NCBI RefSeq assembly: GCF_018687715.1
Contig: NC_056755.1
Location: 23,157,501-23,221,500, forward strand
Direction: 5' to 3'
Source: Carya illinoinensis
Lineage: Eukaryota > Streptophyta > Magnoliopsida > Fagales > Juglandaceae
DNA: 64,000 bases
Shown: piece after piece, positions 1-64,000 of the stretch
How positions within the stretch are numbered: the first letter of the stretch is position 1
Layout: each line of letters starts with the position of its first letter
Made by a program: the position numbers and the translations under genes
The notes under the pieces: generated by a model
What the model was told of the DNA's origin: nothing
The model's database searches: none
Seen by the model: only the letters and a program-made list of their open reading frames with translations

Positions 1-1831
1 TCTGCATTTGACTTTGATGTTATTTGTTTGCAGGCCTTTAATGCACTCAAGGAGAAGCTAATTTCAGCACCAATTGTGATTGTGCCTGATTGGAGTCAAC
101 CTTTTGAAGTTATGTGCGATGCAAGTGACTTTGCAATTGGAGTAGTGTTGGGGCAAAGGCGAGACAAGCTGTTTAGAGCCATCTATTATGCAAGCCGGAC
201 ATTGAATGAAGCTCAGTTGAATTATACGACAACTGAGAAGGAGATGCTTGCTGTAGTGTTTGCTTGTGACAAATTTTGGTCATACCTCATTGGTACAAAG
301 GTGATAGTGTTCACTGATCATGCAGCACTTCGCTATTTATTTGGCATGAAGGGTGCTAAGCCAAGGCTAATTCGTTGGATCCTCCTTCTTCAAGAATTTG
401 ATTTGGAGATTCGAGACAAGAAAGGAAGTGAAAATTTAGTGGCTGACCATCTCTCTCGATTAGAGCAAGAGGAAGAAAGACCAAATTCAGTAGTCCAAGA
501 GGCATTCCCTGATGAGCAGTTGTTTGCATGTGAGATCAAGCTTCCGTGGTATGCTGATATTGTTAACTATCTAGCTTGTAAAGTTTTACCACCTGATCTT
601 ACTTACCATCAACGTAAGAAATTTTTGCATGATGTGAATTATTATCTGTGGGATGAGTCTTTGTTGTTCAAAAGATGCCCTGATCAAATCATTAGAAGAT
701 GTGTGCCAGAAGAAGAGATGCAAGACATCCTCCATCATTGCCATTCATCATCATATGGATGACACTTTGGAGCCACCCGTACAACAGCTAAGGTACTTCA
801 AAGTGGGTTCTATTGGCCTTCTATTTTTCGTGATAGTTACACTTTGGTGAAAACTTGTAACCGGTGCTAACGTATGGGAAATATTTCAAGGCGTCATGAG
901 TTACCACTGAAAGGTATCTTAGAAGTTGAGTTGTTTGATGTTTGGGGAATAGATTTTATGGGGCCTTTTCCTTCTTCTTTTGGTTTTGCTTATATCTTAT
1001 TAGCAGTTGACTATGTGTCAAAATGGGTGGAAGCAATTGCTACAACAACAAATGATGCAAAGGTAGTGCTCAAATTTCTGCACAATAATATATTCACAAG
1101 ATTTGGCACTCCACGAGCTATTATTAGTGATGAAGGGACTCACTTTTGCAACAAGTTGTTTGAGAATCTTCTTTCTAAATATGGTGTGAAGCACAAGATA
1201 GCACTTGCTTACCATCCTCAAACTAATGGTCAAGCTGAAATTTCAAATAGAGAGATCAAGAACATCCTTGAAAAGACGGTCAAAATCAATAGAAAGGATT
1301 GGGCGAAGAAGCTTGATGATGCTTTGTGGGCATACCGTACAGCCTTTAAAACACCTATCGGGATGTCTCCATACCGATTAGTGTTTGGAAAGGCATGTCA
1401 TCTTCCTGTAGAGTTGGAGCATAGAGCTTATTGGGCTGTAAAAAAGTTTAATTTTGATTTGAAGGCAGCAGGTGAAAAGCGATTTTTTCAATTGAATGAG
1501 ATGGAAGAGTTCCGGAATGATGCATATGAAAATGCAAAGATCTATAAAGAAAAGACGAAGAAGTGGCATGACAAACAGATTCTTAGGCGAGAGTTTGCTC
1601 CAGGACAACAAGTTTTACTCTTCAATTCATGACTCAAAACTCTTTCCAGGAAAGTTGAAATCAAGATGGACGGGTCCTTATACAATTCATGAAGTTTTCT
1701 CTTTTGGAGCAGTAGATTTGAAGGACAAGACTGGGAATATTTTCAGAGTTAATGGTCAGAGATTGAAGCACTACTATGGAGAGCAAATGGAGAGGAACTA
1801 TGCATTTATTCCTCTTGGAGATCCTAATTGA
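1..1831 (+). pseudogene. Ty3/gypsy pol relic: RNase H and integrase (Athila/Tat-like)
   Basis: This is the 3' half of a Ty3/gypsy pol gene; reverse transcriptase lies off the left edge. An RNase H domain runs from about 60 to 480, with the CDASD start, the TEKEMLAV helix and the FTDHAAL strand. The integrase zinc-finger region follows at about 690-870, then the integrase core at about 920-1400 ([25 protein letters not shown]) and a C-terminal part with WTGPYTIHEV near 1670. The order RNase H then integrase is the gypsy order, and the wording of the integrase C terminus resembles the Athila/Tat lineage. In-frame stops fall at 760-762 (inside the zinc finger), 868-870 and 1630-1632. A one-base gain near 1640 moves the tail to another frame, ending at 1829-1831. 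The element is therefore inactive, but the stops are few, so the decay is moderate. Confidence 0.88.
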
Positions 1832-2823
1832 TGATGATTGAAAAGTCTGGCTGTAGACTTTAAAACAAGCGCTTATGGGAGGCAACCCATAGATCTATCT
1901 TTCATTCTTTCATTTATTTTATTATCTTTATTTATTTAAGTTTTAATAAATTGGTTTTTGATGCAAGTTTATTTAGCATGAATAAAGAGCTGAAAAATTC
2001 TAATACGCGGAAGGTTCACCATGAAACTAGGGAAGTTCCTTTATTTCTTCAATCCTTTTTACTTTTGCATCACAATGAGGACATTGTTTAGTTTAAGTTT
2101 GGGGGTGTAAACTCCTATAATCATTTGATCCTCTTGTTTTCTAAGTCTTGGGTTGTTGATGGGTTGTTTGATTCTCTTACCAAGCATGCATTGGAGTAAG
2201 ATTGAATTCTCTATGACTCTAAAATTTGTGATTGAAGATGGTTTTGAGAAAAATTTTCAAAAATTTCTTTTATGTCAAGTGAAGTTTTGGGGGTACTTTG
2301 GTTTAAATCTTTGACCTTGAACACAATTGAGCACATAGTCATTTTTCTCTTATTCCATTTTGCTTATAAAGAGAAGAAGTTGAATTAATTGAAAGAGGGA
2401 GGTTCGATTTTGCTTTGCTCTAGAATCCGTTGATGGGTCCTTGAGGCGAAATCTTAGTTGAGACCAAATATTAGAGAAATGATCTAGGCATTTCTTTGGC
2501 ATAACCAAAAAGCTTTCCCAGCCGTCCTAAATGTCATGCCATCATTACATGGTGTGTTTTCATAGTCAACCCCCTTGAGCCTTCATAAGCCTTTATTTAT
2601 TCTTTGAACTACATAAACCATGCCAGCTCTAAGCCTGAAAAACAATGAATCTACCTTTGATAGTTTGAGAAAATACTTTGGTGGAGAGTTACATTTAAAA
2701 GAGAAAAATTGGTTTCATGATGAACCGTATTATGTTTGCTTTGTTTGATCAAAGAAGAAGAAGAAAAAGAAGAAGAAAGGAAGTGATCGAAAAAAAAAAG
2801 AAAAAAAAGAAAGGAAGTGACTG

Positions 2824-2860
<37 letters not shown>

Positions 2861-3515
2861 TCACTAAGCGGAGTGTGAATTACCTCATATTGTGTTAAGG
2901 GAATTGTTGGTATTAAATCAGTGATTACAGCAATAATAATGCCACAAGTATGAGCATATTGCCAAGAAAGAGCTATGATTTGAATCATGTGGGTTTCTCT
3001 TTTAATGTTCTTTTCACTAAGTATTTTTCCAGTTTGATTTGATTTCCCATATCCAGTTCTTTCTTAACCCTCACCCTGTGGCCTATCATTACAACCTTAT
3101 TAAAGACCTTTTGATCTCTGATTTTGGTGTTGACTACATTAGTGGAGAGGATTTCTGAAAATTGGACTTATGGGGTTAAGTTTTAAGAGAATTCTTCTGA
3201 TTTTGGTTGTTCTACTTTTATCTGAGTTTGCATGTGGTTTGAGGTTAAATTGACTATATCACACACACACTCAAGGTCTTAGCTTTAGGTTGAAGTAAAT
3301 GCCTAACTCTTGCCTGAAAAATTGTAAAATTTTTTATTGATTTTCCTGCCATCTTTGATGTTAAAAGAGTAAGATACTAGAGGTGAAATCTAAATTCATA
3401 AAAGCTTGGTGAGTGATGATACTTCTCTTTCGGGTCGAGTCGATATTGCCTAAACTATCATTTGCTTTTCTTTTTGTTTGAGGACAAACAAAGTTGTAAG
3501 TTTGGGGGTATTTGG
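1832..3515 (+). mobile_element. 3' non-coding internal region of the Athila/Tat-like element
   Basis: Between the end of integrase and the LTR lie about 1.7 kb without a recognisable domain. Long 3' spacers are usual in the Athila/Tat lineage, sometimes with an env-like frame, and none is visible here. A purine-rich low-complexity block (AAGAAG, then a long A run) occupies about 2753-2859. Two polypurine-tract-like stretches with AAGTTTGGGGGT occur, one near 2094-2106 and one at 3498-3510 directly before the LTR. Confidence 0.6.
3498..3515 (+). other. Polypurine tract before the 3' LTR
   Basis: The stretch AAGTTTGGGGGTATTTGG sits immediately 5' of TGACTTGC. In gypsy elements this site primes plus-strand DNA synthesis. 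It is interrupted by thymines, so the exact tract is uncertain. Confidence 0.55.
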
Positions 3516-4756
3516 TGACTTGCAAAATTTCATATTGCAGATTTTACAAGTTCGCTCGAGTGAATTCAGGCAGATTCAAACGCTCGACTGCCGCTCGACA
3601 GGGAGCTCGAGCGGGTTGCTGAAAAATAAAGATTGCTCGAGCGGAGACATTGGCCGCTCGAGCGAAATCAGGCAGAGTCGAACGCTCGATGTGCGCTCGA
3701 CACCCTGCTCGAGCGAACATCGTATTTTCACAGATTTAAGGTTTTCCGTCGTCTCACCATATAAAAAGCAATTTTTCACTCTAGGGCCGCGAATTTTGAC
3801 TGGAGAACACTTCTTGGGACAGAAAAACATAGCCAGAGGGATTCAAATCATCTGTTTTGGAGAGGGAATTCTAATTATTGCACGTACGTTGGAATCATAC
3901 ACGAGCACGGATGGGAGAAAAGCGTTGAATCGTTCCCTTGAGCTTTTGAAGACGATTTGCGGCTGCAAGGAGGATTTTTCAGTGTTTATTTTCTTCCAAT
4001 CTTCTCATAACAATTATGGTGAATTCGTTTATGTTGAATTCAATTTCTAGTATGAGCTAAATTTACTTTATTCTAGGAAAACGATGTAACCTATTTCCAA
4101 ACTATGCTTGTTTGTCTATGTTAATTTAATGCAATTCTCTCTTTGTTTATCTGATTTATTCTGAGTTTATTGCTTCTAATTAACTGGCCATTGATTAGAT
4201 GATAATTAATCTTGTGATTTGCTATCGAAAGAGGGAATCATAGGGTAGATCTTGGATATTTCAGCATAAGTAAGTATAGAGATCGAAAGACTTGTATGAA
4301 CCTATGTAGTAATTAAATCTTTGGTCTTATTGCGTCCTTGATTATTGAATTTGCATATTCTTGTGTGAATTGATAACCAAGAGTCAATGACAATTGACTA
4401 TCGAAAGAGGCTTTTGGATGATTTAGAGATTTGCTAATAGACAAAAGAGATTTAAATTAAGTTAGCTGGATGAGAAAAGCATAGTGAAGAATTAGGTGAA
4501 ATCGATTTCCTAGAAGTTTTCATCCCCATTAAGTTGATCTTCGAACATCAGCTTTATTTCCTTTGCATATTTCTCTTTGAGTCGATTTTTGTTTAAATTG
4601 CAACTACAAAAATCTTAGTGATTCCTCTAGATAAAATCAAGTTTAGTATAATTTTGGTATTTGGCAAACGTAAGGTACCAATCCTTGAGGACGATACTCT
4701 TCTTATTACTTTACTATAAAACTACGATACTGTGCACTTGCAGTTTTGCACCGGTC
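3516..4756 (+). repeat. 3' LTR of the Athila/Tat-like element
   Basis: This is an LTR of about 1.24 kb that starts at TG after the polypurine tract and ends near GGTCA at 4756. The end is inferred from the conserved-looking tail (GAGGACGATACTC, then TGTGCACTTGC) and from the GTTAGTTTTTGG that follows, which resembles the start of the primer site of this lineage. The U3 part carries two CTCGAG-rich units at 3553-3717. The 190-residue open frame at 3478-4050 lies inside the LTR and shows no protein-family signature. No second copy of this LTR lies in the window, so both ends are approximate. Confidence 0.65.
3553..3717 (+). repeat. Two ~63-bp CTCGAG-rich direct repeats in LTR U3
   Basis: Units at 3553-3614 and 3655-3717 share the order CGCTCGAG, CAGGCAGA, AACGCTCGA, CGCTCGACA and GCTCGAGCG, at an offset of 102 bp. 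A further GCTCGAGCGG lies between them at 3635-3644. Dense palindromic CTCGAG sites in U3 could be regulatory; that is inference. Confidence 0.75.
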
Positions 4757-5143
4757 AGTTAGTTTTTGGATAGTATTCTAGCCTTGTTAGTTAAGTTACA
4801 CGAGTTACTCGACGAACTTCCTCAATAGTGTATTTTGGTAATGTAAATACGGAGTTAAGTCTCCCATGTTTTTGAGATTATAGTCTTCTGAGATTGGTAC
4901 TAAAATCGTGGATGTTTATTTTTATTAAGTATGTTTGGATTACGATTTCACAATTTGAGATATTATAAGTTTGGTACATAGTATTGCTCAAAACAATTAT
5001 CCGTTGCAAATATTGCATAATGCTAGATGCATGTTAGGAACATTGCATCTTATATGTCATGAACGGGGGTAGGTAACCTTGTGTTGCTTATCCCGACATT
5101 TCGGATGTCCATCCAATTTTAAACGGAATCTGGGGGTATCACA
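4757..5143 (+). repeat. 3' part of a 5' LTR, second Ty3/gypsy element
   Basis: A segment ending in GGGGGTATCACA at 5143 lies directly before a tRNA-Met-type primer site, so it reads as the right end of a 5' LTR. Its left end was lost or fused to the Athila-type LTR around 4770. AT-rich sequence and GGGGGTAGGTAACC near 5065 resemble gypsy LTR 3' ends. Confidence 0.55.
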
Positions 5144-5146
5144 GGG

Positions 5147-5158
5147 TGGTATCAAAGC
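5147..5158 (+). other. Primer binding site, tRNA-Met type
   Basis: TGGTATCAAAGC differs by one base from TGGTATCAGAGC, the usual complement of the 3' end of plant initiator tRNA-Met. It lies 3 bases after the LTR end CA, the expected position. Confidence 0.75.
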
Positions 5159-7050
5159 AATACGTCACTGGATTGTAAATCCATATGTCCCTAGGAAATC
5201 CACCAAATACTAGACTTGAGATTTTAGTCTTCATTGAGTTTGAATTTCTTGAACTATAAGAGATAATACGTGATTTTTATAATTACACTCGTGTGCTTCG
5301 AGAAATGACACATGACTCTTGGCAGGATACCTTGGAACCCTGAGAGAGACATCGATCAGGAAATTCAGAGTCACTCAATGGATGGAGGATTGGTTGAAGT
5401 TGTACGCCTTCTAACTGACATACTTAGACATCAGCAACAGTAGCAAGTGCACTTACCCATTAGATTGTAAGCTGTCACTCAGAGAGACACAGATACTAAC
5501 TCTCTAGGAACTAAAAGAGCTAGCATCATCACTAGTATTTTACTAGGACCTCTATATTGTTAAGCTTAATTGAGTTTGATTGGATTGCAATTGATGGTAT
5601 TAGTGCATTACTGTTATTTTGGGTAATGACAAGTTATTGAGGTTTGTAATTTGTACGTTGTTGGATTTAAGTGAGTCCCTATTGTTGGTGATTGTGGTTT
5701 TGCACGAGAGTTCAGTTCGGAAGCTGAATTGTTACCCAGTTGATAAGAGTAATAATTCTCACTAGGAGTATTATTGTTAATACCAGTATAGATACAGTAT
5801 ACCTTTCATTAGTATGAGGAAGGGTATTAAAGGTTGAGGAATTGTATTCTGTGTATTTGGGGTTTATTTTGATTGTGAGGATGCAATGGAATTTGTGTTT
5901 GGAAGAGTAAAGTGTTTGAGGAAAGCATTGGCCTTAGTATGATTCACTTATGATAGTAGTTTTATCTTGCAGCAATTAAATATTTTTTCGTGAAGCACTA
6001 TGTTTGTGGGGACATAGATCACCCTTATATTGGAGACAAATATATGGAAAGTAAAATCTTGGTCTTGAGGACTTACGTGAACAATATGAACGAATCCTTT
6101 CGTTTAGAGTCAAATTAAGAGGTAGCTCATGGTGGATAGAAGAGCTATGCCAATCATAAGAGAGAAAGTCTTGAGTTTAGATTAATAGCTGATCGTTTAT
6201 CAAGGTACCACAAAGGAACAATTCATTGTGATTATGGAGTAGGCTAGTCCTAGGCAAATAGGATTCCTTGAGGAAATAGAGAAAGTGAATTCAGTTTTGT
6301 ATGTATTAAATTCTTCCAAATTGAATTGGGTGAATACTTGAAGTTTTAGATTTAGAGAGTATACCGGTATGACTTGACCTACTTTGTGGAAGGGTTCTAG
6401 TACAATTTTGATTAGAGTGAGAGAGTTAAGGAATGGCAGAATTTAGTGGTGTATATATATATCTATGGTGAATAACTCTTTGAGCGGTAAGGAAAGTAGT
6501 GATTTCACTTAGGAAAGGATTTAGTATCCTAGAAGGTTAGTCTAGAACTAGTTAAGTTTAGGCAATGACCTTTGTGATCGTTATAGATATGATTAGTGTG
6601 GACTACGAGAGGAAGGAGTTACCTCTTGAAGAACGTTACCCACCGCTTCACTTGACTACGCAGTTAGACCTGGATAGCTTCAAAGCGAGGATAGGACGAG
6701 ATGGAGTTGAGTCCAGCAAAGCAGCAAAAGAGGGTCAAGAGCCTGCAGCTGTCAACACTGAGCCCGCAACTTCAAGATCATCTATGTTATCAACTCACCA
6801 CAGACGTTAGCTAGTAGAGGGTCAGGAGCCAAAAAATGGCGATAATGTCATTTCGACAATGTGGTTTATGATTAAGAGGACAACATGTTCTACTACTTAC
6901 CCCAACACGCCATGCAGTCGGACATCGATGCACCTCCACCGGATACAACCAATGATGATACATCCAGTGATAGACAGTCGTTTAGGTAAGCAACATCTTC
7001 TATTGACTATGTTTTATGTTTGTACTTGCGTTGATCTCGAGGACAAAATC
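5159..7050 (+). mobile_element. Decayed internal region of a tRNA-Met-primed gypsy element
   Basis: About 1.9 kb separates primer site and polypurine tract, far less than a full gag-pol, so most of the coding region is deleted. A gag-like start may survive near 5370-5460, where a glutamine-rich run after a LEU-rich helix is readable with stops. Open frames at 6565-6810 (81 residues) and 6859-7140 show no domain I recognise. I cannot name pol domains here with confidence. Confidence 0.5.
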
Positions 7051-7070
7051 TTTTTTTTAGGAGGGAAGGA
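7051..7070 (+). other. Polypurine tract before the 3' LTR
   Basis: A T run followed by AGGAGGGAAGGA lies directly before TGTAACAGCCCG, the typical junction of polypurine tract and LTR in plant gypsy elements. Confidence 0.75.
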
Positions 7071-8786
7071 TGTAACAGCCCGCTATGAATTCAATGGTAG
7101 AATTTCTATAGACTTTAGAATCCTCATGAAAAATCCATAAATTTTCATGAATTGACTAATTGCAAAAGTTTTAATCTGTCAACATAGTCAGTATTATAAC
7201 TCACTATGGTGCTAGAAATGCGATTTTAATTGTTTGAAGTAGTTAGAAGTATCAGAATACGTTATGGTGTACGCCACTAGACTCATTTAATTATTTATGA
7301 TTTTATAGCGCAATAACTCATTTTCATAATTCCGAACGAAACGACTGTTTAAAACTGTGAAATTATTTTTAAGGCCACTTCGGGTTGAGTTTTGGTAAAC
7401 AATTTTCACTATAGGTTTATATGAATATTTATAATTTTTTGGTACTAAGTTTATTATACATTTTTTGGAGTGAAAAGTAACCTCAATAAGCATACTAAAT
7501 TCAGTGTTTTCAAAATCACAGTGTGGAATGTCCGAGTTAGGTTAGAGAAGTTTTATTTCAACACTTGGCAAGATCTTAGCCACACATAGTGAATAGTATT
7601 TGACACTTGGCACAAAGAGGAACCATTAGATGGATTTGTGAAGGAAATCAAGGTGTAAGATCATGCTACCTAAGCAAAGCTTTTTTTTATCTGATCTACC
7701 AAGTTGAGCCAGATCAAAGAAGGTTTAGTGAAACCCTAAATGGTTGGAATCCAGTTGAAATCTCAAAAGTTTGGTTGAAACCAAAACCCTAAACGGTTTC
7801 CCCAAACCCTAAAGTTGGCCTTCAAATCCTTTTTTATTCAATTTCTAGCATTGTGTTTAATCACTTGATTAAATCACTTCCACATGATATTAAGTTCTCA
7901 AATTCTTGTTTTGACATCATTATCCAACCTTTTAAACCTTCAAAATTTGATTGGGCCAAGAAAAATTAGATTTGGGCTTGATAGCATCTCAAACCCTAAC
8001 CAAATCCCCTTTAAACCCCAAATTGAAGTGCACTTGGTTGAGGCCCACCAAGGCCCATGAATTTGGCCACCTTAACAAAGCTTCTTGAAGAAGTTTCCTT
8101 CCCCACATGGCAGACCATCCACTACCCTTGGCTGCACCCAATAGGGCCTTGATGTGAAGGATAATACATCTCATCAACCTCCATCCCTTATAGCTTCTGC
8201 AGGCAGTCCTTTGCCTCTCACTATTCTCCACTTTATGTCACATAGCCACCTCCAATCAAGGGTCATTCAAGTCCATATCTTCCCCATCCAGTATTCTTGA
8301 GTCGTGCAAGACACACTTCCTTCCCTTTCATCACTTCTTCACCCCGTTCTTAGAGAGAAACTCAAAATATCTTTCTAGGTAGATTTCTGTGTCTTTTTGT
8401 GTAGACCTTTTCAACCCTTTGTAGTATTTTCACATGATGATTCTTTCATAAAATTTGTTCCACTTTGAGTTTATTTCCATATATATATTATTCATCTCAT
8501 TACATGTTCATTTGATTGGTCAAAAGTATTTTTAACCACGAAAAGGTCATTCTAAGCATAAAACTGGAGAGTATGTTATGTTTTGGAGTTTTTGACTGAG
8601 TTAATGGACATATCTTGGTCCAAAAATTTTTTGGAGTGTTGTTAGCATATGTTTATGAGTTTCCATTGAGGTTTTGTTGCATGAATAAAGTTTTTGATGA
8701 TAGATTTTCTTAGATCTAGAAACTTGAAAACTGGAAGTGGAAAAACAGTTTTTGTTTGGAGAAAGTTTAAATATTTCGTGGTTTGA
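7071..8786 (+). repeat. Long gypsy 3' LTR, left part (split by a LINE)
   Basis: The LTR starts TGTAACAGCCCG. It shares long stretches with 55313-57200 in the same orientation, for example the stretch around GGTTAGAGAAGTTTTAT and the AATCACTTGATTAAATCACTTCC block, and with 15690-16490 in inverted orientation. It is interrupted at 8786 by an L1 LINE and resumes at 14612 after the duplicated target site. Short open frames inside it (7607-7792, 8601-8830) are not genes. Confidence 0.8.
8768..8786. repeat. Left target-site duplication of the LINE (19 bp)
   Basis: TAAATATTTCGTGGTTTGA occurs here and again at 14612-14630. The flanking bases differ, so the repeat is exactly 19 bp, a normal length for L1 target duplications. 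Confidence 0.92.
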
Positions 8787-8804
8787 GAAGGAAACCATTT
8801 CATT

Positions 8805-11800
8805 TCATAGAGGAGGCTCATTACGAGCAATACAGATTAAGTCATCCAAAATGACTCTTTTGATTACAGCAGGGCCATCTTCCAGCCAAACTACTTCACT
8901 AGCCACATTAACAGCTAGTTTTGCAGCAATGTGTGCACCTACATTAGCACTCCTGTGAACAAAATCTAAGACCCACTCTGGATTAGCTGCCATGACATGT
9001 TGCAGGTCCTCTATCACCTGTCCTAACCAAGAGCTGTCCTCTTGATTTGAATTCACCGCATCTACAACGTTTTTGGCATCCCCTTCAAAGCATACTTATG
9101 ACAGACCAAGCTCAAGACATAACACCATTGCTCTTTGAAGGGCGTAGCACTCAGCTTGGAAAGCTGATTGGATGTTCTCTCTAGGTGCAACCAGACATCC
9201 CAACAATTCTCCTTCAGAATCCCTTACTACTACTCCCAAACCCATACTTCCTTTGTCTTGATCAAAAGCTGCATCGAAGTTAACTTTAGAAAAAGGCCAA
9301 TCCGGGGGTTTCCAAGTCTGCCTCACACCATCTGCTTGTGTTCTTTTTGTTCTATCCTTCCCTCCTGACTGTGCTTCCTTATACATTGCTTGTTCAAACA
9401 AAGCCTTAGCAACAATCAAACTAGGAGAATGAAAGGTTTCCTGAAAAACCAGTCCATTCCTTCTTGTCCATAGCTGGTAAAAAATTACTGCTGCCAGTTC
9501 CAATTCTTCTTGGTTCAGCCTCACTACCATTTCTTCCCACAACAACTGGAAGTCATTGAAGCACCTTTTCCACTTACTGAAAGAGTGAAGCCTCCCCACA
9601 CATCGGCTGCTGCAGGACACTCCCAGATCACATGCACTTCAGTTTCAGGTTCCCTCAGACAGATTGGACACAAACTGCTTTCCACTATGTTCTTTCTAAA
9701 AAGTTTATCTCTAGTTGGCAGGATCCTACTAATACATTTCCATATCAGCATCTTTACCTTACTTGGGACCTTGAGGCCCCACATTTTCCTCCACATACCA
9801 CTGATTGACCCACCTGAGGACGTATCCCCTGAGTTTCTTCTCTGCATTGTAGTTTCTAGGAAGTAGGCACTTTTGACTGAGAATGTTCCTTTTACTGAAG
9901 CTGCCCAAATCCTCTTGTCACTTGCTCCTTTACTGCTCAGAGGAATAGATAGGATCATTTCTGCTTCATCTTCCCTGAAAACTGTCTCCACCACTTCTTT
10001 TCTCCATGATTTAGTAGCCACATCTATCAGAGTTTCCACCTTTGCTTCACTGCCAAGAGTATTCATAGGAGACTGAACTTGAAAGGATACAAGTCGAGGT
10101 AACCACTTATCTTTCCAAATGCTGATGCTCTTACCATTTCCCACCCTCCATACCATGCCCTTCTTAACCAACTTCAAGCTCGACCATAGACTTCTCCACA
10201 TAAAAGATGGAGACCCTTTTAGCTTTGCATCCAACAGGTCACACTCTTGAAAATACTTTTGCTTGAAAACCCGAGCAACCAACAGATCTGGTTCCTTTAT
10301 AAACCTCCACAGCTGCTTTGCTAGTAGTGCTTTGTTGAAGGAACTAAGGTCTCTATAGCCTAATCCCCCTTGGTTTTTCACTGAGCTCAGAAAGCACCAG
10401 CTCTTCCAATGTATGCCCCTCCCTTCTCTTTTATGGCTCCACCAAAATCTTGCCAACATAGCTTCAATCTCCTTTAGTAGCATAACTGGTAGCTTAAAAA
10501 CACTCATAGCATATGCAGGAATTGCCTGTAATACACTTTTAATCAATACTTCCTTGCCTGCGGATGAAAGAAATTTTGTTTTCCAGCTATTTATTTTCTT
10601 CCATATCTTCTCTTTCAAGCTCCTAAAAGAGTTATACTTAGACCTTCCAACCACTGTAGGGAGTCCTAAATATCTGTTATAATCATTGCATCTTGAACCA
10701 TTGATCTGTTGTAGGATGAACTCTCTTGTTTCACCTCTTGTGTTGGAGCTAAAGAATACACTGTTCTTTTCTTTGTTTAGTGTTTGACCTGATGCTTGCT
10801 CATATAGAGCCAAGAGTCCCCGAATTCTGTACCACTCCACTATCTTTGCTCTGCAGAAAATAACACAGTCATCTGCAAAGAGAAGGTGATTGATTCTTAT
10901 TCCTCCCCTCATTACATCAACTCCTTTAATCATGCCTCTCGATTCAGCTAGCTGTAGTAGATTACTGAGACCTTCAACACATAATAAGAATAAGTAGGGT
11001 GACAAGGGATCACCTTGCCTTAGTCCTCTTGTGGGAATGATTGTCTCTCCTAGCTGTCCATTGATGATAACTGAATATGAGACTGATCTGACACATGTCA
11101 TCAACAAATTCAACCATCTCTGCCCAAAACCCAATTTTAGTAACACAGCCTCTAAGAAATCCCACTCAACCCTGTCATAGGCTTTCGACATATCTAACTT
11201 GATTGTCATGACACCCTCTTTACCCTTTTTCCTTTGTTGCATTGAATGAAGGACCTCAAAAGCCACCATTATGTTATCAGTTATCATCCTCTTGGGTATA
11301 AAGGCACTTTGATTCCTTGATATCACCTTGTCGAGCATGCCTTTCATTCTATTTGCCATAACCTTCGAGATCAGCTTGTAAAACACATTACACAGAGATA
11401 TAGGTCTAAATTCATGTACTGAGGTGGGGGAATTAACCTTAGGGATTAAAGCAAGATGAGTGTGGTTTAACTCCCTTAGTAAAGTACCTAAGTTTAGGAA
11501 ATTCAGCACTGCTTGAGATACCTCCTTCCCAACTAGTCCCCAGTGTTCTTGAAAAAACCCTGCACTAAACCCATCAGGCCCTGGTGACTTGAGAGGAGAC
11601 ATTTGTTTGAGTGCCAGCTTCACTTCCTTATCTGTAAATACCCTTTCCAGCCTTAGACTCATCTCGGCTGTTAGTCTTGATTCCAGACCCTACAGGCTTT
11701 GCTCTATACTTGCTGGACTAGGATTTGTCGACTTGTATATCGCTTTGAAGTGGTTCTTAAAACTTGCAGCTACCTCTTTCTTCTCTCTCACTTATATTCC

Positions 11801-12950
11801 TTCCATATCAATGATTCTGGTGATATTATTCTTCTGCCTTCTCTGATTTACGCAGGCATGATAATATTTTGTATTTCTGTCCCCACCAATTAGCCAGTGT
11901 CTCTTTGCCCTTTGCCTCCACCCTATGGCTTCTTGTTCCAATAGAAAGTTCAGGTCTAACTGCAGGCTTCTTTGTCTCCTTATGGTACTTGATTCTTCTC
12001 GGCTTTGTAGCTCACCTAGCAGCTGTGTCTTTTCTCTTATAGCTCTATTTCTGTCTCTAGCCATGCCTCTACTCCACTTTTGAAAACCCCTTCTAGTTCT
12101 TTCAAGCTTATATAAAAACCTTCTCCAAACCAGACACCCCTCTATGACTCCCTTGCCATGCTTCAGAAACTACCTCTCTACAGCCCCTCTCATTTATCCT
12201 ATTGGCTTCATACTTGAAAGAAGAGTGAAATCTGTAATCTGAGCACCTCTCAAAACTACAGGAAAGTAGTATTGGGCTATGATCAGAACAGATAACTGGA
12301 AGAGTTTCCACTGAAACCTCTGTATAAACTCCTTTCCACCTCAGGTTTGCTAAAGCTCTGTCTAGTCTTTCCTTTGTGAAAGACTCATCTTCATGTCGGT
12401 TGCACCATGTGAATTTGTTTGTTTTCCATCCCAGATCAATCAAATTCCCTTCTTCTATCAGCTCCCTGAACATTTTCATGAGGTTTTCATTCCTGCCTCT
12501 TCCCCCCTCTTTCTCATCATTTAACAAGATCTCATTAAAATCCCCTATCACCCCCCAACCCCCTTCACTAGGCTTGAAAGATGACAATAAATCCCAGGTT
12601 TGTTTTCTCAAATTTGCATTCGGGTGCCCATAAAAACAAGTTAGTAACCACTTAAAGTTACACTGAGTGTCATTTACCAAAACATTAAAATGATGTCTTG
12701 AGAAATTAACTAGCTCTACCTGATCCTTTTGTTTCCACAGTAGGATAAGACCTCCACTTCTACCAACCGCCTCACTAACACAACAGCCCTCAAACTTTAA
12801 GGTCTTTGCAATCCCATCTGCTCTACCATATGGGAGTTTGGTTTCCATATGGAAAACCACATCAGGCATCTTCTCCTTTACTATCATGCGAAGGGTCTGA
12901 ACTGTTCGGGGGTTCCCAAGCCCCCGACAGTTCCAACTTAGGATCCTCAT
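8805..12950 (-). pseudogene. LINE ORF2 (endonuclease, reverse transcriptase, RNase H), broken
   Basis: ORF2 nicks the target and copies the LINE RNA. The APE-type endonuclease occupies 12950-12110 (LSWNCRGLG at the start, METKL, GDFNEIL, SDHSPILL). Reverse transcriptase lies within 11662-10600, with GPDGF, PISLCNVFYKL, DMSKAYDRVEW, GLRQGDPLSPYLF and the catalytic FADD. A zf-RVT-like segment with CPICLREPETEVHVIWECP lies near 9680-9750. An RNase H domain (KVNFDAAFD) runs from about 9360 to 8807. Breaks seen are a frameshift near 12130, in-frame stops at 11792-11794 and near 11690, a frameshift near 9600 and a stop near 9095. The catalytic residues remain, but the frame does not, so it is recently dead and not functional. 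Confidence 0.9.
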
Positions 12951-14510
12951 ATCCTCTGGTGGGGCTGCCTAGCAGCCTCCACCTTATCCAAAAGATCATT
13001 GTTTAGCTCCAAAGAACCCAAAACACCAAGCCTTTTTTGTTTTTTCTGAGATCCAAGGTTAGTAGTGCTTGCCTCTAAACCCCGTTTTGCCCCTTTTGAC
13101 CTGGTGGAGATAGAGGAGGATATTGAGCAATTATGCACCCTGGCTTGACGTTTCCAACTACGGTGTTCTTGCTGCTGAGCCTTGCTTTGTTCTTGATTCA
13201 GTTCTGTTTCAACCGCTACTTCTTCCAAGTTAGTAACTGAAAGGGAGTTAGGCCCTTCCTGGTCTAAAGGCCGGCCCAGTACCCCACGGAGCCCAGCCTT
13301 CTCACCTGGCCCTATGTTAACTTCCATTTCACTCCCCTTTTCCCGCCTAGAACTATCCCTCCCTGCCTTGTACAATTCCTTCTCCTTTTCCCGCCTGAAA
13401 CTATCTAGCCCAGTCGTACACTGCTCCTTTTCTTTCAAGCAGCTTAGAAGGTCAGCTTCCATCACGTCCCCACCTTCCTCTAGGTTTTTCCGCCTCTGTC
13501 TCTGACGGCTAGTGTCTGTCATGTCACCCATCATAGTTTCCATAAGTTTATGTATGTGAGACAAGCCGGAAGGGGTCTCCCGTTCTCCATCCAACCCCTC
13601 CGCCAACCTCCCTTCTCGGGCACTATCTTCTGGTATTACTACCCTCCCCTCTTCACTGTAACTCTGTTTCTCCCTTGCTCCCGTGTCGCTTGGGTAATGC
13701 ACCTGGCCAGACCATCGTCTAGGGACCATCTCAGCCTGAAGCCATGGGCCGAACTGTGGCTTTCCATCAGGGTCCTCCTCTCTTTGTTTTGCTTTGCTCG
13801 CTTGGCACCCCTGATCATCATGAAGGAGCCAGCCACACTGAAAATAGATTTTTGGTAAAGATTCGTATCGAAATAGAACCCAATGTTTAGAATTCTGGAC
13901 ACTTATGAATCTGCCCCTGGCAATTTGTTTCCTGAGATTTATCTCCACCTTAACCCATAACCATCTCCCCCATCCAGTACCATCCTCTTGCGTATCTACT
14001 TCTACCACCTTGCCCACCGTCTTCCCTATTTTGTTACCCCAATCCTCAGACATGCAGCTCAAGGGTAAGTTATGTATTTTCATCCAGAATACTTCACTTT
14101 CGAAAACTATCTTTCCCGGTTTCATTCTTCCATCATATAGCATGAGAAGAAACATAGCGTTATAAAAAAAACCAAGGTTTTCCTTCTAATACTCTTTGTA
14201 GATCCGCATGTGTTCCAAAAGTAATAACATAAGTATTTTTTTCAACTTCTTGGAAAGAAGCCTTCTTACTGATCCTCCATATCCTTGCCATGGTATTGCT
14301 AATCAGGTCTTTCCCTATCACCCTATCCAAGCATACTCTCCCAATCAGACTTAATTCACCTTTCCATCGTATATCTTCGTTCCCGCTGCCCTCCATCTTT
14401 ACCAACTCTTCCTCCTCTTTTGTTAGTTTCAAATTTTTCCATAGCTCCTCCAGATCTTTAGCACTGTGATTCTCTCTTGCGTACATAACTAAACTGTATA
14501 ATGGCTTCAC
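12947..14510 (-). pseudogene. LINE ORF1 (DUF4283 and zinc-knuckle protein), frameshifted
   Basis: ORF1 of plant L1 elements encodes an RNA-binding protein. The first part (14510-14160) carries the DUF4283-type domain, visible as WKGELSLIGRV and the AMARIW-like helix TMARIWRI. The second part (14155-12947, 402 residues if read from its first Met) continues that domain (FWMKIHNLPL), followed by a zinc-knuckle region and a charged low-complexity tail. The frame changes at an eight-base A/T homopolymer around 14162-14170, so slippage is the likely cause. The knuckle reads IYFQCGWLLHDDQGC; its first cysteine is replaced by tyrosine. The stop codon overlaps the start of ORF2 by four bases (ATGA, 12947-12950). 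Confidence 0.85.
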
Positions 14511-14611
14511 TCGAAGGGACTAAACTGTAACACTGAACCTAAGATAAAAACTGAGAACACTAGACAACACCACCTCTGGTTTTGCTCGAAAGCTAACCCG
14601 AAAGGAGACTC

Positions 14612-14630
14612 TAAATATTTCGTGGTTTGA
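14612..14630. repeat. Right target-site duplication of the LINE (19 bp)
   Basis: This is an exact second copy of TAAATATTTCGTGGTTTGA (first copy 8768-8786). The gypsy LTR sequence resumes directly after it. Confidence 0.92.
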
Positions 14631-14978
14631 TCTTACTTCAAAGGCTTTGATATTTTTATATGATGATCCCAAGTCTCTTATTTTCATCTTAGGATGTTAT
14701 TTTGAAGATATTTAGTATTAGTTTTAAAGATATGATATTTCTATGCAAGAGGATTTCGGTTAGGCCTAAGATTTGCTATTTTTGGGTTAGATCCATGTTT
14801 TATTGAGCTTTAGCCATGTGATTTTAAATTTGATGGTTGGATCTTCTTTAGGACACATTTTTAAACCATGTGATATTTTTGTTTGAAGATCTCATCTTTT
14901 TAAGCCATGGATCAAGAGATTGATCAAAACTAGTTAAGAAAAAAGTTTTTGTTTTTGGACTAAGTGTAAAACCAAAAC
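14631..14978 (+). repeat. Long gypsy LTR, right part after the LINE
   Basis: Similarity to the copy at 56850-57180 continues here (AGGCTTTGATATTTTTATATGATG, the CCATGTGATTTTA block and GATTGATCAAAACTA). It stops around 14978, where the other copy continues with different sequence, so this LTR is truncated. Confidence 0.72.
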
Positions 14979-15374
14979 CTCCAAGTGTTAGGAAGTGCAC
15001 ATAGGTGCATCCAGCTTGAACTACTCTATTCAAATCTCCTGGTGGTGGCCAAAATCGTTGCTGAAGGAACTCCATCATTCTATTTTATGCCCTGGCCATG
15101 GCATAGTTCCCATTGTCTTGCGGCAATTCATCCTCGGGCTCATGGGTTGGCCTTCTCGTTCTTACTATCTTCCTGTCGTAGCATAACCTTTAACCCCACT
15201 AAAACTTCAGACAAAACAAACAAAGTAAAATAAAACCAAATAAAAAAATAGGTTCCATAAATAAAATGACATAATTTCAAATCGAATAAAATAAAATTAA
15301 ATAAAAATAATTTCAAATTACAACTTTAAAATTTTCTGGTACTGCACCTATGGGACATGTGGTTTTCCCCAAAA
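14979..15374. other. Unassigned AT-rich stretch with truncated repeat edges
   Basis: I see no gene here. A moderately GC-rich piece at 14980-15190 (small open frames on both strands, no domain) is followed by AAATAAAAT-rich sequence. It lies between LTR fragments and is probably repeat debris. Confidence 0.4.
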
Positions 15375-15655
15375 CACCACTTGGTAAACATGAGACATTA
15401 GGGTTTCTAGAATAAACCACAAAGGAAGAAGAAAGGCCACTTTTGACCATGAGGAAGGAAGTGCCACTTGACCCTCATGCATTTGGACTTTTAGGTTTCT
15501 AAAGGGAAGCAATCACTGAGGAAAGCCATTTAGGATTTTAGATTCAAAAGAGGGGGGCACACGACACCCTCATAGAAGCCATCTTCCATTTTTGCTACTT
15601 GCCACACATGCATAAAGTGCTTAAAGTTTCTAGAAATATAATTACGTGGGAGGGG
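15375..15655 (+). repeat. LTR-derived repeat shared with 26530-26778
   Basis: This piece matches 26530-26778 in the same orientation at high similarity. Shared blocks are CACCACTTGGTAAACA, GAGACATTAGGGTTTCTAGA, CCATGAGGAAGGAAGTGCCA, GGAAAGCCATTTAGGATTTT, CATCTTCCATTTTTGCTACT and CATAAAGTGCTTA. It covers three modules of the array described at 26443-27110. Confidence 0.82.
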
Positions 15656-15689
15656 TTGCAGTGGCTCTTGGCCTTCCCATCACCTATAA

Positions 15690-16490
15690 TTTGGGGCTGA
15701 ATTGGGAAGTGAAAGGACTTCCATGGTAGGTGAAAACTTCCTCTACAAGCCTTATCTTGGTGCCTCAATTTTGTGGGCCTTAACCCAGTAGGTTTCCATC
15801 TAGGGTTTCAATGGGGTTTAGGTTGCTATCAAGCTAAAATATGATTTTTCTTGACCCAATAGAATTATCAAGGTTTTGAAAGAATAAATAAGAATGTAAT
15901 AGCATGAATTTGAGTGGTTAATAGTATGTGAAAATGATTTAATCAAATAATTAAATGCTAAGCTAAAACCGGGTTCAAGTAGGGTTAAGAGGCAAACTTT
16001 TGGGGTTTGGGGAAACTACTTGGAGTTTTGGTTTTCCCCAAAATTTTAGAGTTTCAAATGGATTCCAAGTGTTTAGTGTTTCACTAGGGTTGAAACCCTA
16101 TTTGGTTTGACACAAATTGGATGGTTGGATGGAATAATGTTTGACTTAGATGGCATGAACACCACATTTCCATCTTATGGTTCCTCTTGGTGTCAAGTGT
16201 TCCAATCCTATTCACTAAGTAAGGCTAAGATTTTGCAAAGTATAAAACTTTTTTAATCTAATTTGGACACTCTATACTCTATGATTTTGAAACACATTAA
16301 TATAGGTGCTAACATCAAGGCTACTATTCACTCCAAAAAATGAAAAATAAACTCCGCACTATAAAATACTAAATAATCATATAAAATTAGGAGTGTACAT
16401 TGTTTCACAAATTTCAACTCCTAAGTGCCTTGAACAATGCAAAATCCATTTCTAAACAATCGTTAATCTAGAAATCAGAATTGTTTTATT
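15690..16490 (-). repeat. Inverted fragment of the long gypsy LTR
   Basis: Read on the minus strand, this stretch follows 7500-8060 and 55600-56150. Shared parts include the TTAATCATTTGATTAAAT-like block, repeated AAACCCTA-type words, and the CACTTGG-to-GAATAGT segment. It is therefore a partial copy of the same LTR in opposite orientation, next to the first copy. Confidence 0.72.
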
Positions 16491-16528
16491 GCACCATAAA
16501 ATCCTATATATTTATATAAGACAAATGG

Positions 16529-17160
16529 TGTTGACAACATGTTTCGTACACCTGAGGGTCGAGCTCTCAGCGGTCCGGATCTTCGATCTTGTGGGCCTAT
16601 GATCATAGAAACAGAGTTGGAAATGGTGGCCCAGGGAGCCTCCGATACCTAAGTTAGCGGTGATCTTCTAGTATTGTGGGGAATTCTAAAGACAAGCTGG
16701 GTAAGTTTAATGAGTAAAGAAAGAGCTTAGATGAGAATTGCATCCTGATCCTTTTACCTGATGGCCGAGGATCCTTTTCTACCTAGCCTTGGGGGTCAGA
16801 TGGCCATACCTTGCAGCCTGGGTGAATGGGTGTCTTCTCGAGGTCCCCTCCTCCATACTTCAATTAGTGCGGCGTGATCCCCTGGATGAAGCAATTAATG
16901 TGGTCCCTTCTCTTTCTTCCTCTGGCGTGCTTTCATCTTTTTTGCTGATTTGGTTTTGCCACATTTCCAGTGTTACATCTCATCCTAACCCGAACAAACA
17001 TGCTTGACTTACGTGGGTCATGGATCCCGGTTGGGTCGCTAAGGGACTCTGTGAGTCTGGGTTAGGCTTTTCGGTACCTCTTGGGTGAAGGAGACCTTCC
17101 TGATATCTAGACTGGGCCGATCTTCATGGGCCTGAGGCCCCGGCAAAATTCCTCCCAACA
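16529..17160. repeat. Solo LTR, 632 bp, with 5-bp target duplication
   Basis: The unit starts TGTTGACAAC and ends TCCCAACA, giving TGTTG/CAACA inverted ends. AATGG flanks it on both sides (16524-16528 and 17161-17165). It is clearly GC-richer than its surroundings and has no coding capacity; the 72-residue frame at 16789-17007 has no recognisable domain. An LTR with a target duplication and no internal region is the product of LTR-LTR recombination. The TGTTG/CAACA ends would fit Copia or gypsy; I cannot assign the superfamily or strand. Confidence 0.82.
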
Positions 17161-17165
17161 AATGG

Positions 17166-18447
17166 TGTAGATTGCTTCTCATTTTCATATTTCTAAATGT
17201 TTTAAATAAATAAAATTACATTTCTAATATCATAATGAGTAGTAAAATTGTCTATACTGACAAATTAAAATCTAAATGATTGATCGATTTGTGAAAAGTT
17301 TTCGAAATTTTTACGAGATTTCTAAAATTACTATACTAAGAAACTTATTACACGATCTCCTACCTAATTGAAAAGATCTTTTTTAAGAAACTATAGGGAA
17401 TCGGAAATGATCTAGTTTATGAAATTATTTATTAAGCTACTTTATAATATTATTTTGAAAATAAATTAATTTCTAATTAAAATGATAATGTCGTTTGGGT
17501 TTTGAGCAGACTAATTAATAAATTTTTTTAAAATTATTTTTGGACATGAATGCATATAATTTATAATTAGCAAAATGCCGGTATGACTTCTAAATATGTT
17601 CTGCCTATTCATGTATTTTAATTTTTTTTAATGGTTAAAAAAGTGACTGTTAGTAAATTTATTTATTTTATTTATTTTTTTAATGATTAAAAATGTTTAA
17701 AAAATGCTTAAAAGAAAAAGAAAATATTTGGCATTATCCTTACAATTGATAATTAAGTCTCCTTTTTAATTTTTTTTGAAGTAGTCAACTTCTTTTTTTA
17801 TCATGCATATATAGAATTTCATGCGACAGCGTCCATTAAGGCACCATCTAATTTATTGTCGATTGCAGATTTCTATCAAACAATACATCAAACAATATTC
17901 TACTATTCCGATCTTTGTCCTGAAGTACTTAATATATCAAAATATCTAAGAAAACGATAAGTTAAATACTAAAATGATATGCATGGTTTATTTTGGATTT
18001 TGGGATATTGATCCCCAGAGCCAGAGCATCTCCAATGGAAAAATCTAGCTACTTTATTTAGGTTAGCGGCCAAATGACAGATGAAGACGTGCTGGGTTTC
18101 ATGCAATAAGCCGCCGTCGGAAAGTTGCATATTGCGTGCAGGGAAAAGCCATTGTCGAAGCACTGGGCAGCAGTTTCAGACAATCACAGATGACATCCAT
18201 GCATGCATATCATGTTGTACTAATTTCGTTACTCAAAACGCGTTGAACAATATCAAACAAATTAAAATAGAGAACTGAGCCAATAAAATCACCAACAAAA
18301 ATCTAAACGGAAGTGAAAAAAGAAGAAGAAGAAGATACGAAGTACTGCATGCACCATGCAGGAATATATAATAATAAATCTGTCACATTGACATGCTTTC
18401 AATCAAAACGATGACATACGTGGGAAATAAATCCACAGTACGTATGA
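17166..18447. other. AT-rich intergenic DNA with a MITE remnant
   Basis: No gene is visible. A repeat at about 17571-17735 resembles 44845-45000. The words GAGCATCTCCAATGG at 18025-18039 match a common terminal motif of plant MITEs, but no partner end was found nearby. A slightly GC-richer part at 18060-18200 precedes the 3' end of the CLE-like gene and has no clear frame. Confidence 0.45.
17571..17735 (+). repeat. MITE-like repeat, copy 1
   Basis: The segment with GTATGACTTCTAAATATG, a T-rich run, TAATGGTTAAAAAAGTGACT and GTTTAAAAAATGCTTAA corresponds in order and spacing to 44845-45000. Ends are uncertain and no target duplication was found. Confidence 0.55.
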
Positions 18448-18453
18448 TTTATT
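18448..18453 (-). terminator. Poly(A) signal of the CLE-like gene
   Basis: AATAAA on the minus strand lies about 19 bases beyond the stop codon of the CLE-like gene. It is the only canonical hexamer close to the stop. Confidence 0.6.
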
Positions 18454-18471
18454 CTATATCAATATTAAACT

Positions 18472-18804
18472 TCAGTTCTTTGTCGTTGCTGTTGGTGTCG
18501 GTGGTGGTTCCATAGGGTTGGGTCCACCTGGAACTAAACGGTCGATCCTCACCGGTGTTGGTGGTGGCTCCATAGGATTGGGTCCACCGGGAACTAAACG
18601 GTCGATCCTCACCGGTGTTGGTGGTGGCTCCATAGGATTGGGTCCACCGGGAACTAAACGGTCGATCCTCACCGGTGTTGGTGGTGGCTCCATAGGATTG
18701 GGTCCACCTGGAACTAAACGGTCGGCCCTTATTCGAGCTGCATCGGTAGCGCTCATGAGGAGCACTGAGAATATCACGGCCACAAAGAATACCTTCGCAA
18801 TCAT
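18472..18804 (-). CDS. Secreted preproprotein with four tandem CLE-like peptide units
   Basis: The product is 110 residues. Residues 1-23 (MIAKVFFVAVIFSVLLMSAT...) form a clear signal peptide. The rest is four 20-residue units, each with RLVPGGPNPMEP at residues 29-40, 49-60, 69-80 and 89-100, separated by PPTPVRID. The sequence RLVPxGPNP is the core of plant CLE peptides, which are released from secreted precursors and bind LRR receptor kinases to control meristems and vasculature. The usual C-terminal LHN/HH is replaced by MEP. The proline and glycine positions that are hydroxylated in CLE peptides are present. I chose the Met at 18804 because the TATA box at 18901-18912 would place transcription start downstream of the earlier Met at 18900. 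The frame is single-exon and intact. It could be another proline-rich secreted peptide; the CLE link is inferred from the motif. Confidence 0.8.
   Translation of the reverse strand: MIAKVFFVAVIFSVLLMSATDAARIRADRLVPGGPNPMEPPPTPVRIDRLVPGGPNPMEPPPTPVRIDRLVPGGPNPMEPPPTPVRIDRLVPGGPNPMEPPPTPTATTKN
18488..18727 (-). repeat. Four 60-bp tandem repeats in the CLE-like gene
   Basis: The unit is exactly 60 bp. The two central copies (18541-18600 and 18601-18660) are identical base for base, and the third differs at one site. The outermost copy, at the 3' end of the gene, has several changes. Identity at synonymous sites points to recent duplication or conversion. Confidence 0.95.
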
Positions 18805-18900
18805 TGTCTCTGATCCGCCGCTCTTACTTCCAATTTCTTGAAGAATAACAAAACAATGGTATAGATTGTTGAGATTGAGATTTACTGGGCTCATCATCAT

Positions 18901-18912
18901 TTATATATATAA
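18901..18912 (-). promoter_or_regulatory. TATA box of the CLE-like gene
   Basis: TTATATATATAA lies about 97 bases upstream of the chosen ATG, leaving room for a 5' leader of roughly 60-70 bases. It is the only strong TATA element directly upstream. Confidence 0.65.
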
Positions 18913-19537
18913 GGATCAGCATTTAGACGTTAATTAATGGCATAATTCCGTTATTATTGTTTTAAATGCGAAGTATACGGATTAATATTACTGTTTCGAC
19001 CTCTACCTACGTACGTCGTTTCGCCATATATGTAAAAGAAAATCCTTAAGATATGGAAGAAAATTTAATTTATTATTGAAAAATAAAAGATATTTTGAGA
19101 CTTGAGATGATACTCTCGTGTTGTGTTGAGAAAGAAATCAAGGTTGACATATATGTAAAATAAATCCTTAAATGCATAAAATCGTAAGATATGAAAATGA
19201 TTTATTATAAACTCGATTTTGTTTCTTACCAAAATCATGTAATGCAGGCTCTAAAATGTCTATGGAAAATGATATTTTCAAGTCCAGGCGAAGATAGGTA
19301 AATATCATCTATTTGTATAATAAAATTACTTGAAATTAATGGCAGATTTTCCGCACCTTAAGGAGAAGGATCATCATGTGAATCACTCAGAATCAGGGAG
19401 TTGATCACGTATTAAAGAGGATATATCGAAAGTAATTAGCATCCACAAACACGTTATCGGTGATTGCTCAAATAATATTGTTTGACATTGAAAGTACATA
19501 AAAGAGTCATAATTTGATATAAATTAAATGATATAGC
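18913..19537. other. Intergenic region upstream of the CLE-like gene
   Basis: This is AT-rich and has no open frame of note. It would contain the promoter of the CLE-like gene. I see no further repeat or element I can support. Confidence 0.4.
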
Positions 19538-19975
19538 TGTTGGGAATTCGAACATGATTGAAAAGAGAAAATACGAAGGAAAATAAAAATACCCGATGTA
19601 AAGGGCATGTCCCATATATATATAGATGCTGAGCTAAGTAAGATCAATACTATAGTTTGATCACACTCACATAGTACTTATCTCACATGATACTTATCTG
19701 CTTAGATTATCCCTGAATAATTGGAGTAATCTAGACGCCCTCCTTAATTCTTATCCGTTCTATTCCAAGACGGAATATTAAGCTTTGGTGGGCTTTTAAC
19801 CCCTAATTCGAGCCATGTTACCGATATAATTCATTGTTGGACTAAGGTATTAAATGGACTCTCCACCCAATTCTTTTTTTTTTACACAACCATATGTTTA
19901 ATTAAGGTTATTTTTATAAAAATAACTTATAAGGATATTAATCTTCTAGAGTTAGAGGAGCAAGAGGGTACGTGA
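19538..19975 (+). repeat. 5' LTR of a chromovirus-like gypsy element
   Basis: It starts TGTTGGGAATTCG, contains a TATA element (CATATATATATAG, about 19612-19624) and precedes a tRNA-Met-type primer site at 19979. The right end lacks a clean CA, so it is approximate. No second copy was found on the 3' side. Confidence 0.55.
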
Positions 19976-19978
19976 AAA

Positions 19979-19990
19979 TTGGTATCAAAG
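19979..19990 (+). other. Primer binding site, tRNA-Met type
   Basis: TTGGTATCAAAG resembles the plant initiator tRNA-Met complement and lies 26 bases before the gag start codon. Confidence 0.6.
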
Positions 19991-20005
19991 TAGTCGATCC
20001 TTACA

Positions 20006-23000
20006 ATGGCAGACGGGATGAGGGGAGAACTGAAAGGTCAGCAAGAAGTGTCACAGAAGCAGTAGGAAGTAGTGCAGAAACAACTAAAGCATCATCAGCT
20101 TGCGATCTCTAGGATAACTGAAAGGTTAAATCAAGTTTCAGATATGTTAAGGTCTATGGTTGAAACTGTAAACGTAATTTCTCAATGGGATAGAGAGGTT
20201 TCTAGGGATAGAGATAATGAAACTAGAACTCATGAAGAAAGGAGTGGGTTTCAGAGGAAGTTTTGATTGGATTTTCCACATTTTAGTGGAAATGACCCTG
20301 CTGGTTGGATATTTAAAGCCAACTAGTATTTTGATTATTTTTAAATACCTTTTTATCAAAAGTTAATGGTGACATCGCACCATATGGAAGGGGAAGCTTT
20401 AGTATGGTACCAAAATGGTTTAGACTCTAGCCAAATCAATTATTGAGAGTCTTTAATTGTAGCTTTACAAGATTCTGGCCATCAGCATTTAATGATTTAA
20501 TGGAGGCTTTAACCAGATTGAAAGAAACTATCTCTGTTAGTTTGTACACAACCCAATTCAAAGCATTGTCTAATAGGCTGAAAGGGTTATCTGAAAGGCA
20601 TAATAAATTGAGCTGTTTTATAAGTGGATTAAAAGATGAAATTTGTATTCCTGTAAAAATGTTTAATCCACTGAATTTTGGGGCTGCTTTTGGTTTAGAA
20701 AAGTTACAAGAAAAATATGTGTTGTCTTCAAGAAAAACGTGGAAGCCAAATGGCCATTATGCTGAGAAGTGGCCAGTTGACATTGTATGCCTTGCTGATT
20801 TAGTTAATAAGGGCCAAAAGAGTTTCTTGCCTTTCAAGAATGTGAACTCTTCTCATACGGATGATAAAAGGAAAAAGGGCTTGTGCTTCCATTGTGAGGA
20901 GAAATGGAATTCGAATCATGTTTGTAAGAATCCCAAAGTTTATCTCATTCAACCTGATTCTGATGTAGTGAACCAGCCTATTGTAGAGGATCCTGTGTTT
21001 ACAAAAGAGGAGATGATTGTTTCTGAAGAAGTTGATACCTTAGAGGTTTATGTTGATGCCATTTTTGGGTGTATTAGTGATAATGCTATGAGATTGCATG
21101 GGTGTGTGGGATCTTGTGTTGTTAAGATCTTAGTAGATTCGGGTAGCACACATAACTTCTTAGATCCCTTAGTGATTCAAGAAGCAAAACTGTTTGTGAA
21201 GCAGGATTCTAGCTTGCAAGTTTGTGTGGCTAATGGTGAGAAGATTTTGACTCAAGGTAGTGGTGAGGAAGATTTTGACTTAAGATTCAGGGCTCCAGGT
21301 TTTCTGCGCATTTCCATGTTTTGTCCTTGGGGGGATGTGATGTAGTACTTAGAGTCAAATGGTTGAAAAATTTAGGCTCTTTTACTTGAAATTTTGTTGA
21401 TATGTCTATGAGCTTTGAGTGAGGTGGTCAGCTGATTAAGTTGCAAGGCTTGACTACTGCTATTGTACATATGTTATCTGGTGCTAAAGGATTCAAGTCA
21501 GATTTTGTAAATAAGCAAGGATGGTTGTTGCAATTGATGTTTGTTGAGTAGCAGCCTATGGAAGTCTATATTGAAGGGCCAATGTCTAACTTACTCAAGG
21601 AATTCAGTGATGTTTTTGCTGAACCTATTGGGTTACCACCAAGAAGAGATTTTGACCATCCAATTAATTTGAAGCAATGGGCTTCTCCTATTTCTGTTCG
21701 ACCATATAGGTATCCTCATTACCAGAAATTTGAAATAGAAAAATTGTCCATGAATTGCTGCAATTTGATGTGGTAAGACCTAGCCAAAGTCCATTTTCTT
21801 TTTTTGTTTTGTTGATTAAGAAAGCTTATGGCACTTGGCGTATGTGCATCGATTGTATAGCCAAAGACAAGTTTCCAATTCCTGTTATAGATGAGCTCCT
21901 TGATGATTTGTTTGGGACTCGAGTTTTTTCTAAACTGGATTTAAGGGATGGATACCATCAGATTCGAGTAAAAGAGGGGATATTGAGAAAATAGCTTTTA
22001 GAACTCATGAGGTCCATTATGAGCTCTTAGTGATTTCTATTGGCCTCACTAATGCTACTGCCAGTTTTCAAGACTTGATGAACCATATTTTTAAACCTAT
22101 TTTGAGAAGGTCTTTTTTTTTTTTTTTATAATTTTAATGACATTTTGGTTTACAGTAGAAATGTTTAGGAGCATTTAGTGCATGTAATAACTGTTTTGGG
22201 CATATTGAGGCAGCATACTCTTTATGCAAAGATGTCAAAATGTAAGTTTGGAGTGCATGAGATTGAGTACTTGGGCTACATTATCTCTGGAAAGGGGGTG
22301 CAGACAAATTCATCAAAAATAGCAGTTGTGGTTCAATGGCCTATTCCTAAAATCTTGAAGTCATTGAGAGCTTTTTTAGAATTGACAGGCTATTATAGAA
22401 AGTTTATTAGAGTATGGTTCTATAGCTGCACCCCTAACAGAATTATTGAAGAACTCATTTGGTTGGAATGAGAAGGTTGTTGTTGCATTTGAATTGTTGA
22501 AAGTAGCTGCTAGCAATCCTCCTTGTTAGGTTGCCAAATTTTACTAAAGCAGTCACCATCAAGTGTGATACTTCTAGTGTGGGTCTTGGTGCAATTTTGA
22601 TGCAAGATTCCCAACCCATAGCTTTTTATAATAAAGCTTTGAAAGAAAAGGCATTGTTACTGTCAACTTATGAAAAAGAACTTCTAGCTTTAGTGTCTGC
22701 TGTCCAGAAATGGATATCTTATCTTTTAGGCCATTCTTTTAAGATCAATACTGATCAACAATCTCTCAAGTTTTTGGTGGAACAGAAAATTGGAACTGAG
22801 GCACAGCATAAGTGAGTTTCAAAACTCATTGGCTATGATTTTTTTGTAGATTATAATAAGGGGAAAGAGAACTTGGTAGCTAATGCCCTTTCAAGTAAAA
22901 ATGAAGAAGAGCATTATGTTTTGGCAATGATACACTTTCCCACTCTCTTGTGGATTGATGAGATCAAAGGGAGTTACTCTTTGTATCCAAGGTTCTCAGA

Positions 23001-24285
23001 TATAGTCACTAAGCTGCAACTTGGGGAACAATGGGCTAAGCATTTCTTTATGCAACAAGGACTGCTATTGAGGAAAGGTAAGATAGTGATTGTTCCTTCA
23101 TCATCCATTCAGTCCAAGATTCTTGAGTACATCCACAACAACTCATAAGCTAGCCATGTGGGTTATCACAAGACCTTGCAGTGAGCTAGAAGGGATTTCT
23201 AGTGGGAATGCATGAGGAAGGATGTTAGAAGATTAGTTAAGGAGTGTGAAGTTTGCAGGTCAGTAAGAATGAGAATGTGTGGTACCCTAGTCTTTTGCAA
23301 CCCTTGTTTATACCTGAATCTCCATTGTTAGACATTTCCATGGACTTCATTGAAGGCTTACCTCTTTCAAATGGGTTTCTATGGTTTTTTCTGTCGTGGA
23401 CAGATTAATCAAGTTTGCTCATTTCTTCTCTCTGTCACATCCTTATACAGCAGCTAAGATGGCTCAAGTATTCTTCACTGGGGTGTTCAAGTTGCATGGC
23501 TTACCTCAGTCAATTGTTTCAAATAGAGATATAGTTTTCACTAGTGCCTTTTACAGACAACTATTTCAGTTGCAGGTGTCTCACTGGATTTCAGTTCATC
23601 TTACCATCCACAGTCAGATGGTCAGACAGAAGCCTTAAACAAGTGTTTGGAAAGGTACTTAAGATGCTATTGCAGTCACAAGCCTAAGGAGTGGAGTTCG
23701 TGGTTGCTAATAGTTGAGTGGTGTTATAACACCACTATCAACTCCACCATTAAAATAACTCCTTCTGAAGCCTTATATGGGTATGCTCCACCTAAACTGA
23801 TGACCTATGTGCTAGGTACTTCTTCCAATGATGTTGTGGATAGGCAACTCAAGTCAAGGGAAGAATTGTTGAACTTGTTAAAGGATAACTTGTTGAGAGC
23901 ACAGCAAGGAATGGAATTTTTTACTGATAGAAAAAGAAGTGAAAGATCATTTTTGGTGGGTGATTGGGTTTTCTTGAGACTTCAACCCTATAGACAGAAA
24001 ATGGTAGCTATGAGGCATAATATGAAATTAGCCCCACGTTTCTATCACCCTTTCCAAATTGTGCAGAAGTTGGGGTCTGTTGCATATAAGTTGAATCTGC
24101 TTGAGTTTTCAAAAATCCATCCAGTTTTCCACGTTTCATGTCTTAAGAAGAAGATAGGCCAAAATATTATAGCTCTGCCTACTTTACCACTTACTAATTC
24201 TAGTGGTCAGTTATTGCCTGAGCCTTAACAGATTATAGATAGAAGGATGCAGAAGAAGAGGAATCATGTTATTTCAAAAGTACTT
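20006..24285 (+). pseudogene. Chromovirus-like Ty3/gypsy gag-pol relic
   Basis: Gag starts with the ATG at 20006 and has a DFPHFSGNDP-type core near 20270 and a zinc knuckle (CFHCEEKWNSNHVC) near 20885. Protease follows with ILVDSGSTHNFL near 21128. Reverse transcriptase spans about 21560-22470 ([33 protein letters not shown]). RNase H lies at about 22540-22870 and integrase at about 23100-23800, followed by a C-terminal part (LAPRFYHPFQIV, KIHPVFHVSCLK) that ends abruptly near 24285. A chromodomain would be expected next and is missing. There are many stops and frame changes. In the reverse transcriptase active site the text reads NFNDILVY, so the first catalytic aspartate is asparagine. A T run at 22112-22127 adjoins it. 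The element is dead and truncated at its 3' end. Confidence 0.88.
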
Positions 24286-24302
24286 GTCAGTAACAATATT
24301 TG

Positions 24303-24470
24303 TAATGATAGTTGTAGCAATGAGTTATGCAAGCGCCTCGCACTTTGTTTGGAAAAAAGTGAGTAAATATGAGACCCATATGAAAAAAATTTATTTTTTA
24401 ATGATAAACCCAACTCTTTTTCAAAATGAGTGCACGACGCTTGTACAACGTATGACTATATCTAGCATTA
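24303..24470. mobile_element. Palindromic MITE, 168 bp
   Basis: The left half begins TAATGATAG and the right half ends CTAGCATTA. The halves are imperfect inverted copies over about 60 bases: TTATGCAAGCG with CCTCGCAC on the left pairs with GTGCACGACGCTTGTACAA on the right. It has no coding capacity. The inserted site abuts the truncated end of the gypsy relic. Confidence 0.75.
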
Positions 24471-24584
24471 CTAAAAAAAATTGAAAAAATAGTCTAGCCT
24501 TCAAGACTGCTCAAGGAGCTTCTCGAACAGACTAAAGGAGAAAAAAAATTCGGAGTTCTACTTCTAGGCTGGGATGTTACATTT

Positions 24585-25130
24585 TGAGAGTATTGTAAAT
24601 TTTTTTCTTATTTAGTTTCTTTTAAATATTGTTTTGGTATTTATTTACATTTAGATTTTGAAGTTTATTTTTATGAACATGTGTGACTAGATTTTCAACT
24701 AAGGTTAAGAATGAAACCTCGTTGAAGATTAATAATATTATTTATTTTGTTAATTTTTTTCCTATTATTTATGTGTTCAACCATATTTTGTTTTTGCTTC
24801 ATTTCAATGGAGAGAGATAAATTCCGGATATGATTTTAATCATGTTTTTCTTATGATCTATAATAATCTTAGCTAGTTGAGAACCTGATTCATAGTTTTA
24901 TTAAAAATAAAATCTCTCTTTTATGATTTATTTTAACAAATTATACATGTGATGATTTGATTTTATATCTTTAGGTAAAGAATAACATATTTTAGATATT
25001 TTCTTTGATAAAATGAAGTTTCAACGATGATATTTTTCATGATGACAAGATTAAATTCTAGATTATCATGTAGATGTTTCGAAAGAATCAATTATCATAA
25101 ATGTGTGGATGGAATTATTATGAACTTTTT
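24585..25130 (+). repeat. LTR (R-U5) fragment similar to 61880-62400
   Basis: The segment shares its order and many exact blocks with 61880-62400: AGTTTCTTTTAAATATTG, ATGAAGATTA-type text, GATGATTTGATTTTATATCTTT, TTTCAACGATGATATTTTTCATGAT and CAATTATCATAAAT. At 61.9 kb the same sequence precedes an Athila-type primer site, so this is an isolated LTR fragment of that family. Confidence 0.8.
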
Positions 25131-26201
25131 AATTTAACTTTCATTTTTTAAACTTCAAATTACTATAATTTGATCTTTTGTTGTTATTTGGATTTTCTAA
25201 AAGTAAGAGAAAAATTGAAATACATGACACATACCCTCGCGCGCAGGTCATGAGACTTGTCTTCCGTTAAATAGGATGGATGAAATTTATAACGGAATTA
25301 GCTCATTCTAAACTCATCGAATAACGCGGGGGTGCTCTCATCCTACGTACATAAAAAAAAAAATTATAAGATAATAAGAGGGTGTTATCTCAAGAAAAAC
25401 AAATTACAAATTAGAGGATTGAACAATATCTGGGGGTAAAAGTTAGTTAATAGTGGGAAACCTAAAAATTGATTATATACTTAATTCAAAGAAAAATAAA
25501 ACATGATAGAAATAAGAATCTTCATCTCTTTAATTAGTAGGACTGAAAAAGAAAAATTTACTATTAGTAAAAGAGTCATTCTATACTGAAGTTTAACTAT
25601 AACCACGCCTGAGCACACCAGTAACGTAGATGGAGTCTTAGATCTTCCTCCCATCCAGTGAGCTTTGGCCTTCATGGTTAAATTTAACATCTTGCTCTGC
25701 GTAATATATACTCAATAGATGGGTGAATTTGGGGTCTTAGGTCTAAACTGTTAGGTGTGTTTTCAACTTTGCAAAGGTAATTGATGGTTTTAATGAAGTT
25801 GTGCGTTTTAGAATTAAATGAAAATATGCGTTTTGACATGGCAGTGTGGTCGAGTGTGGCATTTTTTCAATTTACAAGTTATATATATGATGAGTTGAGT
25901 TATTCTAATTGTAAGTCAGTGTATAGAACACATCATTCACATGACTTATATTTTAAAATATGATTTGTATTATGCAAAATGTAAAAAGAGAAATGTTTTA
26001 GCCAAATTATGCAAAGTAAGCAATTTGATAAGTGTGTTCTACATATTGACTTATATATAGAATTTCCTTCAATAATATCATTAATATCTATACAGATTTA
26101 TTAAATAATAAAGATTTTACCCGTTCATCTCAAATAAATGGTTAAAGTCAAAAGATAAAATTGTCTTTTCATTTAGTTTTGTCTTGACTATGGAGTATTA
26201 T
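25131..26201. other. AT-rich intergenic DNA
   Basis: I see no gene, tRNA or clear element. Short open frames on both strands (for example 25481-25690 and 25781-25963) have no recognisable domain. Confidence 0.4.
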
Positions 26202-26442
26202 TGTGATATCCCAATCCAAGCTAGGTTTTGAGGCTGAGACTTAATTTTTGTTTCGTTATAAATGGACTTAAGCCCAAGAGATTGCTGGAATTATAATCAT
26301 GTAAAATGAAGTGGATCTCATCCTTTGATAGTGGAATAGGTTCCCAAGCCCAAGAAGAGGCCCTACGTCTAGTAATTTTTAACTACTATATTAATTAGGG
26401 CTTGAAAATGGCCCATTAGAGTTTTAAGAATAAGAAGAAGGT

Positions 26443-27110
26443 GCCACTTGGTGCCAAGCAAGACGGGGAACCTTTTGGTCTTTAGGAGACAATAATTAGG
26501 CACGAAGAAATGATGTTTCGATTTTGCCAAGGGAAACACCACTTGGTAAACACGAGACATTAGGGTTTCTAGAAGAAAGACCATTTTTTACCATGAGGAA
26601 GGAAGTGCCACTTGGACTTTTGGATTTCCCAAAGAGAAGCAATCAATTAGGAAAGCCATTTAGGATTTTGGATTCAAACAAGGAGTGGCACACACCACCC
26701 TCATGGAAGCCATCTTCCATTTTTGCTACTTGTCACTTATGCATAAAGTGCTTAGAGTTTCTAGAAATATAATTATGAGCGAGATGAAGATAGGGTTTGG
26801 CTTCCCAAGTGACATGCCACTTGTCCCTCATGCAAAATAGTTTCAAGCTTCTAGAAGAGTTCAATGATGAAGAGAAGGGAGTATGATTTTTGACCAAGCC
26901 ACTTGGCAAGCGTGCATGTTATTTTAGGGTTTCTAGAAGAATCTGACAATGAGGAAGAATTAAGGTTTCAGCCACATCAAGGGAGGCGCCACTTATCCCC
27001 CATGCACAAGAGCCCTTTTAAGTTTCCAAGATAGGGCAATGATGAGGAAGAAGAAGGGGAGTGTGGCTAGGGCAACAAATCAATGCCACTTGGTGCATGT
27101 CCATGCATGA
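26443..27110 (+). repeat. Degenerate tandem modules with GCCACTTG
   Basis: GCCACTTG or a close variant recurs at 26443, 26539, 26607, 26687, 26815, 26898, 26988 and 27085. Most units then carry CCCTCATGC-like, GGTTTCTAGAAGA-like and AATGATGAGGAAG-like words. The spacing is 68-128 bases. Three modules recur at 15375-15655. Confidence 0.68.
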
Positions 27111-27154
27111 AATAAGTCAATAAACTCTTCAGATTTTGCAACAAAATAGTGATG

Positions 27155-27166
27155 AGAGAGAGAGAG

Positions 27167-27198
<32 letters not shown>
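27155..27198. repeat. (GA)n(GT)n microsatellite
   Basis: A run of GA repeats passes directly into a run of GT repeats. Confidence 0.95.
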
Positions 27199-27200
<2 letters not shown>

Positions 27201-28559
27201 TAGAAGCATGGAAGACCTATAAATAAGGTCATTTATAGTCAGCGAGACCCACTTCCTGCAAGCAAAGAAGGAAGATTCAAAGATACTTTCTTGGTAAAGC
27301 TTGGCATTGTAAGGAATTCAAAATCATCATCTTCTTTCACGCAATCACACACGCAAATGCCAAAGGAGGGTGAGAAAGGTTTTGGTTTGCAAAGACCAAG
27401 GATGGTTTTGTGTTTTGTAAGAAGCACCAAAGAGATGACTGAGTGGTAGGTTCGGCCATGGAAGGATGAACCATGCTCAAAGTCCAGATTTGAATATGGT
27501 TAGCCCCTAGATTTTTTCTTCAAACCGAGTCTTTGATGCAAAATAAGCAAGGAGGAACCTCTTAGATGTTGTTTAACGATAACTAGGGTTTCATGAAGAG
27601 TTTTACCTAGTCACTATTTGAAGAAGCACAATCTTGAGTGCCATGCACTTTTCGGCCACTAAGGTTTGATTAGATTAAAACCACACATGTCAATACACAC
27701 CCACATACTCGGCTACTAGTGTTTCACATAAAGATATAGAGGGTTGACATCATTTGGCCCTAGGGTTTATCATGACATGTCTGTACATCTTTATGAAAAT
27801 CACAAGAAGGGGCTCATGACTAATTAGGGTTAGGAAGTCTAAATCCGAGTACACGGAATCATGCTTGCTTATTAACTTTTATTTCACAAATCTAATAGTT
27901 AAAACATACACTTTCAGCTTGCTTGATAGTTGGAAAATCTTTTTAGAGTTTTATAAGTTATCCTCTAACTTACCCTTGGAAAATATACTTGTGTCTCTAT
28001 GTAAACTTTTCATCTTGTTGTTTATATTGAATAATGAAAGATTATGCTCAAATGTTGCATGCTATGGTTGGTTGACATCTTTGTATATTCATGCAATGTT
28101 CAATGGGTGCAACATATATTTGAAAATAAAATGAAGGAAAATTGTGAATTATTGTATCATATTGAATTAGACATACGCACACCTAGTCAAGGGACGACAA
28201 TGTGATGCTGTAAGTAGCAGGGGGCCCATGGTTTCTAAACATAGCCATGAGGTGTTCACCCACATTGTTATATGAATAAGATTACAAGTGGTTAATAAGA
28301 AATGGAACTTTGATATTTTCTTACATCATTACTTTGTTATATGGTTACAAGATCAGTGTTTTGAAAAAAGAATCTAGATGGGATAAAAAAAAGTGTTTTT
28401 GTGAAAATACCCATTCATGAATCATGCTCATGCATTTATACCCATGGTTTGCCTTATACAAGCTTATGTTATCTCTACATTTGTTTTTTATATAACTTAC
28501 TAAGATTTTCTTGAAATCTCTCCTCATGAGACCTATGGCATTGACCACACACTGGTGCT

Positions 28560-29592
28560 CTGCCTCCTCAACATACTCTGTGAGTAGTTTGTGGGCGTAC
28601 CCCTATCCTTTTTACAAACTTCTATGGTGTCCCAAAACTGCTTCATTCTCCTTTAAATGTTCTTCGCTTTTGGCCTGACGCAAATGGCCACTAAATTGCG
28701 ATATTCACACTCCACAATTGATGCCACATTCACTAATATTTGAAAACATTGTATCTAATGACAGGCCACTTGTGTCCATATATGCAACTGTAATCCATCT
28801 TGAAACCATTCAGCATGTATCTCCTCTGTAGAGATGAGAGGGGCAAACCTTCCCAACTCCATGAACTTAGCAACATACTACTTGACCGTCATGCTACCCT
28901 GGACCAGATTACTGAAAAACTTTGATTTCTATTGTCTCATAATGGTGGGGGAGTATCGATCGTCAAACTTTTTCTTAAACCTATTCTAATTAATGGCTTC
29001 CATGAGTCCATAACAAGCAACTACCTCTCAACACTCCACCAAATTGACACTTACCCTTGGAGCAGATAGCTCCCATATAACACCTTTTGACCCTACGTGC
29101 AACCGCATACTTCAAAAGTTCTTTCGGTCTCCATAACCCACCTTTTAGCCTTCATCGGTCCTTCATTTCTAAAGAATCCTATGTACGAATAAGCCAAAAA
29201 TTGTTCATACGTACACCCTTGCTGCTCATCATGTGGGTGCTTGACGTGATGTATTTGCATCTGACATTGGAAAAAGTATTGTTGCTACTATAATACATCC
29301 ATTATACAGTTAATAGCTCATGCTACTTCACTGTCCCCTTCACCAAGAGATTGATCTCCCTCACGACCACCCATGGGTTATCCATTTGACAAACTCTCAA
29401 TCACGTCATAATAAAATTCTACCACACAATTCAAATCTATTACTTTCTAGATTAACTCTCGCCCACTCACTATAGATCAAGCCTACCGTAACTAAAATTC
29501 AAGGCCCTATAATAATAACAATCAAATCCTATTACTTTGGTACCATTCCTAGATGACATTTATGGATTTAGCTAAAGCCGTGAAAAGCTCTG
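28560..29592 (-). pseudogene. Gypsy gag relic, minus strand
   Basis: On the minus strand, 29080-28680 reads as a gypsy capsid: KKFDDRYSP, NLVQGSMTVKQYVAKF, then ELGRFAPLISTEEIHAEWF and a later VECEYRNLVA. That order is typical of plant chromovirus gag. Stops interrupt it (one near 28930, one near 28765). A primer site on the same strand at 29593-29605 supports the reading. Pol is absent; the relic meets the plus-strand LTR-like repeat on its left. Confidence 0.75.
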
Positions 29593-29605
29593 ATACCAAG
29601 TTGTG
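29593..29605 (-). other. Primer binding site on the minus strand
   Basis: The minus strand reads TTGGTATCAGAGC, the standard plant initiator tRNA-Met primer complement, upstream of the gag relic. Its LTR would lie to the right and is not recognisable. Confidence 0.75.
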
Positions 29606-29689
29606 GCTCCCTTGTTCCTCGGTAAAGAGTTTCGTGAGATCTGCGGTGACAGGAGTGTCAACCAGTCGGAAATTAAATCTTACTCAGAG

Positions 29690-32345
29690 CTAATTGGAGA
29701 TTAAATCTTACTTGGTGCCTACTCCATGCCATAGGTATTTGTTTTTCCAAGAAAGTCCATTTCAGGCTAGATCTAAAAAGGTGTTGGCTTTGGTAATTTC
29801 TTGGAACCAAAGTACTTTTATTCCAGGTAGGCTCATTATAGACAATGTTTTAGTAGCCTATGAACTCTTACACACAATGCAAGCAAGATAAAAGTGCAAG
29901 TTAGGAAGTATGACAATTAAACTAGATATGTCTAAAGCATATGATAGGGTTTAATGGGATTTTCTAGAGGCCATTATGTTGAAGCTGGGTGGGTTTTGAT
30001 GAGAATTTGATTAAGCTGATTATGCTATGTGTCAAAACTGTGTCATATTCGGTTAAAGTGAATGGTATCTAAGGAAATATTTTCTTTCCTTCAAGAGGCC
30101 TAAGATAAGGTGATCCCTTGTCCCCTTATTTATTTCTTCTTTGTGTTGAAGGGCCACTTCTCTATTTCAACAAGCTGAGAGGAATGAACTTATTAAAGGT
30201 GTTGTTGCCTCAAGGGGTGGGATGTCCATTAACCACCTTTTACTTGCAGACGATTGTGTCATTTTCTATAGAGCAAAACAAGAAGAATAGTGTTTAGTGG
30301 AATAGATCTTATGTTTATATGAATGTGCTTCTACTCAAACATTGAATCAACGAAAAACTTCTATTATTTTCAGCCCCAACAAAAATCTAGAAGAAAGAGA
30401 GTTGATTACTGAATCCACCAATGGAGTGCTTTGTGGGAACTATAGTAGGCACTTAGGTTTGCCTACTATGATTGGGAGATCAAAGTTCAATACATTCAGA
30501 CACCTTAAGGAGAAAGTTTGGAAAAGAATTAGTAGTTTGAAATCTAAGATGCTATCATCTGGTGGAAAGGAAATTCTAATCAAGAGTGTATTGCAAGCCA
30601 TCCCTGCATACACCATATGTGTCTTCAAATTACCATCTATTTTGATTAAGGAAATTAAAGCCATGTTTTCTCATTTTTGGTGGAGTCATAAGAGAGATGT
30701 AAACAACATTCATTGGAGGAGTTGGACAAGATTATGGGAGGTTAGGAGCAAATGTGGTCTTGGTTTCAGAAATTTAACTAGCTTTAATAGAGCTCTACTC
30801 GCTAAACAAGTTTGGAGATTAATTCAACACCCAAATTCCTTGGTGTCTTAGATTTTTAAAAGTAAATATTTTTAAAAATGTGGTATCTTGGAGTCAAATA
30901 TAGGATCCTCTCCTTCTCATATATGGAGAAGTCTATGGCCCTCTATCAACTTGGTGAAAGCAGGTGTAGTTGGAGAGTACGAAATGCACACAACATAAAA
31001 GTTTGGCATGATAGGTCTCCCACAATCTATTTCTTATAAAGTCCATACTCCTATTAATCAGTTGCATGGGGATTTTATAGTTGCTGAGTTAATTGGTGGT
31101 GCTACATGTAGATGGAAGACTAATTTAGTTGAAGAAGTTTTCAACTCAGAGGAGGAGAAGATCATTTGCAGTATTCCTCTCAATATAAGGGATATTAGTG
31201 ATAGGCTGATTTGGGTAAGAAATGCAAAGGGGATCTTCTCAGTTAAAAGTGCTCATCTCTTAGATTGTGTATTGTCAAAGCAGACTCAAGGAGAGTCATG
31301 AAATAAAGAGGTTATTGAATTGGTGTGGAGGCAATTATGGCTGCTACAGGTCCCAGAGAAACTTAAATAGTTTATCTAGAAGGCACTCAATAAAATTTTA
31401 CCTACAAGGCAGGTGTTGAAGAAAAAATTGATAGTTGAGGATGAACTGTGTCCAGCTTGTATGAGGGTTGATGAGTCTATCATTCATGTTCTTTGGAACT
31501 GTCCTGCATCGATGGATGTCTGGAGAGATCAGGATAGTTCTCTAAGGAAATGGAATTCTATTTCTTATTTCTTTTCTTTTTTTTAAATAGCTTTGAGATT
31601 GTTCATTTAGCAGCTTAGATGGAGTGATTTTAGAACAGACTGCTACTATATTTCACAAACTATGGACTAGAAGGAACTGCTTTGTTTTTAACAACAAATT
31701 TCATGCCCCGTCTACTACACTTAGATCTGCATTAACTGATATGGAGGTTTTTCATGATATTCATTGGTGCTCAATATCTAATGATGACAATATTCCTCAA
31801 CAGGTATTTAATATGAGATGGAGTCCACCAACCGATCCCTTCTGCAAACTTAATTTTGATGCTGCTTATGATGCTAAGAAGAGGCTTATGGGCATTGATA
31901 TTGTGCTAAGGAATAGTAGGGGGGAGGTTGAAATTGTGGTGTTTGCTTCAAGGTTGCATGTCTGTTCTGCATTCTCAGCATAGTGTTATGCTCTCATTAG
32001 GGGTATTCACCTATGCCAAGAGATGAATCTAAATCAAGTGCTCTTTGAGGGTGATGCTAAACAAGTGATTGATGGGGTTATGGGAGCAGTGATGATTTCT
32101 CTTGGAAGGGTCAATTGATTGATGATATACAGCATTTAATTTCTACCCATGCTGGATGGAAATTATGCTATGTTATAAGAGGTGGCAACCAGACTACTCA
32201 TGTTGCTAAAAAACTTGGCATGTGTTTAGAAAATTAGTCTGTATGGATTGAGGATGGTCCCCAAGAAGTTTTGTCTAGTTTGACCAATCAGTTATCAATT
32301 GATTGCTTTAATGAAATTATCATTTATTCAAAAAAAAAAAAAAAA
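29690..32345 (+). mobile_element. 5'-truncated L1 LINE with poly(A) tail
   Basis: A plus-strand L1 ORF2 relic starts inside the reverse transcriptase domain (ISWNQSTFIPGR near 29800). It continues through MSKAYDRV, GDPLSPY and LADDCVIF (near 30245), then a thumb and connection region open at 30342-30851. A zf-RVT-like segment lies at about 31330-31530, followed by RNase H (KLNFDAAYD, 31840 onward). It ends in a 16-base A run at 32330-32345. Stops and frame changes are frequent. It belongs to the same broad family as the LINE at 8787-14611: the text SGGKEILIKSVLQAIPAY is nearly identical in both. No target duplication was found. Confidence 0.88.
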
Positions 32346-33114
32346 CAGACTATGAGCTTGAGCATTGTTTCATATTGAGCTTCTTTTTTTCAATTTGATT
32401 CAAATCCGTTGGATGCCAGTGTCTTGATTGATATTAATAGTCTTGCCAATGTCTTTTTTTTTTTCTCAAAATAAATAGGTGTGAATATCTTAAAATAATG
32501 ATCACTATCTCGAAACGATATACCGAAACGTATCAGTACTCAAAATATTTCCTTCTAGTACTATCTCAACTGAAACGGAATTTAAAACTTTGACTGATAT
32601 CCTATATAGATTTCTCTAGAGAAGACAATTTGTAAACTCATTATTGTTGATAGTGAAAGTTTTAATTGGACCAGATCTCGTAGTTTTTCCCCTTGCATTG
32701 GAGGGTTTTTACGTAAAAATCTTGGTGTCTTGATTCTAGGTTGCTTGATTTTCTTTATTCTATTTATGAGTTTAGTTTTACTAGATTGCCAATTTAATTT
32801 ATGTAAATATTCCGTTGTATTTTTTGTGTTTACCCTAACAACACTAATTTATATACCAAAACTGAGGTTTCCTAACAAAATACAACTTTCAACATTTAAT
32901 CACAAATATTCATCTATAATCAATGGTAACACTATAAAATTACATAAGTCTAGAGGTATAGAAACTTACAAAACTAGCCCCTCAAAGCTTAAGCAAAAAT
33001 ACTAATTTGATGGTTTTTAGGCTATGGGATTGTTTACAGGTTGATAGCTATGTGTTGTATGGTGAGTTTTGGTGTAATTTTGGTGAGATTTCACTTAAGA
33101 TGCTCGAAAGGTGT
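32346..33114. other. AT-rich intergenic DNA
   Basis: No gene is visible. The 91-residue frame at 32730-33005 is low-complexity and has no recognisable domain. Confidence 0.4.
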
Positions 33115-33782
33115 TTAGAGTATTAGTAGTGAACTCAACAAAGTTAAAATTTGGCCAAAGTTTAGCTAAGGTACACAATAAATCACTGTAATGGACTCAA
33201 CAAATGAACAGTAATTATAGCCTAAGGTTATTTGGACAACCCCTTGAGCTGGTTAAATATTATTTTCAAACTAAAATAATTCATCTCTCACTACCTATGC
33301 TCTCCCACGCAAGAAAAAAAAACGAAAGAAATTTCTAGGTTTGGGTTTCTGGATGTGCTTAAAGATTGCAAAAGAAAGAAATGTTGCATTGAGGCTACTG
33401 GGACCAATGTAGAGCCAACTTGTTTCATTTCACTACTTTTATTTCAATTCTTATATACATTATAAAGAAAATCTAACAATTGAAAAATCAACCCAATCCA
33501 CCTGCCCAAACATAAATGATGTGCAACTCTACCTTCTATTAAATTAATTTCTTAGCAGTGCTTAAGAAACTAAACAAAAAATAATAAATAATTTTAGTTG
33601 ATAATGTTCAATAGAATTAAAATAATGAAAAGTTCAAAATTAATACTTTAATAGAATAGTGATAGATTTGTTTAGTTTATTATTTGGTGTTGTGAAAAGT
33701 AACTAATTAAAATTTGTAAAAGTTAATTTTTTAGTCAAATTTTGATCAAAGTTTGTTGAGGCCACTATTAGTATTCTTAGTT
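33115..33782. mobile_element. MITE-like element with imperfect terminal inverted repeats
   Basis: The left end reads AGAGTATTAGTAGTGAACTC then AACAAAG, and the right end in reverse complement reads AGAATACTAATAGTGGCCTC then AACAAAC. The body of about 660 bp is AT-rich and non-coding. Exact ends and target duplication are unclear. Confidence 0.6.
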
Positions 33783-35022
33783 TAGGTTTCGGCTATAGAA
33801 AGGCTATCAAAGAAATGGAGCAGAAAATAAAAAAGAAGAACAAGAAGAAGAAGAAGAAGAAGAATGGGCTACGCATTAAAAGAAAGGAAATGTAAATGGA
33901 AGAACATTTGACTATAGAACTTGGACATGCGTCCATGTGAGAGAGTGGGCTAGCTTGAGTCACAAACAATGCTTTAAATTTCATTCCCATGATCATTACG
34001 GTTTAAATACTGAATATTTCGACATCCATACATTTTAATGTACTATTTTGGGATTAGCATTTAGCTATACATATATATATATATATATAGTAGAATTGAA
34101 TATTTAGAAAATTAATTGAAAACATAAGAAAAAGGAGAGATATTGGTCTTAAAAGATATTTTTTTAAAATTCACAAATTATATGTGCAGTCATTTTTGCA
34201 GATTTTTTTGTGTACTCCAGTGATATGATTGATTATGTATTAAAAATTCACAAATTTGAATTGAGACATTCAAAATAAACGAAGAAAAAAATTAAAAGAA
34301 CTAAAAAGTTCATTAAAAAAAAAAAAAGGAGAATGAGGAAACATTTAAGGTTGCAAAAAAATTAAATTTATATAATGACTTTCATAGTGGATCGGAATTA
34401 ACCAATCAGAATTCGAAACTATGATTAGAAACCATATGTAACCCATGATTTCTGCTGCTTAAAACAAAGTCCATGAGCTGCCATGTGGCATGTACAAGAG
34501 CTTTCACGTGCCTTCCCTTTCTTATCAGGCTTTTTTGTTTTTTGTAAATTCTAAATATTCAAATTAAGACTAATTCACTGTTCTTTTTTATTAATTTAAT
34601 TTCTAGGTACCTTTATGAATTTTTCAAAAGATTCTGTTTTGTTTTGTTTTTTTGTTTTATATTTATTTGTTCATTTATTTTCAACTATTTATTTTTATTA
34701 ATTTTTATTTTTATTTTTTATATTTATTATCTTTTCACAATTTCAATCATCACGTGTATTTGTGTGGGTATTACGTTATTCCTAGGTTTACTTCCGACCG
34801 ATGGTGTAGATCCCACTCAAAAAATGTTCTAGAGGTGTTTTGCCACTGCCAAGTGGTATTCTCGAAGGTGCTACGTGAGTGACACGTGGCTGCCATATGA
34901 CACCATTTTTTTAAAACTAGAGATTGTAAATATGACTAATCCATATTTATTTTCATCTAATAAGATTTCAAAATACTTTTTCACGAAATAATATTTAATT
35001 TCTCCAGATGACAATTCCAACA
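33783..35022. other. AT-rich intergenic DNA
   Basis: This contains GAA/AAG repeats at 33830-33865, an AT run at 34072-34089 and an A run near 34315-34327. The small frames at 34644-34882 are T-rich and unconvincing. No gene is supported. Confidence 0.4.
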
Positions 35023-35162
35023 CTTAAATAGTCTGTGTAGTCCAATTTTCCAATCCAGGACACAGGCTTATTAAAGAAGCATGACATAGTTTCTTAAATA
35101 GTCTGTGTAGTCCAATTTTCCAATCCAGGACACAGGCTTATTAAAGAAGCATGACATAGTTT
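35023..35162. repeat. Perfect 70-bp tandem duplication
   Basis: Positions 35023-35092 and 35093-35162 are identical, starting CTTAAATAGTCTGTGTAGTC and ending ATGACATAGTTT. Confidence 0.95.
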
Positions 35163-35518
35163 TTGAGCAGAGCATGGCACGGCAGCATGCATGTTGAAAA
35201 GGATGAATTGAAGCCATGGGGTTATTATTATTATTTTTTTTATTGGCACAGGATGTCTGAGAATAATGTCTCAACTAATCCCTAATGTGCATAGATCATC
35301 GGCAGAAAATTTCCCGCAAGTGTACCTTAAATAATTCAAGAAGAAAATCTTTCAATTCGATAACTCTTAGAGATTGTTTACACCCGGTTTTTAGACCTAG
35401 GGAGACCATACCCACAAGTCCAAGGCTTTTCTCGTTAAGACTGCTGATGGGTATTAAAATTCCTCTTATGAGTACATACACCCAAGCAGTATATATATAT
35501 ATAATATGAGTTTTGTTA

Positions 35519-35663
35519 CTATTCATCCTCACACACCACACCATACTTTTTTTTTTTTCTCTTACCAAATATGTGGTATATGAATGATAAATAGAAGAAT
35601 TCAATTAGTTTAAAAAGAATAAAATAAAAAAAAAAAAGTTGGGTGTTGTGTGGGAATGAATAG
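35519..35663. mobile_element. Small MITE, ~145 bp
   Basis: The left end CTATTCATCCTCACACACCA with a T run pairs with the right end, whose reverse complement begins CTATTCATTCCCACACAACA followed by T-rich sequence. It has no coding capacity and lies just downstream of the FTSH gene 3' end. Confidence 0.72.
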
Positions 35664-35869
35664 AATTTTTTATATAATATATGCGTGCGTGCGTGAGAAG
35701 ATATGTATATTGTAACCGTGAATTCAGGTTAGAGTGCATTTCCTCTGATCTAAAAGCAAAGATTACAAATAATTTGAGCTATTCTTTCGACTTCGATTAT
35801 AATATAATACATGTAACCACTACAAAGGCGTATGATTAAGAGTCATTGACAATTGGATGATCATGCAAT

Positions 35870-42290
<6,421 letters not shown>

Positions 42291-42367
42291 ATAATAAGTT
42301 AAGCTCTGGGCTATTTGGACACACAGCAACCTGGACTAGGAAGAGTGGATGTGGCTAGCGAGAGTTA

Positions 42368-42373
42368 CACGTG
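42368..42373. promoter_or_regulatory. G-box (CACGTG) upstream of FTSH
   Basis: CACGTGGC lies roughly 80-150 bases upstream of the proposed FTSH leader. G-boxes bind bZIP and bHLH factors and are common in light-regulated promoters. The functional link here is inference. Confidence 0.45.
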
Positions 42374-42584
42374 GCGCATTTATGATGGCTGCCTAGCCTT
42401 GGTGAGAATTGTCTTTTTTTTGTTTTCCTCGTTTTCTCGAGCACTAAAATTGTAGGATTTTTCTTCGGGAACAAGCCTTGGCCTAGCATTTGCAAGGAAA
42501 TGCTTCATCCACGTTATTCTTGTGTAGACATCAAAAGTGGTTTCATACCATGTAGGACAAATAAATACAAAAATATTCCTAAAG

Positions 42585-42790
42585 TTTGATGAATTAGATA
42601 AAAATTAAAAATTAAATAAAATATTATTAGAATATATTTTTTAATATTATTTTTATTTTAATATTTAAAAAATTATATTATTTATTTTATTTTGTATAAA
42701 TATTTTAAAAAATTTTAATAATCAGATGAGTTAAAAAATATTATAAAATAAAATGAGATGAGATGATATAAATTAAATGATTTTTTCTAT
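42585..42790. repeat. AT-rich MITE-like element
   Basis: A stretch of A/T words such as AAATATTATTAGAATATATT ends with AAAATGAGATGAGATGA. Such GAGATGAGATGA-ended AT-rich units recur in the genomes of related trees as far as I know. Ends are not defined. Confidence 0.4.
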
Positions 42791-43570
42791 AATTATGTTA
42801 CTCCCCATGATTTTTAATTATATTTTTAATCTTTTGAGAAAGATTCATTCGTCTTTTAAAAAAAAGATTTTATTGATAAATAAATAATTGTATTTAAATT
42901 TTTTTATACCATAAGTAATTTAGGTAATATAATTTAATTTTAAAATATAAATTTACAAATTTAAATGTTATTAATCAAATTATACATATATTACCTGAAA
43001 ACTATTAAAATGCACTACATGTGACACCACATCAATTCTACGACAAAAACAAAACAAAAGAAAAGTTTGAAAAAAATAGTTTTGTGGCTATGCAGTCATC
43101 TCGTGGTTCTATTAGGGGCGTACCTATATCAGCCAATCATTTACCTGCCAACCATGGTTTATTTTTTCTATTTTTAAGTTTCTTTTTCTTTTTATAAACT
43201 TCTTATTCTTTACGCTCTCTCTTATTTTTTTTATATTAAATCTAGTTTTAAAAAACTTGTAATGTTTTATATACGTGGCACAAATGTGGTCTGGCAAATG
43301 ACGTGGCAAACTGTCAGTGCTGCCAATGTTGCATTAACAACGTTTTGCTAGATTTTCTAAAGGATGGACTAACTTGATATTTTTTAAAATTAAGGAATGA
43401 AAAGCCCACTTAAAAGCGCTGCTAGTAATTGAATAATTTTTTAAAAAACTAAAAAGTTTATTATTGATAGTTAAAAGACTTGCATCATCTCACTTATATG
43501 AGTGGACAGAATATAATTAGGAATTTCTTCTAAATTATATAAGTATGCACCAATAGTGAATTCAGAGCTA
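42791..43570. other. AT-rich intergenic DNA
   Basis: No gene is visible. Paired ACGTGGCA and TGACGTGGCAA words around 43270-43310 could be MITE remnants. Confidence 0.35.
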
Positions 43571-43574
43571 ACTA

Positions 43575-44700
43575 ATGGTTAGCTTAATTACCCTCACTTT
43601 TGATATGGTTGGCTGACAAAATAGCAACAGAGTTGAGAATATTTCTACCATCATTAATAAGCATTCATCCTTGACTTCAGTCTTATGAAACCTTTTTAAG
43701 TCTGTTAACCACTTGAAGAGTATCACCTTCCATAATAATAATTGAGATTCTCATTTTTGACTGAAAAAATAAATAAATAAATAAATAAATTGCAGCTAGC
43801 ATCAAGGCATAGGATGCTACAGTGAAATGATCGGTAAGTAATGATCATGGGGCTCTAAGTGTGCCAATCACATTACCATTAGAGTCCCTAGTTATAGTAC
43901 CTATTCTAATTCTACATGTTGTACTATCAATAGTAGCATCCCAATTCAGTTTGTAGATACTCTCAGGTGATTTTTGCCAAGAACGAACAGATTGTTCCAC
44001 TACCATAGTGCTCATCTAATGCTTCTCGTTACTTTGTTTGAAATATTGGACTTCCTCTTTAGCAGTTTGGATGAGAGAGCCTAGAGGGGAGAAGCCTTTA
44101 CCATGAATCGGGTTGTTCCTCCTAAACCAAATCAATCGAGCAGTAACAGTAGCTTCATCTAATTTCTTAGTCTATAGAATCTTGATCATATGGCTCCAAA
44201 CCTCTACAAAAGAACTTATGTGACCAAACATCTTTTGAATCTTCATACAGCCCTAGCTCCACACATCCTTAGCAGTTTCACAATTCCATAGAACATGTAC
44301 AAAAGTTTTAGGACTTTGTTTGCATTTAGGGCATTCCATCTCTTTTATTACTTTCCTTTTCCATAGATTTGAGAGGGTTGGTAAGGCATCTTGACAGGCT
44401 TTCCACATAAACATCCATATAACATTTGGCACTTTCAGATTCCAAATTGACTTCCATATGTCACTCTGCATTCTTCCTTGGGATGATTCCCCATTCTTAT
44501 GAGTAAGCAGTTCTTGTTGTAGATGATATGCACTCTTGACTAAAAAAACTTCATTCTATGTGCATGACCAAACTGACTGATCTTCTCTACCACCAATATT
44601 GATTGGAATGACCCTTATGAGTTCAATATCAAAATGGCAAAAAATGGTGGGGAGAATATTGTCTTGCCATTGCTTCATATCAGAGTCACTTATATAAAAA
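43575..44700 (-). pseudogene. L1 LINE fragment: zf-RVT and RNase H regions
   Basis: On the minus strand 44471-44253 encodes a zf-RVT-like segment (NLKVPNVIWMFMWKACQDAL, CPKCKQSPKTFVHVLWNC). Further down, 43965-43800 reads as RNase H (YKLNWDATID, TRDSNGNVIGT). Stops interrupt both. It is a more diverged L1 than the other two. An AAAT microsatellite at about 43765-43790 lies inside it. No tail or target duplication was found. Confidence 0.78.
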
Positions 44701-44844
44701 AAACCCACTCATAATTACAAGCATCTTGGCCCCTGTATTGAACTTTAGAGCAAAACAAAAAAAAAAAAAATTATTTACGTATTCCCTTTACATTAAAGGA
44801 GTTTATACACTAGATTTCAATAATAAAAATTAAAGGAAAATGAT

Positions 44845-45000
44845 AGTATGACTCTCAAATATGCGTAGTCGTGTATTTTATTTTTTTTAATTTTTTTAAT
44901 AGTTAAGAAAATGACTATTAGTGATTTTGTATTTTTTTTTTCTTAATGGCTAAGGATGTTTAAAAATATTTAAGTAAAAAAAACAAAAATAAAAATAAAA
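44845..45000 (+). repeat. MITE-like repeat, copy 2
   Basis: AGTATGACTCTCAAATATG, a T-rich stretch, AATAGTTAAGAAAATGACT and GTTTAAAAATATTTAAG correspond to 17571-17735 in the same order. Confidence 0.55.
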
Positions 45001-45340
45001 AACTCATTTGCACTGGTTTGCATATTTGGAGTACACATTTAGTGTGCACCTTAACGTTGTCCAAAATTAAAATATTGCATCTTCAAAATACTAAAAAGGG
45101 GCAATTTGCAGCTTCACTAATAGTTTACAATAACAATTGTATCATATCGCATATTTTTGTAATACCTAAAATGGTAAATACCTATTTTGTAGTTTAAGTA
45201 GTATTCCCATAGTTAGAATGTATGAAATAGAATAGAAAAATGAAGATAGGATAGACAAATGTAATAGAAGGAAAAATTAAAGATAGGGCAGAAAAATGAC
45301 AAATGAGTATAGAATGTAAAAATACAATAGGATGGGGTGC

Positions 45341-45535
45341 GAGCACTTTGATTCCATAGGATCCAAGCACTCTTCCTCCATAGGTGCTCACCATGGTACG
45401 AGCACTTTACCTCTGAAGGTGCTCCCATAGGTCAAGAGCACTTTGTCTCCCAATATGCTCACATTGGTCGCAAGCACTTTGTTTTTCGCGGTACTCATGC
45501 TGGTAGGAACACTTTTTCTTCCATTGTTGCTTGTT
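45341..45535. repeat. Degenerate 36-bp minisatellite
   Basis: GAGCACTTTG or a close variant recurs at 45341, 45365, 45400, 45436, 45472 and 45507. After the first interval (24) the spacing is 35, 36, 36 and 35 bases. The rest of the unit resembles CTCCATAGGTGCTCACATGGT. It spans no gene. Confidence 0.85.
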
Positions 45536-46178
45536 GAGATGGCGAATTTTCCTAGATGGTGCTTGTAATATCCAGATGGTTAATCACTCTTTTTTTTTTA
45601 AGTAGTACTCCCGAAATTAGAATTTATAATAGACCAATATTTGATTAATTATCCTCTATTAATGGTTAAAGTAGTCTTTGTTATATTTTATTACAGGTGG
45701 TTCAAATTAGTAATGGGCGATGCATGTTCTTTTATCAAAATGAAATAGAGCTCATTTTTATTTATTAGTTTTATATTTATACACAAATATTTTTATTTTT
45801 GAAGATTTTATTACGTGGGTGGCCAAAATGTTGTAAGAGTGCCAGGGATAAGGTTCCTGACACAACCGATTTGAGAAAAAGAAAAAGAAATTGGGCAACC
45901 AAAATAACCGTCCATCCTATCCAGTAGAATGTGTTGTACTTGCTAGATGATAATATTTCCTTGACGCAACAAACTTAAGCACTAAGAAAACAAATATAAA
46001 TAAATATATAATAGAAAATATTTGAGAAATCTAAGAGTTTAGGCGGTTAAGTCGTCTTCTATAAATTGAAGCAGAGTGATGTTATTTAGAAACGGGGAGC
46101 ATTCGTAAAGTGTGAAGAGAAAATGAGAGAATGTGAAGATGTGGCGCCTTCGACTTCCACCTATTAAACGGCGGGAAT
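45536..46178. other. Intergenic DNA
   Basis: No gene or identifiable element is visible. Confidence 0.35.
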
Positions 46179-47423
46179 TGTGATATTGAGATGATAACAA
46201 CACGGGTCACACATCCCAAACAACAAGTGCTAAGTGTGTGTATATGCAAAAAGTGTACAGTAAATATCGTGGCAGATAAATAAAAGATAGTAAATTAAGT
46301 ATCAAAATTTTAAATACAGATTCACTAAAATAAAAGCCTTTCAAAAATGTTATACAATTATCCAAAAAATAAAATAAAAGCCGAAATTGCATGACCAAAA
46401 AGGAAAACAAATCCTATGATCCAAAAGTGACCACGAGTCACTCCTTCGATGGAGCTGAAGTCTTAGGCTCAACGTCCTCCTATGCATCAAAATTTATGAT
46501 TCCATAAAACGGAACCATAGGGTAAGATTACCACAATGAGATTATGAATCTTAGTAAATAACCAACCAAACAACCCAAGAAATAAAAACACATCAATACA
46601 ACTAACAAGTATGTGTGCACATGATAAAATATGCATGAGACCAAAACTATCATTTTTCCCAACAATGACCTTTTTTCCAACGCACGCCAAAAATCCAATT
46701 TGGCCCAAAACATGTCTATTTATTTTCATTTGTCATTTTTTCATAAAATAGCCCAATCATAAATCCACCATTTTTACAGAAAATAGTCCATATATATATA
46801 TATATATCCATTTATTGCGCATGCACCATTGTTTCACCTAGCGATCATCCACATGCTCTCTTCATCACACCACGGGTAATGACTGTACATGTGACTTCGT
46901 ATCGAGCGATACCCAGTTTTACCCCCAGTGCGTTTGTGACCAAGTATCCTCTAACCTCCGCCCAGTGCGTTAATGTAAAAATATATTTAAATCTCAATAA
47001 ATTCTTTAAAAAATTACTTACAATAACAGAATGAAAATTTGGAAGATCAAGGATGATGCCAAAAGTGGCAAAGCGGTGAAAAAACAGTATTTTTACAAAG
47101 ACTGGCCATGGGTCACTAAGCTAGAAAATTGAAGAATGAGCTAAGAGAGGCTTGAACTAGGCATGGAGGAGCTTATGGTGGTCTATGGAGTGGATGGTGG
47201 TGGTTGTGGGTGGCTGTGCATGGTGGAGATCTAGCTGTGAGAAGAAGGGAAACTCATTTCGGGTTGGGTGCTCGATGGAGGAGAAGGAGCTGCATTGAGG
47301 GGCTGGAATTGGTTGAGAGTGTTGGTCTGCGTGAGGGGAAACTACCGTGGAGGATAGTGACACCACAAAGTGGCGCACAGTGGTGCAAGGGGGAAGAACC
47401 CGAATGGGTTACAAAGCTGTGGG

Positions 47424-47466
<43 letters not shown>

Positions 47467-48235
47467 TCGTGAGGGTGGTGGCTGGTGAGGGTGAGGTTGC
47501 CAATGTGAGGGGAAGTCGGTGGTCGTGGTCGATGTGGATGGGTGGATGCACGACGGCATTGCTGGGTTTAGGGAAGCACACAAGTTGGGAGGGGAAGCGG
47601 GCTCTCACACAAGCTGGGGGGGGGGGGGGGAAGAGGAGAGAGGGAAAAAGGAAGAAAGGAAAAAGAAAAATGAAGAAAAGGAAAAAGAGAATAAGAAAAA
47701 TGAAAGGAAATTAGATCTAAGCCCTTCGTCTTGGGGTCTTAAAACTAATTCAACGAAAAGAATTCAAACAAATATTTAATGTAAAAACACAGTAGCTAAG
47801 TAAAAATAAAATAGTAAAACCATACAATAAAAATTATTTGAAATTAAGAGCCACTAAATAATAGACAATAATTAATAACAAGAAAAGTACAATAAAATAA
47901 ATTATACAACTTAAGCAGTAATAACGATAAATTACTATAATAATAAGAATACTATAATAATAATAGTAAAAATAAATGAAACAATAAAATAATTAGTAAA
48001 ATAACTAATTAAAAATATAAGGAAATGAGGGATTTCACTGAGAATTTGGGTAAGAGAAAGAAAGGAAGAAGAAGAAAGAGAAGAAAATAAAAGAAATGAG
48101 AGAAAGAAAGAAAGAGGGAAGGAATATACATAGGGTAAATAAATGGAGAAAAGGAAAGAAAAATGAAGAAGAAAAAGAATACATGAAAAATACAGTTATC
48201 AGTGTAAGTGGAAACTCTGCCAATCCTTTGACCAA
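46179..48235. repeat. Unclassified low-complexity, LTR-like region
   Basis: A possible LTR start, TGTGATATTGAGATG, lies at 46179, and a pair of CCCAGTGCGTT words lies at 46925 and 46965. From 47160 to 47720 the plus strand is purine-rich, with a GA run (47424-47466), a 15-base G run (47616-47630) and GAAAAAG repeats to 47715. Open frames here in several overlapping frames are by-products of this composition. I cannot name an element. Confidence 0.4.
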
Positions 48236-48753
48236 TTTGTGGATTATTTATTAATTATTGTTTCATAACTATTATTTAGTTTATTTTACTAATATTGGCT
48301 AATCAAAATGTTATTCCATTTTGTCTTACTCCTAGCCTTATTTTTATGATCTAATTAGCCTGACCATGGGTTATCATTTTGTTTTATTTTGATATGGTCT
48401 CATGTTCGGTTCTTATTGATATTTAATGCAAGTTATCATACTTGTATTTATATGCTTTTATTCAATTATTTGAAGATAAGTGAAATGATATAACTTGTGT
48501 TCTTTTCCCATCACTCATCAAAAGTTGAGCATATTAACATAGATAACATTATTTTTTAGTACGTCCTTATAATAGACAGACGGAATTATGAACACAATTG
48601 GTCATCCTGTAATAAAATACTCAACAAAAGATGTTTCGATTATGAGATTGGTATCAAATCTGATTATGGAGCATTCCACTGCATTTAATGGAAGATGTAG
48701 TCCTTAATTGGGGGATGCATTCCCAATGGCAAAAGACCATTAAGTCCTATGAG
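48236..48753. other. AT-rich intergenic DNA
   Basis: No gene or identifiable element is visible. Confidence 0.35.
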
Positions 48754-48761
48754 AGGACAAT

Positions 48762-49274
48762 TAGGGCTGTAAATGAATTAGTCTGTTCAAAAGACCACCC
48801 GATATTCGTTAAGTTAAACTCGAATCGAACTCAACTTGTGAAAAAAAAAATGTTTGATCGTGAAAGCAAATGCTTGCTCGATTTTTAAATGAAACATATT
48901 TGATTAAATTCAACTCGACTCGGTTAAAGTTTGTTAAGGCTCGCTCGTTTATACCTGACTTGACTCGTTTGCTTAACTCGATTAAAGCTCGTTCATACAT
49001 ATGTTTGTGTGTGTGTGTATATATATCAACTATTATACTTAAATATATAATATGTAACCTAATTACTTATACCTATTCACCTATGCATATACATTGAACA
49101 TACTATATATATATATATATATTATTTATTTTAGCACACTTAAGACTTCTTAAGTCATTAAATTATAATTTGTACAGTAATTAATCGGTATGACTTAATA
49201 ATTTCATATAGGATATGTTACTATATATTATTATGTAACATATGTTATATGAAACACATGATACCATAATGCTA

Positions 49275-49326
<52 letters not shown>

Positions 49327-52300
49327 ATATGTAACTAGTTAACATTTATTCATAATAACTATAAATTATATGTTTACAGACATTAAAAATTAGTTATGTT
49401 ATAATTGTATCTTGTATAAAATGTTTATGACATAGTCTATAGCCCATAGTTAAATATTATTAATTCTATTTGGGATGTATTTAATAAGTTTAGTTATATA
49501 ACTATTTTTTTAAAATTATTAACTCATAATATATTAAAAAAATTATATTACTTATTATACTTTTATAATGTACTTTCGTTTATGCTTAATTGTTAGAAAA
49601 GGCAACATTTTGGAAGTTTTGTTTTTTTGACATTGTTTAATGTTTTGTCTTTTATGAATATGATTTCTTTTAGTGCTTTTTGGTATATGCAGTTTTGAAG
49701 CCATGTGGGTAAAGAGCTAAATTCAATTTCTTTTATATATGTTAAGATTACATACACTGATTGCTTTAGCTATCATCGAGTATAACTTTTAAATTCTCTT
49801 CTAAACTTCTTAACTCTCTTTTAATCTTTATTTTATTGAATTTATTTTAACAAGTTAGACCCAAAGACCCTTCAAATGACAGTAAAGTTTTCTCTTTCCC
49901 ATCTTTCCTCTACGCACTACTCACAACCACTAACAATTCAGTGCAATTTCTCCATTTTAGAGTGTCAAAGACTCAGATCTTCTTGCTTTCGATAAAAGTA
50001 ATATTTTTCCTTATTCTACATATAAATGAATAAAAAATTAACTTTTTCAATTTGTAATTTATCTCTTGGGTTCTATTTCAGCCTTTGAGTTTCATTCTCT
50101 TGGCTCCATAGAATCTGGACCACAAGACAAAGATTCCCTTTTATCTCACCACTATAAGTATGTATTTATATATTTTATGAATTTGTGTTATTGTTTGTAA
50201 TTTTATGAATTTTCAAAGCAACTTTAATATATATATTTGTTGAGGAATTGGTTTGATGATTGGTTTGCATTTTGCAATGCTAATATAATTCATGACACAC
50301 GTATATAATTAGTTCTACTATTGTTATGTTTACTTTTTTTTTTTAGTTTGTATAAATCATTTTGTATACAATTTTATTTTTTATTTTTAGTAAAACTTAT
50401 TATGAAATCTGGATCTCTCATTAGATCCAATAAAATATTTATTTAGGTTTTGTAAATTGTATGAAAGATAATAACTTTAAGAGTACTTTACACATACATG
50501 CGGGTAGCATATAAACAACCAAGCACTTAATTCTTTTGAAGGAAATAAAATAAAATAAAAATAGATTAAATGTTATACAATATTTGTTATTATTTTTATA
50601 ATGTGTGCATTTTCGAGAGTTTTATGCATTCTTAATTAACAACAAATGAGTTTTTATACTTATAAATATTTTGTTTTCAATGTTATGTTTTAGAACAAAT
50701 TATATTGCTATGGAGAATCCAAGTCAATATATAGAAAATGAAAATGAGTTAGTAGATATTAATTTGCTTGAAAACCCTACACTCTCTACCTATAGCAGGT
50801 GCAACTAGTATGACTTCTAAGGATCCCCTTGACTATGCATATGAAAAGAAGACAAGGAAAAAGACTTCAGTTGTTTGGAAAGACTTCTCAATAATAGAGT
50901 TACCTAATAGTGAGAAGAAGTTACAGTGCAAGTGATGTAAGACGTTACTCATCATGTCGAGGTCAAGTTCTACTAGTACTATGCATAGGCATAGAAATAC
51001 ATGTCTTGCACGTGTTGTATCTAATAAGAAGCAAAAGATTTTGAGTATTGAATCTAAGGAGAATGTAGATGTCATCACTATTGGAAACTTGACGTACAAT
51101 CATAAGAAGGTACGTGAACTTCTTTCTCATATCATTCTTTACCATGAGTACCCTTTTAATATAGTGGAGCATGTACTATTCAACAAAGTTTATGAAGGCA
51201 AATACACCTCATTGGCAAAAAATAACTCATGCAACTACTAAAAGGGATTGTATAGACACATATCATAATGATTAGAGAAAGTTGAAAAAATGATTAAGTG
51301 GTGTTAATAAAGTTAACATCACTATTGATATGAGGACTTCTGGCCAAAAGGTTTCATATATAGTGGTGATTTGTCACTTTGTGGATCCAGATTGGCTTCT
51401 TCAAAAATGAGTCTCGAACTTTTGTAATGTGCCACCTCCACATAGTGATTTTATTATTACTGATACTTTGCAAAAGTATTTTGTTGATTGGGGTATTGAA
51501 AAAAATATATTTACAGTGATAGTCGATAATGCCAAAGCTAATGATGTTGTTGTTAGAATTCTCAAAGATGATTTTTGATCGAGAAAACTCTTAACTATTA
51601 GGGGTAAATTATTTCATGTACGATGTTGTCCCCCATGTAACAAATTTGTTGGAGTAGGATGGGCTTGACCAAATTGAAAATATAATTGATTGTGTTAGAG
51701 AATGAATCGAGTATTTGATAGAATCCGATAGGAGATTGAGACAATTCAGTGAAATTAGAAAACAATTACAATTACCTTCTAAAAAATTGATATTGGGTGT
51801 TCCCACTTGATAGCATAGTACTTGATTGATGTTGGTGGCTGTTATGGAATTCAAAAAAGTGTTCCCTAGATCTCAAAATAGGAATCAAAATTTTCAGCTG
51901 GTGCTTACTATTGAAGATTTGGATGAAAGTTTAAAATATTTGTGATATTATAAAAGTTTTCAATGAAGTGGCCAACATTGTATCTGGAAGCGTCTATCCA
52001 ACTTCTAATTTGTTTTTTCTTGAGGTATGGAGGATAAAAGAAGTATTGTCTGCGAATAGTGTTGATAGAAATGAATATATTCATGCAATGGCAAAAGAGA
52101 TGAATAAAAAATTTGAGAAATATTAGAGTGAATGTAATTTATTAATGGCAACAGCTGCGGTATTGGATCCAAGATACGAAATGGTGTTGATAAAGTTCTA
52201 TTTTCCTTTAATTTATCCTGAGGTTGAAGCCTCTTAGAATATTGATCTTGTTTTTAAAGTTTTGCATGAGTTATATGATAAGTATATCCAAGTTCACAAT

Positions 52301-53818
52301 TCAATAGCTATGGGCCAAACTACATAGAAAATATTAATGTAGGTTCTTCAAGCAACTCCACCAATATTTTTGCATGAACCATGCCAAGTGGGCGGCCAAT
52401 GTTCCAATATTTCATTAGAAGTATTGATACTTTTCAGCCTATTAAGTCAAACTTGGATGTATATTTGGAAGAGGATGTTTACATATGTAAGAAATGTACT
52501 GATGCAAAGTTTGATACTTTAGAATGGTAGAAGTCAATAATCTCAAGTATAAAATCTTGTCTAAGATGGCACGTGACATATTAGCAATTCCTATAAGCAC
52601 AGTTACTTCAGAGTCCACATTTAGTGTTAGTGGTAGAGTTATCGATCCATATCGAGCATTTTTATCAAATAAAACGGTTCAAATACTACTATGTGGAGCA
52701 GATTGGCTTAGAGCACACCATGGAGTTAAGAAAGAACTAAAAGTAAGTATCACTTTCATGAACACTTTAATTATTTTCTAAAGTATATAGGTATGTGATT
52801 ATTTTTATTTTTTGTTTTGTAGGAGTTGGAATTGGCTGAAATTGAATTGCCATAATTGAAATTTATGGATGGATGCTATGCAATGCAATTCTTTTATAGA
52901 ATTATGCATAATTCAAGCTTGTGTATGTATGGGAGTAAATATACTTTATAAATATTTTTTGAGCATATATGCAGGGTCCTTTCTTATTATAATTAATATT
53001 TTGAAACATGATATTGTGAACTGACTTTTAGCAAAGTTATGAACATGATCGAAACATGATAGTATGAACTGGAGTTTATCAAAATTGATTTCTATAAAAT
53101 GTGCTATTTGTCAAACCTCATTGGACATATTTGTTATGGTTAAATAATTTTGATAAAAAAATGCAAGCAAGTAAAAATATATGACTAGTTCTTTTATGTA
53201 TTTAGAATTTGTGAGATTTCAAAGTTTGATGTAGTTTAGACTTTGAAGTCTCTTTACATGTATTTTGTTTATTTGAAATAATTTTTTTAACCATTGATGC
53301 TGATAGAGATACTATAAAACAATAATTCCAAATATTCTATTTAACATGCACTCTTATCCCTAATCTAATTAGATTTCTTATATCAATTTTTTCTCTTCTT
53401 TTTTTCATTTTTCTTAATGTGAATAAATATTTTTCTTTTGTGGTTTTCTTTGAACGTCCTTTTGTATATTGCTAAATTACTAACATTAGCTCGTTTATTG
53501 ATTCTTTAAATTGTAAATGGATACAATGAAAAAAAAAATGTTATCTTACTTGCATTTTTTTTTCTCTAATACTTTAATTTATTAATTTATATAAATAAAA
53601 ATTAAAAAAACACAATTCGAGTTTAGCCAACTTGGCTCATGCTCATTTTTGTGTTAAAGATCAAGCTCGAGCTTAAGCTCGATCTGGAAGCTTGACTTAT
53701 TGAGTTAAGCTCAAGTAGAAAAAAAAAATTAAAATTTAGAGCTTGAGTTCGAGTTTTTTTAGTCGATTCAAGCTCGACAATTAAAAAATTGGCTTGGCTT
53801 GGCTACAATACAGCCCTA
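48762..53818 (+). mobile_element. hAT DNA transposon, complete ends, dead
   Basis: The terminal inverted repeats are TAGGGCTGTA at 48762-48771 and TACAGCCCTA at 53809-53818. The flanks AGGACAAT (48754-48761) and AAGACAAC (53819-53826) match at six of eight positions, fitting an aged 8-bp hAT target duplication. Both ends have dense CTCGA and GCTCG words in subterminal regions (48805-48990 and 53615-53780). The body of 5,057 bp contains a BED-finger transposase relic and an AT-rich 5' part with AT microsatellites near 49285-49322. Confidence 0.85.
50710..52855 (+). pseudogene. hAT transposase relic (BED finger, C-terminal dimerisation domain)
   Basis: The likely start is the ATG at 50710, just after an intron acceptor-like TTTTAG. 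A BED-type zinc finger follows near 50865-51000 (VVWKDFSIIEL, LQCK, CKTLL, HRHRNTC), with a stop at 50935-50937 between its two cysteines. The middle part, 51240-52500, reads as a transposase core in changing frames. The hAT C-terminal dimerisation domain is well preserved at 52570-52740 (ARDILAIPISTVTSESTFS, LLCGADWLRAH). A donor GTAAGT at 52743 and acceptor TTTTGTAG at 52822 would splice in frame to a last exon ending ELELAEIELP at 52855. Its arrangement resembles the plant RICESLEEPER type of hAT. It is disabled by several stops and frameshifts. Confidence 0.85.
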
Positions 53819-53826
53819 AAGACAAC

Positions 53827-55312
53827 CCTAAATAGTGAAGGGAAGTAAAGGGTGCACAACCCACTTGGAGAGAAACCAAGCATGCAGGTTAGAGGACATC
53901 GTGAACAGTGAATAATAATAAATGTGAGAAATTTGAGATAAGGCTAAATAGAAGAAAAATATATTGATAAATGACTTCCCATTTGTTGTTTGTTACTTAT
54001 CAAATTTTGCTTTGGAATTTGGTTTTGCATAATTTGGTATTCTCTTTATGTGATAATAGTTCAATTATAAATATTCAATTTTTGCTATAGCTCCATTAAT
54101 AATTGTTGCATTTAGTAGTATTATACCTATGTTTGGATCAATGCTCATTTATACATATCAAATGTTTATTTGTTCATCATTGCACATCCATTATTATCGG
54201 ATAAATGTTATTTGAGCACTAATATATGCTCATTTGTACATATTACCCGCATTGGATCTTTCACTTATTGAGTTGTTGAACGTGACCCCTTCCATTAATA
54301 TAATAGATGCCACTAGTAATGAAAAATAACTAAAGGAATGACTTTAAAGCAGAATATGACCGTGATAGAAGGCTCAGTAGGATAGTGGGGTAACTATATG
54401 AGGAAGAATGAGCTATAGCAATGTAGTTTTTACTATATATTGATTTCACTTTATTAGGGGGGAAATAGAAAAGGAAAATGTAAAATGATTTTAAGACTAA
54501 GTTTAATATTTTCATATTTATCTTACTATAATGTTTTGTGAATATTCAAAATGACTTGTTTTAGGACCCTTCTTTTTGAACTTCCACTATTTAATGACCC
54601 AAAAGAAATTCAATAAATGAATTTATTTAGACTTTAGAAATATCACAAATTGAGTGATCGATTAGGTTTTAGTCTGTTAGTATAATTGGACCCCAATCCA
54701 CTATGATGACAGAGGTTCATTTCTATTTAAATAAGGTACTTAGGAGCAAGGCTAAGAAAAAAATATTCGATTCAAGCTAATTAAAATTGAATCAGTTTTA
54801 GTGAACATTTTGAAATCATTTATTGAAGTGCTTTAATCGACTAATTTAGATCGATGTTAACCTATTTTAAACCGATTTGAAGTGATTCAAAACTGTATTT
54901 ATTTTTAAGTTATCTAACAACTTTGTTTTTCTTTAAATTTTTAGCACAAAAATGCGATAAATCTAAATATATATATATATATATATTAAATTTGTCAGCA
55001 TTGTATTAATAAGAATTGAAGAAAAATTGAAAGATAAAACATATAGTTCTTTATTTTTTTTTACTTGAACAAAAAATTAATGAGATGAATAAGTATTTTA
55101 TATTAAATCTATGGTTGTGCATAAAATACAACATTTTTCATGTGTTTATAACTTAATGTCTTTATATTTTTCGTATATGAGGCAAATAAAATATCAACTA
55201 TTGGGTTTAAATACATAAATTACATATTCATTGAAACTATTTAGATTTATATTATATTTTTATTGAGACTGGTCAATAAATTTATATTTTATACATGATA
55301 TATATACATATA
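53827..55312. other. AT-rich intergenic DNA
   Basis: No gene is visible. The 61-residue minus-strand frame at 54330-54515 has no recognisable domain. An AT run lies near 54967-54986. Confidence 0.4.
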
Positions 55313-58300
55313 TATAACATAGCCCGCCAAAAATCAGGAACCTCATGGAAATTTTGGAAGTTTCATGAATTAATCAATCACATAGACTTTAATCTATTAG
55401 CATAGTCATTTTTACTACTCACTATATAGCCAAAACATAATTTTATTTATTTGAGGTACTTAAGAGTGTGAGAATGAGAAACGGTTTGAGCCATTGGTCT
55501 AAGATGAATATTTATGATTTTATAGCGTGAATTGTTCAAGGCACTTAAGAGTTGAATTTTGTGAAATGAAGTATGCTCCTAGTTTGATATGAATATTTAG
55601 GACTTTATGACGTAAAGTTATTTTCATAATTTTTCAGAGTGAATAGTGACCCCAGTGTAAACGTCATGCTACACTCAGTTTTTTGTTTTCAAAAACACAA
55701 TATGAAATATCTAAATTGGGTTAGAGAAGTTTTATCGAGACACTTGACAAGAAGATCAAGTTTTGTGATCATACCACCTAAGCAAAATCTTATTCCATCC
55801 AACCATCCAATTTGTATCAAACCAAAGAAAAACTCTAAACACTTAGAATCCAATTGAAACCCTTGAATCTTGTTGAAAATTGAAACCCCAAATAGTTTTC
55901 CCAAACCCCAAAAGTTTGCCTCTAAACCTTAATTGAAACCGCTTGTAGCTTAGTATTTAATCACTTGATTAAATCACTTCCATATACTATTAACACTCAA
56001 ATTTATGTCATTACAACCTTATTTATTCTTTTAAACCATGATAATTTTATTATGCCAAGACAAATTGGATTTGGGGTTTGATAAAAACTCAAACCCCAAC
56101 AAAATCCTATTGAAACACAAAATCATTCGATTAAGATCCAGGAAATTGCACCACCAAGGCAAGGCTTGTGGAGAAAGTTTTCCTCTACCAAGAGTGTCCT
56201 TTCATCGCACAAGCCAGCCCCAAATAGTGTTTAATGGGAAGGCTAAAAGTCATCTCACCACTTCCCTCTCACTCAGTAGCAGCAAGGTTAAAAACCATAG
56301 ATTGTGGCACTTGGTTTTGTATCTAGTTTTGGCTAACACCACATCACCCAAAGTGCCTTTCACACATCTCCTATCACCCCTTCAAATGTATAAGTTTTAT
56401 CCCTGTCTATTTCATTAGCCTTTGATCATTTTGAAGCCTTTTTTTGAAGAGAAAACTAGAAGAACTCTTAGACAGTCGTTGTAAGTGTTTTTTCACAAAG
56501 TACCATTCACATAGATTGTTCATCTTTGAGTTTAGTTTCTATTTTTATCTTTTGTGTAAATTCTCATGGTCATTTGATGGGTGAAAATTTTATTTAATCA
56601 TGAAGAGATCATTTTGGGCAATAGTCTGGATGGTGTATGATTCTTTGATTTTTTTTTCACTAAGCTATTGCAAGATCTTGGTTTGATATTTTTATGGTTT
56701 ATATTTAACATGCTAATATACAAGTTTTATGAAGCTTAGTTGCATGTTATAAGTTTTTTATATGAGTTTTGCATAGACCTAAAAAGTTGAAAACCAAGAG
56801 TATGAAAATAGACTTTGTTTTGAATAAGCTTAACTCTTTTATCGTGAAAGTATGCTCTAATGGCTTTGATACTCACCTATGATGTTCCTAGGAATTTGAT
56901 CTATATGTTAGAATATTATTTTGAGGATTTATGATATTTATTTGAAAGATATAATTTTTATGTATGCAAAGATTCTGATAGGTCTTGTATTTGAGGTTTC
57001 CAGATGGATCTATGTTTTAATGCAAATTTTGCCATGTGATCTTAGGTTTAATGTTTAGATATATTCTAGGACTTGATTATTAAGCATATGATGTTGTTCA
57101 TTTATGATTTATTTCATGAAAGGTTTCAAATCTAATGATTTGATCAAAACTAAATCACATAGCTTTTGGTTTTAGTGAAAGGGTGAAAATCGATTATGTT
57201 AAATTTGATTTTGTGAATTTTTGTGATTTTGGCTTGATGATTCAAGACATGATATTTTTAAAAATATGTTATAAATGTATTGAGAGTATGTTATTGAACT
57301 TTTGGAGTTCCTGGAGTTGTTTTAAAAAGAGATAAAATCTTGAACATCAAGGATTGTTCTTAAGGATAAATATTGGAAATTTCATATTGAGAAATTTGTA
57401 ATTTTTTTGATTTAAAATTTTTTTATTTGTTCTATTATGTTATTTGAGCATAGGATGTGATTTTTGTATATTGCATATTTTGGTTTTAGCATGAGAAAGG
57501 AGGTTTGAAAGAATTGCAACAAAAATAAAGAGTTTTAGCCTATACATATTTCGGCCTATGCACGTTTAACCTAGTTGGGTTGTGTTTTAATTTTTTTTAA
57601 TTAGATATTTGGATTTAAGACAAAAATTACATGAGGAATGTAAACCCTCATGTAAATTTTTGTGAGTTTTGGAGTTAAGAATGTGAAATCTTTAAATTAT
57701 GGGTAAAATGATCATTATCCTACATGTAAAGAGGTAAAATGGTTATTTTGCTCTAAGTCAGTATTTTTATGTTTTTAAGTTGTTAGTGAGGATTTTTTAA
57801 CATTTAGAAATATCTCCTTACAGTTCTCATTTATTCACACATTTTATTTATTATGCTAACTCACTGTAAGTTAGCTTCTAACTTTCTGTCAAAATATTGT
57901 GTATGTTTATTGGTAAGAGAACAGTTGTTCATATTCTTATGTTCTTATATATGTCATGATATGCCAACAAAATGTATATCTGTTACACACTTTACTATGT
58001 CATGAAATGTATATCTGCTATACATTATATTATGTAAAAAAATGTATATTTGTCACATATCATATTATGTTACAAAATGTTTTTCCGTTATACATTATAT
58101 TATGTCACGAAATATTTATCTATTATATGTTATATGTCATATCAAGAAATGTTATCTATTACATGTTACTTCATGTCACAATATATATATATATATATAT
58201 ATATGTTTTATGTTGTGCCATATCATTCATCTTATGTACATGTCACGTTACATTACATCACGTCATTGGGTTGTTGGAATGATGGTAAATATGCATGATT

Positions 58301-59340
58301 TGTTTTAAGTTCAATCTAGAGGCTCTCAGGTTTGATCATATGCTTTGATGAAAGTTTTGTCATGACATGCAAGCTTTAATGCTTAGATCAAGTTAGAACT
58401 TGAATGTGAGGTACTATCTAGTTGTAGGTTCAATGCTAGTTGTAAGATACTACTTCAAAGAGCCTAATTTAGATGATCCCCTATTCATATTGTCAACAAG
58501 TCAAGAGCAGACCATTTCCTCCTCTTCAGTATGCTTGTCTCCTCTTAGGGAAGATACAACAAGAAACATCTAAATGGTTATGCTATTTGCATATTTATTG
58601 CAAAAAAATCAAGGAGTTTCAAGCCTAAAGTATGTTATACTTTATACAAACCAATTGTTCTAAGTTGTATTTAGTCACTTTATTTTTATGCAAACCGATT
58701 GTTCTAATTTGAATTTTATGATTTATAGTTGTTTATTCAAGCATGATATCACTTAGGTTTAAATAATGAATATGTTAGGAGAGTATTTGTGGACTTTTTG
58801 AAGTCCTAGGAGTTGGTTTGAAAGTATTAGATCAAGAACATCAAAAGTTTGTTCTATTTGACCTTATATTGATGTTTGGGCATTTTCTATAATATAGTGA
58901 GTTTAAGTTTCAATGAAATGGGTAAATTGGTGTCTTAGCATGATTTTAAAATTGAGGATATGATTTTTTAGAAATGCTAAATTTGGTTTAAACATATTAG
59001 TATGTTGGATGCCAAGAAACAACAAAATCATGTTTTTTGCATAAGGATGAATCGACCAAGAGAGAGTTGGCATAGTTTTGATTAGTTTTAAAATCACGCT
59101 TTTCTACACTCGCTTTACATTATACTACAATTTTGTAAGTTAGCTTCTAACTACTTTTGGTATATTTATGTATGTATAGTGGTAAGAGTTATACTATTTA
59201 TATTCATATCACTGATTCACTTGTACTTATTGTAATTGTTATAATATAACATGCTATGTCATCTATTACATATTTATTTGTTATATGTCACAAATGTCAT
59301 GTCATCTATTACATGGATATGTCATGAAATATGTCTAAGT
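55313..59340 (+). repeat. Long gypsy LTR copy, with internal duplication
   Basis: It starts TATAACATAGCCCGCC, corresponding to TGTAACAGCCCGC at 7071, and follows that LTR in order to about 57180. After that it extends beyond the truncated first copy. A later stretch, 58780-59200, repeats the text of 57285-57900 (GAGTAT, then GACTTTTTGAAGTCCTAGGA, then the GTAAGTTAGCTTCTAACT block), so parts of two LTRs lie in tandem. The frames at 55639-56418 and 57956-58308 are not genes. The right end is not defined. Confidence 0.68.
57951..58190. repeat. 35-bp minisatellite inside the LTR
   Basis: ATGTCATGAAATGTATATCTG-type units begin at 57997, 58032, 58067 and 58102, exactly 35 bases apart, with flanking degenerate units. 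Related words reappear near 59270-59340. Confidence 0.85.
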
Positions 59341-61600
59341 TATGCATGAGTTCTCCATTTTATCATGACCCCAAGTGTTAGAATTATGAATTATCCTAGT
59401 GGAACTCCTCTGTCCACACTGGAATGTTTAGATTGGACGTAAAATTTCTTAGATTAACGAACTACAATCAACATGCTTCAAATGAGACCTAAATAACTTA
59501 TTACTAGACTGAAGTCAATTACCCAACGCCAATGGTGCCAACTACATGTTTAACAGTTTTGCTCTATATATTAAGATTAGTAGTCTTTTAGACTTAGACT
59601 TTGCTTGTGACCACAGGTTAGGAATTACTTTATATTGGGACGGAATTACTGGCTGCACAACCAATGGAACCAATCTGGCATTACAATATAAGCCTTTCCT
59701 CTTGGTACCATCATTCATTTCCTCATGGTTGTTACGTAATTTCGTACATTAAAATATTTTTTTTTACATTTCCTTTCCTTTCATTTTCATTCATTTCATT
59801 AACCAGTCCATTTTATTTCATAAAACATCATTTCATAGCATAAGCATAAACATCATCATTCCATAGCATGGTTTAATCATCATTTCATAACATCATTTAA
59901 ACCTTATTCCATAGCCTCATATAAACATCATTTCATAGTGTTGATCATAAATATCATCATTGCATTTCATTTCACATGCATACAATTATTCTTGAAGTGC
60001 ATAAAAAGGAGCCGCCAAAGAAGGCTATTACATATATATCTTAAAACATTAATACTTTAGCATATTTTCATAAACCAAGTTTTCATTTTCTTTCATTGCA
60101 TAAAAAGAACATTTTTCATAAAAACTTTTCATTTACATCTTCGTATCATTTAGAAAACTTTAGACGCGTACGAATATAATACTTACCCGGACTCCATGCC
60201 ATTTTCATTTCATGCATTCCATTCAAATATGTTTCAGATGGCAACCTGCATACATTCATAACTTAAGGTCATTTCTTTTTCAAGTGCATATGCAACTTAA
60301 ACTTAAAACTTGCATAAAACTACCATTTACTTAACTTCCTTCACTTAGACATATTCTATGATCTAAAGGCATCCTCCATATATTCATTTACTACCCTTTT
60401 CTTATCTCAAGATCATAGCTTATGACCCAATTGAGGTCACCTTACTACTTCTTTCATCCAACTTCATGGCCTTTACTTTAAAGTGAATCTTTATACCTCA
60501 CTTTAAAGTCCAAAGCACCAATCCTATCAACTCCATCATTCCATTAATCCTCCATTCATATGTAATTCAATCCAACACTTCCATTTAATCCAAACCAAGC
60601 ATAAATATGCAATTACAAACTAGTTTTAAATACTTAAACACCACTTATGAATTACTAGAAAACCATTTCAATTGAAGCTCAAATCTGTCCCATTCATTTT
60701 CCATTACATAACCTAAGCAAAACATGTACTTTAAACCCATAGGTTACACAGATATTGATTTGGGCTAGTTTTATGCCTACTTAAAGCATAAATTGTAGTT
60801 GAATGGTGCCTTTATAAAGTACCATGGGTGGAGCATCTAACTAATAGAAGAGAAATTGAGTGGTGAAGGGCTGGATAAATAGCTACTGCTGTTATTTTCT
60901 ACTGCTATTGTAGTTGTTGCTGCACTACTTGGATGTTATTTATTGTCATGGCCAATAACTTTTGGTTTTTATCATCACTTAGTAATGCTAAAGTGCAAAT
61001 CGAATAAAGGAAACAAATGGAAGGTAAGGAAATAAGTACTAGGCATAAAAAAACCAAAATAATATAACAATGCAACTGGAAATTGGTTAAAGCTAAGAAA
61101 TTGCAACACTGCTATTGTTGTTGTCTTTAGACTGCTATTTTCAATCGGATCCTACCACTATTATGTGCTTGTTTATAGTGTCATTGAGGTACATGATTTT
61201 AATACACTTATTGATAATGACTGAATTGTGAATAATTTTACTAATTTATTATGCAATTTTAATCCTTTTATTTTTATTAATAGGATATATTTATTTATTT
61301 TTCTCACTTTACTTTGAATTTTAACTTGATTAAGAATTGAAGTGAGGAAAATTGTATTCCAAGATTTAATATGATGTTGAGCTGTGTCAGAAGGTTGGCT
61401 TCTATTGAAAATAGAAGTAGCAAAGAATAGAAGTTTTGAATGTAAAATGAGTTGATAATAAAAATAAAAATAAAAAATAAAAAATAAAATAAAAGAAAAA
61501 AAATAATAGCAATGGAAGCTAATACGTGAAAGAAAGGTCTGGACGCATAAGGTAAAAAGGGTACTGTTCACACAGAAATAAGAAGCAGATGTTTAACATG
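59341..61600. other. Unassigned region, CATTTCAT-rich
   Basis: The segment 59770-60170 is dense in CATCATTTCATAGCAT-like words, which suggests old repeat sequence. The frame at 59546-59752 has no recognisable domain. From about 60960 on, the sequence may already belong to the LTR described next. I see no supported gene. Confidence 0.35.
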
Positions 61601-62728
61601 AAAGAAAGAAAATACTAATAAAAAAAAGCAACGTCGACACAGACAGAAAAGGAAATAAGGCTTCCCGAGTGAAATTCCCACTATATCCTGACCTTATCAT
61701 ATAATTATCTAATCCTAATCAATTTTTACCTCAATATCGAGTGTATAAATAGACCATGAGAGACGAGCATGAAGAGGGCGAAATCAACGGAGAGAAATGA
61801 AAGTACTCAGTGCCGCAGCAGGGAAGAAAGAAGAAAGAAAATACTGCAATTATGTTTAATTTTTTAAAGCATTGTAATTTTTAATTTTTTTCAGTTTCTT
61901 TTAAATATTGTGTTAATGTTTGTTTACGTCCAGTTTTTGGAGTTTAATTTTATGAATATGTCTAGCTAAATTTTCAATTAAGGTTGAGGTTGAAACCTCG
62001 ATGAAGATTACTAATATTATTTATGAGTTTATTTTTCATCCCAATAATTTGAATATTCAACAATCTATTGTTCTTACGCCATATCAATTGGAAGAGATAG
62101 AATTCTTTATATGAGTTCAATCATGTTTTTATCATGATCTAGAATAATCTTAATAAGTTGAAAGCCTAATTTATAATTTTTTAAAAATAAAATCTTATAT
62201 TTTTTGTGATTTTTTTAATAGATATAAATGATGATTTGATTTTATATCTTTGAGCATAGAAGAACATACTTGAGTTATTTTTTAAAAAAAAAAAGAGGTT
62301 TCAACGATGATATTTTTCATGATAACAAGATTGATTACTATATTATCATATAGATGCTCGTGAAAAACTAATTATCATAAATATATTATTATGAACTAAT
62401 GAGGTAGATTCTAAAACCTTAGTTCATTCGCCATTAGTAGTTTATTCATTATTTAGATTAATTTGCATCTTTTAATTATTTTAGTACTTTTATTGTGATT
62501 AGTTTATTAAATTAAATATTTCTTGCTTTCATTCATCAATTGTTTAGTTCTTAAATTCATATTTTATTTTAAAACTCTTTTCTTTTTTTAAAACTAGATT
62601 AGAATTTATTTAGCTTATAATTGATTGGTTTCCTATGTTTTTACAAGTCTTGGATTCGACATCATTCTTGCTAAACTATATTTCGGTACTATTCATGCAC
62701 TTGCGACTATAATTAAAATCTCATAACA
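61600..62728 (+). repeat. 5' LTR of a second Athila-like element
   Basis: The right end is set by the primer site at 62734. A TATA element (TATAAATA, 61744-61751) would drive transcription from about 61775. The part 61880-62400 is repeated at 24585-25130. The left end is unknown; 61600 is only a placeholder. Confidence 0.6.
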
Positions 62729-62733
62729 AGTTT

Positions 62734-62752
62734 TTGGAGCCGTTGCCAGGGA
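62734..62752 (+). other. Primer binding site of the Athila-like element
   Basis: TTGGAGCCGTTGCCAGGGA differs by a few bases from TGGCGCCGTTGCCGGGGA, the usual primer site text in Athila/Tat elements (tRNA-Asp type in several). Confidence 0.78.
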
Positions 62753-62869
62753 CTTGGTTAGAAAAACACATTAAATATTAACTAAATTTATTCTTCTACT
62801 AGTTTTAGTTAGTTTTTTTTATTATAAAAAAACAAAAATAAAAAATTCAAAAATTAGAAAACAAATTGC

Positions 62870-63375
62870 AATATAGTGGAAGTGTGGATACATGATCATA
62901 CACGTCATCTTGTTAGTCTAGATTCAGATTCCTTGTCTATAATAGGGGAAAACTTTGAGGATACAAAACTCTTAAGGAATTCTTTTCATCCATTACCACC
63001 AACCCTTCATTATGTTTAGTGTTGCCGACAACTACTGTGGCACACTTTGAGTTAAAGCCACAAATAATTCAACTACTTCCTACTTTTTATGGTTTTGAAA
63101 GAGAAGATTCTACATGTATATAAAGGATTTTCTTGAAATTTGTGCTACCTTTAAGTTCTAAAACTTCACTCATGAGCCAGTTCACCTATGCTTATTTCCA
63201 TTTTCTTTAAAAAGTAAGGCAAAAGCATGGCTTAACTCTCCACCTTCTAGAATTATCACTTCTAGGGATATTTTTATCACAAAATTTCTCTCTAAAATTT
63301 TTCTAATGTAAAAAGCTAATACTTTAAAGAAAGAGATTGTTAATTTTTATCAAGAAAATTGTGAGGTGACTTCTC
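62870..63375 (+). pseudogene. Athila-like gag relic
   Basis: After the primer site, a broken gag reads through several stops: LLPTFYGFE near 63075, KDFLEICATFK near 63125, HLCLFPFSLKSKAKAWLNS near 63185-63240 and FITKFLSKIF near 63280. This is the order of the retrotransposon gag (capsid) domain. It ends where a GC-richer block begins, about 63375. No protease or pol is present in the window. Confidence 0.75.
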
Positions 63376-64000
63376 CCTAATGAGGGCCTGGGCCCTAGGC
63401 AGGATCTAGCTGTGGGGCACAAAAGTCCCTGGGTCCATTGGGCCATGCCAGGGGTTCAAAGCAGGAAGCTCGAGTACCAAGCCCATGACACGTTAACCCA
63501 TTTGGAAAGATCCAAGTGCCGAGCCCGACCTAGTTGGGGAGTCCGCCATAGGCAGGGACCACGTGGGGCCCAAGTGGCCAATCGAGTACTATGAGAAGGG
63601 GGTGAGACAGATGCCTGCTCTAGAGCTCAAGCAGCCGGGTACGTCCAGGGATGGACATGCCTAGCTAGAGGCACATCGCAGTAAATGGAACATGGAGGAG
63701 GGTACGCCATCACCTAAGACCACGCTGTATTCAATGCTTGTTAGGGAGGCGGCGCACTCAACGATATGCTGCCTAAGGTACCGTAGGACGGCACAACCTC
63801 GGCTTAACACATCACCACCTAGCAGGGATGCAGGTGGCAAGTCTGGCCCAAGCAGACACTCCACGATCTCTCTCGACAATCAAACCTAGACTAAATACAC
63901 TAATCCCACCACCAATCCCACCAAGGGGAAAACTCTCTGAACACTTCTTCTACTTACTCTCTTAGTCTCTCTTCATTACTTATAGAAGCTCTATCTGACT
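63376..64000. repeat. GC-richer block, probable LTR of another element
   Basis: The base composition changes sharply from the AT-rich gag relic to GC-rich text (GGGCCTGGGCCC, then GTGGGGCCCAAG). The end of the window, with CTTCTTCTACTTACTCTCTTAG, resembles the transcribed part of gypsy LTRs. Open frames at 63412-63594 and on both strands at 63661-63889 have no recognisable domain. The element is cut by the window edge. Confidence 0.45.

What the first reader, a model, noticed from the sequence alone, without database searches (positions are those of the whole stretch)
18448..18912. Gene for a secreted precursor with four tandem CLE-like peptides
Seen: a 110-residue frame with a signal peptide and four copies of RLVPGGPNPMEP in 20-residue units, a TATA box upstream and an AATAAA downstream. 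Known: RLVPxGPNP is the CLE core, and most plant CLE precursors carry one CLE motif at the C terminus; multi-motif precursors are a minority. Inferred: one transcript could yield four identical ligands, and the MEPPPTP tail in place of LHN/HH might change receptor choice or processing.
Basis: partly seen in the sequence, partly recalled or inferred. Interest (0 to 1): 0.8.

Follow-up and report, generated by a model that had tools for sequence, protein, structure and literature searches.

The report
Pecan-type gene with four CLE-like peptides
A small secreted-type protein gene in a hickory or pecan-like tree carries four copies of a plant hormone-like peptide (CLE type) whose usual ending is replaced by a proline-rich tail, and similar proline-tailed repeats turn up in other flowering plants.

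Summary
The minus strand encodes a 110-residue frame (18804-18472): a signal-peptide-like start and four identical DRLVPGGPNPMEPPPTP repeats in 20-residue units. It is a real gene: this genome holds four copies (2, 4, 4 and 3 repeats), walnut a 5-repeat relative, and all differences among the ten contig-4 repeats are silent. The CLE link is strong: coded RLVPxGPNP occurs 17 times in 674 Mb, 11 in this family, 5 in ordinary CLE precursors, 1 spurious; reversed control 0. But 50 of 50 poplar CLE motifs end in H or N, this one in P. The proline tail is not private: x-x-[S/P]-P tails recur in multi-repeat precursors of other plants, some also carrying normal LHH/LHN repeats, though the search leaned towards them. 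Multi-CLE precursors, and a rice one with a proline-rich non-His tail, are published. I read it as a CLE-derived multi-peptide precursor: a new variant of a known kind. Expression, processing and receptor are untested.

The parts
18472..18804 (-). coding sequence of the 110-aa precursor (stop codon 18474-18472)
   Evidence: relative in walnut and three further copies in this genome
18739..18804 (-). signal-peptide-like N terminus MIAKVFFVAVIFSVLLMSATDA (cleavage site inferred)
   Evidence: hydropathy peak 3.1 over 11 residues, Lys at position 4, A-D-A before the repeats (sequence); no signal-peptide predictor was available
18664..18723 (-). repeat 1: DRLVPGGPNPMEPPPTPVRI
18604..18663 (-). repeat 2: DRLVPGGPNPMEPPPTPVRI
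18544..18603 (-). repeat 3: DRLVPGGPNPMEPPPTPVRI
18493..18543 (-). repeat 4: DRLVPGGPNPMEPPPTP, followed by the C terminus TATTKN
18905..18911 (-). TATA-box-like sequence
   Evidence: pattern match; function not tested
18448..18453 (-). AATAAA polyadenylation-like signal
   Evidence: pattern match; function not tested
18805..18900 (-). in-frame upstream extension (would give 142 aa), read here as 5' untranslated
   Evidence: no in-frame Met in the 2-repeat copy, short open lead without Met in the contig-15 copy, start at MFAKVFF in walnut; but the NCBI Carya model P0002 uses it

Best explanation
A functional gene for a secreted, CLE-derived multi-peptide precursor. Shown: the frame, its repeats, its copies in this genome, silent-only variation in the contig-4 repeats, and relatives that join it to ordinary CLE precursors. 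Inferred: after signal-peptide removal the prolines are hydroxylated, proteases cut in the VRID linkers, and up to four identical peptides (RLVPGGPNPMEP, or a longer form with the PPTP tail) are released and bind the groove of a CLE-type leucine-rich-repeat receptor kinase through the kept R-L-V-P-x-G-P-N-P core. Because the usual C-terminal His-Asn/His is replaced by Glu-Pro plus prolines, I expect altered co-receptor contact: another receptor, weaker signalling, or antagonism of ordinary CLE peptides.
For: Core scores top of 56,368 windows. Coded RLVPxGPNP in the whole genome: 17 exact matches, of which 10 in the contig-4 trio, 1 in the contig-15 copy, 5 in single-motif precursors ending LHN/LHH and 1 spurious 13-codon frame (in fact SLVPSGPNPK, which the pattern admits); reversed control 0. 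A profile of the Juglandaceae proteins alone (A1) reaches Actinidia P0007, named CLE-related by its source, at E 2.5e-5. Mixed precursors: a loose script count gives 8 of 63; clearest are Pyrus P0018, Sesbania P0020 and Actinidia P0007. A profile of the N-terminal LFHELGF module trained on three non-His precursors scores the His-type P0024 and P0047 and the mixed P0007 above all 2000 shuffles each; P0029 is matched by 15 of 2000. Ten contig-4 repeats: 5 variable nucleotide sites in the 17 codons, all silent (P about 0.001-0.003 for five of five). The two 4-repeat copies encode the same protein, with 3 silent and 0 amino-acid changes, while aligned flanks differ by 5.3% overall. Walnut keeps all five 17-residue repeats identical to those here.
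Against: No transcript, peptide or activity data. The C-terminal H/N feature is not met. In the widest profile search only 23 of 62 hits have E <= 1e-3, and the single-motif proteins named CLE9/CLE10 come in at E 0.06 or worse, so direct statistical homology to single-motif CLE precursors is weak. Silent-only variation could partly reflect gene conversion, and downstream flanks differ by only 1.6%, which weakens the selection test; against the 2-repeat copy the window gene has 2 amino-acid and 1 silent change in 213 aligned coding sites (I2F, A27V, outside the repeats). The contig-15 copy has changed core residues (R1 to H, P4 to L in one repeat each). The walnut spacer shows no detectable LFHELGF module (203 of 2000 shuffles as good), nor do those of the non-His Cinchona P0010 and Euphorbia P0012. 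Pfam label PF27922.1, found on CLE relatives, is not listed for the walnut and Carya proteins.
Confidence: 0.6

Rival explanations
1. A secreted hydroxyproline-rich structural or arabinogalactan-type wall protein; the CLE resemblance is a by-product of proline- and glycine-rich repeats.
For: NCBI named the Carya relative 'classical arabinogalactan protein 9-like'; 41% of residues are P, A, S or T; PPPTP could be a glycosylation site (recalled).
Against: No hydrophobic C terminus for a GPI anchor (last 20 residues mean hydropathy -1.06). In the whole genome 16 of 17 coded RLVPxGPNP strings fall in ordinary CLE precursors or this family. Mixed precursors with true LHH/LHN repeats.
Confidence: 0.15
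2. A CLE precursor that has lost function: repeats expanded as a minisatellite after the C-terminal His-Asn was lost, and the gene is drifting.
For: Repeat number varies (2, 4, 4, 3 here; 5 in walnut and 3 in the NCBI Carya model); contig-15 repeats have changed core residues; two amino-acid changes between contig-4 copies outside the repeats.
Against: All variable sites in the ten contig-4 repeats are silent, walnut repeats are identical, and the x-x-[S/P]-P tail recurs in other plants.
Confidence: 0.15
3. The repeats are not cut into peptides; the whole protein or one peptide is the active form, as proposed for some multi-CLE proteins.
For: [quoted passage not shown] switchgrass multi-motif TDIF-like genes gave no amplification in Arabidopsis (PMC8496505, passages).
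Against: Repeats and linkers are regular, with an Arg-containing VRID linker between successive repeats; nothing measured either way.
Confidence: 0.1

Closest known systems
Plant CLE (CLV3/ESR-related) peptide precursors, e.g. the poplar CLE set (PMC4776436; passages and section 5 read)
   Same: Signal-peptide-like start, short basic Cys-free precursor (pI 9.9; 0 Cys), core R-L-V-P-x-G-P-N-P; Asp before Arg also occurs in poplar group III (DRLSPGGPDP)
   Different: Poplar proteins have one motif each; 50 of 50 motifs end in H or N; here M-E-P followed by PPTP
Multi-CLE-domain precursors: rice CLE75/CLE76, wheat CLE30/31 (PMC2254619), MtCLE14 and GmCLE37a/b (PMC4526924), eight Medicago and Lotus genes (PMC5570945), passages read; 59 proteins in 27 species (Goad 2017, as cited in PMC8496505; Goad not read)
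   Same: Several CLE motifs, mostly regularly spaced, in one precursor; four identical repeats also in MtCLE14
   Different: Published spacings seen are mostly about 24-37 residues, here 20; most motifs printed in those passages keep HN/HH
Rice CLE76 (two copies each of RKVPTGPDPITSDPPP and REVPSGPDPITSDPPP; PMC2254619 Table 2)
   Same: Four repeats, no His at the end of the motif, proline-rich tail
   Different: Spacing 25-29; core RKVP/REVP-x-GPDP; not shown here to be an orthologue
Proline-tailed multi-repeat relatives found here: Craigia P0003, Citrus P0004, Cinchona P0010, P0013, Daucus P0014, Euphorbia P0012, Manihot P0023, Brassica P0021
   Same: Tandem units with the RLVP-x-GP core (one or more per precursor) and x-x-[S/P]-P tails
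   Different: Unit length, linkers and N-terminal spacers differ; some (Citrus, Daucus) share an LFHELGF module that this gene lacks

Membership tests
CLE peptide family | N-terminal signal peptide on a small, Cys-poor, basic precursor | tested here: met
   hydropathy and pI 9.93, 0 Cys in 110 aa; no signal-peptide predictor available
CLE peptide family | core R-x-[V/S]-P-x-G-P-[N/D]-P | tested here: met
   first ten positions score +29.7 bits in the poplar matrix; top four of 56,368 windows
CLE peptide family | motif ends in His or Asn at position 12 | tested here: not met
   ends in P; 50 of 50 poplar motifs end in H or N
CLE peptide family | sequence homology to accepted CLE precursors | tested here: met
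   through intermediates only: profile A1 reaches P0007, named CLE-related, at E 2.5e-5; profile A2 reaches P0016, given a CLE-related name by UniRef, at 2.8e-10 but single-motif CLE9/CLE10 proteins only at E 0.06 or worse; mixed precursors. Homology of this gene outside the motif is not shown
CLE peptide family | Pfam label seen on CLE relatives (PF27922.1) | tested here: inconclusive
   precomputed on P0003, P0004, P0008 and proteins named CLE9/CLE10, not on P0001, P0002 or P0007; the local Pfam scans did not report this model even for proteins that bear the label
CLE peptide family | proteolytic release, proline hydroxylation and arabinosylation, LRR receptor kinase binding | not testable with these tools
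   needs peptidomics and binding assays
Multi-CLE precursors | two or more regularly spaced CLE-like motifs in one exon | tested here: met
   four motifs every 60 bp in one open frame
Classical arabinogalactan proteins | GPI-anchor type hydrophobic C terminus and PAST-rich backbone (recalled definition) | tested here: not met
   last 20 residues hydrophilic (-1.06), PAST 41%

The most novel reading that the evidence does not exclude
Angiosperms hold an undescribed, widely spread subfamily of CLE-derived multi-peptide precursors in which the receptor-anchoring His-Asn end has been exchanged for a conserved proline tail (x-x-[S/P]-P-x-x-P, often with E second). The released peptides bind CLE receptors but recruit a different or no co-receptor, acting as natural antagonists or as ligands of a separate receptor set. 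The hickory/pecan locus is a clean case with identical repeats and recent tandem copies.
Probability: 0.3. Interest if true: 0.75.

Novelty: new variant of a known kind. Interest (0 to 1): 0.5.

Why it matters
CLE peptides are central plant hormones, and their C-terminal residues meet receptor or co-receptor (for TDIF/CLE41 the C-terminal Ser11 contacts SERK2; review PMC11756074, section 31 read). A natural series of precursors that keeps the core, swaps the end for a proline tail and sometimes mixes both ends in one protein would be a ready test of what the end is for, and of how multi-peptide precursors are cut. The two Juglandaceae proteins are filed by NCBI as arabinogalactan-like and rickA-like, so such genes are easily missed in CLE surveys.

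Tried and rejected
Rfam and tRNA scans of the window found nothing. Pfam and NCBIfam scans of this protein and relatives gave only sub-threshold hits of unrelated families. The only match among solved structures (2ou5, E 0.0033) I judge a proline-rich chance match. The idea that the walnut spacer keeps the LFHELGF module of other relatives was tested and dropped: 12 of 2000 shuffles as good when the profile included CLE motif residues, 203 of 2000 when they were cut away. The seven module proteins were picked by eye, so the shuffle counts do not allow for that choice; one of them, P0047, was itself a weak hit (E 1.4); one training piece (P0019) still held KRLVPS, while the test pieces P0024, P0047, P0029 and P0007 held no motif. 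Of the nine control spacers, eight gave a score; P0030 was matched or beaten by only 24 of 2000 shuffles, the other seven by 270 to 1143 of 2000; P0003 gave no score. The P0003 row included motif residues and is not used. I recall, from memory only, that Arabidopsis CLE5/CLE6 carry a similar LLHELGFD stretch; a paper search for LHELGFD found nothing, so this stays a lead. One search dropped P0001, P0002 (Juglandaceae) and the near-duplicates P0006, P0011, P0017 before the tail count; its His-type label needs H at 11 and H/N at 12, so TDIF-like ends would be called non-His, and its 8 'mixed' precursors include five weak ones (P0009, P0016, P0029, P0036, P0040) whose non-His unit is a slightly altered H-type or doubtful. 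Genome scan for GPNPxE[S/P]P: 21 matches with 1+1 in the reversed control; 12 lie in the four gene copies and the other 9 in unrelated frames, at least seven of them alike as in a dispersed repeat, so that shorter pattern is not specific. No structure prediction was run, since I expected a disordered short precursor to be uninformative. Paper searches: 9 of 10 used. GPNPMEP and five tail strings of relatives were found in no paper of the held library; the sixth string, GPDPITSDPPP, only in PMC2254619. Supplements were not searchable and Goad 2017 was not read, so absence from print is not established.

Full report
WHAT IS THERE. The window's minus strand holds an open frame of 110 codons, ATG at 18804, stop 18474-18472. 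Its product starts with a hydrophobic stretch (MIAKVFFVAVIFSVLLMSATDA) and goes on with four repeats of DRLVPGGPNPMEPPPTP, the first three followed by VRI, the last by TATTKN. The 60-bp array scores 427 in Tandem Repeats Finder with 97% matches. A TATA-like box lies at 18911-18905 and an AATAAA at 18453-18448. An in-frame ATG 96 bases upstream (18900) is used by the NCBI model of the Carya illinoinensis relative (P0002). I prefer 18804: 18900 sits directly behind the TATA box, the 2-repeat copy on contig 4 has no in-frame methionine there, the contig-15 open frame starts only six codons upstream and without one, and walnut starts at the matching place.

WHERE IT IS. The held genome has 674 Mb in 17 contigs and the window lies on contig 4 at 23.157-23.222 Mb. 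The closest named protein is from Carya illinoinensis and differs from the 142-residue frame only by having three repeats instead of four; its contig (44,961,468 bases) is nearly as long as contig 4 here (44,960,000). A hickory/pecan origin follows from that, but no tool names the species. Whether three versus four repeats is an allele, another cultivar, another copy or an annotation effect cannot be told. The window also holds parts of an FtsH-type gene and retroelement pieces, so it is an ordinary plant nuclear region.

COPIES AND SELECTION. The protein matches four places in the genome: the window copy, a copy 46 kb away with the same protein, a copy a further 91 kb away with two repeats, and a copy on contig 15 with three diverged repeats. 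The three contig-4 copies lie on the same strand and share kilobases of flanking DNA, so they are recent segmental copies. In the ten contig-4 repeats, five nucleotide sites of the 17 codons vary and all five changes are silent (chance about 0.001-0.003). The window and its 4-repeat twin differ at three coding sites, all silent, and at 0 of 105 sites just upstream of the ATG, while the remaining aligned flanks differ at 5.3% of sites, unevenly (10.4% upstream, 1.6% downstream). Against this: the window and the 2-repeat copy differ at three of 213 aligned coding sites, two of them amino-acid changes outside the repeats (I2F, A27V), with flanks at 5.8%; gene conversion could also keep repeats alike; and the contig-15 copy shows amino-acid changes in the motif, including R1 to H and P4 to L. 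The five walnut repeats have the same 17 residues as those here.

IS IT CLE. A matrix built from 40 distinct poplar CLE 13-mers (50 motifs, PMC4776436) ranks the four repeats first among 56,368 windows of the six-frame translation; the first ten positions give +29.7 bits and the last three -9.5. A genome-wide scan for codons for RLVPxGPNP is free of any bias towards this tail: 17 matches, reversed control 0, expectation from the window's base composition about 0.04. Ten are the contig-4 repeats, one is on contig 15, five are single-motif precursors with hydrophobic N-terminal stretches and a C-terminal LHN or LHH, and one is a 13-codon frame reading SLVPSGPNPK. So in this genome the string occurs in CLE genes and in this family and hardly elsewhere; CLE genes with other cores (RLSPGGPDP and the like) are not counted by this pattern.

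RELATIVES. A single-sequence search found only walnut and Carya (2 proteins among 5 candidates). A 3-sequence profile reached 9 proteins at E <= 10 and an 8-sequence profile 62 at E <= 5, of which 23 at E <= 1e-3 and 7 of those in the query alignment; in both, about 8,000 candidates were scored and more left out. I read 54 of the 63 sequences and scanned all 63 by script (with a stricter pattern). Of 63 precursors, 34 have one detected unit and 29 several. Of the 34, 32 end in H-H/N; of the 29, 17 have no such end (12 without Juglandaceae and near-duplicates), 8 are mixed by a loose rule and 4 are all His-type. This split is partly built in by the query. Outside Juglandaceae and near-duplicates, 52 non-His units from 22 precursors show S or P at position 13 in 43, P at position 14 in 41, P at 17 in 31 and E at 12 in 23; they keep G7 in 52, P5 in 51 and P8 in 51. 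At least one unit with [S/P]-P at 13-14 occurs in 15 of the 22 (read off). Craigia is Malvaceae and Cinchona Rubiaceae; the other family placements are general knowledge. Pyrus P0018 and Sesbania P0020 carry LHH repeats next to EESPEEL or QHSPDPP repeats; Actinidia P0007, named CLE-related, carries LHN next to MQPG-type ends. An N-terminal LFHELGF module is shared by non-His precursors (Citrus, Daucus, P0019), the mixed P0007 and the His-type P0024 and P0047 above all 2000 shuffles, while P0029 is not clearly recognised (15 of 2000), and the spacers of walnut, Cinchona and Euphorbia do not carry it detectably. Single-motif proteins named CLE9/CLE10 are reached only at E 0.06 or worse. Taken together, common origin with CLE precursors is the simplest reading.

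HOW IT MAY WORK. Inferred, not shown: secretion, proline hydroxylation, cleavage near the VRID linkers and release of several identical peptides with the CLE core. The review PMC11756074 (section 31 read) says that the C-terminal Ser11 of CLE41/44 hydrogen-bonds to SERK2, and that IDA's C-terminal Arg, His and Asn contact conserved receptor residues. A peptide ending M-E-P, or continuing into PPTP, should therefore differ in receptor or co-receptor contact. That suggests another receptor, a weak agonist or an antagonist. Recurrence of the tail pattern in several plant families suggests that the tail matters either in the mature peptide or in its processing.

WHAT IS KNOWN. Multi-CLE precursors were reported in 2008 for rice, wheat and Medicago (PMC2254619, passages read), then in soybean, Medicago, Lotus and wheat (PMC4526924, PMC5570945, PMC6747155; passages), and 59 proteins in 27 species are credited to Goad 2017 in PMC8496505 (passages; Goad itself not read). 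The Medicago gene of the 2008 set was later said to translate only one domain. Rice CLE76 has four repeats with ITSDPPP after GPDP, so a proline-rich, non-His end in a multi-CLE protein is itself not new. PMC7552357 (passages and section 10 read) describes other unusual ends, with Ser at site 12, but not this one in the text I read. New here, as far as I could search, are the Juglandaceae gene family, the exact 20-residue unit, and the recurring x-x-[S/P]-P-x-x-P tail in several plant families, which I did not find described in the searches.

VERDICT. A real gene, CLE-derived, best called a proline-tailed multi-CLE-like precursor: a new variant of a known kind. It fails one feature shared by all 50 poplar motifs (the H/N end), so I do not file it as a canonical CLE. 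Likelihoods by judgement: real secreted-protein gene 0.9, common origin with CLE precursors 0.85, cut into several peptides 0.6, signalling through CLE-type receptors 0.45.

Noticed in passing
G000 contig 4, 23.039-23.176 Mb (L005, L006, L007): Three same-strand copies of the gene with 2, 4 and 4 repeats in shared flanking DNA, a recent local amplification; a diverged copy sits on contig 15 (L008).
   Followed up: yes
window 35873-41104, minus strand: Pieces of an FtsH-type ATPase/protease gene (AAA and FtsH_ext at 39836-41104, Peptidase_M41 at 35873-36223), with a perfect 70-bp tandem duplication nearby at 35023-35162.
   Followed up: no
window 9527-14155, minus strand; 28-1632 and 23647-24228, plus strand: A LINE-type element with reverse transcriptase, endonuclease and zinc-knuckle frames; retroelement pieces with RNase H and integrase domains at 28-1632 and an SH3_Tf2-1 domain at 23647-24228 (the element names are recalled).
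   Followed up: partly
loci L026, L027, L038, L040, L041, L043, L044: Similar frames scattered in this genome that read GPNP[R/Q/K]E[S/P]P, mimicking the tail pattern without the RLV core; look like a dispersed repeat.
   Followed up: partly
window 57967-58190: An array of a 35-bp unit, 6.4 copies at 72% matches, not examined.
   Followed up: no
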